Shown one piece after another: positions 1 to 64,000 of a stretch of 64,000 bases of DNA. The position numbers were made by a program, and so were the translations under genes. The notes below the pieces were generated by a model, which was given only the letters and a program-made list of their open reading frames with translations, had not been told where the DNA came from and made no database searches. The stretch is from contig JANYHM010000098.1 in the NCBI GenBank assembly GCA_025359065.1, positions 1 through 64,000 of the forward strand. Reading direction: 5' to 3'. This DNA is from Synechococcales cyanobacterium GL140_1_metabinner_5_sub. Its GTDB lineage: Bacteria; Cyanobacteriota; Cyanobacteriia; Cyanobacteriales; Chamaesiphonaceae. The number at the start of each line of letters is the position of its first letter. Position 1 is the stretch's first letter.

Positions 1-87
1 GCTTATGAACAAATTTCTACTCAAGATATTCGCAGTTGGTTCACACATGATTGCTACGGTCATGACTCTATGGAGCTTACTGTATAA
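1..87 (+). mobile_element. 3' end of an IS630-type transposase gene (cut by window edge)
   Basis: The frame is open from base 1 to a TAA at 85-87 and gives 28 residues. The pattern AYEQIS...DIRSWFTH followed by a Cys is the kind of ending seen in IS630-family DDE transposases of cyanobacteria. The usual Cys-rich ending is altered (HDCYGH), so this copy may be decayed. Everything upstream is outside the window, so completeness cannot be judged. The assignment rests on this short tail only. Confidence 0.45.
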
Positions 88-197
88 AAATTACCTGCTT
101 TATTCATTTAATGGACTTCATTCGAGCTGAAACCGCTATAAGCTTCATATCATCATATCTAAAATGTTAAGGATTCAGGTCTGAGGAGGAATAAGAG

Positions 198-353
198 TCA
201 ACTCAGTAGGATCGATTTAATAATTGCTTTGAGCCTTGCTACTTCTTCAAATAATTGCTGTGTTGCTTCTTGCTGATGCAGTATAGTCTCCACCAAAAGT
301 GCTGGAGCCATTTTCTCTAGGATAGGTCTCTCAAATTGCTGCGGTTGTTTCAT
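198..353 (-). CDS. small hypothetical ORF, 51 aa, coiled-coil-like
   Basis: An ATG at 353 opens a 51-residue frame ending at a TGA at 198-200. The product is Gln/Glu-rich and looks helical throughout (ILEKM, VETILHQQEATQQLFEEVARLK), as expected for a short coiled coil. No family is recognised. It lies between a transposase remnant and a kinase-like gene, so it may be an accessory or leftover ORF of a mobile element. Coding status is uncertain because the frame is short and no clear ribosome binding site is seen. Confidence 0.25.
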   Translation of the reverse strand: MKQPQQFERPILEKMAPALLVETILHQQEATQQLFEEVARLKAIIKSILLS

Positions 354-540
354 ATCAACACCCAAGCCTATTTTGTCTTTTTGTCAACCCCTGACCTGAA
401 TTCTTACGCAGCATTTTTAAAATCAGTGCCATATTGTCACTCCAAATATGTTTATATAAGTAGATTTTCCCAGGGCATTATTTGAGGCGATGTAATGTAC
501 AATGTTACAAAGCAATCTCCAGAAAAATGAGAAAGTGGCT

Positions 541-2715
541 ATGAGTCTCTGCATCAACCCCCAATGTCTTCAGCCCCAAAACTCCGAGCAGGTATTATTC
601 TGCGCAAGCTGTGGCTCCGAAATGCTCTTGGATGGTAAGTATCAGGCCGTCAGATTAATAAGTAGCAAAGGAGCCTTTGATGATACCTATGAAATCACTA
701 AACGGGGGGTTTCTAAGGTTTTGAAAGTGCTAAAAAGCGACAGTGAAAAAGCAAATAAACTATTTGATCAAGAATTCAAGGCATTGAAAAATCTCATTAG
801 CCAAAATGTTGCCGGAATTCCTCAAGTCAAAGATTTATTTCTATATTCACCTTTTGATTCCCAGCAAACTTTACGTTGTTTGGTCGTGGAAAAGATTCAT
901 GGCCTGAATCTGGAAGAATATTTAACAGCTAAAAGACAGCCAATTAACGAAAAAATGGCAATCAATTGGATGTCTCAGTTGACGAATATCTTAAAACAAG
1001 TGCATAGTCAGGGCGTATTACATCGCGGTATCCAACCATCAAATATAGTATTACAGCCGGATGGGCAGCTAGTACTGACCGATTTTGGTGCTGCCACTGC
1101 AACTGCGGTGAATAATCTGGAACAAAATCTTCAAATACAGATACCGGGCTACATAGCACCTGAACAATACCAAACAGGTGAATCCTCGCGCAAGTCAGAT
1201 TTCTTTTCATTGGGGCGAACCTTTGTGTATTTGCTAACAGCAGTACACCCAATGAGCTTTTATCACTCCTACAGAGATGCTTTGCAATGGCGCAGTAAAA
1301 ATGAAAGTATCTCCGCCGATTTTTTGGATTTAATTGATCGATTGATGGAAGAAGATCCTGAACAGCGCCCTGAAGATGCCCTGGATATTATCACCGCCAT
1401 CACCGATTTGGTAGATCCCGCTGATGATAGCTTTTTTCTCAACCCTTTACCTCCAGAGGAACCTGCTTCAAATCTTACTGAAAGTCCCTACACTTTTGAA
1501 GTGGAAATAGAACCGACTTTTCAGCCAGGGTCAGCTACCAGAACACCAACAGACTCTACTTTTCAACCATTATCAATTACTCAAACACCAACAGAATCTG
1601 CTTTTCAACCATTATCAATCACCCAAACACCCTCGTTTCCAACTTTCCAGCCTTTAACAAATTTACCAAATATCGAAATCATACCCACTGAAGAACCTAG
1701 AATGGGTTCTATGCTGAGTAACAAATGGATTATTCCACCGCTAGCCATGGTATCTACCTTAGCTTTCTTATTCGCCTTGGTAGGGCTACAAATTTGGCCT
1801 AATAAGCCAGAGCGGTTTGCCGACATTAAAAATGTTCCCAGTGGTGACTTTAAGGTGGGGGGCAGTACAACTTGGGCCACTACTCGTCAAGAACAGGCTT
1901 CGCTAGATGATGCAATTAATAAATCCTTTAATAAATTCAATGTAGGATATGTCGATAGTAATATTCCATCGGCTCAAAATCAAAAATGCGACAATAAGCC
2001 AGGATCCAATACTGGTATCTGCTGGTTGATTGAAGGAGACCTGGATTTCGCTCAATCTTCTGTGCCTTTGGCACAGTCTAAATATGCTGGTGTTGCTCAA
2101 AAGCACCACCTCGAAGAAGAAGCAGTGGCCTATGATGCCTTAAGTATCGTTGTTAATCCTGAGCTAAATATTAGTAATTTGACGGTGGCACAACTGCGAG
2201 ATATCTATTCTGGCAAAATAACTAACTGGAAAGAAGTTGGCGGCCAGAACATACCGATCGAAGCTTTTACCCGCGAGGAAAGTGTTTCTGGTTCAGCTTC
2301 TGTCTTTAAAAACTTAGTGTTGCAAGGAGAGCCGATCGGTTCACAAATCTCTTTAGTAAACAATCTCAGTCAAGGCTTAAATAACGTTAAAAATAGTAAG
2401 GGTGGCATTTATTATGGTGCGGCCAAGGAAGTCATGGTAGATTTTTGTGGTGTTAAACCATTGGCAATCAATTCAGTAAAACCATATTTAGAGCCATTAA
2501 AAACTCCTGACACTTGCGGTGCTTTGAGTCGCAATGAGATCAACAAAGATGCTATTAGAAATCAAAAGTATCCCCTGACCCGCAAAATCTACGTGGTTAC
2601 TAAAGCAGATGGAACTTTACGACAGCAAGCTGGTGAGGCTTACACTAAATTACTACTAACCAAACAAGGGCAAGAAATCTTAGAAAAAGCTGGATTCGCT
2701 GGTATCAACAAGTGA
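541..2715 (+). CDS. zinc-ribbon / degenerate Ser-Thr kinase / TM / PstS-like phosphate-binding receptor
   Basis: The Met at 541 is preferred because it begins the four-Cys zinc ribbon (C4, C9, C21, C24) that opens many cyanobacterial Ser/Thr kinases; an upstream ATG at 502 adds 13 residues. Numbered from 541, a kinase fold spans about 35-290, a Pro/Thr-rich linker with a 16-residue repeat about 325-375, one membrane span about 396-419, and a PstS-like PBP domain about 435-724 (FKVGGSTTW, YDALSIVVNP, LRDIYSGKITNW). The order puts the kinase in the cytoplasm and the ligand domain outside. In the kinase, the glycine-rich loop is degraded (SSKGAFDD) and the catalytic HRD is HRG (161-163), while the ATP-site Lys, DFG and APE motifs remain, so it is probably a pseudokinase. 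A role in phosphate sensing is inferred from the PBP fold. Confidence 0.85.
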   Translation: MSLCINPQCLQPQNSEQVLFCASCGSEMLLDGKYQAVRLISSKGAFDDTYEITKRGVSKVLKVLKSDSEKANKLFDQEFKALKNLISQNVAGIPQVKDLFLYSPFDSQQTLRCLVVEKIHGLNLEEYLTAKRQPINEKMAINWMSQLTNILKQVHSQGVLHRGIQPSNIVLQPDGQLVLTDFGAATATAVNNLEQNLQIQIPGYIAPEQYQTGESSRKSDFFSLGRTFVYLLTAVHPMSFYHSYRDALQWRSKNESISADFLDLIDRLMEEDPEQRPEDALDIITAITDLVDPADDSFFLNPLPPEEPASNLTESPYTFEVEIEPTFQPGSATRTPTDSTFQPLSITQTPTESAFQPLSITQTPSFPTFQPLTNLPNIEIIPTEEPRMGSMLSNKWIIPPLAMVSTLAFLFALVGLQIWPNKPERFADIKNVPSGDFKVGGSTTWATTRQEQASLDDAINKSFNKFNVGYVDSNIPSAQNQKCDNKPGSNTGICWLIEGDLDFAQSSVPLAQSKYAGVAQKHHLEEEAVAYDALSIVVNPELNISNLTVAQLRDIYSGKITNWKEVGGQNIPIEAFTREESVSGSASVFKNLVLQGEPIGSQISLVNNLSQGLNNVKNSKGGIYYGAAKEVMVDFCGVKPLAINSVKPYLEPLKTPDTCGALSRNEINKDAIRNQKYPLTRKIYVVTKADGTLRQQAGEAYTKLLLTKQGQEILEKAGFAGINK

Positions 2716-3003
2716 CATTGAACACCCCTAACATCTTGGTTCTATTGTTCAACTAGTGGCGAACAATTCTGGTGTTTATCAGCTATTTGATCGAAGATCC
2801 ACTTTCTACCCGTTAAGATTTGTCTAAGTTTTATCCCTTTTACGAAGGAAAATTTATCATTATAGATATTAGTCGATCAATCAGATTGTTTGGCAAAAGG
2901 CAAGCTAAGTCGGGGGCTTAACCTTTGAACAACAATGGTGAACCTACTAGACTAGTTGGGTGAGGATAAATTTCATCTATTTTTTAGGAAGGAAGGTGGT
3001 TTT

Positions 3004-3237
3004 ATGACTATGAAAAATGTTGTTGATTTCTTTGCTGTGGTTAAAAAAGATGAGGCATTGCAGCTAAAAACCCATTTAGCTACAGATATTGATGAAATCC
3101 TGGAACTTGGGGAAGAGTACAATTACAAGTTTAATGGTACGGAGTTACAGGCTTTTTTAGGCAAAATGCCGAAAAAGGAGTTAGCTTCTTTGATGAATCC
3201 TGGTATTGGTAATCGTTTACACCTGAGTCCCAGATAG
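3004..3237 (+). CDS. Nif11-like leader peptide family protein
   Basis: A strong Shine-Dalgarno (AGGAAGG, 2988-2994) sits in front of the ATG at 3004, so this start is chosen over one at 2956. The 77-residue product matches the Nif11 pattern: an N-terminal FF..V.KDEAL helix, a central DIDEILELGEEY segment, then an aromatic Y.F followed by ..TELQAFL. In precursor peptides this domain is the leader recognised by lanthipeptide or other RiPP maturases, usually ending in Gly-Gly before a variable core. Here no GG is present and the tail (about 20 residues, Pro/Gly/Arg) has no Cys, and no maturase lies nearby. It may be a stand-alone Nif11 protein rather than a precursor. A terminator follows. Confidence 0.65.
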   Translation: MTMKNVVDFFAVVKKDEALQLKTHLATDIDEILELGEEYNYKFNGTELQAFLGKMPKKELASLMNPGIGNRLHLSPR

Positions 3238-3260
3238 CTGGATTTTTCATCGATGTTAGA

Positions 3261-3292
3261 TGCACCAAGAGTGTTTGGTGCATTTTAGTTTT
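3261..3292 (+). terminator. Rho-independent terminator after the Nif11-like gene
   Basis: An 8-bp perfect stem (TGCACCAA / TTGGTGCA, 3261-3268 with 3275-3282) with a 6-nt loop is followed by TTTTAGTTTT. It lies 24 bases after the stop of the Nif11-like gene. Confidence 0.75.
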
Positions 3293-3326
3293 AAGGTGAA
3301 TCCATTACATCTTGAATTTTGAGTAG

Positions 3327-4175
3327 CTATAATATGCGCATACTAAAATCTAACCAAGGTGATCGAGTAATGGGCGCACTAGTGGAAATATAATCCACCC
3401 CAGTTTCTGCCACCGATCGAATAGTTTCTAGCGTAATATTCCCCGAAGCCTCCAACTTAATGTGTGGCGCATGTTTCCGACAAGCATCTACCGCCACCTC
3501 CATCATCGGCACCGGCATATTGTCCAACATAATAATCTCCACCCCACATTCCATCGCCACATCGAGTTGCTCTATCGACTCCACCTCTACCTCGATCGTC
3601 AAAGGATAGGGCAAAGACTCCCGCACCAACGTCACCGCCTCCCGAATACCTCCCGCTGCCGCAATATGATTATCCTTAATCATCGCCCCATCATCCAAAC
3701 CCTGGCGATGACTAATTCCCCCACCCACAGTGGTTGCATACTTCTCCAAAATCCTTAAACCGGGCGTAGTTTTGCGGGTATCTACCAACTGCGTCGGTAA
3801 ATCCGCAATTTTTGCCGTGTACAAACTAGTCGCCGTCGCAATGCCACTCAACCGCATCACTAAATTCAACGCTGATCGCTCACCCATCAACAAATCCCCG
3901 ATCGGTCCAGTAATTTCGGCCACGGTCGTCTGGGCCTCACAATCAGCTCCCTCTGGCACCAAGGCCACAAAATCTACTGCTGGGTTCAACCGCCGAAAAA
4001 TCCGCGCCGCCACATCTAACCCTGCAATTCTCCCTACTGACTTCACCCGCCACTGGGCAGTCCTAATACCGGTTAAACCAGCACTTGCTCGATCGCCACG
4101 CCCAATGTCTTCTCGTAACCAGCTATCTAGCAAGGGATCTAGCACAATCCAAGGAGGCAAAACAAACGGAGCCAT
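3327..4175 (-). CDS. nadC: nicotinate-nucleotide pyrophosphorylase (quinolinate phosphoribosyltransferase)
   Basis: The enzyme converts quinolinate and PRPP to nicotinate mononucleotide, CO2 and PPi in de novo NAD synthesis in the cytosol. The 282 residues (family about 270-300) carry the hallmark stretch DTRKTTPGLR, then HRQGLDDGAMIKDNH, then the barrel strands IEVEVES and IIMLDNM, with the usual N-terminal LREDIGRGD. The frame is open upstream to 4232, but the Met at 4175 starts the conserved part and the longer version would run into a terminator hairpin. The gene is read leftward, away from the neighbouring mini-genes. The operon is monocistronic as far as seen. Confidence 0.93.
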   Translation of the reverse strand: MAPFVLPPWIVLDPLLDSWLREDIGRGDRASAGLTGIRTAQWRVKSVGRIAGLDVAARIFRRLNPAVDFVALVPEGADCEAQTTVAEITGPIGDLLMGERSALNLVMRLSGIATATSLYTAKIADLPTQLVDTRKTTPGLRILEKYATTVGGGISHRQGLDDGAMIKDNHIAAAGGIREAVTLVRESLPYPLTIEVEVESIEQLDVAMECGVEIIMLDNMPVPMMEVAVDACRKHAPHIKLEASGNITLETIRSVAETGVDYISTSAPITRSPWLDFSMRIL

Positions 4176-4212
4176 AAAGAAACCAAAGAACCAATAGACT
4201 TCAGTTAACCAC

Positions 4213-4245
4213 AAAAAAAGCAGCAGACACATTGTGTCTGCTGCT
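4213..4245 (-). terminator. terminator of mini-gene copy 1 (minus strand)
   Basis: Read on the minus strand, a 12-13 bp perfect stem (AGCAGCAGACACA and its complement, 4219-4231 with 4233-4245) is followed directly by a run of seven T. It lies 37 bases upstream of the nadC start, so it could also act as an attenuator for nadC if transcription starts upstream of it. Confidence 0.8.
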
Positions 4246-4246
4246 A

Positions 4247-4400
4247 TTAACTAAACCCCGATTCCCCCGGTACCGAGAGACTAAACTCACAAATACCTAA
4301 AGAAGATTCAATTTGATTAGCCGGGATAACTTCTTGAAAGCTGTATCTCGGGCTGATAAGCCAAATATATCTCACTAAAGAGGTGATCTCCATCAGCCAT
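4247..4400 (-). pseudogene. mini-gene copy 1, frameshifted relative to copy 2
   Basis: This is the left member of a tandem pair on the minus strand. From the ATG at 4400 it reads MADGDHLFSEIYLAYQPEIQ and stops at 4317-4319 after 27 codons. The second half of the copy-2 protein (ANQIESSLG..., then LSVPGESGF) is present in another frame and ends with a TAA at 4247-4249. The two copies differ by 5 bases in the middle, which explains the shift. Third-position differences between the copies in the conserved half suggest the sequence was coding. No family is recognised. It ends just before its own terminator. Confidence 0.45.
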
Positions 4401-4468
4401 TTGCCGGATCTAGAATTTGCACTTAGTACGTAAAAATTTTACTAGTAAACCATAAATTTTTAAACGGC

Positions 4469-4501
4469 AAAAATAATGGCAGACACCTTCTGTGCCTGCC
4501 A
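4469..4501 (-). terminator. terminator of mini-gene copy 2 (minus strand)
   Basis: On the minus strand a 10-bp stem (4477-4486 with 4492-4501, one G-U pair, 5-nt loop) is followed by TTATTTTTG. It sits 8 bases after the stop of the 51-aa ORF, exactly as the other hairpin sits after copy 1. The base pairing is kept although the bases differ from the other hairpin. Confidence 0.75.
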
Positions 4502-4508
4502 CTGTTAG

Positions 4509-4664
4509 CTAAACCCCGATTTCCCCTGGTACGGAGAGCCTTAACTCACTAATACCTAAAGAAGATTCAATTTGATTTGCCCGGACAATTGCTTTAAATT
4601 TAAGATGTATCTCAGGCGCATGAGATAAACATATCGCACAAAATGTGTGATTTCCATCAGCCAT
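4509..4664 (-). CDS. mini-gene copy 2: 51-aa protein of unknown function
   Basis: From the ATG at 4664 to the TAG at 4509-4511 the minus strand encodes 51 residues beginning MADGNHTFCAIC and ending LSVPGEIGV, with a CxxC pair at residues 9 and 12. The adjacent copy (4247-4400) is clearly homologous over its whole length, and both copies are followed by strong terminators, which is the main argument that this is a gene. No ribosome binding site is obvious, and its promoter would have to overlap the 5' end of the divergent membrane-protein gene. A structured RNA rather than a protein is the main alternative. The family is not recognised. Confidence 0.45.
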   Translation of the reverse strand: MADGNHTFCAICLSHAPEIHLKFKAIVRANQIESSLGISELRLSVPGEIGV

Positions 4665-4679
4665 TTGCAGGAGTTCTGT

Positions 4680-5057
4680 TTGTATTACTATCCTACCGAT
4701 CCGCCATACTTCTTACTGGTAGTCGGTTTGTTCATGGGCATAAGCTGCGGCGCAGCCTTCGATGCCACTCTTAAAACCAACGTCAAAGCTTGGTCTGCCG
4801 ATCGAGCTAATATCCGCTTGGCCAACTCGGGTAAACTCCCTCTCCAGATTCCTTTTGTGGGTATTGCTGCTGGGGTGGGAATGTTTCTTACTTCGGGACT
4901 GTCTATTTTTGGCTTTCCAGATATCTTAGCCGCCGGATTGGCGATTCCAATGACCCTACTGACCACTCTGTTTTTGTGGATTCAGCTCAAGGGTGTATTT
5001 AAAGAACTCGATCAGGGTGGCTCTGCGGCACTTGATTTGGATTCTTGGGGAGAGTAG
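4680..5057 (+). CDS. conserved hypothetical membrane protein, 125 aa
   Basis: The TTG at 4680 is chosen because AGGAG (4669-4673) lies six bases before it; the frame is open from a GTG at 4647, and the first ATG is at 4734. The product has two or three hydrophobic stretches (about residues 10-26, 60-80 and 85-105) and a short acidic C-terminus (LDLDSWGE), so it is likely an inner or thylakoid membrane protein. No catalytic motif is visible and the family is not recognised. It converges with the secreted-protein gene on the other strand, with a six-base gap. Confidence 0.6.
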   Translation: MYYYPTDPPYFLLVVGLFMGISCGAAFDATLKTNVKAWSADRANIRLANSGKLPLQIPFVGIAAGVGMFLTSGLSIFGFPDILAAGLAIPMTLLTTLFLWIQLKGVFKELDQGGSAALDLDSWGE

Positions 5058-5063
5058 CCTAGT

Positions 5064-5648
5064 TCAATGCGGGGTTTGTGGCAGTTCGAGATCTGCTGTG
5101 CTGCTCGATCGATCATAGATCCCGCGCCTACGTTGGTTTTCAGCATACAGCTTTTCGAGACAGGTCACATTGGCATCATTAGGAAGGATTACTTCTAGGC
5201 TTTCAACGGCAGTACGATTATCTTGGCAATTTATACAAGGCTCTTCAAAATACCCCACCATTTGAGAACGAGCCAAGGCAAGCTGATTTCTCTTGAAGAA
5301 AACAATGATTTGCTGATTCTTTGTCCAGTTGGCAACACCATAGTCCCCAACTTTAATCAGGTCAGTGATTTTCCCATGTGGATTGGGGCTTTCTGTACCA
5401 CCACTTAACTTTCTTAGATTGCTAGGTCTACTGAGTTGATAGTAGTACCTATTGAGTTGTTTGTAGATGCGATGCTTCGGTGAAATCAATGCTTTGTTCA
5501 ACGACAGACAGCTATTGTTTGTCGTTGAACCAATTCTGCTATGTGGATACGATGTGAACGCCAGTGTTTTGCTGGTGGAAACGACACACAGCAACAAAAT
5601 AATGGTGGGTAAAACCGATCGAACCCATTGGGCAGGGTGTAAAGACAT
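5064..5648 (-). CDS. hypothetical secreted protein, 194 aa
   Basis: The N-terminus has a positively charged start and a hydrophobic core (VLPTIILLLCVVST) followed by a plausible cleavage site after TLA, so export is likely. The mature part is rich in Asn, Ser and Tyr and has a CINC pair plus two more Cys, which could form disulphides outside the cytoplasm. No known domain is recognised. Another minus-strand open frame lies upstream without a start. Function unknown. Confidence 0.55.
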   Translation of the reverse strand: MSLHPAQWVRSVLPTIILLLCVVSTSKTLAFTSYPHSRIGSTTNNSCLSLNKALISPKHRIYKQLNRYYYQLSRPSNLRKLSGGTESPNPHGKITDLIKVGDYGVANWTKNQQIIVFFKRNQLALARSQMVGYFEEPCINCQDNRTAVESLEVILPNDANVTCLEKLYAENQRRRGIYDRSSSTADLELPQTPH

Positions 5649-5768
5649 TATATTAGTCCAAGAAAATATCTACTTCTCGGTGGTGCTTCGTACTCGACGC
5701 TGCTACTGCCATGAATTCTGGCTCATTGAAATAATAGCGTCCGTCAGCTCTTTCAGGGTAACACTTCT

Positions 5769-5895
5769 TTAAGGAGGCTTAGGGCTGAGGCTGAGCCAAG
5801 TTCTTGCGGGTTTGAAGGCCAGTTTAACAACTCCAGTGGGGCTGTTGCGATGCTTGGTAATTAAGATTTCAGTGATGTCTTGATGTGATCCAGCG
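5769..5895 (-). pseudogene. remnant of the 3' end of a replicative helicase gene (DnaB-like)
   Basis: Ahead of the stop at 5769-5771 the minus strand reads ITEILITKHRNSPTGVVKLAF. This matches the universally conserved DnaB C-terminal motif (EIIVAKHRNGPTGTVKL.F), where Arg and Gly residues contact ATP across the hexamer interface. The rest of the roughly 450-residue protein is absent: upstream DNA (5900-6328) shows no related frame. The Gly of RNGPTG is Ser here. It is therefore a decayed fragment, perhaps left by a plasmid, phage or rearrangement. Confidence 0.55.
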
Positions 5896-6328
5896 ATCGA
5901 CCTTAGGAGTAGTATTTGAGGCAGATTGCGTCTTAAGCTTGCTCTAGTAGCTACTTTGACGGGTTTTAAATTATATTAAGATAGGTGGACAAATTCGGCA
6001 AGTCCACTTTCAATAGAATGATAGGCAGAAAATGTCTGTCTAATTATTGGTATACCAAGCCTGAAAAGTCCGTTGAGGTTGTCTGTTTCAGTTCGAGATT
6101 TAGCAAGCTGAAATAGTTGGATTCTTTGTTAAGTTTCGAGAAGTTGTTGGCGATCACAAAGATAGGAAATTGATAAGTGATTGGGGCGTAACAAATCGTT
6201 GGAGCGGACAGAATCATGATATTTTTAATGACAAGCGAAAGATAGCGATCTCGCTCAACTCCAAACTGTTAGGTTCAAAGAGTTGAAAATCCGTCGATTA
6301 TATAAGATTATTTCAAGGAATAATAATT
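5896..6328. other. non-coding stretch upstream of the peroxidase gene
   Basis: No convincing frame is seen on either strand. It contains a small hairpin (GTGGAC 5985-5990 with GTCCAC 6002-6007) and, just before the peroxidase start, an AAGGAA ribosome binding site at 6315-6320. The peroxidase promoter should lie in its right half. Confidence 0.4.
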
Positions 6329-8053
6329 ATGAGTACACGTTTACCAAGTAAAGCTGGTTCATCCCATGGCGGTGTTCGTGGCGCAGATTTTGATCGCCGC
6401 TCTTCCCAGTCCGAAGGGAAGTTTGGACGTATTTTCCGCAGTTTGCCATCTGCCGTATGGTCTGAAGACGCGTTAAGAGATTTAGCTGGAGCTTGCAAAG
6501 ATCAGAAAGAAAATCGCATGTCAGCAGAGCCAGAAAGGTCTGATATAAATCCTTCATTGCCTAAAGCACCTCCTGAAGATGGCAATAAAAGCCGCTTACA
6601 TGATGACGAGGAAAACAAAGGCATTGATGCGGGATATACCTACCTCGGACAGTTTATCGATCATGATATTACCTTCGATCCTGCAAGTAGCCTACAACAA
6701 CGCAACGATGTTGATGCTCTGGTAGATTTCAGAACTCCAGCACTAGATCTAGACTCAGTTTATGGCAGTGGTCCAGAAGACCAGCCCTACATGTATACAG
6801 CAGATGGTCGTAAGTTTCAATTGGGACGTGACCTGTTTGAAGGTAAGGAGGGTGATGTTATTGCCAAAGACTTACCGCGTTTTAATCGCCGTGCCTTAAT
6901 CGGGGATAAACGGAATGATGAAAATGTTATTGTCTCTCAACTACATTCAATATTTCTACAATTTCACAATCGACTGGCAGATGCTCATGAGACTTGGGAT
7001 TTTGCTGAGATTCAGCGACAAGTACGTTGGCATTATCAATATGTAGTTCTGAACGATTTTCTGCGAAAAATTACTTCTGTTGAAGTATATGAAAATGTTC
7101 TCCCACACTTAAGCAATAGAAGCTCAATTTTTGATCATCCTCCACGTTTACACTTTTACCATCCTAGCAATGAAGCTTTTATGCCTATTGAGTTTGCGGC
7201 GGCAGCTTACCGCTTTGGACATTCGATGGTGCGTCCAATTTATCGATTGAACACGAAACTAACTGGTGGTAACCAACCACCAGATCTAACATGTCCCAAT
7301 GAGATAGACAGGGGTATTGATGGTCGTCAATTTATTTTTGCGGGACTGAAAGATCGTGGTTTGAACGGTTTTGATGAATTTCCTCAAGAGTGGGCAATTG
7401 ATTGGAATCTATTCTTTGATTTAACAGAAGATAAAGAGTCTCGCATAGCAAAGGATCGCACTCAACCTGCGTATAAAATTGATTCTTCCTTAGTAAATCC
7501 GTTAGCTTTTTTGCCCGAGTTTTCTCAAGTTGATAAGCAACCTCCTCTGGATAACGTCAAAAAGTTACAGCCAGATCCTCAACTTGACAGACAGAAAAGA
7601 CCAGTTATTAATAACTTGGCATTTCGCAACCTTTTACGTGGAATGTCTATGGGCTTACCTTCAGGACAAGATGTCGCAAGAGCAATGGGTTATGAACCAC
7701 TTCAAGACTCAGAACTTAAAGTTGGCAAGGCCATCAATAATGAAAAAGAAAAGATTAAATATGATGAGTTGCCAACCTTAGCATCCATCCATAAAGACTT
7801 CATAGGGAAAGCTCCGCTTTGGTACTACATCTTGGCTGAGGCTGCTCATGACTGGCAAATGAATGGCGGAACAACTGAAACATCTACAAGCCTTGGCAAG
7901 GTGGGTAGCCGTATTGTCTTAGAAACACTGGTAGGACTGTTGCTATATGATAGTCATTCCTTTCTGCGTCAAGCGCCTGCCTGGAAACCAGAAATTGGGA
8001 AAAAGGAAAATTTTGACATGCCTGATTTTATCAAATACGCCTTAGGGAAATAG
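6329..8053 (+). CDS. animal-type haem peroxidase family protein
   Basis: The 574-residue protein belongs to the peroxidase-cyclooxygenase (myeloperoxidase-like) superfamily. Visible signatures are GQFIDHDIT at 107-115, which supplies the distal His and the haem-linking Asp; LDLDSVYGSG, the calcium/structural loop; the helix SQLHSIFLQFHNRLAD; and FGHSMVRP around 293, which carries the proximal haem His. Family members oxidise halides or organic substrates with peroxide. There is no signal peptide, and the length equals a bare catalytic domain without RTX repeats, unlike the long secreted bacterial peroxidases. The start has a good SD (AAGGAA) eight bases upstream. It stands alone, so its substrate cannot be inferred. 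Confidence 0.85.
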   Translation: MSTRLPSKAGSSHGGVRGADFDRRSSQSEGKFGRIFRSLPSAVWSEDALRDLAGACKDQKENRMSAEPERSDINPSLPKAPPEDGNKSRLHDDEENKGIDAGYTYLGQFIDHDITFDPASSLQQRNDVDALVDFRTPALDLDSVYGSGPEDQPYMYTADGRKFQLGRDLFEGKEGDVIAKDLPRFNRRALIGDKRNDENVIVSQLHSIFLQFHNRLADAHETWDFAEIQRQVRWHYQYVVLNDFLRKITSVEVYENVLPHLSNRSSIFDHPPRLHFYHPSNEAFMPIEFAAAAYRFGHSMVRPIYRLNTKLTGGNQPPDLTCPNEIDRGIDGRQFIFAGLKDRGLNGFDEFPQEWAIDWNLFFDLTEDKESRIAKDRTQPAYKIDSSLVNPLAFLPEFSQVDKQPPLDNVKKLQPDPQLDRQKRPVINNLAFRNLLRGMSMGLPSGQDVARAMGYEPLQDSELKVGKAINNEKEKIKYDELPTLASIHKDFIGKAPLWYYILAEAAHDWQMNGGTTETSTSLGKVGSRIVLETLVGLLLYDSHSFLRQAPAWKPEIGKKENFDMPDFIKYALGK

Positions 8054-8151
8054 TGATATCCATTTTCTATTCGATTGTCTAAGGTTTTCTCTATGTGCAT
8101 GGGTCAAGCGTAAAAATTTAATTAGTTACGCTTGGCTTACTCTCTTTTCAC

Positions 8152-8233
8152 CGTAAGAATATAGATAGAATGTCAGATTGAAAGCTTACTCAGAACCAAA
8201 AATAATTCATATTCTTTTAGCGGGAAGGGAGTA
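8152..8233. repeat. dispersed 82-bp repeat, copy A
   Basis: About 82 bases here match 16733-16814 with roughly nine of ten positions identical, in the same orientation. Both contain GATAGAATGTCAG and CATATTCTTTTAGCGG. This copy lies between the convergent peroxidase and M48 genes. No coding frame is evident. Confidence 0.7.
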
Positions 8234-8345
8234 TGGTGAAAATTATTCGCTGAGAAAATTAGTTATTAAGATCACTTCGACATACAACTTTTGAACTAAT
8301 GAGTGTTCCAGAAGAGGAATGTGATTTAGATTGACTGAATTATAT

Positions 8346-9329
8346 CTACTTAGAGTCGTCGCTATCGCGCCAGCGACCAATTTCTCTTTGTAGCTCTTCG
8401 ATTTGGCGCTGTAGCCGATCGACTTCGCTTTCATTCTCAATATTTGATGGTGCTGGTGGAGCATCATTATTTACTTCTACCGAGGTGCGAGGGTAGTTAC
8501 CTTGACGAACAGAGGCATATTCTGGGGACTCTGACCATTCTTGTAGATACTTGACCCGATCTACCGCAAAAGGATGGCTCATCATAGTGCCGCCAACTCC
8601 GGTATACATCAACACTTTATACATTTGGTTCAAATTATCGTTATCTAGATTATGAAAGTCTTTAGATTGCTGAATAAATTCTTGAAGGCTACATTCATTC
8701 ATGTATTTTTTGCTACCACCAGATAGCTTCATCATGGTGCGAAACACCACATTGACATCATCTATGACCAATAAAGCTGCTCGATCGGATGACAATTCGG
8801 CTTTTCTTCGCCATTCATAAAAAGCAAACACTAAGCCACTGCTGATAATATTGCCCACTCCAAAAGTCCATTGCCCCAAGGTCGAGATAATGCTCATTGC
8901 CCACATGGCCATTTGGATAAGCAGGGTGTGGCCACATTTGATGTGGCCGAGTTCGTGGGCAATAACAGTGCGCAGCTCTTGTTCGTCGAGTAAATCTAAT
9001 AATCCGGTGTTCAAAACGATGTAAGGAAACTCTTGACCCAAGGAATAAGCATTTACTTGGGGGTTTTGACTAATGAACAGGGTTGGTTCAGGAGAAATGT
9101 CGAGGTCGCGGACACATTCGCGGAAGATGCCGTAGATGGTGGAATATTGACGAGGGCCTGCTTGGATGCTGCTGCCTTTGAGGGAGATGATTTGGGGGCG
9201 TTCGTAGAGAAACTCGACGAATTTGCGGGCAACAAGGTCAAAGCCTGGGACGCTGCGCAGGGTGTTTTCGGCTTCTCGATCGAGTGGATGACGAAAGGCT
9301 TCGCTGGTGATGCCGGGGTAAGTGGCCAT
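8346..9329 (-). CDS. M48-family zinc metalloprotease
   Basis: The zinc-binding HELGH is at 125-129 and the third ligand is the Glu of AELSSDRA near 178, which is the M48 (Ste24/HtpX/LoiP) arrangement. A hydrophobic pair around 138-172 suggests membrane attachment next to the active site. The C-terminus (about 300-327) is a short charged coiled coil (RLQRQIEELQREI). In the family the enzyme degrades or trims membrane or stress-damaged proteins. Length (327) is normal for the cyanobacterial form. It is convergent with the peroxidase gene and appears monocistronic. Confidence 0.85.
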   Translation of the reverse strand: MATYPGITSEAFRHPLDREAENTLRSVPGFDLVARKFVEFLYERPQIISLKGSSIQAGPRQYSTIYGIFRECVRDLDISPEPTLFISQNPQVNAYSLGQEFPYIVLNTGLLDLLDEQELRTVIAHELGHIKCGHTLLIQMAMWAMSIISTLGQWTFGVGNIISSGLVFAFYEWRRKAELSSDRAALLVIDDVNVVFRTMMKLSGGSKKYMNECSLQEFIQQSKDFHNLDNDNLNQMYKVLMYTGVGGTMMSHPFAVDRVKYLQEWSESPEYASVRQGNYPRTSVEVNNDAPPAPSNIENESEVDRLQRQIEELQREIGRWRDSDDSK

Positions 9330-9521
9330 AATGGATGCTTTCTAAATTTTCTCCATAATAGATTAGGTTCTACTGAACGGCCACTTTCTGGGCATTACTT
9401 ACGTTTCTTAGTGAGATAGTTGGTCGAGAGACTCAATCTGCCGAGAAGGCAGTCATCTTTCTGTGCCTAGTTACCCATCAAACACTTACAATGTCAGAAG
9501 CTCAAATGTCATACGTCGCCA

Positions 9522-9887
9522 ATGCTAGACCATCTTTCTATCTATATTAGCGATCTTGATCGCTCTATGAATTTTTACGATCAGGTGCTCGGTGCCCTGG
9601 GGGTTCAGCGCTCTTTTGCTATTCCTGGCATTGCCGCCTATGGACAAATGTTCTTTTGGTTATATGCAGGCAAAAGTGAAGGTGAACCAGTTCTAACCCG
9701 TCAACATCTGGCATTTAAAGCTAACGATCGAGCGGCGGTGGATGCTTTCTATCAGGCTGCTTTAGCTCACGGTGGTAAAGATAATGGCGCACCGGGCATC
9801 AGGAGTAACTATCATCCCAATTACTATGCGGCTTACGTCATCGATCCGGATGGTCATAAACTAGAAGCAGTTTGTCATCAACAGTGA
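9522..9887 (+). CDS. VOC (glyoxalase/bleomycin-resistance) superfamily protein
   Basis: This 121-residue protein shows the paired beta-alpha-beta-beta-beta layout of the vicinal oxygen chelate fold. It opens LDHLSIYISDLDRSMNFYDQVL, has a central QHLAFKANDR strand, and ends YVIDPDGHKLEAVCH. His and Glu residues in HL, HLAF and LEAV are placed as metal ligands in the family. Members include small glyoxalase-like lyases and dioxygenases, and the substrate cannot be told from sequence. Only one fold unit pair is present, so it should act as a dimer. Confidence 0.8.
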   Translation: MLDHLSIYISDLDRSMNFYDQVLGALGVQRSFAIPGIAAYGQMFFWLYAGKSEGEPVLTRQHLAFKANDRAAVDAFYQAALAHGGKDNGAPGIRSNYHPNYYAAYVIDPDGHKLEAVCHQQ

Positions 9888-9951
9888 GTATTCGATATTT
9901 TAAAATTCTCCAGAAATTACATATATCGAATTGACGCATCATTTCACCTAC

Positions 9952-10075
9952 CAATACTCTGGACAGTTTTTGGACACCAATGACAGAATAGGGGTTTCAG
10001 CCTTCAGTTAGCATGAAACGACCAATGAGAAATCAAGGGTTTCAGATGCCATCTGAAAAATTGTCCGGACTGTTG
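9952..10075. repeat. possible 124-bp MITE-like element with imperfect inverted ends
   Basis: Twenty-base ends (9952-9971 and 10056-10075) are inverted copies at about 15 of 20 positions, sharing the TCTGGACA / TGTCCGGA core. The 80-base interior carries no gene but has two GGGTTTCAG words. It lies in the 344-base gap before the Hsp70 operon. A short minor frame follows (to about 10162) with no start of quality. Element status is a guess from structure alone. Confidence 0.3.
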
Positions 10076-10231
10076 TCTTACTCGATCTGGATAAAGATGA
10101 GCCGTTTATCTGGATGGAGGATGTCAAAGGTGGCCAGAAATGGCTGGTTGTTGCAGAATGATATGGTAGCTTAGCCGATACTGCCTATGTAGGAAGGCTG
10201 ACGAACGTTCATTCAGGAGCAGAGATTTTTT

Positions 10232-12427
10232 ATGGGCAGCGTAGTGGGTATTGATCTAGGAACCACCAACTCCGTCGCGGCTTTTCGCTTTGGTGAACTG
10301 TTGCTTGTAACCGCAGCAGATAATAAATTGCCCGATCGACATTTAACGCCCTCGATCGTTGCTTGGCAAAATGGCACCTTAGTCGCCGGACAAGCCGCCC
10401 AAAACCAACTCCGCGCTGAACCTCATAACGTCGTCACCACCATCAAAAGATTAATGGGTCGAGGCGTTGGCGATGCCACTGTCCAGACCCAAATGAAACG
10501 CAGCGCCTATAAAATTAGCGCCGCCGATCACGGTACCGAAAACAGTTTGGTGGTAAAGCTAGCCGATCGAGAATTTGCCCCCGAAGAGATTGCCGCCGAA
10601 ATCCTGAAAAAAGTGATCGCCAACGCCAACGAGTTTCAGCAGCAGCAAGGACAAACGAGCACGATTACCGAAGCGGTGATCACCGTGCCAGCTTACTTCA
10701 ATGATCGACAGCGTCATGCCACCCAAATGGCCGCCATTAAGGCTGGCATTAAACCCCGCGAATTGTTGGCAGAACCAACTGCTGCGGCGATTTCTTATGG
10801 ATTTAAGCCCGGCGAAGACAGCGAAGTGAAAACCATCTTAGTCTATGACTTTGGTGGCGGTACCTTCGATGCTTCGCTAATTACCGCCAGCGGCAGTTGG
10901 TTTGCCGAATTGGGCAAAGCTGGAGACTTATGGCTGGGCGGTGAAAATATTGATCAGCAGTTGGCTGATTGGGCGTTAGATCAGATGGCCATCAAAGAAA
11001 ATCTTCCAGATCTGCCCCAAATAATTGCTGGGATGAGTGAAGATTTACAAATGCGCTTTGCAGTAGATTTAAAAGCTGCCGTAGAACGGGCGAAGATTGC
11101 CCTCAGCAGCACGCCTGCCGTCAGAATTGTGCCTGCTACACCCCTGTTTGATCCGATCGGGATGCCAATTTATCTAGATATTGAGCTGACTGTGGAGAAA
11201 TTCAATGAGTTGTTGCTGCCCTACATTCACAAAACCATCAAAATTTGTCATGAAGCAGTAAGCTGTGCCAACTGCACGATCGACATGGTAGACGCGGTGC
11301 TACTCGTGGGTGGCTCAGCGCAGATTCCCCTCGTACAGCAGCATTTGCGCCAAGAATTTGGGGCAGAGCGGGTGGTGCTTCATCCCCGTCCAATGTACGC
11401 GATCGCCGAAGGAGCGGCGATCGTGGCGGCGGGACTGACCGAAAAAGTTTGTACTGTTTCCCGAGATTACTTCATTAAGCTAGCTTCTGGCCTAGAAAAA
11501 GTGATTTCACGGGGAGATGCTTTGCCCTACAGTGGAATGCAGACTTTCCGCACAGTGGCTGAAGATCAGCGATTGATTAACTTTGCTTTCTTTAACCGCG
11601 ATGAAAGTAATCAAGTCGATGAACCAGTAGGAGAGATGTGGTTATCTTTGGGCAAGTTTTATCCTGTAGGCACCGAAGTAACGGTGGTCTTAGAACTAGA
11701 TGAACAAACCAGCAGCCTGCAATTCTCGGCCTTTTTGCGCCAAGATCCCAGCGTGCGGGTGAGCAGCTCTTTTTCTCGGGGGCGTGCCGATGAAAAAATT
11801 TATCGCCAGATCGCCGAAATCATTGCCGATTCTAACGAGCAGAGCTTAGATCAGAACGAAATGCAGGAGCTGAATCGCCAGATTGCCCCGATCGTAGAAA
11901 CTGCTAACCAAACCATTGATCCATTAACCGGTAAAGAGCGTCCCGACCTGTTCCAAAGAGCCGCCGAAGCCCTCAACAAACTAAAGCGCGATGCTACTGC
12001 TGAGCGCCGCAGAGCCGAAAACTGGGCGAGCTACTGCAACTATTTGGTAGCTGTTTATGGTTTCTTGATGTCTCAAGAGCAGATCGATCGATTTAATGCG
12101 TTGGGTCTACAAATTCGGGAGGCGCTAGCTCGGGATGATGCTTCCCAAATGGAAGTGGGCTGTGAAGCAGCGAAGCGGGAAAACCAGGTCACTCCCGAAT
12201 GGGTACAGCGCCTGCGCTACATTGATATCGCCATGTACAATGTGCGCCAAGTTAAACCAGCTAAAGCCCAATCAATGGAGCGAGAGCATGACAAACTAAT
12301 GATGGCTTTGCGCATGAATGATCTGGCTACCGCTGAGCAGCTTTGGTATGCCCAGCAAATTGAGGCTAATCACTGGATTGATGAAGAAGCTCCAGCAGCT
12401 ACAATCAATACGGGGATTCAAAGATGA
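10232..12427 (+). CDS. Hsp70-family chaperone, DnaK-like with divergent C-terminus
   Basis: The ATPase domain is clear: phosphate-1 loop GIDLGTTNS (6-14), phosphate-2 DFGGGTFDASL (about 206) and adenosine motif LLVGGSAQIP (about 359). The substrate-binding part is short and unlike DnaK, and the last 200 residues are helical and charged. The total of 731 residues exceeds a normal DnaK, and the EEVD-like end is missing. It is the first gene of a five-gene operon whose stop and start codons overlap (ATGA), ending in a GrpE-like factor, so it probably has dedicated co-factors. This is not the housekeeping dnaK. An SD is weak (CAGAG). Client unknown. Confidence 0.85.
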   Translation: MGSVVGIDLGTTNSVAAFRFGELLLVTAADNKLPDRHLTPSIVAWQNGTLVAGQAAQNQLRAEPHNVVTTIKRLMGRGVGDATVQTQMKRSAYKISAADHGTENSLVVKLADREFAPEEIAAEILKKVIANANEFQQQQGQTSTITEAVITVPAYFNDRQRHATQMAAIKAGIKPRELLAEPTAAAISYGFKPGEDSEVKTILVYDFGGGTFDASLITASGSWFAELGKAGDLWLGGENIDQQLADWALDQMAIKENLPDLPQIIAGMSEDLQMRFAVDLKAAVERAKIALSSTPAVRIVPATPLFDPIGMPIYLDIELTVEKFNELLLPYIHKTIKICHEAVSCANCTIDMVDAVLLVGGSAQIPLVQQHLRQEFGAERVVLHPRPMYAIAEGAAIVAAGLTEKVCTVSRDYFIKLASGLEKVISRGDALPYSGMQTFRTVAEDQRLINFAFFNRDESNQVDEPVGEMWLSLGKFYPVGTEVTVVLELDEQTSSLQFSAFLRQDPSVRVSSSFSRGRADEKIYRQIAEIIADSNEQSLDQNEMQELNRQIAPIVETANQTIDPLTGKERPDLFQRAAEALNKLKRDATAERRRAENWASYCNYLVAVYGFLMSQEQIDRFNALGLQIREALARDDASQMEVGCEAAKRENQVTPEWVQRLRYIDIAMYNVRQVKPAKAQSMEREHDKLMMALRMNDLATAEQLWYAQQIEANHWIDEEAPAATINTGIQR

Positions 12428-12633
12428 GCGAACAATTGACTTGTCCGACCTGCCAGCGCACTCAAATTACTACTGCTAATTGCCCCAACTGCGAAACTGA
12501 TTTGGCGATTTTGCACCTGTTGGCAAATTTATCGCCAGTTGAAACAGGCTGGGATTACCAGTTACGATTGATTATCTTAAGTATCATCAGCTCATTTATC
12601 AGTGGGCTGGTAGCTGCTAAATTTTTCCTATGA
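12424..12633 (+). CDS. small zinc-ribbon membrane protein of the Hsp70 operon
   Basis: This 69-residue protein has two CPxC pairs (CPTC at 7-10 and CPNC at about 20-23) that form a zinc ribbon, then a short linker and one hydrophobic helix (about 47-69) at the very C-terminus. That makes it a tail-anchored ribbon facing the cytoplasm. Its ATG overlaps the Hsp70 stop by four bases and its own stop overlaps the next start by four, so translation is coupled. DnaJ proteins carry zinc ribbons that hold clients. A similar adaptor or membrane-tether role is an inference from context. Confidence 0.75.
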   Translation: MSEQLTCPTCQRTQITTANCPNCETDLAILHLLANLSPVETGWDYQLRLIILSIISSFISGLVAAKFFL

Positions 12634-14291
12634 CTGCCAGCACTTTTGATCGATGGTTAGAATCTCTCCGCGCTGCCCCCTTATTTGGATTGGGTCGCAG
12701 GTTTATGGCAGATCGCGATCTGCTATTAGAGGCCGAGGGATTAGCCGCAGACTGCCAGTTCGATCGGGCTTTGAATGTGGCCAAGCAGCTTATTATTAGT
12801 CTCAAAGAACCAGTGACTTTATGGCAATATCCTTGGCGACAGTGGCAAATTCGACCTTTGTTCGATCGCATTGACCCCCAAGTTATTCATTGGCGACAGG
12901 TGGTTGCTGATTATCAACAGGCTCTCCAAAATGCTCAGCAAATTGGATACCGTGATCTTGGGCGCGCTGAAACGATCGTGCGCCAAGCAATTAGTATATA
13001 TCCCCATCGCCAAGGGGCGGCGTTGCTCAAAGAAATTCAGCGGTTACAGCAGGGGCAAAAATGGTTTCGATTGGGTTTGGCCGCAGAGCTAACCGGCGAA
13101 ATAGCTACGGCTCGCTATCACTATCAAAATATTCAGGCCGAGTTTCCCAAGTTGCAAAAAACCTGTCAACAGCGCTTAACAGCCTTGGCGATTGCCGATC
13201 GCAATTGGGCAGAAGCCAGTAGCCTGAGCAAAGATCTGGGCGATAAGCTTTCTGCGCACTACAACGGACTGGCGCAGTATCAACTCAATCAAGATTTGCG
13301 TTTGACGGTGCTGCGCATAGTTCAACGTTATTTGGAAAACGGACAGTTAGAAGAAGCTTGGCAAGAAATTACCGAACATCTAGAAAATGTGCATAACGAT
13401 GATTTATTGCAAAGATTGATTAATGAATATATTGAGCCACAGTTTACAGCTATCCCCAAAGATTGGTCGGGTCGGTTTCAATTAGCTCAAAGTCGCTGGC
13501 TGCAAAAAGGTGGTAGAGGCACTCTCCATGACTGGGCGGTGGCCGCTTACTATCGTTTTTTGTCTGAACCAGATCGGCTAGATTGGCTGCAAGAGCTGTT
13601 GCCAATTTGGTTCACGGCCAGCATGAATACTAATCCTAATTTGCCCAATGCTCAAGTGATCGCCAGTCAAATTCGTGAGCTAGTATCTACTATGGTTGAT
13701 CAATTACCGGATGAAGATAATAAAAAAGATTTTCAATTGCAGTGGCAACGAGATATGACGGCGCTGAAATATCTTGGTACACCCCCCACCAGCGGGCTAC
13801 GGATCCAGGGCGTTTTTCTATCTCCCGGATTTTATGAGTTGTTTCAATCACAGATTAAAACAGTGCAGTTACCCGATAAAATTTGGGCGATGTTTTATAC
13901 CCCTTGGTGGCAGTCAGCGATCGCCTGTTTACAAGGCAACCCAGTACAGGCCATGTCTGTGAAACCAGCGATCAATCCTGAAGCGATCACTGGAGCGAGT
14001 AAGTTTGCTCAGCAGTTTGTGGCTTATCACGAGGGCTGCTATTATTTACAGTGCAAACCCGGTGGTTTCCCTCGCTGGCGAGAGGCTTTCCCGGTGTTAG
14101 AAGTAGCCAAAGAACAAATCCTGAAATCCCCAGAATGGTGCTCAAAGGTAGATCAGCTATGCGATGAGCACCACTCTTTGATTTGGGACGTATCTGATAA
14201 AAAAACTTTTTCTAGATATTGGTATAGTTTGTTGCACACCAATACAGCCCTGGAATTCATGAATTTTATGGCCAGTAGCGATGATTATTAG
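12630..14291 (+). CDS. large helical (TPR-like) protein of the Hsp70 operon, unknown function
   Basis: The 553 residues are mostly alpha-helical. Residues about 40-250 show repeated helix pairs of TPR spacing (for example ALNVAKQLI, ALQNAQQIG, AETIVRQAI, GRAEL-like units). No enzyme motif, signal peptide or membrane span is visible. The C-terminal third is less repetitive, with several Trp and Cys. Its ATG overlaps the preceding stop by four bases and the J-like gene begins two bases after its stop. A scaffold or client-adaptor role for the Hsp70 is inferred only from the operon. Confidence 0.75.
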   Translation: MTASTFDRWLESLRAAPLFGLGRRFMADRDLLLEAEGLAADCQFDRALNVAKQLIISLKEPVTLWQYPWRQWQIRPLFDRIDPQVIHWRQVVADYQQALQNAQQIGYRDLGRAETIVRQAISIYPHRQGAALLKEIQRLQQGQKWFRLGLAAELTGEIATARYHYQNIQAEFPKLQKTCQQRLTALAIADRNWAEASSLSKDLGDKLSAHYNGLAQYQLNQDLRLTVLRIVQRYLENGQLEEAWQEITEHLENVHNDDLLQRLINEYIEPQFTAIPKDWSGRFQLAQSRWLQKGGRGTLHDWAVAAYYRFLSEPDRLDWLQELLPIWFTASMNTNPNLPNAQVIASQIRELVSTMVDQLPDEDNKKDFQLQWQRDMTALKYLGTPPTSGLRIQGVFLSPGFYELFQSQIKTVQLPDKIWAMFYTPWWQSAIACLQGNPVQAMSVKPAINPEAITGASKFAQQFVAYHEGCYYLQCKPGGFPRWREAFPVLEVAKEQILKSPEWCSKVDQLCDEHHSLIWDVSDKKTFSRYWYSLLHTNTALEFMNFMASSDDY

Positions 14292-14293
14292 CG

Positions 14294-14668
14294 ATGTTTA
14301 ATCCCCACCCCTATGAAGTTTTAGCAGTAGAACCTACTGCCACAAACGCCGAGATTTTGCAGGCTTTTGCCAAGGCAATGCAGCGCAAGCAATATGCTCC
14401 AGACGTGTTGGCCAAAGCCCGCAAAGTGCTGATGGATCCAGCCGATCGCCCGCTGTTAGATTATCTGTGGGGTACCTGGCGCAAGCATACCGATGTACAA
14501 GAAGCTGATCTAACTTTGCTAGATACTTTGGATGCTGAGATTAACGTGCTTGATCGGGCAATTCAAAATTTGTTGATCGATGATTGCCTGACCAGGGAAT
14601 CTATGGCAATCGAAATCGCTGCTGCCGATCGATTGTTTGGCCAGAGTCTGCAAAACTTTTCTTATTAA
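14294..14668 (+). CDS. J-domain-like protein lacking the HPD motif
   Basis: The first 55 residues follow a J domain: NPHPYEVLAVEPTATNAEILQAFAKAM matches helix I and II (YEVLGV...A..EEIK.AYRK), and ARKVLMDPADRPLLDYL matches helix III-IV (..VLSDP..R..YD). The HPD that triggers Hsp70 ATP hydrolysis is absent, since helix II is followed by QRKQYAPDVL. It therefore cannot act as a normal J protein and may bind the Hsp70 or regulate it. The remaining 65 residues are helical without recognised domains. It sits between the helical protein and the GrpE-like gene. Confidence 0.7.
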   Translation: MFNPHPYEVLAVEPTATNAEILQAFAKAMQRKQYAPDVLAKARKVLMDPADRPLLDYLWGTWRKHTDVQEADLTLLDTLDAEINVLDRAIQNLLIDDCLTRESMAIEIAAADRLFGQSLQNFSY

Positions 14669-14673
14669 TTAAT

Positions 14674-15135
14674 ATGTATCAAATTACTGCCGATCAACGA
14701 GATGAAATCACTGCTTCATTTAATCGTCTAATTCAAGAAAATGCGGCTTTGCAAGCGAAGCTGCAACAGCAACAGACCGCGACAGCTAATGCTAACAATA
14801 GTTTGTTTCTAGAATTATTAGGAGTAGTGGATGCATTAGATTATCTCTGTGGCTATTTAGCCGAAAACCCCGAGCCACCAGCAGCTTTTCAGCAGCGTTT
14901 GCCAAATTCGCTGCGATCGATTGTCAGTAAATTGGAGGGGTCTTTGGCTGGTAGCGGTGTCAAGGCGATCGAGGTTCCTCTTAATACCCCGGCAGATTTT
15001 AATGTCTGTGCCGCTGTCAGCCGCGAAGTCCGCACTGATCTAGAACCTCAATCGGTAATCAAAGTCAGTCGGCGGGGTTTTACGGTAGGCGAAGCTGTGC
15101 TGCGATCGGCAGAAGTGGTTGTGGCAGCGGAATAG
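14674..15135 (+). CDS. GrpE-family nucleotide exchange factor
   Basis: The Met at 14674 is taken because it starts the coiled-coil region. An upstream in-frame start (14584) would overlap the preceding gene with an unlikely Cys/Arg-rich stretch. Residues 1-45 are a Gln-rich coiled coil (RLIQENAALQAKLQQQQ). Then follow the helix LELLGVVDALDYL and the C-terminal beta wing (VKAIEVPLNTP...VSRRGFTVGEAVLRSAEVVV) typical of GrpE, which resets Hsp70 by ADP release. The length of 153 is short for GrpE (about 190-240). Its place at the end of the operon makes the Hsp70 its likely partner. Confidence 0.8.
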   Translation: MYQITADQRDEITASFNRLIQENAALQAKLQQQQTATANANNSLFLELLGVVDALDYLCGYLAENPEPPAAFQQRLPNSLRSIVSKLEGSLAGSGVKAIEVPLNTPADFNVCAAVSREVRTDLEPQSVIKVSRRGFTVGEAVLRSAEVVVAAE

Positions 15136-15371
15136 CATCAGATGCCAAAGATATTTGATAGTTCAGAGGGGAACGAAGGTGCTAGAAAACCTGGGCTGGG
15201 CAAACTTTCCATCGGCTCACTTTTTTGGCCAAGAGTGATACGTACACTTCATTCTCCAGGTTCAGGAGCCTATCTCACCCTCTGTATAATACATTTCTTT
15301 AAAATATAGATTTCACATACCATGTGGGCTTTAAAATACTAACTTGAATATCCAAAAATAGGATTCGTTTC

Positions 15372-15728
15372 ATGGCGACTATGACCGTAACTTCCCAATC
15401 CACCGATACCACTGCCTATGGCAGCCGCCTAGCCACCTTAGAGGTTGTGGGCATTTCTACACGCAGTGGTCATCAGACTATCACTGTGCCTTTACACCGT
15501 TTATCGCAAAAGATGCAGCAAATTCATCGTCAAGGTGGCAAAATCATTAATGTGCATACTGATTTAGCTATGACAGTAGTGACCAGCTCTATTGAATCGG
15601 TAGAAGAGATAGTCACAGCTCCAACTCCTGACGTACCTGAAGCTGAAGCTGAGCTGGCTATGGAAATGCCTACCCCTGCCGTTCAACCCAAGCAAAATAA
15701 TCATTCCTCGAAGAAAAAGAGAAGATAA
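15372..15728 (+). CDS. stand-alone CpcD-like phycobilisome linker domain protein
   Basis: Residues about 20-65 (LEVVGISTRSG..TITVPLHRLSQKMQQIHRQGGKIINV) match the CpcD/allophycocyanin small-linker domain that caps rods or tethers FNR to phycobilisomes. The remainder (about 70-118) is a low-complexity acidic/Pro stretch ending in a basic tail (SSKKKRR). No phycobiliprotein genes lie nearby. A bidirectional terminator follows. It may attach another protein to phycobilisomes or be a diverged linker, and the tail is unlike CpcD. It lies 236 bases after the GrpE-like gene. Confidence 0.7.
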   Translation: MATMTVTSQSTDTTAYGSRLATLEVVGISTRSGHQTITVPLHRLSQKMQQIHRQGGKIINVHTDLAMTVVTSSIESVEEIVTAPTPDVPEAEAELAMEMPTPAVQPKQNNHSSKKKRR

Positions 15729-15742
15729 ATATTTAAATTACT

Positions 15743-15777
15743 AAAAAACCGAGCAAGTTATTTTTGCTCGGCTTTTT
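15743..15777. terminator. bidirectional Rho-independent terminator
   Basis: An 8-bp perfect stem (CCGAGCAA 15749-15756, TTGCTCGG 15764-15771) has AAAAAA on its left and CTTTTT on its right, so it works on both strands. It separates the CpcD-like gene from the convergent secreted-protein gene. Confidence 0.85.
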
Positions 15778-15806
15778 GCAGGTTATCGATCGAAGTTGAT
15801 TCTTGA

Positions 15807-16331
15807 TTACTTACATTTTGTGGAACCGCCGCTTAAACAAAAAGCGAAAGCTAAGAATTTATCTTTGACTGGAACGGCAGCAGCACTTACTTCTTTAAAC
15901 TTAAAGAAAATAGCTGAGGCCGCAGATTTTGATTGAGAACTTAAGCTTCCGTACTCCGACGTTTTTTTGAATTCAGAGAAGCTGAGCTGTTTATCTTCGG
16001 CGAACTCAGTTACCAATGCCTTCACCACTTCTTTCTCGGAAGGAGACATTGATCCATACCAACTGCCATAGATGTCAAAAAGGTCAGTAGAAGGTGCACC
16101 AGGTCTCAGACCCAAAGAAACACCCAAGTCATTCAAGTTGCTTACTGTACCAGTAACATTTCGATGAGTGTCTTTTACACCATCAATGGTATTGTTTACA
16201 CCACGGATAGCATCGGTGATGCCATCTAAGAAGCCAGCTTGGGCTGGTCTTACTGCTGTTAGGGATAGACTAATCAGCGCTAAGCCTGATACGAAGGAGG
16301 CTGTACAGTTTTTGAAGTTAATTAGTTTCAT
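15807..16331 (-). CDS. hypothetical secreted protein, 174 aa
   Basis: The Met at 16331 starts a clean signal peptide (MKLINFKNC, then a hydrophobic core ending VRPAQA with cleavage before GFLD), so it is preferred over 16409. The mature protein has a Ser/Asn-rich N-terminal part, a helical middle (YGSMSPSEKEVVKALVTEF) and a C-terminal pair of Cys. No known family is recognised. A decayed partial copy of its middle lies at 16857-16955, so the gene was duplicated. It ends at the bidirectional terminator. Confidence 0.6.
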   Translation of the reverse strand: MKLINFKNCTASFVSGLALISLSLTAVRPAQAGFLDGITDAIRGVNNTIDGVKDTHRNVTGTVSNLNDLGVSLGLRPGAPSTDLFDIYGSWYGSMSPSEKEVVKALVTEFAEDKQLSFSEFKKTSEYGSLSSQSKSAASAIFFKFKEVSAAAVPVKDKFLAFAFCLSGGSTKCK

Positions 16332-16732
16332 TGGGAGTTCATCGCTAAATATTCCTAAAATATAAGGCGCGAGTTCATTTTTTATCATCAGCAAAATGGC
16401 TGAATACAAAAACAGCTATTTTGCTGAGTTGAAAAATACTATGGAAGCTCTTTGGCTTAAATCATTGTGGGGCAAATGATTGAGCATATTTGAAGTCAGG
16501 AAAAAGAGTATCCTTCACATTTTTTGGTAGAAACATATTTCCAAGTTTCCGGAAAACCCAGCTATGGTGTTGAAACAGCTACCAAAAGATAATTTCATCT
16601 ATTTAATCTTTCTCAAGAACGTTCATCAATATTGGATATTTTCCAGCTTTTGACCCAACCTGGCTTTTTGCTCAATAACTGAACCTGCCCAATTAATAGC
16701 TGGTAGATGTCTGAAAGCATACTTCCTTTCTA
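16332..16732. other. gene-free upstream region of the secreted-protein gene
   Basis: About 400 bases hold no frame worth calling. The leftmost 100 bases should carry the promoter of the minus-strand secreted-protein gene. Nothing else is recognised until the dispersed repeat at 16733. Confidence 0.35.
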
Positions 16733-16814
16733 CCATAAGAATAAAGATAGAATGTCAGGTTGAAAGCTTACTCAGAGCCAAAAATAATCCATATTCTTTT
16801 AGCGGAAAGGGAAT
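16733..16814. repeat. dispersed 82-bp repeat, copy B
   Basis: It matches 8152-8233 in the same orientation, with about nine of ten bases shared. It is followed at once by the decayed gene copy at 16857. It has no coding frame. Confidence 0.7.
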
Positions 16815-16856
16815 AGCTGCATCATGAATTTTTGTAAATATGTTTCGATGAGGCGA

Positions 16857-16955
16857 CTTTTAGAATTCAGCAAAGCTCATTTGCTTATCTTCGGCAAATT
16901 TTGAGACCAAGATCACCTTTTTTTGGAAAGAGACATAGATCCATACCAGCTAGTA
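16857..16955 (-). pseudogene. decayed partial copy of the neighbouring secreted-protein gene
   Basis: The minus strand contains SWYGSMSLSKK, then after a frame change FAEDKQMSFAEF followed by a stop. These match SWYGSMSPSEK and FAEDKQLSFSEF of the 174-aa secreted protein at 15807-16331. The frame is shifted and the flanking parts are missing, so it is a dead fragment of a tandem duplicate. Confidence 0.65.
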
Positions 16956-17152
16956 GAGACACATCAAGTGACATAGGAAATTTTGAGAATTGGTTCTGGT
17001 CGATCTCAAAAAAACTCCGAATTATAGTTATCATGTAAAGCATGGTTGCTGTTGTCAGCAGCTCAAAGATAGTCCAAAAGATAGTTTGGGGCTGCTAGCA
17101 ATCTTCATTGGAATTCAGCTATCTTGAATAAATTACTTTATCCCCCTCAGCC

Positions 17153-17794
17153 ATGTTTGGAATATTCTCAGATAAAAAATCTACGATCCCTACTGCTAGC
17201 GAAGCTTTGTCGGGTCGATCGGCAGCTATTGCTCCTCCCGCAAAGCACCATGTGAATGGCAACCCTATGAACCCGCCTTACCCCGCAGGCATGGAAACAG
17301 CCATGTTTGGTATTGGCTGCTTTTGGGGTGCAGAGCGCAAATTTTGGCAGCAAGAAGGGGTCTATCTCACTGCTGTTGGCTATGCCGCTGGTCCTACTCC
17401 CAACCCCACCTATCAAGAAGTCTGCACTGGCATGACCGGACATAATGAGGTGGTGCTAGTGGTATTTGATCCCAAAGTTGTCAGCTACGAACAGTTGCTG
17501 CAAATCTTCTGGGAAAGCCATAACCCCACCCAGGGAATGCGCCAAGGAAATGATCAAGGTACCCAATATCGATCGGGCATTTATTGCTACGGCGATCAGC
17601 AGGTCGTTGCGGTGGCCAGCCAAGCCAAATATCAAGCAGCTCTATCCGCCGCTGGGATTGGCAGCATCACCACTGAGGTTTTGCCAGCTCCGACCTTTTA
17701 TTACGCTGAAGAGTATCACCAGCAATACCTAGCCAAAAATCCCAATGGTTATTGTGGGTTGGGTGGTACTAAAGTCTGTTATCCCCCAGCTTAG
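17153..17794 (+). CDS. msrA: peptide methionine sulfoxide reductase A
   Basis: The enzyme reduces S-methionine sulfoxide in proteins. The catalytic GCFWG motif lies at about 53-57 after a 45-residue N-terminal extension. Other landmarks are the usual [15 protein letters not shown]...GHNEVV and the TQYRSGIY stretch, with the recycling Cys pair provided by [15 protein letters not shown] at the end. The 213 residues are typical for the cyanobacterial enzyme. The gene stands alone. A weak hairpin (CCCC att GGGG, 17832-17842, then TTTT) may end its transcript. Confidence 0.95.
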
Positions 17795-17972
17795 GTGGCA
17801 GCTTTGCTAAGGGCAAGTGATCGAATCCTTGCCCCATTGGGGTTTTGATAGATTGGAGCGGCTAAGTAACATAAGTATTTCAAATGTCGGCAATCCGATA
17901 TTTATTTTTAACTTTTCATGGTGTTGCTCTGCTAAGATTCACATTGTCAAACTGAGATGTTGAGATAAAAAA

Positions 17973-20900
17973 TTGGTCAGCTACCAGCCGCAATCTGCCG
18001 ATTCTGAGACTTATCCCCAGGAAAATAGCTTAAATAAAGAGAGTAACGCCGCTGCTCTTCTCCATACCTATTTTGAAAACCAAGCTTATCATTACCCCGA
18101 TCGCCTAGCTCTGGTCTGCAACAAACAGCAGATGACCTACGGGGAACTAGAGCAACGTTCCAATCAGCTTGCTCATTACTTGGGGTCGAAAGGAATTGGG
18201 GTCGGAGCCAAAGTAGGACTGTTATTAGAGCGATCAATCGAAGTATATATTGCCATCTTGGGGATCTTGAAGGCTGGGGCGGCTTATGTGCCGATGGATC
18301 CAGATTATCCAGCCGATCGAGTTCAATATATTTTGAGTGACAGTGAAGTGGCATTGCTACTAACTTCGACCACCATGCTAACTAGGCATCCCGATCTACC
18401 TTGCTCTACTTTCTGTTTTGATCTTCAGTTAATTGCCCAGCAGCCTACTACGCCCACCGGTGTCGAAATTAGTCCGACAGAACTCTGCTATATCATTTAT
18501 ACCTCTGGCTCTACCGGTCGTCCGAAGGGCGTGATGTTAGAACATCGCAATGCTGCTAACTTTGTCTGGTCAGCGCAAGATGTTTACGGGGTTAGGTCAG
18601 ATGACCGGTTTTATCAGGGCTTCTCGATCGCTTTTGATGCTTCGATCGAAGAAATTTGGTTAACTTTTGCTGCTGGAGCAACGTTAGTTGTCGGGACTGC
18701 CGAGATGGTGAGGGCTGGTAGTGAGCTAGCTGGAATTTTGACCCGGTTGGAAGTCACGGTTTTTTCTTGTGTTCCAACGCTGCTCTCAATGCTGCAAGAA
18801 GATTTGCCCACCGTGAGATTATTGATTTTAGGGGGCGAAGCCTGTCAGCCAGAGTTGATTCAGCGCTGGTTTAGAGCTGACCGGCGAATTTTGAATACTT
18901 ATGGGCCAACGGAAGCAACGGTAGTAGCAACATACCTAAAATGTGATCTCCATAAGCCAGTGACGATCGGTCGGCCTTTGCCTAGTTATACGGTTTATAT
19001 TCTGGATGAAAATCTGCAAGAGGTGGCTGCTGGTGAAACTGGCCAAATTTTTATTGGTGGCAATTGTCTGGCGCGGGGCTATGTCAATCGGCCAGAGTTA
19101 ACCGCCGAAAAATTCATTCAGCACCCCACTTTGCAATGTCGTCTGTATGCCAGTGGTGACTTGGGAGCTTGGGTTAATGACGAAATCCAGTTTTTGGGTC
19201 GCGCTGATGATCAGGTTAAGTTACGGGGCTTTCGGGTAGAGTTATCCGAAATTGAATCGGTGCTGATGCAGTGTCCCGGCATCCAGATTGCGGTGGTAGC
19301 AATTAAGTCTGGAGCTGATGGAGTAGATGCGTTAATTGCTTATTTAGCACTCGGTGGCGAAACTGTGGACCTAGCCGCTACCCGCGATCATCTGCGCCAG
19401 CGATTACCGGGATTCATGATGCCCACTTGTTTTCATCAGCTCCAAGCCACCGAGATTCCGCGCTTAGCCAGTGGAAAAGTCGATCGCAAACTGTTACCAG
19501 ATCCGATTCCCATGGCCGAAGCCGCCAGAGCTGTGCGAGAACCTAGTACTCTTTTGGAAGCTACATTAGTGCAGGTCTGGTCGAAGTTATTCAATACCCC
19601 TGTTTCGATCGATGATAACTTTTTCGATTTAGGTGGCCACTCTTTATTAGTCGCTAGCATGGTGTCAGAGCTGCGCACCGATCCACAGTTGCAGCACGTC
19701 TCGGTAGCTGATGTGTACCACTGTCCTTCGATCGCCACATTAGCTGAGCATTTATCTATTGCGATCGCTCCTCAATCTCGCCCAATTAAGCCTCACCCTC
19801 AGATTGGTTGGCAATTTTGGTTTGCGGCAATCTGTCAGTTAGGTGGAGTTTACCTAGTACAACTCATCTTTTCGATAAATTTGGTGATGCCGCTGTTGAG
19901 CTATCGCTTTTTCCAGCAAACACCAGAAATAGCGATTACAGTGTTTTTTGGGACGATCGCCATTCTATATCCAGTAATGCTGGGAATTTCGATCGCTGCT
20001 AAGTGGATTTTGATTGGTAAATATCGATCGGGTAGCTATCCACTGTGGAGATTTTACTATCTCCGTTGGTGGCTGGCTCGGTTGATGCAGCAAGTTGTCC
20101 CGCTGTGGCCATTAATTGGCACCCCATTTCTGGCTTGGTACTACCGGTTAATGGGTGCCAAAATTGGTAAAAATTGCTATCTTGGCACCGACGAGGTAGG
20201 AACTTATGACTTAATTTCGATCGGCAATGATACTAGTTTAGGGGCTGAAGCTAAATTGCTGGGCTATGAAGTTAAAGATGGCTATTTACATTTGGGCAAA
20301 ATAGAAATAGCCGATCGATGCTTTGTGGGTGTGCGGGCTGCTTTGGAACCAAATAGCTGTATGGAAGCAGATAGTTATTTAGAAGATTTGACACTGCTGC
20401 CAGCAAATACCAAAATCCCTCATGCACAGCGTTGGCATGGTTCTCCTGCTCGTTTCCAAGAGAATGTCGAGCCGCAGGTTCCGGTCTATGGCAGCAATCG
20501 AGGCCGAATTTTTCGAGCGGCAATTCAATCTGTAGGGGTAATTCTGCTTAGCGTTTTACCTACAGTGTCAGTTTTACCAGGGGTGCTACTGATGCTCGAA
20601 GCCCTCAATGAATGGCACTGGGCGGGTTTGCTGGTGGCACCGCTGGCAGGGATGATCGGTATTTTCTTGATTATGGTGCAGGTGCTGGCCTTCCGAAAAA
20701 TATTTTTGCCTCGGGTACGACCAGGTACTTATTCGTTACGTACCAGCTTTTATATTCGCAAATGGTGGATCGATCGACTCATGACTCTCAGCCTAGAGTG
20801 GTTAGGAATGATTTATGGCACGGTGTATTCCACTCCTTGGTTAAGGTTATTGGGCACAAAAATTGGTAAGCACACCGAGATTTCTACTGCTGCTAATTTT

Positions 20901-21926
20901 TCGCCAGACTTGGTGTCGATTGGTGCCAATGCTTTTGTGGCTGACGATGTATCGATCGGTGCATCTCGGGTCTATTTAGGCCAGATGAGCTTACGCCAGG
21001 TCAATATTGGAGATGATTGCTTTATTGGCAACAGTGCTTTAGTTCCAGGGGGCAGCGAAATGCTCCAAGACAACCTACTTGGCTGTCTATCTGTGCCACC
21101 CCAAATCTCGCCAGCAGATACTGACTGGGTAGGAAATCCATCTTTTCGGCTGCCCTATCGTTTTCAAGAAGATAAGTTTGATGTAGGCTTAACTTCAAAG
21201 CCTTCTGGTTGGTTGGTTTGTCAACGCTTTGTCATTGAGTTTCTGCGTATTATTATGCCATTAACTTTTTCGGCTGGTGCCATTAGTACCCTAATTTTTT
21301 TGGTAGAAGATAACTTAGATGATATTGGTGATGATCTGCCCTGGGAAGAACTGATCGCTATTTTGCCACTGTGGTCGATCGGGATTGGATTTTTGGCCTG
21401 TGCCCTGGTAATCTGCTGCAAATGGCTACTGATTGGACGCTATAAGTCTCAGTCTCTACCTCTGTGGAATAACTACGTTTGGCGCAGTGAATTAATTACT
21501 GGTTTAAATGAAAATATTGCGGCTCCTTGGCTGACTAACTATTTTCTGGGTACGCCATTTTTTGCTTGGTATTGGCGCGCTTTGGGTGCCCGTATTGGTA
21601 AGCAGGTGTTTATTGACACCTCTGATGTTACGGAGTTTGATCTGGTCAGGATCGATGATTGGGCGGCTTTAAATTATTTCTGTGGACTGCAAACTCATCT
21701 ATTTGAAGACCGGATAATGAAGATGTCGAATTTACATATTGGCAAAAATTGTGTGGTTGGTCATGGCTCGATCGTCCTGTATGACACTCAAATGGAAACA
21801 GGCTCACAGCTACATTCTGTCTCGCTGTTGATGAAAGGTGAAACCCTCCCCGCCGGTACTCATTGGCAAGGTATACCTGCCCAGCCATTAGCCAATCAAG
21901 ATCCATTAACGGCTAATGTTGAATGA
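17973..21926 (+). CDS. Pls/PosA-family NRPS-like synthetase (A-PCP-membrane domain with three repeats)
   Basis: A TTG start at 17973 gives 1317 residues. The adenylation domain spans about 30-520 with A3 YTSGSTGRPKG, A5 NTYGPTEAT, A7 YASGDLG, A8 GRADDQVKLRGFRVEL and A10 GKVDRK. The carrier domain is about 535-610 with its Ser in FDLGGHSLL. The rest holds about six membrane segments and three copies of a transferase-like unit containing left-handed-helix hexapeptides (IGKNCYLGTD, IGKHTEI, IGKQVFIDT). That layout is the epsilon-polylysine synthetase (Pls) type, in which the membrane part polymerises without a thioesterase. Aligning to GrsA by hand gives the code D-A-E-S-I-G-T-V-V-K, which resembles lysine codes. 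The product is inferred. Confidence 0.88.
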   Translation: MVSYQPQSADSETYPQENSLNKESNAAALLHTYFENQAYHYPDRLALVCNKQQMTYGELEQRSNQLAHYLGSKGIGVGAKVGLLLERSIEVYIAILGILKAGAAYVPMDPDYPADRVQYILSDSEVALLLTSTTMLTRHPDLPCSTFCFDLQLIAQQPTTPTGVEISPTELCYIIYTSGSTGRPKGVMLEHRNAANFVWSAQDVYGVRSDDRFYQGFSIAFDASIEEIWLTFAAGATLVVGTAEMVRAGSELAGILTRLEVTVFSCVPTLLSMLQEDLPTVRLLILGGEACQPELIQRWFRADRRILNTYGPTEATVVATYLKCDLHKPVTIGRPLPSYTVYILDENLQEVAAGETGQIFIGGNCLARGYVNRPELTAEKFIQHPTLQCRLYASGDLGAWVNDEIQFLGRADDQVKLRGFRVELSEIESVLMQCPGIQIAVVAIKSGADGVDALIAYLALGGETVDLAATRDHLRQRLPGFMMPTCFHQLQATEIPRLASGKVDRKLLPDPIPMAEAARAVREPSTLLEATLVQVWSKLFNTPVSIDDNFFDLGGHSLLVASMVSELRTDPQLQHVSVADVYHCPSIATLAEHLSIAIAPQSRPIKPHPQIGWQFWFAAICQLGGVYLVQLIFSINLVMPLLSYRFFQQTPEIAITVFFGTIAILYPVMLGISIAAKWILIGKYRSGSYPLWRFYYLRWWLARLMQQVVPLWPLIGTPFLAWYYRLMGAKIGKNCYLGTDEVGTYDLISIGNDTSLGAEAKLLGYEVKDGYLHLGKIEIADRCFVGVRAALEPNSCMEADSYLEDLTLLPANTKIPHAQRWHGSPARFQENVEPQVPVYGSNRGRIFRAAIQSVGVILLSVLPTVSVLPGVLLMLEALNEWHWAGLLVAPLAGMIGIFLIMVQVLAFRKIFLPRVRPGTYSLRTSFYIRKWWIDRLMTLSLEWLGMIYGTVYSTPWLRLLGTKIGKHTEISTAANFSPDLVSIGANAFVADDVSIGASRVYLGQMSLRQVNIGDDCFIGNSALVPGGSEMLQDNLLGCLSVPPQISPADTDWVGNPSFRLPYRFQEDKFDVGLTSKPSGWLVCQRFVIEFLRIIMPLTFSAGAISTLIFLVEDNLDDIGDDLPWEELIAILPLWSIGIGFLACALVICCKWLLIGRYKSQSLPLWNNYVWRSELITGLNENIAAPWLTNYFLGTPFFAWYWRALGARIGKQVFIDTSDVTEFDLVRIDDWAALNYFCGLQTHLFEDRIMKMSNLHIGKNCVVGHGSIVLYDTQMETGSQLHSVSLLMKGETLPAGTHWQGIPAQPLANQDPLTANVE

Positions 21927-24106
21927 AGACTAAAAGACTGTAGGCGCTCCTGTAAACGGGTATGTCGCCGCGTCGATCGCACTGTATTCACTGCCTGCTG
22001 CATCGCTCGCTCCTCTCCTACTAACACCACCAGCTTTCGCCCTCGCGTAATTGCCGTATACAACAAATTCCGTTGCAGCATCATATTATGCTCAGTACTC
22101 AACGGAATCACCACCACCGGAAACTCCGAACCCTGGCTCTTGTGAATCGTAATTGAATAGGCCAGCATCACATTATCTAGCTGTGCCACGCTGTATTCAA
22201 TTAACTTTCCCTGAGGTTCTTGCCAGTCTGGGTAACGAATGTGGGTGATAGTTTCTTCGTCTTTAGAAACGATCAATTCGATGGTGCCAATATCGCCATT
22301 AAACACCAACTGATTGTAGTCATTGCTGGTTTGAATCACCCGATCGCCCACCCGAAACTGCTTAATTTTGCGTTTACTGGCCTGCACCGGATTCCATAAA
22401 TCTTGCACCAGTTGATTGATCGCAATATTACCGCTATCAGACTTGTGCATTGGCGTTAAATATTGAATATCGGCCTGTCGATAGCCCAACTCTGGTAGCT
22501 TCTCCTGCAATAGCCACATCGTCGCTTTCGGAATCACATTAGCCGGACACTTAATCCACACGCAGTCACTCTCAAACTGCTCAGTGGCCTTGGTTACAAC
22601 TTCTATTCCCGGCATCCGACCATCATTTACTGCATAAGAGCATTGAGTAATTTTAGAAGCCGCTGCTTGGCGGAATACCTCAGTAAGCTTAGCCACCGGA
22701 AAAATCTCAGATTGAATCATGTCCCGCAAAACGTTACCGGCAGCGATCGAGGGCAACTGGTTCACATCGCCAATAAACAATACTTGGGCAGAGAGGGGAA
22801 TGGCGGCGACTAAAGCATCGGCGATCGCCAGATCCAGCATCGAAGCTTCGTCAATAATAAAACAATCGCCTTCTAAGGGATAGCGACTGTTGTGACTAAA
22901 GCCAGTCCCCATCCAGCCTAGTAACCGATGAATGGTCTGAGCTTCTAAACCAGTGCTTTCTTGGATTCTTAAAGCGGCTTTGCCGGTAGGAGCACAGGCG
23001 ACTACTCGCCGGTCATGATCTAACCAGAATTCAATGATTGCTTTAGCTGTTGCTGTTTTACCTACCCCAGCCCCCCCGGTCATAATAGTTACTCCTTGGG
23101 TCACAGCGTTGGTCAATGCCTCTTTTTGTCCTGTTGCTAGCTCAATATCGCTATCGGCCTCATATTTGGCAATCCATTCCCCAATGTCGGTGGTGATTTT
23201 AAAGGTGCCGCATAAGCTTTGGAGATTTTCGGCCAAACGATATTCTGCTTGGTGGGCGCGGCGTAAATAAACGTCTGTGTCTTCCACAACTAGTTGGCGG
23301 CGATCGGGAGCGTTGGCGGCACACAGTGCCTGGATGTGAGCAATAATTGCTGGGGCTTGGGGGTGATGACCAGGTAAACGGAGTAAATCAGCGCAACTGC
23401 GGATCAGGGCTGCTTGGGGTAAAAAGCAATGTCCTTGCTGTTTAGCAGCTTGACGCAGAGTATCGGCGATCGCTGATTGATAACGAATGGGGCTGTCGAT
23501 CGGAATTCCAGTTTTGAGAGCAATATCATCGGCGCGCTTAAAGCCAAATCCGCGAACTCGTTCAATCAATAAGTATGGATCTCTTTTGATGGTGTTGATC
23601 GATTCGTCACCAAATTCTCGGTAAATTTTGCCTGCATAGGTGGCGGTGATGCCCAAGCCAGCTAGAAAGGCAATCAGGTTTTGCAGCTTGCGGCTTTCGC
23701 TGTACGACTGCAACATTTTCTCTAGTTTGTTGCTGGTAATGCCATTAACTTCTAACATTCTCTCTGGCTCTCGCTCCAGAATCTGGAAGGTGCCATCGCC
23801 GAAATGATCGACAATCCGTGCGGCCATTCTTTTGCCGATGCCTTGCAGTGTTACCAAAAAGCCAATGACTGATTCGCGCCCTACTGGTTCGGCGATGCGA
23901 TAGCTGCTAAAGTTAAACTGATCGCCATAGGTGGGGTGTTTGCGCCAATCGCCATACAGGGTCACATCCAGATCTTTTTGCGGGGCGGGCATGACTCCTA
24001 CGGCTCTGAAGGTGCTGAAGTCTTCGCTGGCCATTTGGATTACTACATAGTGATCGGTGTTATTTTCGTGTACTACTTGGGCGATCGTCCCGTTGATTTC
24101 GGCCAT
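21896..24106 (-). CDS. recD2: RecD2-type 5'-3' DNA helicase
   Basis: This SF1B helicase of 736 residues has an N-terminal OB-like and helix-hairpin-helix region (GIGKRMAARI and VRGFGFKRADDIA), Walker A GGAGVGKTA at about 338-346, Walker B FIIDEASMLD, and the C-terminal motifs AYSITIHKSQGSEF and LYTAITRGRK. RecD2 is found in organisms without RecBC-type RecD and acts in repair and replication. The Thr of the usual GxxGxGKTT is Ala (GKTA). It converges with the NRPS gene, the two stops overlapping by 31 bases. Confidence 0.9.
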   Translation of the reverse strand: MAEINGTIAQVVHENNTDHYVVIQMASEDFSTFRAVGVMPAPQKDLDVTLYGDWRKHPTYGDQFNFSSYRIAEPVGRESVIGFLVTLQGIGKRMAARIVDHFGDGTFQILEREPERMLEVNGITSNKLEKMLQSYSESRKLQNLIAFLAGLGITATYAGKIYREFGDESINTIKRDPYLLIERVRGFGFKRADDIALKTGIPIDSPIRYQSAIADTLRQAAKQQGHCFLPQAALIRSCADLLRLPGHHPQAPAIIAHIQALCAANAPDRRQLVVEDTDVYLRRAHQAEYRLAENLQSLCGTFKITTDIGEWIAKYEADSDIELATGQKEALTNAVTQGVTIMTGGAGVGKTATAKAIIEFWLDHDRRVVACAPTGKAALRIQESTGLEAQTIHRLLGWMGTGFSHNSRYPLEGDCFIIDEASMLDLAIADALVAAIPLSAQVLFIGDVNQLPSIAAGNVLRDMIQSEIFPVAKLTEVFRQAAASKITQCSYAVNDGRMPGIEVVTKATEQFESDCVWIKCPANVIPKATMWLLQEKLPELGYRQADIQYLTPMHKSDSGNIAINQLVQDLWNPVQASKRKIKQFRVGDRVIQTSNDYNQLVFNGDIGTIELIVSKDEETITHIRYPDWQEPQGKLIEYSVAQLDNVMLAYSITIHKSQGSEFPVVVIPLSTEHNMMLQRNLLYTAITRGRKLVVLVGEERAMQQAVNTVRSTRRHTRLQERLQSFSLHSTLAVNGS

Positions 24107-24278
24107 GGCACTGAAAAAAGCTGAGTAAGAACATAGTACATTATTATACTTATCAGACTGATGCGGCTAGGACTGGGCTTCATTTATTGAAATCTACTGG
24201 CAAAAAAACTTCACCTAGCCTATCCTGATTAGGTGTGATAGCATTCATCTTCTTTCTCCTAATATCAAACCTACATCT

Positions 24279-26570
24279 ATGGTCAGCGAGTTAAACATTA
24301 CATCTAGAACCGCAGCAGATTTTCCCCTTTCCGCTCCGGCTGCCTACCCGGTATTTTTCCGCACCTATAGTCGCTTCTTGAATGGCGGTAGAGAAAATTG
24401 GCAGCAGGTTTGTACTCGTACTCTGCGGGGCTTGGTCAAGCTCGGAAACTTGGACGCAGAAGAAGCCGCCGTCATCGATCGGATGCAGCGTCAGGTCAAA
24501 GCCTTACCTTCAGGCCGTTGGCTGTGGGTCGGTGGCAGTGAGTGGCTGGAACGGCCAGAGAACTTTTCGGGAGCCTATAACTGTACCAGCACCAACGTCA
24601 TCGATTGGCGGGCCTTTGGTCTGATGATGGACTTGGCCATGATGGGCTGCGGAACTGGGGCGATATTAGAGCCAGAGTTGATCGATCAACTGCCAGCGGT
24701 TAGGAATGTATTGGAAATTGGAGAAGTGTCGGCGATCGGCACCACCCCCGCCGAGCAGCGTAGACATCTAACCGACGTAGAGATTGAAGGAAATCACGTC
24801 ACCATCCATGTGGGTGACAGTCGTCAGGGTTGGGTGAAGTCTTACCAAACTGTGCTGGAGCTATGCAGCGATGAACGCTTCAGCGGCTCAGTAAAAATTG
24901 ATGTGGATTTAGCAGATGTGCGGCCAGCCGGGGAGCTTTTGAAGGGCTTTGGTGGCATGGCTAACCCGGTGAAGTTGCCGGAACTGTACGATCGCTGCGT
25001 GCGAATTTTAAATAAGGCTCATGGACGCAAGCTGAATTCTGTGGAATGTTGCTTGCTAATTGATGAGGCTGCGGTCACTATCGTAGCAGGCAATATCCGC
25101 AGAAGTGCGGGAATTCGTCAGTTTAACTCTGCCGATACATTAGGTGCAAACGCCAAGGATAACCTGTGGCAACAAGGTGAAGATGGCTCTTGGAAAATTG
25201 ATCCAGAGCGTGATTCATTACGGATGGCCAATCATACTAGAGTGTTTCATCGCAAGCCTACTTTAGAAGAATGTGTAGATGCTGTGCGGAAGCAATACTA
25301 CTCTGGCGAAGGAGCGATTCAGTGGGCCGGAGAAGCCGTTGCTCGATCGAATGCTGATGTGATCAAGCCTGAGCAGAAAAGAGATTTTCTCGCCGCTTAT
25401 AGCAATGGTACGGGTGTCGATTGGTTAGTTAAAAATGTACCTGGATTAAATAACTTTGAAGCAGAGAGAAAACTTTGGAGATATGGCCTAAACCCTTGCG
25501 GGGAAATAATTGGAGCAGATTTTCATTGTAATTTGTCTGAGGTACATCTGAACCAATTAGACCCTCACAACTCTCAAGAACAAGAAGATGCTTTTAGAGC
25601 TAGTGCTTTATCGGTAGCAGCCTTGCTGAATCATCAGTTCCAAGAACCCCGCTACCAATACAGTCGTCTGCAAGATCCGATCGTGGGTGTTTCGTTCACC
25701 GGCTTATTTGATTTCTTTGTTCATGCCTTTGGTACTCCTTGGTTAGAATGGTGGGCAACCGGTCGCCCTGCAACCGCAGCAGGTCAAGAATTTAAAGCCA
25801 AAGAAGCCGAGTATTTAACTCGTTGGGCAACTATAGTTCATGAACAAGTCTGGGCGTACTGCGACAAGCATGGGATCAAGCGTCCGAATCGTTGTACTAC
25901 AACTCAGCCAGCGGGCACCAAGTCTCTACTTACCGGTGCTTCCCCCGGTTGGCATCCTCCCAAGGCTCAGCGTTTTATCCGGCGGATCACTTTCCGCAAA
26001 AACGATCCAGTAGCTTTGGCCTGTATTGAGTACGGCTACAGTGCAATTCCTTCCCAGTCTGATAAGGACGAAAATGGCAATTTGTTGAACGATGCCTTTG
26101 ATCCACGCTGTACCGAATGGCTGATCGAGATTCCGGTGGCGGTTTCTTGGGCAGATATTCCAGGGGCTGATCAGGTGGAGATTAGTAAATTCGATGCCAT
26201 GTCCCAAATGGACTTCTATATGCAGGTACAGAGCTGCTATACGGCTCACAATACTTCGGCCACGATCGAACTCCGAGAAGCTGAGATTGAGCCTTTGGGT
26301 CAAAAGATCTTTGAGGCAATCCGAGATGATGAGGGCTATATTTCGGCAGCGCTATTGGCGCGGTTCGACGATCTTCAGACTTTTCCTCGCTTGCCTTTTG
26401 AGCCGATCGATAAGGCAACTTACGATCAGCTTATGCAGGGAGTACAAGATCGCCAGGTGATGAGTGATTTTGCGGCGGCGTTGGCCAAGTACGATTCGAG
26501 TTCGATCGAAGAGGCTGGCCCAGCAGGTTGTGATTCAGATAAATGTCTGTTACCTGATAAGCAGAAATAA
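24279..26570 (+). CDS. nrdJ: adenosylcobalamin-dependent (class II) ribonucleoside-triphosphate reductase
   Basis: This enzyme makes deoxynucleotides using coenzyme B12. The 763 residues show MMGCGTGAI near 120, where the first active-site Cys lies; NPCGEI near 405 with the radical Cys; and TTQPAGTKSLLTGASPGWHPP, which is typical of monomeric RTPR. The C-terminal redox pair is GCDSDKC around 749-755. It is not split by an intein. It is divergently placed from recD2 with a 172-base gap that holds a small inverted repeat (CACCTA / TAGGTG, 24212-24235) and no B12 riboswitch. Confidence 0.95.
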   Translation: MVSELNITSRTAADFPLSAPAAYPVFFRTYSRFLNGGRENWQQVCTRTLRGLVKLGNLDAEEAAVIDRMQRQVKALPSGRWLWVGGSEWLERPENFSGAYNCTSTNVIDWRAFGLMMDLAMMGCGTGAILEPELIDQLPAVRNVLEIGEVSAIGTTPAEQRRHLTDVEIEGNHVTIHVGDSRQGWVKSYQTVLELCSDERFSGSVKIDVDLADVRPAGELLKGFGGMANPVKLPELYDRCVRILNKAHGRKLNSVECCLLIDEAAVTIVAGNIRRSAGIRQFNSADTLGANAKDNLWQQGEDGSWKIDPERDSLRMANHTRVFHRKPTLEECVDAVRKQYYSGEGAIQWAGEAVARSNADVIKPEQKRDFLAAYSNGTGVDWLVKNVPGLNNFEAERKLWRYGLNPCGEIIGADFHCNLSEVHLNQLDPHNSQEQEDAFRASALSVAALLNHQFQEPRYQYSRLQDPIVGVSFTGLFDFFVHAFGTPWLEWWATGRPATAAGQEFKAKEAEYLTRWATIVHEQVWAYCDKHGIKRPNRCTTTQPAGTKSLLTGASPGWHPPKAQRFIRRITFRKNDPVALACIEYGYSAIPSQSDKDENGNLLNDAFDPRCTEWLIEIPVAVSWADIPGADQVEISKFDAMSQMDFYMQVQSCYTAHNTSATIELREAEIEPLGQKIFEAIRDDEGYISAALLARFDDLQTFPRLPFEPIDKATYDQLMQGVQDRQVMSDFAAALAKYDSSSIEEAGPAGCDSDKCLLPDKQK

Positions 26571-26575
26571 TTATT

Positions 26576-26613
26576 TGATGGACTATGATCATTAGATGAA
26601 TTATGGTCCATCA
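26576..26613 (+). terminator. hairpin after nrdJ, possible terminator
   Basis: TGATGGAC (26576-26583) pairs with GTCCATCA (26606-26613), and the stem may extend inside. It begins five bases after the nrdJ stop. No T run follows directly. A similar hairpin sharing TGGACTATGAT lies after purL (50988). Confidence 0.45.
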
Positions 26614-26646
26614 ACCAATTCGATAAATTACATTTAGACAATTCAT

Positions 26647-28626
26647 ATGCGTTTACTACCTTTGAGCTTAGCAGTCTTGTTTGGCATGAATTTGGGCTTG
26701 GCACCAACAATTCTTGCCCAAACTTATGCTCAGTCAACAGCCAAAGGTAGCAGCGAAACTGTTGTTCCTAACGAAAATCTGGTAGTAGAAGAAGTCCCCC
26801 CAATTCCTAATGAATTGGCTAACACCGTGGCACGCTATACCCAGTTCCGATCGGCCTCTCTTGCTAGCTGGCACCCCACCAAAAAAGAAATGTTGATTTC
26901 TACTCGCTTTGGCGACGTGACGCAGGTACATCGGGTCAAGTTTCCTATGGGAGCGCGTCAGCAGCTAACTTTTGCCAACGAGCGAGTCAGTGGAGCCTCT
27001 TTTCAGCCTACTACCGGAGACTATTTTGTATTTAGCAAAGATGTGGGCGGCAATGAGTTTTCTCAGAACTATCGCTATGACTTAGCGACCGGTGATATCA
27101 CTCTGTTGACTGATGGTAAATCCCAGAATGGGCGTGGGATTTGGTCAGATAAGGGCGATCGGATGCTGTATGGTTCCACCCGTCGCAATGGTAAAGACCG
27201 CGATCTGTACATTATTGATCCCAAAAATCCTAAGAGCGATCAGCTAGTAGTCACCAATGAAGGTGGTGGCTGGGGCGCTTTTGATTGGTCAAAAGACGGG
27301 CGGCAGGCAATTCTTCAGCAATCTATTTCGGCTAACGAAAGCTACTTGTGGCTATTAGATATCGCCTCGGGAGTAAAAACTCGCCTGACCCCGCCAAATC
27401 AAAAGGTCTCCTATGATGGGGCTTTTTTAAGTAAGGATAGTCGAGGCATTTATGTAATCACCGATCGAGAGTCGGAGTTTCACCGCTTGGCCTATCTAGA
27501 CTTGGCTACCCAAAAATATCGCTATTTGACTACCAATATTCCTGGTGATATCGAAGAATGGGATCTCAGTAAAGATGGTAAATATTTAGCCTTTGTCGCC
27601 AACGAAAAAGGAGTTGCTGTGCTGCGAGTGCTGAATACTAAAACTCAGCAGCTTATTAGATTGCCCAAGCTGCCGGTGGGTCTGGTGGGTGGCATTAACT
27701 GGCATCGAAATAGTCGAGATCTCGGCTTTACCTTGGCATCAGCAAAGTCTACCGCCGATGTTTATTCGATCGATATTCAGACTAATAAGCTCGATCGCTG
27801 GACAGAAAGTGAAACTGGTGGCCTGAATACTGATGCTTTTGCCCCGGCGGAGTTAGTGAGCTGGAAAAGCTTTGATGGTCAGCAAATTTCTGGCTTTTTA
27901 TACAAGCCTGCTCGCAAATTCGCGGGCAAGCGCCCGGTAATTATCGATATTCACGGTGGTCCCGAAGCCCAATCTCGCCCCTCGTTTTTAGGCCGGATGA
28001 ATTATTACCTCAATGAGTTGGGGGTGGCAATTTTATTACCAAATGTGCGCGGCTCCAGTGGCCAGGGCAAGACTTTTTTGGCGGCAGATAACGGCTTTAA
28101 ACGTGAAGATTCAGTAAAAGATATTGGTGCTTTGTTAGATTGGATTCCGACTCAGGCTGATTTAGATCCGCAAAGAGTAATGGTGGCTGGGGGGAGCTAT
28201 GGGGGCTATATGTCTTTAGCGGTGGCTACTAAATATAGCGATCGAATTAAGGCGGCGATCGATATTGTCGGTATCTCTAACTTTGTCAGTTTCCTAGAGC
28301 GCACCGAAGGCTACCGCCGTGATTTACGTCGGGTGGAATACGGCGATGAGCGCGAGCCGAAAATGCGGGAGTTCTTACAGAAAATTTCGCCAACTACCAA
28401 TGCGGCCACAATCAAGGTGCCTCTTTTTGTGATTCATGGTCAAAACGATCCGCGTGTGCCACTGAATGAGGCGCAGCAAATAGTTCGATCTGTTCGCCAA
28501 AATGGAGTGCCAGTATGGTACCTAATGGCCAAAGATGAAGGTCACGGTTTTAGCAAGAAGCGCAATGTGGACTACCAGTTTTATGCAACAGTCCTGTTTG
28601 TACAAAAATTCTTAATTGGCCAATAA
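26647..28626 (+). CDS. S9-family (prolyl oligopeptidase-like) serine peptidase, exported
   Basis: A signal peptide (MRLLPLSLAVLFGMNLG...TILAQ) precedes a beta-propeller built from about 60 to 390 (WD-like DLA/SPDGK-type repeats: TRFGDVTQV, YDLATGDITLL, LDLATQKYRYL). The hydrolase domain is about 400-659, with the nucleophile GGSYGGYMS near 517, Asp in GQNDPRVPL near 601 and His in EGHGF near 633. Family members cleave short peptides after Pro or other residues, and here the protein should act in the periplasm. The hairpin upstream separates it from nrdJ. Length is normal for the family. Confidence 0.9.
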   Translation: MRLLPLSLAVLFGMNLGLAPTILAQTYAQSTAKGSSETVVPNENLVVEEVPPIPNELANTVARYTQFRSASLASWHPTKKEMLISTRFGDVTQVHRVKFPMGARQQLTFANERVSGASFQPTTGDYFVFSKDVGGNEFSQNYRYDLATGDITLLTDGKSQNGRGIWSDKGDRMLYGSTRRNGKDRDLYIIDPKNPKSDQLVVTNEGGGWGAFDWSKDGRQAILQQSISANESYLWLLDIASGVKTRLTPPNQKVSYDGAFLSKDSRGIYVITDRESEFHRLAYLDLATQKYRYLTTNIPGDIEEWDLSKDGKYLAFVANEKGVAVLRVLNTKTQQLIRLPKLPVGLVGGINWHRNSRDLGFTLASAKSTADVYSIDIQTNKLDRWTESETGGLNTDAFAPAELVSWKSFDGQQISGFLYKPARKFAGKRPVIIDIHGGPEAQSRPSFLGRMNYYLNELGVAILLPNVRGSSGQGKTFLAADNGFKREDSVKDIGALLDWIPTQADLDPQRVMVAGGSYGGYMSLAVATKYSDRIKAAIDIVGISNFVSFLERTEGYRRDLRRVEYGDEREPKMREFLQKISPTTNAATIKVPLFVIHGQNDPRVPLNEAQQIVRSVRQNGVPVWYLMAKDEGHGFSKKRNVDYQFYATVLFVQKFLIGQ

Positions 28627-28817
28627 TTCTGCCAGACAGTCTCCACACCATATGAGTCAGCAGTCACAAGCTACAGAAATCTTACGTGCGTGTTGCGGCT
28701 CCAAAATCTCGATCTGGGTTTTTGGTATAGCAGTTTACACGGATTTTTGAGATTAGTTAAGTAAAATCATGTTTAAGTTAACTCTCAAAACAAAAATACA
28801 CGTTAGGTGTGAGGACA

Positions 28818-30467
28818 ATGCAGCATATGCTGAAATTTAAAGCTGGAATGTTTTCTTGGTCTCTCTTGACCATCACCACCTTTTGCGCTGCCACTCCGGC
28901 TTTTGCCCAGTCTCAAGCCCCTTCTCAAGATGCCGTTGTGCAAAACGCCGTACCAGTAACTCCGGCAAATGTTAAAAATAATGACTCTCAAGCTCCAAAA
29001 ACTGGTTCATTGGAGTTGTCTGATAGCAACGTTCAGTTCCTTAAGTCTTTCAATGATCGCTACAAGTGCGGTATTGCTAACATCGATGCAGCAATCTCCC
29101 GCGCTGACTTTGCCAACAATATTGTAGTTTGCCTAACATCTACCGAAGTCAAGTTGGCTCAAGACCCTAATGCGATTCCTGCCAGTGAACTAGCTCAACT
29201 TAAAGATGTGGTTGATCAGTTCTCTAATGAAGTTAGTTATTTGGGTAACAGATTAGAAACTGTTGAAAAGAAATTAGCCGCAGTCCAAAAAGCTAGTACT
29301 TTTTCTACTACTACTAAGCTGGCTGGTGAAATAATTGTAGGACTTTCTACCTTCAGTGGTGACACGGTATCTGCTGCTCGCAACACTGCTAGCGGTCTTA
29401 CCGGTGCCGATACCAACAATGGCAACATTACGTTTTCTAACCGAGTACGCTTAAATTTTGATACCACTTTCTCGGGCAAAGACCGCTTGAGAACCCGTTT
29501 GCAGTCCAGAAATACAACCAGCTTTAGTGGCGTTGGCACCACTAGCACCAACACTACTCGGTTGGGTTATGATGGAGATGAAACCAACACCACTAATCTT
29601 TCGTTACTACAATACACTCTGCCAATTTTCAATAACTCTAAGTTGATTGTAGAAACTGTGGGCAGTGAGTACAACGAAAACATGTACACCTTTAACCCAC
29701 TGTTGGCAAGTTCTGGCACGGGTTCTATTTCTCGTTTTGGTCGTTATAACCCAGTATATCGCCAGAGTGGAGACGGAGCGGCTGCTACGGCAGATTTTAG
29801 ACTTAGTCCTGAGTTCAGTGCATCGATCGGTTATGCAGTTCCATCTGGTGCCAATAACCCAGGTGTAGGTGCCACCGGTTTGTTTGGCAGTGGCAACTCT
29901 GGTATTGCGCAACTGCGCTATCAACCATCTCCAGATACTGATTTAGGGCTTTCCTTTGCTCGTTCCTATCACCCTGCTGGTGCAAACATAACCCAAGGAA
30001 CCGGCAGTGCTTTTGCAGGTAGTCCTTTTGGTGCTGAGCCAACAGTGGCTAACCATTACAGTTTCTTAGCTAGTACGAAGCTTTCCCCTGGGTTTATTCT
30101 TTCTGGCTGGGTGGGCTTGACTAATGCCAGCCTAGAGAACGGCGGTAGAACCACTGGCAGTGCCGATATTTTCAATGCCGCTCTTTCCGCCGCTTTTACT
30201 GATGTGGGAGCTAAGGGCAACACCTTAGGCTTGATCGTTGGGATACCACCTAAAGTAAACAGTATTTCTTCCAATAATGCTGCCATCCGCAACCGTTATA
30301 ACCCCGATACCAGCCTCCACCTAGAGACTTTGTACAAAATCAAGGTCAGTGACAACCTAGATATTACTCCTGGAGTATTGTTAATCACTAACCCCGAAAG
30401 TGCTCCTAATGCGGCTAGTCGTGGCAGTGAGTTCGTCGGAACTGTGCGAACTACCTTTAAATTCTAA
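28818..30467 (+). CDS. cyanobacterial outer-membrane porin (SLH/OprB type, iron-uptake porin family)
   Basis: A signal peptide ends at PAFAQ. It is followed by a Pro/Gln-rich spacer and a remnant SLH-like region (FLKSFNDRYKCGIANIDAAISRADFA), then a coiled stretch (FSNEVSYLGNRLETVEKKL). The rest is a beta-barrel of about 380 residues ending in the aromatic KF typical of outer-membrane proteins. Close relatives are the SomA/Slr1841-type porins. The start at 28818 is chosen over GTG 28809 and ATG 28827; an AGG lies about ten bases upstream. A strong terminator ends the transcript. Confidence 0.88.
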   Translation: MQHMLKFKAGMFSWSLLTITTFCAATPAFAQSQAPSQDAVVQNAVPVTPANVKNNDSQAPKTGSLELSDSNVQFLKSFNDRYKCGIANIDAAISRADFANNIVVCLTSTEVKLAQDPNAIPASELAQLKDVVDQFSNEVSYLGNRLETVEKKLAAVQKASTFSTTTKLAGEIIVGLSTFSGDTVSAARNTASGLTGADTNNGNITFSNRVRLNFDTTFSGKDRLRTRLQSRNTTSFSGVGTTSTNTTRLGYDGDETNTTNLSLLQYTLPIFNNSKLIVETVGSEYNENMYTFNPLLASSGTGSISRFGRYNPVYRQSGDGAAATADFRLSPEFSASIGYAVPSGANNPGVGATGLFGSGNSGIAQLRYQPSPDTDLGLSFARSYHPAGANITQGTGSAFAGSPFGAEPTVANHYSFLASTKLSPGFILSGWVGLTNASLENGGRTTGSADIFNAALSAAFTDVGAKGNTLGLIVGIPPKVNSISSNNAAIRNRYNPDTSLHLETLYKIKVSDNLDITPGVLLITNPESAPNAASRGSEFVGTVRTTFKF

Positions 30468-30503
30468 GGTTCATTGATGTAATACTTACCTGCAAGCTTT
30501 TTA

Positions 30504-30526
30504 CCCTCATAATCTGAGGGTTTTTT
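30504..30526 (+). terminator. Rho-independent terminator of the porin gene
   Basis: CCCTCA / TGAGGG (30504-30509, 30515-30520) with a 5-nt loop and six T directly after. It lies 36 bases after the porin stop. Confidence 0.85.
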
Positions 30527-30660
30527 GTTTGGGAGTGGCAAGTTAGGGCAAGATCTGGAATTTTGGTATTCAAATTAACCAAACCCTAACCTAATCATTA
30601 CGTTTTCTTCATGATTAGTCTCTAAGCTAAGAAGCGATGTCTCCGAGTCTGTAGGTACTT

Positions 30661-31308
30661 ATGTTACAAATCTTAGACCGTCCCAGCTCAAATGCCATGC
30701 CCCGAGCAACTATTTCTTTAGAAGAAATATACAAGCAAAAGACTGTGCTGATTTACCATAAAGGTAAAAGTATTCCCATGCTCGATCGGGATATTTTCTT
30801 TGTGCAGCAAGGCATTGTGCAGTTATCTAGCTTCGATTCCGAGGGTAATGATATCTTGCTAGGCATCATTTCTCCTTTCATGCCTTTTGGACTACCGCTT
30901 ACTTCAGTGGAGCCATATCATGGAGTTGCTCTATCTAATGTCAGTTTGATTCGGTTTAGCGTTGCTGAAGTCGAGCAGTACTTCGACCTGAGCCGCCTAG
31001 TAATGCGTGGGTTAGATATGCGTCTTCAGCAATCTGAAGCGATTCACTCTATTTTGTGCAGTCGGCATATCAGCGAAAAGCTATATCGTTTCTTAGAGTT
31101 GCTCTGTAAAGAAATTGGTGAGCCAGTCGCTGATGGCACCAGATTAAAAGTCCGGTTCACTCACCAGCATTTGGCTAGTACTATTGGAACTACAAGAGTT
31201 ACAATTACTCGGATGCTACAAAAATTTCAGCAAAATGGCACGATTATGCTTGACGAAAAGCGACACATTATAATGAATTCGTCTAGAAAGTTTAGCCTTA
31301 ACCATTAA
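30661..31308 (+). CDS. Crp/Fnr-family transcriptional regulator
   Basis: The first 120 residues form a cNMP-type sensor jelly roll (FVQQGIVQLSSFDSEGNDILLGI). A winged helix-turn-helix follows at about 160-195 with FTHQHLASTIGTTRVTITRMLQKF. That recognition helix is close to NtcA's GSTRVTVTR, but the sensor part does not carry the Crp cAMP-binding Arg/Glu signature clearly. It is 215 residues, normal size. Its 3' end overlaps a Pho box for the next gene. Whether it controls phosphate genes is not shown by sequence. Confidence 0.88.
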   Translation: MLQILDRPSSNAMPRATISLEEIYKQKTVLIYHKGKSIPMLDRDIFFVQQGIVQLSSFDSEGNDILLGIISPFMPFGLPLTSVEPYHGVALSNVSLIRFSVAEVEQYFDLSRLVMRGLDMRLQQSEAIHSILCSRHISEKLYRFLELLCKEIGEPVADGTRLKVRFTHQHLASTIGTTRVTITRMLQKFQQNGTIMLDEKRHIIMNSSRKFSLNH

Positions 31309-31337
31309 TTAACTTTTAACTAACTTAAGCTTAATTA
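31297..31337 (+). promoter_or_regulatory. Pho box: four octamers at 11-nt period
   Basis: Octamers at 31297 (CTTAACCA), 31308 (ATTAACTT), 31319 (ACTAACTT) and 31330 (CTTAATTA) are each exactly 11 bases apart. Each resembles yTTAAyyw, the cyanobacterial SphR/PhoB half-site with 3-base spacers. It begins inside the end of the Crp-family gene and points at the PstS gene. Confidence 0.7.
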
Positions 31338-31419
31338 TTACTTTAGAGCAATTTAATCTTGGTGGATGAATATAAGGCGTGAGCGTGAATTCACACCAAG
31401 ATTAAAAACTACCAAAGCA

Positions 31420-32436
31420 ATGTTCTCAGCTAAAAAAAGATTCCACATCATCTCTACACTATTGGCCGGCAGCACCATTGTTGCATCTGGGCTGTTGGTA
31501 TCTCCAGTAGCTACTAACTCACAGGGTTCGACAACCATTAAAATTGATGGCTCTAGTACTGTGTTTCCTATTGCAGAAGTTGCTGCGGAAGAGTTCCAAA
31601 AAAGCAAGGCTGGAGCAATAAAAGTAACTGTTGGTGTTTCGGGAACCGGCGGCGGATTCAAGAAATTCTGTAGTGGTCAAACTGATATATCTAATGCCTC
31701 TCGCCCAATTTCGAGTAAGGAAATTGATGCTTGTCGCGCGAAAGGGATCAGATTTATTGAATTGCCGATTGCCTATGATGCTTTGACTGTGGTGGTAAAC
31801 CCAGAAAACACCTGGGCAAATACTATGTCGGTTGAGCAGTTGAAAAAGATTTGGGAACCCGGCGCTCAGGGTAAAATTACCAATTGGAACCAGATTAACT
31901 CTCGCTTCCCCAACCAGCCCCTAAAGTTGTTTGGCCCTGGTCAAGCTTCGGGTACTTTTGACTACTTTACAGAAGCAATCAATGGCAAGGCCAAAGCCAC
32001 TCGTACTGACTTTACAGCCAGTGAAGATGACAACGTGTTGGTGAACGGAGTAAGCAAAGATAAAGGTGGCCTAGGCTACTTTGGCATGGCTTACTACGAA
32101 GCCAATAAGTCTAAGCTAAAGGCAATTAAGGTTGGTGGAGTAGCGCCTTCAGTGGAGACGGTTAAGAATGGAAAATACACTCCTCTTTCTCGTCCTCTGT
32201 TTATCTACGTTAATGCAACTGTTGCAGCCAAGCCTCAAATCAAAGAATTTGTAAGCTTCTTCTTGAAGAATGCTGGTCAGTTTGCCACTCAAACTAGATA
32301 TGTTTCATTGCCAGATGCTGCTTACACCACAGCGACTAAGCATTTTGATAACAAACGTACTGGTTCAGTCTTTAATGGTAAAGAAGCAATTGGCTTCACC
32401 ATTGAAGAGTTAATGGCTCGTGATGCTCAAGATTAA
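31420..32436 (+). CDS. sphX: PstS/SphX-type phosphate-binding protein
   Basis: The protein captures phosphate in the periplasm. It has a signal peptide ([23 protein letters not shown]) followed by GSSTVFPI, then [22 protein letters not shown] and [13 protein letters not shown], which build the phosphate pocket. Length is about 338 residues from 31420; an ATG at 31366 adds 18 residues but has its SD too close. The Pho box lies about 80 bases upstream. No pstC, pstA or pstB gene follows, so this is a lone binding protein as with cyanobacterial SphX; the symbol is by resemblance. Confidence 0.9.
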
Positions 32437-32457
32437 TTAATTGCTTTTTTTACTGCT

Positions 32458-32488
32458 AAATTGTCCAAGTACATCTTGGGCAATTTTT
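32458..32488 (+). terminator. terminator of the PstS gene
   Basis: AAATTGTCCAAG (32458-32469) pairs with CTTGGGCAATTT (32475-32486, one G-U), followed by TT. It lies 21 bases after the stop and is preceded by a T run. Confidence 0.75.
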
Positions 32489-32605
32489 AGTACATATTGT
32501 TTAATCATATTATTGAAGCTGGCCAAGATTGCTAGCTAATATCTAGGGCAGTAAACTCTGAGTTAAGCCATTTATTAAATCTTCAAGTAGGAGGTAATAT
32601 AATAA

Positions 32606-32665
32606 ATGAGAATGCTTGAGCTTTTTCAAGTAGCTTGTAAAGTTATGAACATCAATATTCTGTGA
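32606..32665 (+). CDS. 19-codon leader ORF upstream of the lipoprotein gene
   Basis: AGGAGG (32589-32594) is a perfect Shine-Dalgarno 11 bases before an ATG at 32606. The frame reads MRMLELFQVACKVMNINIL and stops at TGA 32663-32665. The TGA is part of TGAGGAA, which serves as the SD of the lipoprotein gene (start 32679). The arrangement fits translational coupling or a regulatory uORF. The peptide has no recognised function. Confidence 0.45.
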   Translation: MRMLELFQVACKVMNINIL

Positions 32666-32678
32666 GGAATGAATTTTT

Positions 32679-33320
32679 ATGGAACGTCGGAAAAATGTGA
32701 TCTGGGCAAATGTCTTAGTGGGTGGGCTGCTGTTAGCAACATTAAGTGCTTGTAACAACGATGAACCTGCAGCAACGGGTACTCCGGCTCCTGTTGCTGC
32801 GGCACCAGATGCCGCACCGATCGCTGGTGCCACACCAGCACCTTCTACTAGTGCTGGATCATCTCCAGCAGACACCAAAGAAAAAGACAAACCTAAAGAT
32901 AGTGGCTCTACAGCTTCTGCACCAAAGCCATTAGCAGCTACTAAGCCTTTAGTAGCAGGAGAAATTAAGCCAGATAAACCTTTGCCTGAAAAAGATATAG
33001 AGGCTAAAGCACCAGAGAAACCCAAACCAGTACAAGGTGGCTTGTCAGAAAGCAATGTAAAGGCAATGAAGACCATGCTTGATGATGCCAAGAAAGATGC
33101 TGATGCTGGAAAACTTGATGAAGCTATTGGTAAATATAATGAATTTCCAGATGGTCCATGGAAAGAAGCGGCAGGTGAACTAAAAACTAAAGCGGCAGAC
33201 AAACATACTGCGATCGAAGCAGCCATCAAAGCTGCTGATGAAGCAGCTAAATCCAAAGACAAAGCAAAATTCACTAAAGCCCTAACTGATTTGTTAGCAG
33301 CGGTTGAAAAAGCTAAGTAG
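32679..33320 (+). CDS. low-complexity lipoprotein, 213 aa
   Basis: A lipobox LSAC puts the modified Cys at residue 25. The next 75 residues are Ala/Pro/Thr/Ser-rich spacer, and then Lys/Glu/Asp-rich segments lead to a C-terminal half rich in helical KADEAAKSKDKAK repeats. No domain is recognised. It is probably membrane-anchored outside the cytoplasm. The SD GAGGA is at 32664-32668. A bidirectional terminator follows the stop. Confidence 0.7.
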   Translation: MERRKNVIWANVLVGGLLLATLSACNNDEPAATGTPAPVAAAPDAAPIAGATPAPSTSAGSSPADTKEKDKPKDSGSTASAPKPLAATKPLVAGEIKPDKPLPEKDIEAKAPEKPKPVQGGLSESNVKAMKTMLDDAKKDADAGKLDEAIGKYNEFPDGPWKEAAGELKTKAADKHTAIEAAIKAADEAAKSKDKAKFTKALTDLLAAVEKAK

Positions 33321-33328
33321 TAATTAAC

Positions 33329-33366
33329 AAAAAAAGAGGGGGAAGTTAATTTCCCCCTCTTTTTTT
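33329..33366. terminator. bidirectional terminator
   Basis: GAGGGGGAA / TTCCCCCTC (33336-33344, 33351-33359) has A7 on the left and T7 on the right. It ends both the lipoprotein gene and the convergent membrane-protein gene. Confidence 0.9.
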
Positions 33367-33379
33367 ATCTTACTGAAAA

Positions 33380-35035
33380 CTATGTGACAAGAATATTTCG
33401 CTGTGATTTCTTGTGATCACTCTCAGGAGCATTTTGCTCAACATAGTCTCCAGTAGCCGGGTCTAGTTTTAAGAAAGAGGTATGCCCTTCTTCATCGTCA
33501 TCATTATTGAAGAACTCAATTTCTTCTTCTTCTGGAGCTTCTGGTTCCAGCATTTCTTGAACCACAACTTTTGGTGCAGTTTCCTCTAACTTATACCAAC
33601 CATACCAATTCATCACCACCAACCACATTACCGATAACAGCGCCGCCAAACTTAAGATCGATCCTTGATAAGTGGTAAGCATGGCCAACACTGGTAAAAT
33701 CATGCCCGCGATCGTGCAAATCACTGCGGCCAAAGAAGTCCGGAAATTTTTACCCAGACCCCAAGCACTAGCTATCAGCAAAATAGCAATTACTGGCCAC
33801 ACGATTTCTGGAGTGGCATAGACTGCGGTGATTTCGGTTTTAAATAACCGCATCACGTATGCCAGGGTCAAAATGCTAGTAACTGCAACTCCAGCACTAA
33901 TTAAAATATCTTTGATGCGCATAGGCACCGAAAGATACAGCATTACTAACCACCACAACCAAATGGCCGGGGCAAACAATATAACCTTGGGGATGACTCC
34001 CACTTGAGGCAGTAAAGAATTAGGTGCAGAAGCACCGATCGGGTAAGGGATAGCCGCATTATCTGGCAAAACCCAGGTGAAAGTTTTACCTGGCTTACGT
34101 TTTTCGATACTGCTGGGCATTAGACCGCTGGCAGAATTGATGTTGCTGAAATTAGTCTCGATCGCCAATTGAAACTTGGAAAGCAGCTCGCCTTTGGTAG
34201 CATACAACCAGCGCGGTGCGCCCTGGGCCTGATAAGAAGTTTTTAACTGAGTCGTCCCATTCGGCGCAATTTGAATTCGATATTCATATTCTCCAGCACT
34301 GTTAGACGAAATTCTGCGACCATCTTGCTCTACCGAATACCCTTGAACAATGTATGCTCCTTTAGGTGGAGCCATATTCAGCAGAAAATCTACCGAGCCT
34401 GGGGTAATGTTTCGTACTTCGTATTCACCCAGAAAACTTGTGGTGTATACCCACTTCTCGGCACTGCGCACTTTGCTCTTGTTGATATTCACCTTGATAT
34501 TGGAGCTATTTACAGGCAGCAGCCGAGTAACATCTTTTTCATCGCGGATTTTGGTGACTTTGCCATTGACATTTTCGCTGTAATTATAAGGTTCCTTGAC
34601 GGTGTAACGAATCTGAGGAGAGATTTGCTCAATTTGTTTTGCCGTAGCTGCGGCACGAGGAAATGCGCTTTGCTCCCAGATATGATAGCGGTTTGCCACC
34701 GTTGAACAAATTAATGCACCAATAATTAAAATGGCAAATACAACTGCTACATGCCGCAAAGAACGAATCAAATCGCTATAGCGAACTATCCAATCACCCA
34801 TTGCAACCATAGAAGATTCTTGCTGGGGTTTGATCGAAAAGTTGATGAGTGCGAGAGCAATACCTAAGCCGATCAAGATCGCGCAAAATACGATGATCCC
34901 TAGCGGCGCTCCGTTGATAATTAGGCTCAACCGATCGGGCTGAGTAACATCAGGGATTTCGGGGATGCCGTTAACAGCGTTTACAGCCAAAATGGGAAAG
35001 GGCATAAATCCACCCAAACAATCTAAAATTGACAT
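33380..35035 (-). CDS. conserved multi-pass membrane protein with large extracytoplasmic loop, unknown function
   Basis: The 551 residues have two membrane helices near 45-65 and 90-112, a soluble middle of about 230 residues (113-345) with beta-rich character, then about six membrane helices (346-500). A cytoplasmic acidic tail (EEEEIEFFNNDDDEEG) closes it. No enzyme or transporter motif is recognised. It is transcribed leftward toward a shared terminator with the lipoprotein gene. A sensor, channel or envelope role is possible, and none is supported. Confidence 0.65.
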   Translation of the reverse strand: MSILDCLGGFMPFPILAVNAVNGIPEIPDVTQPDRLSLIINGAPLGIIVFCAILIGLGIALALINFSIKPQQESSMVAMGDWIVRYSDLIRSLRHVAVVFAILIIGALICSTVANRYHIWEQSAFPRAAATAKQIEQISPQIRYTVKEPYNYSENVNGKVTKIRDEKDVTRLLPVNSSNIKVNINKSKVRSAEKWVYTTSFLGEYEVRNITPGSVDFLLNMAPPKGAYIVQGYSVEQDGRRISSNSAGEYEYRIQIAPNGTTQLKTSYQAQGAPRWLYATKGELLSKFQLAIETNFSNINSASGLMPSSIEKRKPGKTFTWVLPDNAAIPYPIGASAPNSLLPQVGVIPKVILFAPAIWLWWLVMLYLSVPMRIKDILISAGVAVTSILTLAYVMRLFKTEITAVYATPEIVWPVIAILLIASAWGLGKNFRTSLAAVICTIAGMILPVLAMLTTYQGSILSLAALLSVMWLVVMNWYGWYKLEETAPKVVVQEMLEPEAPEEEEIEFFNNDDDEEGHTSFLKLDPATGDYVEQNAPESDHKKSQRNILVT

Positions 35036-35194
35036 GAATTATGTAATCGGATCGATTCAGTCGCGAAAGCTAACCGGATAATACTCTCACTATTAAGTTA
35101 AGAAAAGGTAAAAATTTGGTTAATTCTTTTGTTGACTTTCATGCAGGCTTATTAAACCTAGTTCAGTCGCATCAAAAGCCTCACTTTAAGGCTG
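35036..35194. other. upstream region of the 551-aa membrane protein gene
   Basis: No gene is seen. The minus-strand promoter of the membrane-protein gene should be here. AT-rich DNA follows up to the inverted-repeat element at 35195. Confidence 0.35.
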
Positions 35195-35579
35195 GACAGT
35201 GCGAAGTTCTTTGTAGAGAAAAAAAGAACATTTCTATACCTAAATGGCTGAAATACTAATAAATATTAGCCTGTTTAATTATGGAGCTTTATAGTCGCTT
35301 AGAGCAAATCATGATGCTATTGCTATCAGCTTACTACAAATACTAGCTTTGGAGCTTCCTCAGCAGGTTTTGCACTTTGCCTAAACATGGTTATCCGAGC
35401 GAATAAATCGTTCGTCTCTCTCTTCAAAGTCAACGTGATTTCATTTTAAGCAAAAGCAATTCCTGTCTACTTTTAAATAAATTACTGGCTATAAAATTTC
35501 AGAAATTCTAAAGCATTGACCAACAAGTATTAAATCTTTGATACTGTTGTTACAAACATCACTGGAACTTCGCACTGTC
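35195..35579. mobile_element. 385-bp element with perfect 15-bp terminal inverted repeats (MITE-like)
   Basis: GACAGTGCGAAGTTC at 35195-35209 is repeated inverted as GAACTTCGCACTGTC at 35565-35579. The AT-rich interior has no frame of note. This is the structure of a non-autonomous transposon or the relic of an insertion sequence. No target duplication could be confirmed by eye. Confidence 0.55.
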
Positions 35580-35719
35580 AAGTTAGATGAATAATATTGT
35601 TTTGCACATTCGTATAAATTAATACAGTATACCTAAGTATTAAAATCATCCATCAAGCTTCAAAATGCCTTTCAGCAAAGATTTGCAAGCATTAAGATGA
35701 AAAATAGTGATTGCTTCCA

Positions 35720-35760
35720 GTTAACCAATAGATAGCTATTTCTTAACTTTTGACTGATAA
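35720..35760 (+). promoter_or_regulatory. probable Pho box before the NPP-PhoD gene
   Basis: GTTAACCA (35720-35727) and CTTAACTT (35742-35749) are 22 bases apart, with weaker octamers at 35731 (GATAGCTA) and 35753 (ACTGATAA) in the same 11-base phase. The distance to the gene start is about 210 bases. Confidence 0.55.
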
Positions 35761-35968
35761 CATAACATCAAGCTACTCAGTATGCCCATATTGAGTAGCC
35801 TTTGCCATGCTGCAAAATGGCCGCTAACATTCGCCTATTTCCCCCTCTGCCAAAATGATTAAAACATATTCATTTTTTCTGCAAAGTCTAAAATGTTTAC
35901 TGTCATCTGAGCGCAGAGGAAGTGTAAAGCAAACGTATTTTTAATATTATTAGGCAAAGCAAAATACC

Positions 35969-38900
35969 ATGAGTCCTAAAGTAATCGTAATTTCCCTAGA
36001 TGGTGCTACTGATAGCATTGTTGATAAGTATTTGGCAAATGGGGTTTTAGATTCTAAAACCGGTTTGGGGCTTCTAAAAAGTAAGGGGGTAGCAGCTACA
36101 GACAATGAAACGGTTACTCCTTCATTGACTGCGCCTTCGCACATTGCGATCGCTACTGGTTCCACCGCAGTTAACAATGACATCAATGCTAATAGCTTTC
36201 ACTTAATTTCTAACCCCTTTTTGACCAATACCAGCGGGTTTGCTGCTCCGATCGGTGGCTACACATACCAATCGGGCATCGACCCCTCTGAAAGCACCAG
36301 TCCCACCGCCAACCCACTGTGGTTAACTCTGCAAGCCGCTGGCAAAAAGGTAGTTGCAGCAACTTTTCCGGGTGCTGATGGTGCCACCATTAAGTCTTCT
36401 ACTGGCATTGTTTTAGATAAAAAAGAAGACCGCACGGTCAGTTACACAGTGCCATTTGGTGAATTTGGTGGTCAGGGTGCCAAAGGATTCAATCTGACTG
36501 CTGTGGATTTTGGGGCAGCGGCGCAGATGACTCTAGATCAGTTGAAGGCAATCAATAAAACCTCTTTTAGCCCGGTATTGCAGACTAAAGCGGCGATCGA
36601 CTCTTTCACGATCGGTGGAGTAAAATTTGATTTTCAAATAGCCACTTTAGATACTACTAATGACGGTAAGGTTAACTACGATAGTGTGGTGGTCTTTGAC
36701 GCAGCGCAAGGTATTAAAGCTTCTCCAGCCACTTTGCCCAGCACTGGCTCCGCATTCTTGAAGGCTGGTGATATCGCATCCCAGCCTTTTTATTTGGAAG
36801 GTACACCCAATAAAGTAGGCACCGGTTTCTTCCTCAGTAATTTAGCCGCTGATCTTTCTACTGTAAGGATTGCTCGCTACTCTGCCAACGATATTCCTCG
36901 TCCAGCCGATAACCCTGGGGTCGTCGCTAACGTTGATGATATTAACAACAATGTGGGTTTTTGGAAGCCCCAAGCTGATTTCAGGATTCCTGAGAAGCTG
37001 TCTCCGGGTTTTGATAAATTCACTGATCTAGAACTGGAAGTAATCTACCAAGATCAGGTGAAATCGTTTGTTGAGTATCAAACTAATGTAGCAATTCGAG
37101 CTATTAAGCAAAATAACAGCTCTGATTTGGTCTTGACTTATATTGAGCAACCCGATGGTTCTGAACACCAATTTTTACTCACGGATCCGCGTCAGGCTAG
37201 TGACTTTACTAATCCTAACAGCATTGGTGCCGGTCAGGATGCTGCCAAGGTTGCTCGCTATCAAAAGTATGTAGAAGTGGCTTACCAAGAGGCCAACAAA
37301 GCTGTCCAAAAAATCATTGATACGGTAGGGGTAGATGCAAATGGTAAGCCTAACAGCGACATTATTGTCGTGTCGGATCACGGTTTTGCGCCTTTTCACA
37401 CCGCAGTCAACCTCAATAACTTTTTGAAGAATGCTGGTTTCGATAGCAATAAAGTCAGAGCTATTACTAGTGGACCTGCTGTAAATATCTACTTTAACCT
37501 GAAGGGTCGAGAACCTAATGGAACTGTGGAAGTGGCAGAATATTTAACACTCCAAAAACAGGTGGTCGATGCCTTAAAAGGTTTTGTTGATACCAATTCT
37601 AACTACGTGATAGGAGCCGCTAATGCTGCTGTTTTTGACAAGGTTTATAACCGTGCAGTGCCAGCTACAGCTACTACCGCCAACGATATTATTAATGCCC
37701 GAGGCGCGTTTATTGGCGAAGATACTGGCGATGTGTTTGCGCTGTTGAAAATTGGTTATAACTTTGATGGGACTCAGGCTACGCCAGTAATTCGCAAAGG
37801 TGATACCACCAGTACTAGTCCGGTTTTCTCTGTACCTAATTTCTATGGTGCTCATGGTTATGACCCGACGCTGCCAGAAATGAAGGCGATTTTCTATGCA
37901 GCAGGGCCAGATATTGCGCAGCAAGCTTTGGGTAGCGTAAAAAATATTGATGTGGCACCGACGATCGAGAAGATCTTGGGTGTGCTACCAGCTTCTACTG
38001 TAAATGGTACGCCCTTATCTTTAAGTCCATTTCCCAATGGCGTAGCAAGTGGTGATACGACCCAGACTTCTACAGTGCTGTGGACGCGCAGTAATACTTT
38101 GGGTAAGGTCACGTTTGAATATTCCACTAAATCGGACTTTAGTTCGATAGCTGGCACTAAAACCGCCACAATTACTGATGCTCTGCAACCAGTGAAGGTA
38201 GAAATTAATGACCTTACTGCTAACACTGATTATTTCTATCGGGCGATCGATCCTAACGGTGACAAGTCCACTGGTAAATTTAGTACGGCGGCTGCCCTGG
38301 GAGTTAGAACTGGCTTGAAATTCGGTGTCTCTGGTGACTGGCGAGGTGAATTGGCACCTTATCCAGCTATTAGTAATGCTGACGATGCTAAACTAAAGTT
38401 CTTTGTAGAATTTGGTGACACTATTTATGCTGATGTGGCATCACCAGCGCTGAAAAATCTAGATGGCACAGAGAAAGCTCAGGCTACTACTCTCGGTGAT
38501 TACCGCACCAAACATTCCGAGGTTTATAGTACCAGGGGTGGCCAAAATACTTTTGCCGATTTACGATCTTCTACTTCAATTTTGGCAACTATTGATGACC
38601 ACGAAGTCGTCAATGACTTTGCCGGTGGCCAAGATTTAGCGACTTCCTCTGCTGCTGAACAGGCTCTGTATGGAGCAAAGACTGGGTTAATTAACGACTC
38701 ACCACTGTTTGAAAGTGGTTTGCAGGCATTCCAAGAATATAATCCGTTGCGTGACCTCACCTACAGTACTTCTGGAGATGTGCGGACTGACGGTGAACGG
38801 AAGGTTTATCGATCGAACTCTTTTGGTAGTGATGCTGCTACGTTTGTTTTAGACGCTCGCTCTTTTCGTGATACGGAGTTGCCCGAAGTCACTAATCCTA

Positions 38901-40687
38901 ACGATGCCGCTCAGGTGGGTAAATTTTTAGCTGCTTCTTTTGACCCAAAGCGCACTTTGTTGGGCAAGCAACAGTTAGATGATCTGAAGCGAGATCTGCT
39001 GCAATCGCAGAAAGATGGGGTGACATGGAAATTCATCATGATTCCTGAGCCGATTCAGAATATTGGGGTGTTGGCAGCAGGCGATCGATTTGAAGGATAT
39101 GCGGCTGAGCGCACCGAGATCCTGAAATATATTAACGACAACAAAATCTCTAACGTAGTTTTTGTTTCGGCTGATATTCACGGTACTTTGGTTAACAATC
39201 TCACTTACCAAACTGCTCCTGGCCAACCCCAAATTGCTACTAGTGCATTTGAAATAAGTACCGGCTCGGTGGCTTACTCTGAGCCATTTGGCCCTACGGT
39301 GGCTCAATTAGGTGCGGCATTAGGAGTGCTCACACCAGCTCAGAAGGCGGCTTATGACGCTGGCACCCCAGCAGTGAGAGATGCCATTATCAAAGGCATT
39401 GTTGATGCCGGATTGCAACCATTGGGCTATGACCCCTTAGGCTTAGATAAAAACCTGACTCAAGCTAATGGTTTAATTAATGCCAAGCTGTTGCAAGGTG
39501 ACTATGTTGCTACTAATACCTTTGGTTGGACTGAGTTCAATATTGACCAAAAAACCCAAAAGCTTACTGTAACTACTTACGGCATTGATCCTTATACTCG
39601 GGCAGAGTTGGAGGCAAACCCCACGGCAATTACTAGTCGTCAACCCAAAATAGTTAGTCAGTTTGAGGTAGTACCGAGTGCGACTGATTTAGAGCTGACT
39701 CAAGTTTTGGATAATTCCAGTCCGGGTATCGGCGACCAGGTCAACTTCAACCTGACGCTTTCTAACAAAGGTGCTATTTTGGCCGATGCAATTAAAGTAG
39801 TAGACTTGTTGCCTAAGGAACTGAGCTTCGTTTCAGCTACTGCTGGACAAGGTACCTATGATAATAAAACCGGTCTGTGGGATGTAGGTGCTGTTGATGT
39901 TAACGGTAGCACTACTCTCAAAATCACCGCCAAGGTAGATGGTAATGGCTTATTGACCAACAAAGCTGAAATCACAGCTCAAAAGCAGGCTGATGTTGAC
40001 TCTACCCCTGGTAACAATATTGCTGCTGAGGACGACCAAACTTCGGTGGCTTTAAGTCCAGCAGCCTTGGTTTTAGGTACTACCGGAGCTAATCAATTGG
40101 ATGCAGGCATCACTCCTGGATTTGATGGTAAAAACGATGTGGTCTTCACTGGGGCTGGTAATGACAAGGTGGATGTGGCGATCGCTGGTGCAGCAGCCGG
40201 TAACAACCGGATTGATACTGGCAGTGGCAATGATGTAATTTTTATTGCTGATGCCGATCGAGTTTTTGGCAGTCTTGGTGATGATGAGTTCGAGGCCACT
40301 GATGCTAAGGATTACCGTGCTTCTGGTGGAGCTGGTAACGATACTTTCTATTTAGGCATCAATGGTAAAGCCTTGGGTGGCGAAGGTAACGACAAGTTTT
40401 ATGTTGGCACCGGAGGAGGCAACCTGCTCTCTGGTGGTGCTGGTGTAGATCAGTTCTGGATTGCCAATGGTGACATACCTGCTGCTGCCAATACCATTTT
40501 GGACTTCCAGATTGGTACTGATGTGATTGGCATTCAGGGCGTTGGGGCTAATGCTACCAATGTTGTTCTAACTCAAGTGGGAGCTGATACTTCTATTGGT
40601 TTCAGCGGCCAGACCTTAGCTTTGCTCAAAGGCATTCAAGCTAGCAGCTTAACTCCTAGTAACCCAGGTCAGTTCGTTTTTGCCTAG
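35969..40687 (+). CDS. fused NPP-type phosphatase + PhoD phosphatase + DUF11 + RTX secretion module
   Basis: The 1572 residues start with an alkaline phosphatase/nucleotide-pyrophosphatase fold (1 to about 680): ISLDGATDSIVD for metal binding, nucleophile Thr in TPSLTAPSH, then VVSDHGFAPFH and GAHGYD. A PhoD-type phosphatase follows (about 687-1235): SPFPNGVASGD, an N-terminal Ig-like part, FGVSGDWRG, VEFGDTIYAD, DDHEVVNDF, and DIHG near the end. A DUF11 domain is about 1238-1360, and RTX-like repeats from about 1368 form the C-terminal secretion module. No signal peptide is present, so type I secretion is expected. Two catalytic folds for phosphate esters in one chain are unusual. Confidence 0.88.
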   Translation: MSPKVIVISLDGATDSIVDKYLANGVLDSKTGLGLLKSKGVAATDNETVTPSLTAPSHIAIATGSTAVNNDINANSFHLISNPFLTNTSGFAAPIGGYTYQSGIDPSESTSPTANPLWLTLQAAGKKVVAATFPGADGATIKSSTGIVLDKKEDRTVSYTVPFGEFGGQGAKGFNLTAVDFGAAAQMTLDQLKAINKTSFSPVLQTKAAIDSFTIGGVKFDFQIATLDTTNDGKVNYDSVVVFDAAQGIKASPATLPSTGSAFLKAGDIASQPFYLEGTPNKVGTGFFLSNLAADLSTVRIARYSANDIPRPADNPGVVANVDDINNNVGFWKPQADFRIPEKLSPGFDKFTDLELEVIYQDQVKSFVEYQTNVAIRAIKQNNSSDLVLTYIEQPDGSEHQFLLTDPRQASDFTNPNSIGAGQDAAKVARYQKYVEVAYQEANKAVQKIIDTVGVDANGKPNSDIIVVSDHGFAPFHTAVNLNNFLKNAGFDSNKVRAITSGPAVNIYFNLKGREPNGTVEVAEYLTLQKQVVDALKGFVDTNSNYVIGAANAAVFDKVYNRAVPATATTANDIINARGAFIGEDTGDVFALLKIGYNFDGTQATPVIRKGDTTSTSPVFSVPNFYGAHGYDPTLPEMKAIFYAAGPDIAQQALGSVKNIDVAPTIEKILGVLPASTVNGTPLSLSPFPNGVASGDTTQTSTVLWTRSNTLGKVTFEYSTKSDFSSIAGTKTATITDALQPVKVEINDLTANTDYFYRAIDPNGDKSTGKFSTAAALGVRTGLKFGVSGDWRGELAPYPAISNADDAKLKFFVEFGDTIYADVASPALKNLDGTEKAQATTLGDYRTKHSEVYSTRGGQNTFADLRSSTSILATIDDHEVVNDFAGGQDLATSSAAEQALYGAKTGLINDSPLFESGLQAFQEYNPLRDLTYSTSGDVRTDGERKVYRSNSFGSDAATFVLDARSFRDTELPEVTNPNDAAQVGKFLAASFDPKRTLLGKQQLDDLKRDLLQSQKDGVTWKFIMIPEPIQNIGVLAAGDRFEGYAAERTEILKYINDNKISNVVFVSADIHGTLVNNLTYQTAPGQPQIATSAFEISTGSVAYSEPFGPTVAQLGAALGVLTPAQKAAYDAGTPAVRDAIIKGIVDAGLQPLGYDPLGLDKNLTQANGLINAKLLQGDYVATNTFGWTEFNIDQKTQKLTVTTYGIDPYTRAELEANPTAITSRQPKIVSQFEVVPSATDLELTQVLDNSSPGIGDQVNFNLTLSNKGAILADAIKVVDLLPKELSFVSATAGQGTYDNKTGLWDVGAVDVNGSTTLKITAKVDGNGLLTNKAEITAQKQADVDSTPGNNIAAEDDQTSVALSPAALVLGTTGANQLDAGITPGFDGKNDVVFTGAGNDKVDVAIAGAAAGNNRIDTGSGNDVIFIADADRVFGSLGDDEFEATDAKDYRASGGAGNDTFYLGINGKALGGEGNDKFYVGTGGGNLLSGGAGVDQFWIANGDIPAAANTILDFQIGTDVIGIQGVGANATNVVLTQVGADTSIGFSGQTLALLKGIQASSLTPSNPGQFVFA

Positions 40688-40694
40688 GGCTAAA

Positions 40695-40720
40695 AAGTCC
40701 GGCTCTTAAATGTCGGACTT
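40695..40720 (+). terminator. hairpin after the NPP-PhoD gene, weak terminator
   Basis: AAGTCCG (40695-40701) pairs with CGGACTT (40714-40720). No T run follows, so read-through to the next RTX gene (169 bases later) is plausible. Confidence 0.4.
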
Positions 40721-40856
40721 CTGGCTGGGGTCGATGATTTTATTGTTATCAATGACTCATCAATCATTACAGTTTAAGTTTTATGCCAACAGTGTCAATC
40801 CGCAGTGGTGGGTAATGCCCGCCAGCGAATCTTTAATAATAACAAACAGGTAAATC

Positions 40857-43800
40857 ATGGCAGATACTACTCCCCAAGTTACGCTCAAAGGTTACGCTTC
40901 GCTTCCGGCTGATACATTTGCTGCGGGGCCAAAATCTGGGGCAGCAATTACTGGCAACTTGAATGGCAAGACTATTCCGTTTCCTTCCCAGCCAGTGCAA
41001 GGATTTAGCGCCGTTCAAATTGCTGATGGTAATTCTTTTTGGTACTTGCCCGATAACGGTTATGGTGCCAAGGGTAATAGCGCCGACTTTTTGCTGCGGT
41101 TATATCGTGCCGACCCTAGCTTTCAAGGTTATGAAGCAGGTGGCGATGGCAGCATCAAGATCTTAGATTTTGTGCAGTTTTCTGATCCTGACAAAAAAGT
41201 ACCATTCAACATTGTTAATCAAACTACCAGCGATCGGCTATTAACCGGTGCAGACTTTGATATCGAATCTCTCACAATCGCCAAAGATGGCACCTTTTGG
41301 ATTGGGGAAGAGTTTGGCCCATACCTGCTGCATTTTGATACCACTGGTAAATTGTTAGATGCCCCGATCGCTACTCCTAACACCGCTAAGTTCAACACCC
41401 TCAACGGTCAAGCCCCCATCGTGATTGGTCACAGAGGAGCCTCCGGCGAACGCCCCGAACATACTTTAGCTTCCTATCAGCTAGCGATCGAGCGCGGTGC
41501 TGATTTTATTGAACCAGACTTAGTAGTTACTAAAGATGGTGTATTGATTGCCCGTCATGAGCCAATGTTGGCCAGTTTAAATGCCGATGGCACTGTCAGC
41601 AGCGATACTACAACCGACGTTTATTTGCGTCCAGAGTTTGCTGATCGCAAAAAGACCAAAAAATTAGATGGCACCGATGTCACTGGTTGGTTTGCCGAAG
41701 ATTTTACCCTGGCAGAAATCAAAAAGATTCGGGCGATCGAAAGATTATCGTTTCGTGAGCATACTTTTGATGGAGTTTACGAAATTCCGACCTTTGATGA
41801 AGTTATTGGTTTGGTGAAAAAGTATGAGGCTGATACGGGCAAAAAAATTGGTATCTATCCCGAAACTAAGCACCCCACATACTTTTCAGAAAAGGGCTTT
41901 AATACTAGCCAGCTATTGGTAGATGCTTTAGTCAAAAATAATTTCACCGATCCGAAAAGAATCTATATTCAGTCTTTTGAAGTTGGCAACCTCAAAGATC
42001 TGAAAAATAATATCTTGCCCAAAGCAGGCATCAAAGTTCCTTTGATTCAACTCTTGGATGCTGATGATGTAAAGCTGGATGGTGGCTTAATTGAAATTCA
42101 GCCCTATGACTTTGTAAAAAGTGGTGACAAGCGCACTTATGCAGACCTGCGCACACCAGCCGGACTGAAGGAAATTGCTACCTATGCCGATGGCATCGGT
42201 CCTTGGAAGCGGATGATTTTATCGGTCAAAGGTACCGATGCTAACAGCGATGGCAAAGCCGATGACATTAACGGTGATGGTGCAGTAAATGATGCTGATA
42301 AAACTCTCTTAGCACCCACTACTTTAATTACTGATGCTCATAAAGCTGGTTTGCAGGTGCACCTCTACACTCTGCGGAACGAACCACGCTATTTGGCTGC
42401 TGACTACAAAGGCGATCCAGAAGCGGAGGTTAAACAGTATATTCAGCTTGGCGTAGATGGTTTCTTTGACGATTTTCCCGGCACTGCTGACAAAGTGCGC
42501 GATCAGATTGCGAATCCTTTAGTGCAGTCTCCTGATAACCCAGATGTTTCTAAGCCCGCTAATTTTAATACTTTAGATAAAAAGCCTCCGATCGTTATTG
42601 GTCATAGAGGTGCTGCTGGAGAACGTCCTGAGCATACCCTGGCTTCATATAAAGCAGCGATCGCTGATGGTGCAGATTTTATTGAGCCAGACTTAGTAGT
42701 TACGAAGGACGGTATTCTCATTGCTCGGCATGAGCCACTCCTAGCAGCAGTGAACTTAAATGCTGATGGCACCATTAAAAAAGATGCCGCCGGTAAATTT
42801 GAGCTAAACACCACTAACACTACTACTGATGTCTATCTGGTTGACAAATTTGCTAGTCGTCTCACAGTCAAAACTGTGGATGGGCAAAAAGTTGGTGGTT
42901 GGTTTGCGGAAGACTTTACTCTAGCTGAAATCAAAGAGTTAAATGCGATCGAACGGCTCCCAGCTCTGCGCGGGACTAAATATGATGGTGATAAGCTCAA
43001 AGTAGCAACTTTGGATGAAATCATTGATTTGGTGCAGCAATATGAGAAGGAAACTGGTATTAAAATTGGGATCTACCCCGAAACCAAGCATCCTACTTAC
43101 TTTGCCACCGAAGGTAAATACCTAGACGGCACGCCAATCAAAGTCAGCTTGGGTCAAAAGCTCATTGATCAGTTAGTGAAACGAAACTTTACTGATCCTA
43201 ACCGAATTTTTATTCAGTCTTTTGAAGTTGGTAATCTGCAAGAGCTGAAAAATACCATCATGCCCAAGGCTGCGGTAAATATTCCGCTAATTCAGCTGAT
43301 CAGCAGTGCTGGTAGTCCTTATGATTTCACTTTTAACAAAGACGCTCGTACTTATGCCGATTTGATCAAGCCTGCTGGTTTGATTGAAGTTGCCAAATAC
43401 GCTACTGGCATCGGACCAGACAAGCGGACAATTGTTCCCGCTAGCACAGTAGACAAAAACAACGATGGCAAACCCGACGACCTGAACGGTGATGGTCAAA
43501 TTAGTGATGCTGATCGAGTTCTTGGTCAACCAACAACCCTAATTACTGACGCTCACGCGGCTGGTCTGAAGGTTCACCTTTATACCCTGCGGGATGATCC
43601 TTTCTTTGTAGCCTCTGATTACGGTGGCAATGTGCGCAAAGAATATGAGCAGTTCATCAAGCTGGGCGTAGATGGCTTCTTTACCGACTTTGCTGCTACT
43701 GGCTACGATGTCCGCCGCGAATTAATCGCTGGTGCCAACGTCTCCACTGCCCTCGGACGCACCGGAGACACGGTAACTTCTAACCTCAATGGCTCCCGAG

Positions 43801-44963
43801 GCTTCGAAGGTTTAGCGATTAGTCCCGATAAACAAACTCTCTATCCGTTATTGGAAGGCACTGTATTTGGCGATCCGGCTGGTTCCCTACGCATTTATGA
43901 ATTTGATGTAGCTACCCAAAAATACAGGGGTCAACTGGGTTCTTACAAAATGGAAGCAGTGGGCAACTCGATCGGCGACTTCACGGTTATCAACAAAAAT
44001 GAATACTTGGTAATCGAACGCGATCAGGGTCAGGGTGCAACCGCGCTGTTCAAAAAAATCTATAAAATTGACATCTCCAAAAAAGATGGCAGTGGCAATG
44101 TGTTCAAAGAAGAAGTGGTGGACTTGCTAAATATCCAAGATCCCAACGACTTAAACAAGGATGGTAACACCAAGTTTACTTTTCCGTTTGTGACGATCGA
44201 AGATGTGGTAGTTCTTGACAACAACACCATCTTGGTTGCTAACGATAACAACTATCCCTTCTCTACTGGTCGTTCAGCTACTGCTGCCGATAATAATGAA
44301 TCGATCGTCCTCGAATTAACCAAGCCGCTGGCTGCTGTAGGGGAAGTTACTGGTTCCACCAAAGCTGATGATCTTGTTGCTGGGGTTACGCCTGGGTTTG
44401 ATGGATTCAACGATCGAGTGTTTACTGGTGCTGGCAACGACAAAGTGGATGTGGCGATCGCTGGTGCTGCTGCCGGTGATAATCGGATTGATACTGGCAG
44501 CGGTAACGATGTGATCTTTATTGCTGATGCCGATCGGGCTTTTGGTAGCGCTGGTGATGATGAGCTAGATGCTACCGATGCCAAAGATTATCGCGCCTCT
44601 GGTGGTGCTGGTAACGATACCTTCTATCTGGGAATTAACGGTAAAGCCCTAGGTTGCGACGGGAATGACAAGTTCTTTGTTGGCACTGGTGGTGGCAACC
44701 TTATCTCTGGTGGCGCTGGAGTTGACCAATTCTGGATCGCTAATGGGGAAGCACCAAAATCTGCTAATACTATTTTGGACTTCCAATTAGGTACTGACGT
44801 AATTGGTATTCAAGGAATTGGTGCTAATGCCACGAATATAGTTCTGACTCAAATTGGTGCAGATACTTCGATCTCCTTTGGCGGTCAAACTCTAGCAGTG
44901 CTCAAAGGAATTCAAGCTAGCAGCTTAACTCCTAGTAACGCTGGCCAGTTTGTCTTTGCCTAA
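40857..44963 (+). CDS. phytase-like domain interrupted by two glycerophosphodiesterase domains, RTX C-terminus
   Basis: The 1368 residues begin with the N-terminal half of an esterase-like phytase domain (1 to about 180: [36 protein letters not shown]). GDPD domains follow at about 185-560 ([19 protein letters not shown]) and about 576-955 ([14 protein letters not shown]), each containing an EF-hand-like calcium loop ([10 protein letters not shown]... and [10 protein letters not shown]...). The second half of the phytase domain resumes at about 957-1155 ([23 protein letters not shown]). RTX repeats close the protein from about 1160. It would hydrolyse glycerophosphodiesters and perhaps phytate outside the cell. 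No signal peptide is seen. Confidence 0.88.
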
Positions 44964-44981
44964 AAAATATTGCTAGTCTGA

Positions 44982-45010
44982 AGAGGGGTTGTTCACCACC
45001 CCTCTTTTTT
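44982..45010 (+). terminator. terminator of the GDPD gene
   Basis: AGAGGGGT (44982-44989) / ACCCCTCT (44998-45005) with an 8-nt loop, then TTTTT. It lies 18 bases after the stop. Confidence 0.85.
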
Positions 45011-45041
45011 GTTTTCGGCAGCAACAATTATCTTGCCAAAA

Positions 45042-45191
45042 CTATTGTTTTACGAGTGCTGACATCCCAATATTAAAGCTCAGACTAATTCGTACCTTTT
45101 CACTCATATTCATTTCTACGCCATGCCACAGCCAACTAGGAAAAATCAACATAGTTCCTACGTAAGGTTTATGGCTGACCTTAGGAAAATT
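45042..45191 (-). pseudogene. remnant of a 2OG-Fe(II) oxygenase gene (C-terminal 50 residues)
   Basis: The minus strand reads PYVGTMLIFPSWLWHGVEMN, then VRISLSFNIG, ending at a TAG (45042-45044). This matches the conserved C-terminal strand of small 2OG-Fe(II) oxygenases, where the His of WHGVE binds iron and the Arg of RISLSFN binds 2-oxoglutarate. An in-frame stop at 45192-45194 cuts the 5' side, and the rest is absent. It is a dead fragment. Confidence 0.6.
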
Positions 45192-45246
45192 TCAGATGTT
45201 AAACTCTGCCGCTGGAAACTAACACTCGGCATAAAAATTGATTTGC

Positions 45247-45287
45247 CTTAATCAATTTTTAACTCCTCGATAAACATTGTTTAACGC
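45247..45287 (+). promoter_or_regulatory. Pho box before the RTX-DUF4114 gene
   Basis: Octamers at 45247 (CTTAATCA), 45258 (TTTAACTC), 45269 (GATAAACA) and 45280 (TTTAACGC) are exactly 11 bases apart; three fit yTTAAyyw well and one weakly. A TAGAAT hexamer follows at about 45306-45311. The gene starts 144 bases downstream. Confidence 0.6.
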
Positions 45288-45431
45288 TAGGACTTGTCCC
45301 TAATGATAGAATATTGCCATTAATATTGAACTGTAATTGTATTCATGTTCGAGTTTCCACATCTATAAAAATTCGTAATTTATAAATATACATAGTCAAT
45401 TTAAAAATTGATCACTTTCAAGAGGATTGAG

Positions 45432-47066
45432 ATGGCAACGATCAACGGCACTGTTAACAGCGATACATTGATTATAGGTAGTGGTAAGAGTAACGATATA
45501 TTGCTTGGTCTTGCAGGAAACGACTATCTTGATGCATTGCCCGGGGCTGGCAACAATATTCTTAGAGGCGGTGATGGTAATGATGAGCTATACGCTTATA
45601 CTAGCGATCAACTTTTTGGCGAAGCAGGCAGCGATACACTTTCCTCCGATGGTAATGGCAAAAATACTCTAGATGGTGGTGAAGGTGATGATACTCTTTA
45701 TGGCGATCGAAACGATACTCTCTTAGGCGGTGCGGGTAATGATGTAATTTATGGTGGTTTGGGTGGTAACACCATTACTGGTGGTTTGGGCAATGATATT
45801 TTCTGGATTGCCAACGTTGATGCTCCAGCTACCCCAAATATTATTACCGATTTTAATCAACTCAACGATACTATCCGTTTGAATTTAGCCGGTGTGAGTA
45901 AGTTTAGCGATCTGACTGTTGCTCAAACGGGTATTGATGCCACTGTAAGTTTTGGCAGTACTCCCTTAGCTACTTTTAAGAATACTTTGGCAAGTGTGTT
46001 AACTACTACCACTGTCGCTGTGGATCCTAAATCTCCTAATAGTAACGGCCTGATAATGCCTACCTACGCTCCAGTTACTGCTGGCGCTGGTATTTTTCAG
46101 ATGAGCCAAGGAAATGGGACTGTTACCGGACTACGTATTAATAAAATTAGTCATCAAGCCAGCAACCGCAATGAGCTAGGGATTTTTGCAGTTGATGATG
46201 ATAAAGGTACCGTCAATGGCATTGCTCCCGATCAGACTGGCTATTTGGCAGAAGTAATTAAGCGATCGCAGGTAGTTTTCTCTACTCTCAGCGATAATGC
46301 TGTTGATACTGCGTTGGATAGCCCTACTACTCGGACTGTTGATTTACCAGTCAACTCTAAATTAGGATTTTACTTAGCAGTTAATAGCACTTTGGATGAT
46401 TCACCCAGTGCGGCCAGCGTCCTATTTTCGTTTCCTACCGTCACTAACGGGTTCCAATATTCCCAAGTTACTCAGTCAGGAAATGTAACTCAAATTGGTT
46501 TTGAAGATAGTAGTGGTGGTGGTGATAAAGATTTTAATGACTTAGTAATTCAAATTGAAGTTGCTGCTAATCCAGCGCCTTTGGGTAGTGGTCTTCAAGG
46601 TATCAAAGAGATACTTGATCTCACCAATGCTCCTACTACTAACAAAGCTACCTTTGAAACCAAGCGTGATGCTGGTTTTAATAACCACATCGGCTTCTAC
46701 AAAATAGAGGATATTTTAGGGACGATTAAGGTTGGTACTAATTTGCTCAAACCTACTGATGTAGGTTATCGACAAGCAGCGGTGCAGGGACGTTTGGTCG
46801 GCATCGATATAGTGGGAACTAATGGTCAAACTGTTACTAGCACTGGTGAATTTTTGGGTGGCGCGCTATATGCACCGTTGATTATTGCTAATTCTAATGC
46901 TGCTAATGCCGATTTCAGCAATGTTTACACTCCTTACATTCTGGGCAATGCCGACAAAGCTGACCATATCCGCCTGTTGGGTGATAACACCTTTGGCTTT
47001 GAGGATTTGGCTGGGGGCGGTGATAGGGACTTTAATGATGTAATCGTGAAAGCTACATTCCAATAG
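45432..47066 (+). CDS. secreted RTX protein with two DUF4114 domains
   Basis: The ATG at 45432 is preceded by AAGAGG, so it is preferred to 45408. Residues 1 to about 160 are hemolysin-type calcium repeats (GGDGNDELYAY, GGEGDDTLYGD, GGAGNDVIYGG). Two DUF4114 domains follow (about 270-380 ending DKDFNDLVIQIEV, and about 420-544 ending DRDFNDVIVKATF). These carry an acidic calcium-binding loop. It lacks an enzymatic domain and the C-terminal module of the two large neighbours. It is likely an extracellular or surface protein. A Pho box lies upstream, so phosphate control is inferred. Confidence 0.82.
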   Translation: MATINGTVNSDTLIIGSGKSNDILLGLAGNDYLDALPGAGNNILRGGDGNDELYAYTSDQLFGEAGSDTLSSDGNGKNTLDGGEGDDTLYGDRNDTLLGGAGNDVIYGGLGGNTITGGLGNDIFWIANVDAPATPNIITDFNQLNDTIRLNLAGVSKFSDLTVAQTGIDATVSFGSTPLATFKNTLASVLTTTTVAVDPKSPNSNGLIMPTYAPVTAGAGIFQMSQGNGTVTGLRINKISHQASNRNELGIFAVDDDKGTVNGIAPDQTGYLAEVIKRSQVVFSTLSDNAVDTALDSPTTRTVDLPVNSKLGFYLAVNSTLDDSPSAASVLFSFPTVTNGFQYSQVTQSGNVTQIGFEDSSGGGDKDFNDLVIQIEVAANPAPLGSGLQGIKEILDLTNAPTTNKATFETKRDAGFNNHIGFYKIEDILGTIKVGTNLLKPTDVGYRQAAVQGRLVGIDIVGTNGQTVTSTGEFLGGALYAPLIIANSNAANADFSNVYTPYILGNADKADHIRLLGDNTFGFEDLAGGGDRDFNDVIVKATFQ

Positions 47067-47106
47067 TATGACCATGCCAAATCTCGCGCATGAGTGGGGT
47101 GATTTT

Positions 47107-47451
47107 TCAGGCATCACTGAGATCTGCTTGATCCATTGATGCCCAGTAATAAATGGTGTATTGATGAATGGCAAAGTCTTTGATCAATAAATTTTTAACG
47201 ATCAAGCAATACTTAACGAAGTCCTGCTTACTTTTTTGATATTCAGTGGACTGAATAATCATTTCCATTAAAACGAATTTATCATCTTCATCGCTGATTG
47301 ACCGATAGTGGTCTAAATATTTTTCAATATCCTCGGGTTCAGCAATCTCATAAGACCAATCTTGCATCCCATAGTCACCGGTCAGATCTAATGCTGCTGT
47401 CAGGTGATCGATCGATGCTCTGGTTGAATATCTGGGAATTGGCTCTAACAT
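47107..47451 (-). CDS. conserved hypothetical protein, 114 aa
   Basis: The product is acidic and helical with several aromatic residues (YGMQDWSYEIAEP, YLDHYRSISDEDDKFVLMEMIIQS). It has no signal or membrane span. The family is not recognised. It is read in the same direction as the methyltransferase gene, 40 bases downstream of it, so the two are probably co-transcribed. A small cytoplasmic protein with an unknown role fits what is visible. Confidence 0.6.
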   Translation of the reverse strand: MLEPIPRYSTRASIDHLTAALDLTGDYGMQDWSYEIAEPEDIEKYLDHYRSISDEDDKFVLMEMIIQSTEYQKSKQDFVKYCLIVKNLLIKDFAIHQYTIYYWASMDQADLSDA

Positions 47452-47491
47452 TTTATGAAGCTCGATCGGAGATTTTATTTGACTTTAGCAA

Positions 47492-48487
47492 TCACTTGAC
47501 TCTGGCAATAGCGGTGCGATGACGAGGACTATTAGCAACTAATTTAACTGACTCAAAACCAGTTGTTTGCAGAGCTAGCTCGATATCTAAACTAAAATAC
47601 TGATCCAAATAAGGCTCGGTACTCTTCAGCAGCGTCAAAATATAGGGTGGCATTTGGCTATAAATTTCGGAGGCTGGGTTCATATCCATAACAGCAATGT
47701 GACCACCGGGCTTTAGTAAGCGTCGCGCCTCTTGGAATATCTCTAAAGTGGCTGTTTGGGGTAACTCATGGCAGATTAAAAATAGCGATACTAAATCATA
47801 GCTAGCTGCGGGTAAATCGGTCTGTTCCGCAGCAGCATGTACCCATTTAATATTTTCGTCACCGTGACGATAGCTAGCCACAGTCAAGAAATAAGGAGAA
47901 AGATCTACGCCGGTAATTTGGGCTTGGGGATAAAATGACTGCATCGCCACTGTGCTCATACCCACACTGCAACCAATATCCACAATATTTTGGGGGGCAT
48001 GGGGAAGATATTCTTGTAAAACTTGATGATAGGTTTGACGCAGTTGCTGATCACCATTTTTGCCAGTCTCAGCAAAAATTTTGGCATGGACAGAATAAGC
48101 GGCAACTTCAACTTCCATTGCCGGCTCCCAGCCCATGTTGCCTTCGGAATACGCATGGAAGGAAGTGAGATAGTAGTCAGGATAAGTGGTCTTAGGATTA
48201 GTGAATTGGAGTAATTCCTGCTCCCAGGCAGGATCAAAGAGTTGATCGGTATCTCTGGCTTTCAGAGTTTTGACATCGCTACGCCAAGCCACCCCGATCG
48301 ACTCTGCTCTTTTGATGATTAAATTCCGCGCTCGATTTTTGGCAAAGGCTGCCAATGGCTTGACCGAGAGTAAACCGTTGACCACCTGGGTAGCAAGGCG
48401 ATTCACTAAAGGCTTAAAGGGCGTAGAAGAATTAGATGCAGAGTTTAAGGTGTTCATAAAATTTTGCAAGGCAGCGAATACGGGCAT
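47492..48487 (-). CDS. class I SAM-dependent methyltransferase
   Basis: The 331 residues include a 160-residue helical N-terminal part and a Rossmann core: motif I VDIGCSVGMSTV at 169-180, motif II GVDLSPYF, motif III about YDLVSLFLICHEL, and the post-motif LLKPGGHIAVMD. The conserved E/D for ribose binding is the Asp of VDLS. Substrate cannot be told, and small-molecule or lipid methylation fits this fold. The gene precedes a 114-aa hypothetical gene on the same strand. It is divergent from purL. Confidence 0.82.
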   Translation of the reverse strand: MPVFAALQNFMNTLNSASNSSTPFKPLVNRLATQVVNGLLSVKPLAAFAKNRARNLIIKRAESIGVAWRSDVKTLKARDTDQLFDPAWEQELLQFTNPKTTYPDYYLTSFHAYSEGNMGWEPAMEVEVAAYSVHAKIFAETGKNGDQQLRQTYHQVLQEYLPHAPQNIVDIGCSVGMSTVAMQSFYPQAQITGVDLSPYFLTVASYRHGDENIKWVHAAAEQTDLPAASYDLVSLFLICHELPQTATLEIFQEARRLLKPGGHIAVMDMNPASEIYSQMPPYILTLLKSTEPYLDQYFSLDIELALQTTGFESVKLVANSPRHRTAIARVK

Positions 48488-48660
48488 AGTTGAGATTCAT
48501 ATTACCAAAGGAATTATCAAATCCCAACCCCTAAAAATTCATACCTCAACAGATATACTGCATTTCATCTTGACCCTCGTTATCCAGTGATTATGGATAT
48601 TTTGGGTGCGATTGGCTAACAGAGCGCTATACTATCCATGTTTTCTGCCCTGCTTTATTT

Positions 48661-50967
48661 ATGACAGCCTCCCCCTTTTCCCCCGCTGAAATCGCCGCCG
48701 AAGGCATCAAACCCAACGAATACGAAGAAATAGTGCAGCGTTTGGGTCGTCATCCTAACAAAGCTGAACTGGGGATGTTTGGGGTCATGTGGTCTGAGCA
48801 CTGCTGTTATAAAAATTCTCGTCCCTTGCTTTCTCAGTTTCCCACCACCGGCGATCGAGTATTAGTCGGTCCGGGCGAAAATGCTGGAGTAATTGACCTT
48901 GGCCATGGTTTGCAGCTAGCCTTCAAAATTGAGTCCCACAACCACCCTTCCGCTGTCGAACCATTTCAGGGCGCTGCTACCGGTGTGGGTGGCATTCTGC
49001 GGGATATTTTTACTATGGGGGCAAGGCCGATCGCGGTTCTCAACTCCCTTCGTTTCGGATCCTTAGATGATGCTAAGACCCGTAGGCTGTTTTCTGGAGT
49101 AGTTTCTGGCATTAGTCACTATGGTAATTGCGTTGGAGTACCTACAGTTGGCGGCGAAGTGTATTTTGACCCGGCCTACAATGATAATCCACTAGTCAAC
49201 GCCATGGCTTTGGGCTTGATGGAAACCGCCACCATTGTTAAGTCAGGAGCGGCAGGAATTGGCAATCCGGTATTATATGTTGGTTCGACTACTGGGCGGG
49301 ATGGGATGGGCGGTGCTAGTTTTGCCAGTGCGGAGCTAAGTGAAGCATCTTTAGATAATCGACCAGCAGTGCAGGTGGGCGATCCGTTTTTAGAAAAATC
49401 TTTGATCGAAGCCTGTCTTGAAGCCTTCAAGACCGGTGCAGTAGTTGCAGCTCAGGATATGGGCGCTGCCGGAATTACCTGCTCTACTTCAGAGATGGCC
49501 GCTAAAGGCGGTGTCGGGATTGAGTTTGACCTGGACTTAGTGCCAGTCAGAGAAAGCGGCATGGTGCCATACGAATACTTATTATCTGAGTCTCAAGAGC
49601 GGATGTTGTTTGTGGCACACAAAGGTCGTGAGCAAGAGCTGATCGATATTTTCCATCGCTGGGGTCTACAGGCAGTGGTAGCTGGGACGGTAATTGAGGA
49701 GCCGATCGTCCGTATCTTATTCCAGGGAGAAATTGCTGCCGAAGTTCCGGCTAGCGCCCTCGCAGAAAATACGCCCCTATACCCCCGCGAATTACCCGCC
49801 GAACCCCCAGCTTACGCTCAGCAGGCTTGGAAGTGGCAAGTTAGCAGCTTACCAGCGGCTACCACAGCCGGAATTAAAGATCAAAGCTGGTCACAAATTT
49901 TGTTGACTCTGTTGGACGTGCCTTCGATCGCCTCTAAGCGCTGGGTATATCGTCAATACGATCACCAAGTTCAGAACAATACCGTGCTCTTACCGGGTGG
50001 AGCCGATGCCGCAGTAATTCGGATTCGTCCCCTCGAACAAATCCAAGACCTCACTACTGACCTCAGCAAAATCAATACTGGCGTTGCTGCCACAGTAGAT
50101 TGCAACTCCCGCTACGTATATTTGCATCCCTATGAAGGAGCCAAAGCCGTCGTTGCTGAAGCCGCCAGAAACCTGAGCTGTGTTGGTGCTGAACCAGTAG
50201 CTGTAACCGATAACCTCAACTTTGGTAGCCCCGAAAAGCCCACCGGCTATTGGCAACTAGCCGAAGCCTGTCGTGGTCTATCTGAAGGCTGTAGTGCCAT
50301 GAGTACCCCGGTAACTGGTGGCAATGTCTCGCTGTATAACGAAACTTTTGATGCCAATGGTCAGCCTCAGCCTATTTATCCTACGCCAGTTATTGGCATG
50401 GTAGGGATTATTGATGATCTGAGCAGAATTTGTGGTCAGAGCTGGCAAAATGCTGGCGATTTGATTTACTTACTAGGTGCCAACACGAAGCCTCAACTGG
50501 GAGCCAGCGAATATCTCAACACTGTGCATCAAACCGTAGCTGGAATGCCGCCAGCGATCGATTTCTCGTCAGAGCTAAAAGTCCAGGCAGCCTGCCGCCA
50601 CGGTATTCGTCAGAGCTGGATTAAATCTGCTCACGACCCTGCCGAAGGCGGTATTGCCGTAGCGCTAGCTGAGTCTTGTATTGGTCTGGGTTTGGGTGCC
50701 GCAGTTAAACTGCCCAACCTGGGACTCCGCCTAGATGAAGACTTCTTTGGTGAGAGTGGCACAAGAATTTTGGTGTCGATCGACCCTACAAATCGAAGTG
50801 CTTTTGAACTATATTTACAATCGCAGTTAGCCGCTGACTGGTTGCAGGTGGGCGTGGTTGGTGGCGATCGGCTGCAAATTATTGCCCAAGAGGGTTCTAT
50901 AGATCTCAGCTTGGCTGAAATCACTCAGAGCTGGACGATGGCACTCGATCGACGGTTGGCGATCTAA
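48661..50967 (+). CDS. purL: phosphoribosylformylglycinamidine synthase subunit PurL
   Basis: The enzyme makes FGAM from FGAR in purine synthesis, with PurQ and PurS as partners. The 768 residues show the family opener [21 protein letters not shown], the [11 protein letters not shown] motif, the ATP/substrate sections [11 protein letters not shown] and [11 protein letters not shown], and the second half [11 protein letters not shown] and GGNVSLYNE. It is the small bacterial type without a glutaminase domain. The ATG is directly preceded by a weak SD. Stem-loop DNA follows the stop. Confidence 0.96.
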
Positions 50968-50987
50968 GGGAAAATAACTATATGGTG

Positions 50988-51022
50988 GACTATGATTATT
51001 CTTTAGAGATTAATCATAGTTC
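50988..51022. terminator. hairpin between convergent purL and ABC genes
   Basis: GACTATGATTA (50988-50998) pairs with TAATCATAGTTC (51011-51022, one imperfect pair). No T run. The sequence TGGACTATGAT is shared with the hairpin after nrdJ (26576). Confidence 0.45.
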
Positions 51023-51051
51023 GTCGGTTTAACCAATCACGACTTAGACAA

Positions 51052-52794
51052 CTAACTCAACATCTCTTCCAATTGATTCTGGCTCCAAAGCCACTGATAC
51101 AAACCAGGTTGATTAATCAGCTCACTATGAGAGCCGGTCTGCACAATCTCACCCTTGTCCATCACTAAAATCCGATCGGCCAAGGCCGCCGCCGAAAGCT
51201 GGTGAGAAACAAACAGCACGGTTTTTCGTTGAGTACCTGCTGCCAGGTTCTGCAAAATTGTCGCTGCCGTTTGGTTATCAACGCTAGATAGCGCATCATC
51301 TAAAATCAAAATCTGGGCATCAACCAACAAAGCTCTGGCGATCGAAGTCCGCTGTCGTTGTCCACCCGAAAGGGTAATGCCGCGCTCCCCTACCAGAGTT
51401 TCGTACTGGCGGGGAAAGTTCATTACTTCTGGGTGTATCTGGCTCTGTTTGGCTGCTGTCACCACCTGGATATCATCAGCTAATGGATCACCATAGCGAA
51501 TATTGTTAGCAATTGTGGTACTAAACAAAAAGCTCTCCTGGGGCACAAAAGTAATCGATCGGCGCAGACTTTCTAAAGTCAAAGCCGTTACATCGGTATT
51601 GTCCACAAATAGCTGACCTGCCTTGACATTCAGTAACCGAGGAATACAGTTGACCAACGTAGATTTCCCCGAACCGATCGGTCCAACGATCGCTATTCTT
51701 TCTCCGGGGTTAATCACGAAATTTACGTTGCGCAACGCTGGCTGCTCTGCTCCTTGATATGTAAACGATAGGTTTTGAGCGGTGATTTTACCAACCACTT
51801 TGCCAGAATCAATGCTGTGGGAAGTATCAAATATCTGTGACTTGGCAGCGATGATTGATTCTACTCGATCAATGCTCACTTCACCCCGCTGGAAAGCGGT
51901 AATCGTAAAGCCCAGAAGCGCTGTGGGGAAAATTAGGTTCTGAGCATAGATGATCATTGTCAAAAAATCACCTACCTGAATTTCGCCGCTGGTGATTGCC
52001 TTGCTCCCTTGCCACAGCAGCACCAACAGACTAATTGAGGCTAACCCTTGAATAATTGGGAATACAGTATTTCGGGATTGGGCTAAACGTAAGTTAGCAT
52101 CAAACACTTGAGCATTTAATTTGGCGAAAGCCTGCCGCTCATTTTCTTCTTGGGCATAAATTTTAATTAGGGTAATGCCGCTCATGTCTTCTTGAATCAA
52201 CTCACTCAAGTCAGAAAGTTTTTCTTGCACTTCTACCTGTTCTTCGCGCAATCTACCGCTAAATAGCTGCACGGTAATCAGCATCACTGGATAAATTGCC
52301 AGTGCCAGCACAGTCAACCGTAAGCTAATAGAGAGCATTGCGGGCAGGGTAAAGGCATAGGCAAAAATAATATTGAAAATACTCAACAGCGAGAAACCCA
52401 TCAAGCGCATGATATTTTCCACATCGCTGGTCGATCGATTGATCAGATCTCCCACAGTGGTGGTAGAAAAGTAGGCTCCATCAAGGTTAGAAACATGCTC
52501 AAAAATCCGCTGCTTCAGATCAGCCTGTACTCGTCGCCCAATCCCAAAAATTAACAGGCGCGAAATCATTCGCACCGCCCAGACGATCGAGGCCAAGACG
52601 ATGGTTAAGATGGCCAGGTTAACGATGTCGGTGTAATTGAAGCCTGCTTTGAGATGATTGATCGCGTCTTTGATCAGGAGAGGAATCCAGACGCTAAGCA
52701 GGTTAACGATCAGTAGTGCCCCAACTCCTTGCCAGACTGTCAGCCGGTAAGGATAGAGGTATTCGATGAGTTTTTTGAGACGTGGATTGGCCAT
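51052..52794 (-). CDS. ABC-type exporter, half-transporter (MsbA/multidrug type)
   Basis: The 580 residues have a six-helix membrane domain (about 1-320) and a nucleotide-binding domain: Walker A GPIGSGKST at 371-379, Q-loop FVPQES, signature LSGGQRQRT, Walker B ILILDDALSSVD, and H-loop VSHQL. It acts as a homodimer in the inner membrane and exports lipids or hydrophobic compounds. Motifs fit a functional ATPase. It is convergent with purL and appears monocistronic. The substrate cannot be told. Confidence 0.92.
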   Translation of the reverse strand: MANPRLKKLIEYLYPYRLTVWQGVGALLIVNLLSVWIPLLIKDAINHLKAGFNYTDIVNLAILTIVLASIVWAVRMISRLLIFGIGRRVQADLKQRIFEHVSNLDGAYFSTTTVGDLINRSTSDVENIMRLMGFSLLSIFNIIFAYAFTLPAMLSISLRLTVLALAIYPVMLITVQLFSGRLREEQVEVQEKLSDLSELIQEDMSGITLIKIYAQEENERQAFAKLNAQVFDANLRLAQSRNTVFPIIQGLASISLLVLLWQGSKAITSGEIQVGDFLTMIIYAQNLIFPTALLGFTITAFQRGEVSIDRVESIIAAKSQIFDTSHSIDSGKVVGKITAQNLSFTYQGAEQPALRNVNFVINPGERIAIVGPIGSGKSTLVNCIPRLLNVKAGQLFVDNTDVTALTLESLRRSITFVPQESFLFSTTIANNIRYGDPLADDIQVVTAAKQSQIHPEVMNFPRQYETLVGERGITLSGGQRQRTSIARALLVDAQILILDDALSSVDNQTAATILQNLAAGTQRKTVLFVSHQLSAAALADRILVMDKGEIVQTGSHSELINQPGLYQWLWSQNQLEEMLS

Positions 52795-52883
52795 GATAAA
52801 GTCGAAGTGGTGATTACAGTTTAACGGAATCAGCTTCGTTGTTTTGCCAACACTGGTGTTTTGACCAATCTAAACTTTTGACT

Positions 52884-53639
52884 ATGTTTATGCAACTGCC
52901 TAAATCACTAATCACCAAAAAACTGATACCCATCGCCATCCTGACAGCTTTATTGGGCGGTATTGGCTGGGGTACAGGGTTTTACTTTGGGATGATCAGA
53001 ATCCACGAACCCGATCGACAGCAATACCCCGTGCGGGGCATTGATATTTCTGCCTTCCAAAAACAAATTGACTGGTCAAAGCTCGATCTCAGCGAAGTAG
53101 ACTTCATTTTTATGAAAGCCACTGAAGGCGGTGATTTTAAAGATCCTAGCTTTCCTGACAACTGGCGCAATGCCAGTCAAAGTAAACTAAACCGAGGAGC
53201 CTATCACTTCTTTACTTTCTGCAAACCGGGCAAAATCCAAGCCCAAAACTTCATTGCCTCTGTCCCTGTAGAAAGCAACGCCCTCCCTCCGATTATTGAT
53301 CTGGAATTCATTGGTAACTGTAAAGTTCGACCATCTGTCGCTACCCTTAAACAAGAACTTCAAGACTACATTTCTGAAGTTCAAAAAACCTACAAAAAAA
53401 CTCCTATTCTTTACACCACTCAAGAATTCTATGATGCTTATTTGCAAAAAGAATTTGCCCCCAACCCGATCTGGATCAGTAACTTCTATACTCAGCCTCA
53501 TCTTGCTGACGGTCGGCAGTGGACATTTTGGCAATACACCGAGCGAGGTAGAGTTACTGGGATACCAACTTTAGTCGATCGGAATGTTTTTAATGGCAGC
53601 AAAGAAAAATTCAAGCAGCTACTAAGCCGCGACCTCTGA
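52884..53639 (+). CDS. GH25-family lysozyme-type muramidase, membrane-anchored
   Basis: The ATG at 52884 starts a signal-anchor (LPKSLITKKLIPIAILTALLGG). The catalytic domain follows at about 50-250: GIDIS with Asp54, FIFMKATEG, GAYHFF, DLEF with Asp139 and Glu141, and WQYTERG near the end. The enzyme cleaves peptidoglycan between MurNAc and GlcNAc. Length and motifs are normal. An upstream start at 52839 is in frame but adds residues that do not look like a signal. It runs with rfbD, 88 bases apart. Confidence 0.87.
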   Translation: MFMQLPKSLITKKLIPIAILTALLGGIGWGTGFYFGMIRIHEPDRQQYPVRGIDISAFQKQIDWSKLDLSEVDFIFMKATEGGDFKDPSFPDNWRNASQSKLNRGAYHFFTFCKPGKIQAQNFIASVPVESNALPPIIDLEFIGNCKVRPSVATLKQELQDYISEVQKTYKKTPILYTTQEFYDAYLQKEFAPNPIWISNFYTQPHLADGRQWTFWQYTERGRVTGIPTLVDRNVFNGSKEKFKQLLSRDL

Positions 53640-53727
53640 ATAAATCGGCCAAAAACTCTCCAATTTCATAAATTTGATTTTTAATTTTGCCTCTCGGCAA
53701 ACGACCCACCTTACAGGACAATTATTG

Positions 53728-54630
53728 ATGTCCGAACTCACCTTTCCTATGCCACCCAAACCTCAGATCCTGATTCTTGGTCAACATGGCCAAGTTGCCT
53801 GGGAACTTCAGCGCACATTACCTTTACTTGGCAACATCACTGTTCTAAGCAGTCAAGACTTAGACCTAGCCGACACCAAAAAACTTCGCGATACTATCCA
53901 AACTCTGCGCCCGCAGATTGTGGTCAATGCCGCTGCTTACACTGCCGTAGATAAAGCCGAGAGCGACCAAGAAACCGCCAAAGCGATCAATCACACGGCT
54001 CCCCAAATTTTGGCCGAAGAAACTGCCAAGCTCGGCTCGCTGCTGGTGCATTATTCTACCGACTACGTGTTTGATGGCACCAAAACCGGTACTTACACAG
54101 AAGATGATGCCACTAACCCTTTAGGAGTATATGGTGCAACTAAATTGGGCGGGGAACAAGCCATTCAGGCCGTGGGTGGTGATCACTTAATTTTTCGCAC
54201 TACTTGGGTGTATGGCACGCGGGGCAAGAATTTTCTGTTGACTATTTTGCGACTGGCCACCGATAAACCCGAACTAAAAATAGTAGCCGACCAAATTGGT
54301 GCGCCCACTTGGAGCCGATCGATCGCCGAGGCCACTGCCCAAGTAATCTGTCAATGGCCACAAAAACCTAACAGCGGCCTGTATCATCTCAGTGCGGCTG
54401 GAGTGACTAGCTGGCATGGTTTTGCCAGTAAAATTGTAGATTTTTCTCGGCAGATAGACCCCGATCGCACCCTAGCTGTCGATAAGATTTTGCCTATCCC
54501 GGCTACTGACTATCCCACTCCAGCAGCTCGTCCTAGCAATTCGCAGCTTAACAGCAGCAAACTATGGCAAACCTTTGGAGTTCAACTTAATAACTGGGAG
54601 AAAGACTTAGAGCTAGCCATGAGGCACTAG
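53728..54630 (+). CDS. rfbD: dTDP-4-dehydrorhamnose reductase
   Basis: The enzyme makes dTDP-L-rhamnose for surface polysaccharides using NAD(P)H. The 300 residues have the nucleotide motif GQHGQVAWEL (18-27), VVNAAAYTAVDKAE, STDYVFDG, the catalytic YGATK and WVYGTRGKNF. The ATG at 53728 is preceded by ACAGGACA. Other rhamnose genes (rfbA, rfbB, rfbC) are not in the window. Length normal. Confidence 0.94.
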   Translation: MSELTFPMPPKPQILILGQHGQVAWELQRTLPLLGNITVLSSQDLDLADTKKLRDTIQTLRPQIVVNAAAYTAVDKAESDQETAKAINHTAPQILAEETAKLGSLLVHYSTDYVFDGTKTGTYTEDDATNPLGVYGATKLGGEQAIQAVGGDHLIFRTTWVYGTRGKNFLLTILRLATDKPELKIVADQIGAPTWSRSIAEATAQVICQWPQKPNSGLYHLSAAGVTSWHGFASKIVDFSRQIDPDRTLAVDKILPIPATDYPTPAARPSNSQLNSSKLWQTFGVQLNNWEKDLELAMRH

Positions 54631-54720
54631 GTGATTCACCCGGTCTGTAGAGAGGCCAGCCAAGCAATCGATCGAGATTCACGGTAGGATGGGGAAATAT
54701 TTTTATGTTTCTTTCTAGCC

Positions 54721-55128
54721 ATGTCTATCCAACGCCTGTGGTCGCAAGTGATCGCCCTAGTATTAGTAATAGTAATCGGCCTCTCTGCATGTTCAGCCGA
54801 GACACCGGGCGGCCTAGTGGGTAACTATCAGAAAGATAGCCTCACCGTCATCTCTAGCCTGCGTACTGCCCTCGAAGGCGGCGAAGACACCCCTGAAAAA
54901 GCCGCAGCTCAATCGATCGCTCGTCAAAACATCAATGACTTTGCTTCTCGCTACCGCACCGACCCAGCCCTGACCAAGCGTAGTTCTTATACGACCATGC
55001 GAACTGCCCTAAACTCCTTGGCTGCTCATTATGCAGCGTATCCTAATCGCCCAGTGCCTGACAAGCTCAAAGAAAACTTGGCTCAAAAATTCAAACAGGT
55101 AGAAAGTGCCCTAGAGAGAGGCGCATAG
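54721..55128 (+). CDS. psb27: photosystem II assembly lipoprotein Psb27
   Basis: Psb27 binds the CP43 loop on the lumen side and aids PSII repair and manganese-cluster assembly. The 135-residue precursor has a signal with a lipobox LSAC (Cys at about 24), and the mature part is the four-helix bundle recognised by YQKDSLTVISSLRTAL, the FASRYRTD stretch and RSSYTTMRTALNSLAAHYAAYPNRPVP. Only oxygenic phototrophs have it. A clean terminator follows. Confidence 0.94.
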   Translation: MSIQRLWSQVIALVLVIVIGLSACSAETPGGLVGNYQKDSLTVISSLRTALEGGEDTPEKAAAQSIARQNINDFASRYRTDPALTKRSSYTTMRTALNSLAAHYAAYPNRPVPDKLKENLAQKFKQVESALERGA

Positions 55129-55157
55129 AATTTGCTTAAAAATCAGTGATTTTGCTG

Positions 55158-55184
55158 GCCGTCCCTACTGGGACGGCTGTTTTA
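55158..55184 (+). terminator. terminator of psb27
   Basis: GCCGTCCC / GGGACGGC (55158-55165, 55170-55177) with a 4-nt loop, then TGTTTTAT. Confidence 0.85.
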
Positions 55185-55254
55185 TATCGGCAAACTGAAA
55201 CAATTTGCTAGAATTATCCATCAAATAAATAAATTCCCTTACAGACTTAAGCTA

Positions 55255-56814
55255 ATGCCTTTCTCTCATATCTCCCGTCTGCCACAATTCAAAATCTTGA
55301 TGACGGGAGCATTGGCCAGCGCAAATTTTTTGAACTTAGGATCCTTGGCCACCGCTCAATCAGTACCACCAACCATAGCTCCAGTCCAGCCCGTTACCTC
55401 TAGTGCCGATTACTGTTTTACAACCCCAGCTCAAATCACCGAAAAAAATCGCCTGCGATCAGCAGCCTTAAACCCAGATCCTGCTGCCAAACTGCGCTAT
55501 CGCCAATATATTTATCAAAGTGGCCAAACCCTGCTGGGCTGTCGGCAAAAAAGCTGGCTCAAAACCCAGGCTATTTGGATTCGGATGTATCCCTGCGATT
55601 CTAAGCCGGGAGCCGTGGATGAATTGCTCGATCGCATGGTAGAAAAGGGTTATAACCAAGTTTATTTAGCCACTTTCTACGCTGGCAGAGTGCTATTGCC
55701 TCAAACGAATAATTCGACTGCTTGGCCATCTGTACTAGATACTAACAGCGTTCGTAATACCGATCTTTTAGCCGATGTAATTCGCAAAGGGCGCGAGCGG
55801 GGCATTAAGATCTATGCCTGGATGTATTCCTTAAACTTCGGATCTAACTACGGTTTGTATCCCAATCACGAATCGGCCTTTAATATTAATGGTCGCGATG
55901 AGAAAAGCTGGTTTGTAGGCAAAGAGGGCGAGCAGTCTCCTAACGTGGGAGGAATAAACTCCATTTTGTTTGTCAATCCTTACAGTGAGCAGGCTAAAAA
56001 CGACTTTAACAAAATGTTGGCCGAAGTACTCAAACGCCGTCCTGATGGTGTGTTGTTTGACTATATTCGCTATCCTCGGGGTCAGGGGGCGCAGTCGGTG
56101 GCTGCTACTGTGAAAGACCTGTGGATTTATAGTCCCGATGCTCGGAAAGGCTTTGAGGCCATGGCCCAAAACAATAAAGCTGGGGAATTAATCAAAACCT
56201 TTTTGGCTAATGGAGATGTGCAGGCCGATGAAGTTACCGCGATCGATGCCAGTTTCCCAGATGAAAAAGAACCTCTTTGGATCGGTCGATCGGCACGCCC
56301 TGCTGAACTTAAAATGACTCCCCTAAAAAGAGCTGAACTTTATAATCGGGAGCTATGGCAGTTAGCGGTTGGCTATGCTGGCGATGGCGTTGTGCAATTT
56401 TTAAGTAATGCCACAGCTCTGTCTCAACGCTATGGGGTGCCTGCGGGAGCCGTATTTTTCCCTGAAGGTAACAATGCTGTAGGTAAAGGGTACGATTCTC
56501 GGCTTCAGCGCTGGAATCGTTTTCCCCGCAATATAGAATGGCATCCGATGGCTTATGCGATTTGTGGCCAGAGCAAGTGCATTGAAGATCAAGTAACTAA
56601 AATGATCACAGCAGCATCTAGTTCTGGAACACCGGTGATTCCCGCTCTGGCTGGCGCTTGGGGTCGCACCTTTGAAAACCGTCCTTCGTTAGAAGCACAG
56701 ATGGATGGCATTCACCGCTCTTCGCCAGGATTGAGCACGATTAGTCACTTTTCTTATTCCTGGCAAGAGCCAGCTTCTGACAGCATCCGCAGCTCCTGCC
56801 GCCTGTTACGTTAG
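55255..56814 (+). CDS. GHL10/DUF187-type glycosyl-hydrolase-like protein, secreted
   Basis: A signal peptide ends at TAQS near residue 37. The body is a TIM-barrel resembling the GHL10 family: VDELLDRMVEKGYNQVYLATFYAGR, DVIRKGRERGIKIYAWMYSLNFG, VFDYIRYPRG and the final SHFSYSWQEP. Proposed activity is on cell-wall or exopolysaccharide glycosides. The acidic residues fit a hydrolase, but the exact pair is not certain. It is convergent with the symporter gene with a three-base gap. Confidence 0.78.
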   Translation: MPFSHISRLPQFKILMTGALASANFLNLGSLATAQSVPPTIAPVQPVTSSADYCFTTPAQITEKNRLRSAALNPDPAAKLRYRQYIYQSGQTLLGCRQKSWLKTQAIWIRMYPCDSKPGAVDELLDRMVEKGYNQVYLATFYAGRVLLPQTNNSTAWPSVLDTNSVRNTDLLADVIRKGRERGIKIYAWMYSLNFGSNYGLYPNHESAFNINGRDEKSWFVGKEGEQSPNVGGINSILFVNPYSEQAKNDFNKMLAEVLKRRPDGVLFDYIRYPRGQGAQSVAATVKDLWIYSPDARKGFEAMAQNNKAGELIKTFLANGDVQADEVTAIDASFPDEKEPLWIGRSARPAELKMTPLKRAELYNRELWQLAVGYAGDGVVQFLSNATALSQRYGVPAGAVFFPEGNNAVGKGYDSRLQRWNRFPRNIEWHPMAYAICGQSKCIEDQVTKMITAASSSGTPVIPALAGAWGRTFENRPSLEAQMDGIHRSSPGLSTISHFSYSWQEPASDSIRSSCRLLR

Positions 56815-56817
56815 AAC

Positions 56818-58080
56818 TTAGTCTTCTGCTGTCTTAGCGGTTTTGCCATCGACTAGGCAGCTAACGGTCATGTCGCCCATCACGTTAATGGCGGTGCGAA
56901 CCCGATCGAGGAACCAATCTACAGTGAGCAGAATAGCAATGTATTCAGTGGGCAAGCCTACTGAGTTAAATACTAAGGTCATGGTCACTAACCCGGCTTC
57001 CGGAATTCCGGCTGCTCCCACTGAGGCAAAAATCGAAGTGAGCATCACCAAAAACTGCTGGGAGAGGTTCAGATTTAGGTGCAAAGATTGAGCAATAAAC
57101 AGCGCTGACATGGCTTCGTACAAAGCCGTACCGTCATTGTTAAAGTTACTTCCTACCAATGCTCCTAATGAAGCAGAAGATTTACGCAAACCAACTTTTT
57201 CGATTAGAGTTTCGTAAGTAATCGGCATGGTAGCCGTAGAAGAAGCAGTTGAAAAGGCCGCTACTAGGGGGTCGGCACCTCTGGTCAAGAGATGTTTTGG
57301 TGTGACCCAAGAGCCAAATTGAATGCGTAGCAGGTAATAGCAACCCTGGAGAACCAGCGCCAATATTACCGCCACCACAAACACCAGCAACGATTTGAAC
57401 GGTTCAAATCCCTGAATGGCGATCGTCCGAGCCACAATTCCAAATACGGCAATGGGTACTAGTATAATGACCCAATGCAGCATCTGAATCACGGTAGTAA
57501 ATAATACAGTGATGATTTGTTCGATCGGCTTGTAGTCTGTTTTGGACTCGGCAATTTGTTTTTGCTTCAACATGCGCAGTGCTATGCCCATGGCTAAACC
57601 CAGCAGCACTAAGGCAATAACGCTAGTTTTATCTGCAAAGGGTTTGATAATCGATTCAGGTACAACGCTATCTAGTAGCTGGAAGGGATCGAAGCCTTTG
57701 GACTTAGCGGCAATTTCGGCGACTTTTTCGGGGCTGGGTTTGCCTAAGCTGTTCCAGTTACCGGGCTGCACGGTGTTGGCCACAAACAAGCCAATGACGA
57801 TCGCCACTAAAGTATTGCTAGTCAGCAAAAAGCCGAGCTTTTTGGCGGCTCCACCAGGTAAGTCGGCAGTCAGAAGAGTGTTGACGATCGATAAAAAAAT
57901 CAATGGGGTCGCCAACATGCTTAATGCTCGCAAAACCAAGACGGCGGGCAATGCTAGGTTTTGGAGATTTTCTTTGGGCATAACAGGTTTTCCTGCTCCC
58001 AACAAAACACCCACAATCACTGCCAGTACTAAGCCAATAATAATTTGAGTATATAGCGGTAATTTTAGAAGTTTAGACAT
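56818..58080 (-). CDS. dicarboxylate/amino acid:cation symporter (DAACS family)
   Basis: The 420 residues have eight membrane helices and two hairpin loops. SSTATMPITYETL is the first serine-rich hairpin and VGSNFNNDGTALYEAMSALF is the NNDG-type substrate motif. The second hairpin is ASVGAAGIPEAGLVTMTLVF. These are family hallmarks for sodium- or proton-driven uptake of glutamate or C4-dicarboxylates. The start at 58080 has no strong SD in sight. Confidence 0.92.
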   Translation of the reverse strand: MSKLLKLPLYTQIIIGLVLAVIVGVLLGAGKPVMPKENLQNLALPAVLVLRALSMLATPLIFLSIVNTLLTADLPGGAAKKLGFLLTSNTLVAIVIGLFVANTVQPGNWNSLGKPSPEKVAEIAAKSKGFDPFQLLDSVVPESIIKPFADKTSVIALVLLGLAMGIALRMLKQKQIAESKTDYKPIEQIITVLFTTVIQMLHWVIILVPIAVFGIVARTIAIQGFEPFKSLLVFVVAVILALVLQGCYYLLRIQFGSWVTPKHLLTRGADPLVAAFSTASSTATMPITYETLIEKVGLRKSSASLGALVGSNFNNDGTALYEAMSALFIAQSLHLNLNLSQQFLVMLTSIFASVGAAGIPEAGLVTMTLVFNSVGLPTEYIAILLTVDWFLDRVRTAINVMGDMTVSCLVDGKTAKTAED

Positions 58081-58199
58081 AGGCTTTGCAGAAATGATAT
58101 TTTATGGGTTGCTCCTCTATTCTATACAGCGACGTACTCCTGATGCCTTTAAGTTATTTGATAGAGTATAACCATCAAAATCTAAGGTAATCTTTGGTC

Positions 58200-58232
58200 A
58201 GAAGTGCGACTTCTTAAAAAAGTCGCACTTCT
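58200..58232 (-). terminator. long hairpin after the HNH gene
   Basis: A perfect 13-bp stem (AGAAGTGCGACTT and its complement, 58200-58212 with 58220-58232). It lies 11 bases after the HNH stop on the minus strand. The T-rich part is in the loop, not after the stem. Confidence 0.55.
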
Positions 58233-58242
58233 ATTACTGGTT

Positions 58243-58773
58243 TTATTCGGGCATTGGGCGATTCTGCCAGAAACTTTCGGCGAAAGCTACTGCTGGGTGC
58301 ATCGGTGCTTTAGGCTTAGTTTTTAGAGCCAAACCAGTTTCATTTAGGTACTTATCGCCTTTTTTGCCATTACAGCGCTCACAGGCAATTACCACGTTAT
58401 CCCAAGTATGACCACCGCCCCGAGAGCGGGGAATAACGTGGTCGATCGTGAGAGCTTTGCCTGCTCCGCAATATTGGCACTTATGACCATCGCGGCGCAG
58501 CAACTCTCGGCGACTAACCGGCGGCACCTTCCACAGCCGCTCTGCCGTAGAAACCCGCAAACGAATGTGGTACGGAACTTCGATCGTCACCGAAGGAGAG
58601 CGCAACTGCCAGAATAAATTAGTCTCTAGCTCTAATGGTTCCGCTCGGCCACTAACTAGTAGAGTCACGGCGCGGCGAATGTTCACCCGCGACATGGGCA
58701 AATAGTTGTTTGAAAAAACTACCACAGAATTTTGGAGAACGTCCGATCGATGGTCTAAGATGGCTGGCTTCAT
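58243..58773 (-). CDS. HNH endonuclease
   Basis: The zinc/HNH core is CQYCGAGKALTIDHVIPRSRGGGHTWDNVVIACERCN (starting at 99, split here only for reading): Cys99 and Cys102, the DH pair at 111-112, Asn126 and Cys131/Cys134 complete the metal site. The N-terminal 90 residues are conserved in cyanobacterial members of this stand-alone group and bind DNA or a partner. Target unknown. A GC-rich 10-bp hairpin lies in its leader. Confidence 0.88.
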   Translation of the reverse strand: MKPAILDHRSDVLQNSVVVFSNNYLPMSRVNIRRAVTLLVSGRAEPLELETNLFWQLRSPSVTIEVPYHIRLRVSTAERLWKVPPVSRRELLRRDGHKCQYCGAGKALTIDHVIPRSRGGGHTWDNVVIACERCNGKKGDKYLNETGLALKTKPKAPMHPAVAFAESFWQNRPMPE

Positions 58774-59160
58774 TAAGGTTCCCCTATATATACGAGACCC
58801 CCGCTAAACTTTTTGATTAGCGGGGGGGAAGCAGACGCGCGCAGAATTGAATTCTTAGCTAACGTAATTTATTTGCAGCATAGGCAGCACCTATGTTTTT
58901 TCCCGCTTGGTATTATCCAATCTTTATGAATGGTTGATATCACACTATCCTCCAGTCTCAGCGCCCAGCTACTAAACTGGCGACAGAACTTGGCGGAATG
59001 CCGAATGATTAAATTCGTGGCGGCGAAATTGCCCATTAGTAAAGAATGAAAATTAGTAAAAGTTACCATAGAAAATCCTAACACAATCAATTATGGAGCT
59101 GTGGAGCAAAAAAGATTTTTCAGCATTTGCGCGACAAATCCTTAATTTTTCGTAACAAAT
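58774..59160. other. gene-free stretch with leader hairpin and a plus-strand terminator-like hairpin
   Basis: CCCCCGCTAA (58798-58807) pairs with TTAGCGGGGG (58817-58826) in the HNH leader. CATAGG/CCTATG (58879-58884, 58890-58895) with T6 after it on the plus strand looks like a small terminator with no plus-strand gene before it. A 73-codon minus-strand frame (58869-59090) has no supporting feature and is not called. Confidence 0.4.
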
Positions 59161-60414
59161 TTAAGGAGCTTTAGATTTGGCAACTTTGGGGATGCGACCG
59201 GCTAAGCCAGTCATTAATCTCAATGAAAGATGTTTGCCTCCGGGAATGTTTTGGAGTACTCGTAGGCCAATTCTGCGCACAATTACCACGGGCCAGAGAC
59301 TGGTGGAGAAAAAGCGATCGAGGAAGTCAGTAAAAGCTAAAATTGCCCAGTTCTCAGGCTGTCGCCAGTTTTGATAACGCTGAAGTACCTGGGCGCTACC
59401 CAGGTCTTCGCCTTGTTGATGGGCAGTCCCTAAGACTTCCGCTAGCGCAGCGGCATCGCGGATGCCTAAATTCATGCCCTGGCCAGCGACAGGATGACAG
59501 CAGTGAGCCGCATCGCCCACTAGAGCAAGGCGGTGTTTTACATAGCGATCGCTCTGCATTAGTTGAACAGGAAACAGAAATCTGGAACTATCGATGGTTA
59601 GTTTGCCCAGGATGTTACCGGTGGCGGTTTGGAGGCGATCGGTGAACTCTTCGATCGACATGTCTACTAATTCTTGCGCTTTCTGGTGGGGCGCAGTCCA
59701 GACCACCTGTACTCGGCCATCGGCTAGGGGTAAGACTCCTAGAGGGCCATCGTACCAAAAGCGCTCATAGGCAATGTTTTGGTGGGGATGTTCGGGACTA
59801 ACGGTAGCGGTGACGCAGGACTGCCAGTATGCCCAGCCTTTGGTGTTGATGGTGGCCTGCTGACGCAGGGGAGATTTGGCTCCATCGGCACCGACTGTGA
59901 GGGTGGAGTGGATCAGGATTTGACCGGTAGGGGTGGTGATACTGAGTTCGCAGCGATCGGCTTGATAGGTGACTAGATCGACTTGGGCGGGGCAGAGGTA
60001 ACTAAAGTTTTCAGAAGCTTCTAGCTCGGACTGTAGGGCGTTGAGTAAAACTCCGTGACCAGCGGCATAGCCGAGGACTGGGGTACCGAGGTTTTGAGGT
60101 AAGAGATGTACGATCGCGGGGCTATCGGCATCGGAGATTTGGATTTGGGAGAACTGGCTGAAGTGGGGTAAGACTTGTTCCCAAATTCCTAAGCCTTGGA
60201 AGATGCGGCCTGAGAGGATGGAGAGAGCGTAGGCACGACCTTTGGCAACGGCGATCGACTCTGGTTGGGCTTCGATTAAAATTACTTGCAATCCGGCTTG
60301 TTTTAAGCCTAGAGCCAGGGTGTGACCAACAATGCCGCCGCCGACGATGGCGACATCACAGGTAAACATGGTGGGGCTAGGAGCGATAGCGCTCTCGATG
60401 GTGGCTGCGGGCAT
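59161..60414 (-). CDS. UbiH/VisC-type FAD-dependent monooxygenase
   Basis: The Met at 60414 gives 417 residues; the frame stays open to 60627, but that part overlaps the neighbouring gene. Motifs are DVAIVGGGIVGHTLALGL (FAD Rossmann), TVGADGAKSPLR, and VGDAAHCCHPVAGQGMNLGIRDA (second FAD motif). The family hydroxylates quinones or other aromatics. In cyanobacteria a role in plastoquinone or carotenoid modification is possible, but the substrate is not told by sequence. Confidence 0.87.
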   Translation of the reverse strand: MPAATIESAIAPSPTMFTCDVAIVGGGIVGHTLALGLKQAGLQVILIEAQPESIAVAKGRAYALSILSGRIFQGLGIWEQVLPHFSQFSQIQISDADSPAIVHLLPQNLGTPVLGYAAGHGVLLNALQSELEASENFSYLCPAQVDLVTYQADRCELSITTPTGQILIHSTLTVGADGAKSPLRQQATINTKGWAYWQSCVTATVSPEHPHQNIAYERFWYDGPLGVLPLADGRVQVVWTAPHQKAQELVDMSIEEFTDRLQTATGNILGKLTIDSSRFLFPVQLMQSDRYVKHRLALVGDAAHCCHPVAGQGMNLGIRDAAALAEVLGTAHQQGEDLGSAQVLQRYQNWRQPENWAILAFTDFLDRFFSTSLWPVVIVRRIGLRVLQNIPGGKHLSLRLMTGLAGRIPKVAKSKAP

Positions 60415-60475
60415 GGATGGGGATTTGTAGCGATTTCTTAATTCTGACAGATTTCTTAGAATTTTCCATCTGCTA

Positions 60476-62263
60476 CTATTGGGTGATTGAAATCTTATAC
60501 AAATTCCATAAGCTGCCCAGGTTTGTAGGCTGTAAGCCTTGGACTTTATTTCTGGCCGCCAATAGAGAAAGAGAATTGACCAAATAGATGCAGGGTAGAT
60601 TTTCTTGGGTGATGCGCTGGGTTTCATAATAAATTTCTCGGCGCTTGGCTTCGTCTAACTCCTGAGAACCTTTGATATATAAGTCATTGATTTCTTTTTC
60701 CCAAGGAGCTACTTCTTGTCCGGTAAGCTGCTTTTCTTCTTTGCTGGGTTTTTGATTAAAGACGTGCGATCGGGCTTCAGTTAACCAGAAATTGGCACCA
60801 TCTTGGGGTTCAATGCCACCGGTAAAGCCAATGATATGTGCATCCCAATCTAAGGCTTTGTCTAATTTATCTACTAATAGGGGAAATGCTACGGCATTAA
60901 AATTGACTTTCATGCCTAGTTTTTCTAGATCTTGTTGGACTTGAGTACCTAGTGCTTCGCGGATTTTGTTGCCAGAATTGGTAATTAAATTGAAGTTAAC
61001 TGCGTTATCTTGATCGTCAAATAGATCGGCACCCTTGTATTTGAAACCAGCTTCTTGTAAGAGCTGTTTGGATTTGGCTAAATCATAGTCATAAGATTTT
61101 AATCCTTCAGCCAAGTAGTAGGGAGTTCCTACCGATAAAGGTGAGTTTTGGGAAACCCCTAAACCACGATAAAGGTTATTAACCATGCGTTTGCGATCGA
61201 TCGCATAGGCTACGGCCTGTCTAAATTTAACATTGTTAAACCAACGAGATTTTACTGGATCAATTAACGGCTTTTCATCCCGAGATCCTTTGTTTAAGTT
61301 GAAAGCTAAAAACGTTGTACCAGAAGACGGGCCAGCGTTAGTGATGGTGAAATTACCTTTTTCCTCTTCTTTTTTGAGCAAGGAAAAAAATTCGGGGCCA
61401 ACTCCGTAGGTATCAATATTGCCAGAGCGGAACTGCATCAGAGTGTTATCGGTGCTTTCGGTGATTTGCCATACCACTCGATCGAGGTAGGGTAGCTGTC
61501 TACCTTGGTCATCTTTGCGCCAGTAATAGGGATTGCGCTCAAAGATTAATCGTTCACCCGGAGTATAGGAAATCAGGCGATACATGCCGTTACTGAGCAG
61601 CTCTGATGGCTTGGTGTTAATGCCCCAAGCTCCCATGAACTTAGAACGCTCTTTGTCTACCTCCTTTACCTGTATTTTGCCAGATTTATCTTTGTATTCT
61701 TGTCGTTCCTTGTATTTTTCAGTGGCGTTGACGAGGGGGCGTAGCTTGTGAGCCGGAATAATTCCTTGGCCGCCAATGGTGCGCAGGGCTGGAGCAAATG
61801 GTTCTGGCGTGGTGACGGCAATATGTGAAGCGTCGATTTTTTTGATGGTGGGAAATTTCTCGGCTTTGCCAATTTTGAGGCTATCTTGAGCGCTGTTAGG
61901 AATTTTGGGGTTGAGGTAAACTTCGTTGAAGCTAAACTCTACGTCATCGGCAGTGAGGGGTGCGCCGTCTGACCATTTGAGGTTGGGACGCATGGCAAAA
62001 GTGATGGTGTTGCCCTCGATCTTCCAAGATTCAGCTAAGGCTGGCTCGATTTCGCCTTTGCCGTTGGTGCCGACTAATCCTTCGCTGGTGTATTCAAAGA
62101 AAGCGGTAGCAACGTTGTTGAGGACTGGGTTAAAGGTTGATGGTTCGCCTAAGACTCCGATCGCCAACTGATTGGGTTTGGTGGCATTAGAGGCTGTCGA
62201 GCAGCCACTGATACCAATGGCAATGGCTAACAGCAAGGCGAAGATTTTTTGCAGGGCGAACAT
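60476..62263 (-). CDS. oligopeptide/solute-binding lipoprotein of an ABC importer (SBP family 5)
   Basis: The lipobox GISGC has its Cys at residue 21. The family-5 binding protein signature includes LAESWKIEGNTITFAMRPNLKWSDGAPLTADDVEFS and VKFRQAVAYAIDRKRMV. The 595 residues are normal for OppA-like proteins. It captures peptides, nickel or other solutes outside the inner membrane. No permease or ATPase genes are adjacent. It ends 62 bases upstream of the UbiH-like gene start, same direction. Confidence 0.9.
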   Translation of the reverse strand: MFALQKIFALLLAIAIGISGCSTASNATKPNQLAIGVLGEPSTFNPVLNNVATAFFEYTSEGLVGTNGKGEIEPALAESWKIEGNTITFAMRPNLKWSDGAPLTADDVEFSFNEVYLNPKIPNSAQDSLKIGKAEKFPTIKKIDASHIAVTTPEPFAPALRTIGGQGIIPAHKLRPLVNATEKYKERQEYKDKSGKIQVKEVDKERSKFMGAWGINTKPSELLSNGMYRLISYTPGERLIFERNPYYWRKDDQGRQLPYLDRVVWQITESTDNTLMQFRSGNIDTYGVGPEFFSLLKKEEEKGNFTITNAGPSSGTTFLAFNLNKGSRDEKPLIDPVKSRWFNNVKFRQAVAYAIDRKRMVNNLYRGLGVSQNSPLSVGTPYYLAEGLKSYDYDLAKSKQLLQEAGFKYKGADLFDDQDNAVNFNLITNSGNKIREALGTQVQQDLEKLGMKVNFNAVAFPLLVDKLDKALDWDAHIIGFTGGIEPQDGANFWLTEARSHVFNQKPSKEEKQLTGQEVAPWEKEINDLYIKGSQELDEAKRREIYYETQRITQENLPCIYLVNSLSLLAARNKVQGLQPTNLGSLWNLYKISITQ

Positions 62264-62368
62264 AGATAACTTCCTAGAAACCAGATCTGGATCGTAGCAT
62301 TAGGTCTACGATTCGGCGGATTCTGATTTTTGATATTAGAGCATCACTTATGACAGATGCGATCGAAC

Positions 62369-62848
62369 CTAATCGGCCTGCAACAAAATAACGGCGTGAG
62401 CGCAGATACCTTTTTCTTTGCCCACTGGCCCGAGCTGTTCATTAGTGGTGGCTTTGATACCTACCTGGTCGGGCTGTAAGCCTAAAACTTCAGCCAGTCG
62501 ATCGCGCATTGCTCCGATATGTGGCTTGAGCTTGGGACGCTCAGCGACCACCACTGAGTCGATATTTACAATGTGCCAATGGCGATCTTTTAATAAACCA
62601 TGAACTTGCTCTAGCAGCTTTAAACTATCTGCCCCTGCCCACTGCGGATCGGTGGGTGGAAAATAGTGGCCAATGTCTCCGAGGCTGAGCGCTCCCAACA
62701 TCGCATCCATAATGGCATGGGTTAACACGTCGGCATCGCTGTGGCCAAGTAAACCTAGCTCATGCTCAATTTTTACGCCGCCGAGGATTAAAGGTCGATC
62801 GGGCACCAGTCGATGGATATCGTAGCCATTACCAATTCTGATTTGCAT
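62369..62848 (-). CDS. ispF: 2-C-methyl-D-erythritol 2,4-cyclodiphosphate synthase
   Basis: IspF closes the cyclodiphosphate in the MEP isoprenoid pathway. The 159 residues show GNGYDIHRL (zinc-binding Asp and His), [32 protein letters not shown] and [14 protein letters not shown] at the end. All metal and substrate residues are seen. It is a trimer in the family. The gene is read toward the solute-binding gene on the same strand, 105 bases away. Confidence 0.96.
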
Positions 62849-62967
62849 GATTTTTAACTGGCCTACTAGGCTGATTTAAAGTGCCTTTTGGGCATTGCGC
62901 TCCAATATTTTAGCGAGTTCTGTATCTATATCTGAAGCTGACGCAAAACAGAGAGATTGTAAGAAAA

Positions 62968-63747
62968 GTGTCCAAACATACCCAAAACATCAGTTTAGCT
63001 GTTTACAATGGTACTCTCGGTTGTTCATTTTTGGTGCATGGTAGATTGGTTCATTTATATCCTTACGGTAAAGCTTTCCTGTCTGACAGTTCCTCCCAAG
63101 AGTCTAGCCCTTTCCAGAAAAAGATTCGGGTTTTGGAGCAGGATATCTTACGCATGGGATCATTAGTAGAAAAATCTTGCCGGTTGTCTCATGAAGCAAT
63201 GTTCGGTCGTAATTTGGCGGCTTTAAAAGAGATTGATGCGATCGATCGAGAAGTTGACGTATTCTATCGACGAATTGACGTAGAAAGCGCCCAGTTGATG
63301 GCGATCGCTTCACCCGCAGCCAAAGATCTGCGCATTTTGAATGCTTTTATTCAAATGGTTAGAGACTTAGAAAGAGTTGGAGACTATGCCGAAGATCTGG
63401 GAGATTTGGCAGTGAAAATGTTTCCTTATCCTGTGCACGAATGTATGTCAGAGCTAGAGAAAATGTCTACTACGACACGTACTATGCTGGCCAAAAGTCT
63501 GGTGGCGGTAGCTGAGTTAGATGGTGAAGCCAGAGGTTCTTTAGAAAGCCTCGATGACGAAGTAGATGCTAGCTATGAGCTAATTTATGAACGCTTGGCC
63601 AGTCAACATGATTTTCGAGGAAGTTTGGAGCCAATCATGCTTTTGACTCTCAGCATTCGCTGCTTAGAAAGAATGGCAGACCACGCTAACAACGTGGCGC
63701 GACGAGTTAATTATATTATTACTGGCCACCATCACAAAGATGGCTAA
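62968..63747 (+). CDS. phoU: phosphate signalling protein PhoU
   Basis: PhoU links the Pst transporter to the SphS/PhoR histidine kinase and represses the Pho regulon when phosphate is plentiful. The helix bundle has two repeats: ILRMGSLVEKSCRLSHEAM...EIDAIDREVD and, later, MSTTTRTMLAKSLVAVAELD...ESLDDEVDASYE, each with acidic metal-binding clusters. The GTG start gives 259 residues with about 45 extra at the N-terminus; the true start may be later. Weak Pho-type octamers (TTTAACTG 62853, TTTAAAGT 62875) lie upstream. It faces away from the PBP2 gene. Confidence 0.88.
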   Translation: MSKHTQNISLAVYNGTLGCSFLVHGRLVHLYPYGKAFLSDSSSQESSPFQKKIRVLEQDILRMGSLVEKSCRLSHEAMFGRNLAALKEIDAIDREVDVFYRRIDVESAQLMAIASPAAKDLRILNAFIQMVRDLERVGDYAEDLGDLAVKMFPYPVHECMSELEKMSTTTRTMLAKSLVAVAELDGEARGSLESLDDEVDASYELIYERLASQHDFRGSLEPIMLLTLSIRCLERMADHANNVARRVNYIITGHHHKDG

Positions 63748-63757
63748 TCGTGCAGTA

Positions 63758-64000
63758 TTACTGACCACCATCGTTAGGCTCAGGACTGGGTGCTTGTGGG
63801 GTTGATAATTTGGTGTTGGGCAATTTACCGGGTGAGGCTTTTTGGGGAAAGTAGGCTTCCATGACTTTGAGTACCATTGGTGCTGCTACTTTACCGCCAC
63901 CGCCGCCCAAATGTTCGCCGAAGGCCACTACTACAATTTCGGGTTCATCCAAGGGTGCGTAGGCACCAAACCACACGTGCACTGCTTTGGGTGGAGCTTC
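63758..64000 (-). CDS. mrdA: C-terminal 80 residues of penicillin-binding protein 2 (partial)
   Basis: The open frame runs off the right edge. It encodes the end of a class B transpeptidase: VHVWFGAYAPLDEPEIVVVAFGEH, then a Gly run (GGGGG) and VAAPMVLKVMEAYF, with a Pro/Ser-rich tail. The pattern matches the C-terminus of PBP2/MrdA, which crosslinks peptidoglycan during elongation. The catalytic Ser lies outside the window. It converges with phoU, 10 bases apart. Confidence 0.85.
   Translation of the reverse strand, partial: EAPPKAVHVWFGAYAPLDEPEIVVVAFGEHLGGGGGKVAAPMVLKVMEAYFPQKASPGKLPNTKLSTPQAPSPEPNDGGQ

Follow-up and report, generated by a model that had tools for sequence, protein, structure and literature searches.

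To our knowledge, the signals sensed by bacterial Ser/Thr kinases are mostly unknown. A prefix with four cysteines (4-Cys) is typical of the Ser/Thr kinases of cyanobacteria. A survey from 2007 listed 14 types of accessory domain on cyanobacterial kinases, and PBP_like_2/PstS was not among them (PMC2176072). Of the bacterial pseudokinases, the CP1 family, which is common in cyanobacteria and associated with a COG3899 domain, has no transmembrane (TM) segments, and none of the families described in the accessible part of that study carries a PBP ectodomain (PMC12599244). Our literature search, which had partial coverage, returned no description of a pseudokinase with such an ectodomain. In EFR–BAK1, a kinase-dead receptor kinase allosterically activates its co-receptor (PMC11259431). 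Streptomyces CisA is bitopic, has a substrate-binding-like extracytoplasmic domain and is needed for firing of the injection system (PMC12237407).

The window, that is the whole stretch of 64,000 nucleotides that was analysed, encodes a real and unusual receptor, which is a variant of the transmembrane Hanks-type kinases (Table 1). The initial annotation had described a pseudokinase joined across the membrane to a PstS-like domain, and this domain order and both folds were confirmed with Pfam, NCBIfam, AlphaFold2 and VIA-align. The start codon is the ATG at 541, and the N-terminus MSLCINPQC is common to all five orthologues, including the window protein; a second in-frame ATG is found upstream at 502. 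The protein matched NF045510 (NCBIfam 4-Cys prefix) with E = 4.7e-10 and 39.5 bits (cut-off 24), and residues 44–278 matched Pfam Pkinase with E = 2.2e-28 and 99.8 bits (cut-off 31.7). An HMM check of the C-terminal domain against PF12849 (PBP_like_2), which had been proposed at the outset, gave a match over residues 486–691 (E = 7.4e-22, 78.8 bits) above the gathering score of 27. The AlphaFold2 model, made with a 45-sequence alignment, has a mean pLDDT of 82 and contains two confident domains with a disordered linker between them, at about residues 303–399 of the model. VIA-align placed residues 26–291 on PknB 2fum (Z 26.6, rmsd 2.1 Å over 241 residues) and residues 435–723 on phosphate-bound PstS 4gd5 (Z 26.4, rmsd 2.6 Å over 242 residues), in a match list that is occupied by these two folds only and in which the absence of other folds carries no meaning.

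Table 1. Features of the receptor gene and its product, in window coordinates
Feature	Position	Strand	Basis
Receptor-like gene, 724 aa: 4-Cys prefix, kinase-fold domain, linker, TM, PstS-like domain	541..2715	+	
4-Cys prefix, residues 3-27 (C4, C9, C21, C24)	547..621	+	NF045510 match; four Cys kept in orthologues
Kinase-fold domain, residues 30-290	628..1410	+	Pfam Pkinase; PknB structural match
Degraded glycine loop SKGAFDD, residues 42-48 (KGGFGD in HRD orthologues)	664..684	+	G45A, G47D in alignment
Beta3 Lys62, retained	724..726	+	94% conserved in 135 other cyanobacterial kinases
Catalytic loop HRGIQPSN (D163G, K165Q)	1021..1044	+	Orthologue alignment
DFG (D181), retained	1081..1089	+	Orthologue alignment
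APE, retained	1156..1164	+	
Low-complexity, predicted disordered linker, about residues 291-396	1411..1728	+	pLDDT mostly 30-50
Predicted transmembrane segment, about residues 397-416	1729..1788	+	Hydropathy maximum at residue 397; low-confidence helix 403-416
PstS-like PBP_like_2 ectodomain, residues 424-724	1810..2712	+	PF12849; 4gd5 structural match
GGSTTW, counterpart of first PstS anion-binding loop	1858..1875	+	Alignment with the genome's own PstS
GSNTG, counterpart of second anion-binding loop (SGTG in own PstS)	2002..2016	+	Same alignment
SSV at the position of the S-R pair of PstS, Arg replaced in clade	2056..2064	+	Same alignment
R578...SGS585 (R-x4-SGS), counterpart of R...SGT loop	2272..2295	+	Same alignment

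HRG in place of HRD and an altered glycine loop, with DFG, the ATP-site Lys and APE still present, are all in the sequence as first annotated. The HRG at 1021–1029 has the codon GGT where the HRD orthologues have GAT and the orthologue in G005 has AAT. A kinase is classed as a pseudokinase when the beta3 Lys, the HRD Asp or the DFG Asp is lost, as defined in PMC12599244, and the window protein belongs to this class, with the HRD Asp gone and the other two residues present. A comparison with the three HRD orthologues and with 135 further kinase domains from cyanobacteria gave 64 strongly conserved positions, of which 57 are unchanged in the window protein. Of the seven that differ, two are in the glycine loop (G45A, G47D), two in the catalytic loop (D163G, K165Q) and one in the activation segment (T197L); the remaining two are changes of Leu to Met. 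The four prefix Cys, Lys62, Glu78, His161, Asn168, Asp181, Glu208, Asp220 and Arg276 are kept. The changes are not significantly concentrated in the active site (4/21 versus 3/43 positions, p = 0.2 in a simple test). With Lys62 and DFG retained, ATP binding and weak catalysis may be possible. In Calothrix and relatives, a 4-Cys kinase group with HLR, HSR or HLQ for HRD forms another lineage without the Asp (L148–L152, L154, L156, L161).

The proposed search for genomes with the same domain order found four full-length orthologues, which all belong to the sister genus within the GTDB family of the source organism. The name Chamaesiphon is attached to three of their four contigs, with C. polymorphus CCALA 037 and two MAGs of Chamaesiphon among the orthologues; identity is 51–53% and the domain order is the same throughout. 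The sequences in G009, G004 and G003 have HRDIKPSN and KGGFGD, and that of G005, a Chamaesiphon MAG, has HRNIKPPN and KGGLGD. The HRG form was found in one species only, and the other genome of the source genus has no orthologue. For the kinase part, dS is saturated when the window is compared with its orthologues, and we therefore give pN and pS, which are 0.26–0.28 and 0.78–0.84 for the kinase part and 0.27–0.28 and 0.65–0.73 for the PBP part. As pN is far below pS in both domains, the gene is constrained and not decaying. Trees of the kinase part and of the PBP part share one topology, and therefore the fusion was inherited vertically. The window sequence is the longest branch of the orthologue tree (0.53 in the kinase tree and 0.52 in the PBP tree). 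Judged from these comparisons, the window kinase domain is a maintained, recently degenerated kinase. Across the five sequences, the Asp may have been lost twice, or lost once and then regained.

The outer part had been said to look like a phosphate-binding protein. This is borne out by PF12849 and by the PstS fold, but the score against TIGR02136, the PstS subfamily, was 123.4 bits, under the curated cut-off of 206.6. The genome's own PstS, encoded at 31366–32436, scored 321 bits. The Arg after the SS motif is Val or Ile in the window clade and is kept in the own PstS and in sister stand-alone proteins (SR, SSR). A small anion is a plausible ligand for the predicted binding domain. Two extra cysteines, C483 and C494, are located near the second loop in all five orthologues and are absent from the other aligned sequences; they would suit an oxidising, extracytoplasmic setting.

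The suggestion that the receptor gene lies near many Pho-regulated genes was not supported. The nearest Pho-type genes (pstS) are 29 kb away, and no site resembling CTTAACCT-N3-CTTAACCT, counted as Pho-box-like at 12 or more of 16 matches, was found 5' of the receptor gene in window 1–560. The neighbour comparison showed no gene common to the window and the orthologue loci. A Pho-operon context is not supported, given this distance, the lack of a Pho box and the unshared neighbours, and a conserved neighbourhood, considered as a clue to function, was also set aside. Elsewhere in the window, the region 30574–35106 has Pho-box-like direct repeats at 30574, 31297 and 35095, amid which lie genes for a PtrA/NtcA-like regulator (30661–31308) and PstS (31366–32436) and a gene at 33380–35035.

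The PBP family of the window ectodomain also occurs as stand-alone proteins of about 350 aa with an N-terminal TM segment. A 4-Cys kinase gene was found within a few genes and on the same strand in 13 of 26 loci of such membrane-anchored PBPs, a set that was not picked for kinase presence. In L208, which was scanned in full, a Peripla_BP_6 gene is located between the 4-Cys kinase and the anchored PBP. A LysR regulator gene is upstream of the kinase in L208 and L211, and several other loci have genes of comparable size at these places; the anchored PBP is followed by a PstS-like protein in three loci. The cluster resembles a sensory operon that has no genes for a transporter. G216 has kinase and PBP in one frame, as an independent fusion. 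G034 and G059 have the PBP fused to HRD kinases, independently of the window fusion, and in these and other genomes it is also fused to CHAT, caspase-like or TPR domains. The PBP module thus appears to behave like a portable sensor.

Clusters of a 4-Cys kinase and one or more anchored PBP_like_2 proteins were seen in L196, L197, L199–L201, L203, L204, L207–L209, L211, L212, L216, L217, L222 and L223. Fusions of the PBP to CHAT or caspase-like (Peptidase_C14) protease domains were seen in L056, L057, L060, L061, L063, L066, L073 and L074 (G034, G037, G051, G052, G059). G001, a genome of the same genus as the source, encodes a different and distant kinase–PBP fusion with HRD (L081, 1201–3225) and, 1.7 kb downstream of it, a stand-alone anchored PBP (4964–5965).

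We consider it somewhat probable (about 0.55) that the window protein is a single-pass receptor in which the PstS-like ectodomain senses an anion and a kinase fold that is non-catalytic, or nearly so, switches a partner. The PstS-like domain would be in the periplasm or extracytoplasmic space and would close around a small anion, which may be phosphate or an oxyanion related to it. The ligand-induced change would then cross the membrane through one TM helix to the cytoplasmic 4-Cys kinase-fold domain. In the window lineage this domain would phosphorylate barely or not at all, and would keep the fold and most nucleotide-binding residues. It would most likely be an allosteric or scaffold switch acting on a partner, probably an active 4-Cys kinase of the same cell; about 25 other kinase homologues encoded in the same genome could be such partners. 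The ancestor of the receptor would be an active transmembrane kinase with this same layout, a form still present in Chamaesiphon (HRD in three of the four orthologues). The recurrent coupling of kinase and PBP, the joint changes in the active site and the equal purifying selection on both domains would all be consistent with this receptor model, for which GlnH–GlnX–PknG (PMC6069109) and EFR–BAK1 (PMC11259431) are precedents.

The protein could instead be an ordinary receptor kinase that is still active through unusual catalysis, with Asp163 dispensable or another residue serving as base. Lys62, Glu78, Asn168, Asp181 and Arg276 are kept, in agreement with such activity. SpkE lacks the catalytic Asp and was at first reported to be inactive (PMC2176072), and kinase activity was later reported in work cited in PMC11863333. 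Loss of the Asp by itself is therefore no proof of inactivity. The Asp is also absent in 13 of 135 cyanobacterial kinase homologues outside the window clade, so its loss recurs in cyanobacterial kinases; the nearest outgroup kinases are mostly HRD. However, the glycine loop, the catalytic Lys165 and the activation-segment Thr197 are all altered too, and we regard an active kinase as unlikely. An error of one base in the sequence or assembly of an active kinase is hardly credible. The initial annotation had taken homologues with intact HRD as a sign of such an error, and three orthologues do have HRD, from which GAT to GGT is a single transition. The separate changes G45A, G47D, K165Q and T197L and the HRN of G005 nevertheless speak against the error reading. 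Sequencing error as the sole cause was rejected as unlikely, since one base is insufficient where several motifs changed, and the HRD orthologues would rather point to a lineage-specific loss.

Decay offers a different account, in which the kinase domain is a neutral relic and function is left to the anchored binding domain alone, or in which the gene as a whole is decaying. The loss of catalytic residues relative to the orthologues, the longest branch and the patchy presence within the family fit this account, which is nonetheless quite improbable: the frame of 724 codons is intact, pN of the kinase domain is far below pS and equal to that of the PBP domain, and most conserved structural residues are kept. 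Nor do we favour a membrane-tethered scavenger that feeds a transporter and has no signalling role, although the PstS fold of the ectodomain and the presence of pstS in the same genome would agree with it. Neither neighbours in common nor an obvious transporter operon were found at the window or most orthologue loci, as judged from compared neighbours that are annotated in part. Anchored PBPs of the same family lie near kinases in 13 of 26 loci, and the PBP also occurs in fusions with kinase, TPR, CHAT or caspase domains, as described above. This makes a scavenger very improbable.

A second, separate family has the layout 4-Cys/pseudokinase/TM/PBP, with about 700–900 aa and HGN in place of HRD, and was found in other genomes (L226–L255, L260–L299, L310–L323). 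At the position of the catalytic Asp, 69 of 71 distinct sequences have Asn, the other 2 have Gln and none has Asp; the DFG Asp is present in 71/71 and the beta3 Lys in 64/71. Pfam recognised the kinase part in just 21 of 48 members; profile–profile comparison with the 4-Cys kinases gave E = 9e-17, and an AlphaFold2 model of an HGN protein matched kinases and a phosphate transport receptor. Of 291 Cyanobacteriia genomes, 84 encode the family, and no member was found in the GTDB family of the source organism. A search of the source genome with the HGN profile gave weak partial matches only (best E = 7e-10, in the PBP part) and none of full length. Membership of the window protein in this family was rejected, as it has neither the HGN loop nor a full-length profile match.

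In 11 of 14 HGN contexts examined, the locus encodes a member of a protein cluster in which the representatives that were scanned are tail-tube proteins (Phage_T4_gp19), and CIS_tube, Phage_base_V and Pvc16_N proteins occur at some loci. Within 15 kb of a sheath gene, 24 HGN genes were counted. A sheath gene is present in 70/84 genomes with HGN and in 34/207 others, kinship being ignored in this count; by genus the values are 42/46 and 12/84, with phylogeny handled to genus level only. No sheath gene was detected in the source genome, and the window protein was accordingly not linked to an injection system. According to a word search, the terms 'kinase' and 'phosphate' are both absent from the main text on the thylakoid-anchored injection system of Anabaena (PMC8894136). 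From layout and gene neighbourhood, we infer that the HGN protein might be a CisA-like trigger. A wider scheme, put forward tentatively, is that cyanobacteria repeatedly made PBP-linked kinases into dead receptors. The window protein and its Chamaesiphon relatives would then be in mid-conversion (HRD, HRN, HRG), and HGN would be the finished form and an injection-system sensor or trigger, the counterpart of CisA.

In the window receptor, a kinase domain is joined to a ligand-binding domain whose fold is known, and the series HRD/HRN/HRG among the orthologues offers a direct test of receptor function after loss of catalysis. We know of no established firing signal for the contractile injection systems of cyanobacteria, and the HGN family is a candidate input for them.

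The Chamaesiphon orthologues share the 4-Cys/kinase/TM/PBP order with the window protein over the full length, but three of them have GGFG and HRDIKPSN and one MAG has HRN with an intact glycine loop, whereas the window has HRG and GAFD. The PstS/TIGR02136 proteins (4gd5, 4q8r, 1twy, Sll0540 9l8j) have the same fold (Z about 25–26) and share three of the anion-loop motifs; the window protein differs in its score under the cut-off, its kinase tether and the replaced Arg after SS. PknB and StkP, as transmembrane Hanks-type kinases, likewise have a cytoplasmic kinase fold, a single TM segment and an extracytoplasmic sensor, whereas the window protein has a 4-Cys prefix, a PBP for PASTA and no catalytic Asp. 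In GlnH–GlnX–PknG of Actinobacteria, a solute-binding protein also informs a Ser/Thr kinase across the membrane, but this system consists of three separate proteins with an amino-acid ligand and an active kinase (PMC6069109). The bacterial pseudokinase families ActPs1-3, GLW, CP1, DYD and DLHK, as presented in PMC12599244, resemble the window protein in the Hanks-type fold and the loss of catalytic motifs. The HGN family, unlike the window protein, is comparable to CisA, with a cytoplasmic N-terminus, one TM segment, a substrate-binding-like C-terminal domain and injection-system genes nearby; the N-terminus of CisA is unstructured, whereas HGN proteins have a pseudokinase domain there (PMC12237407).
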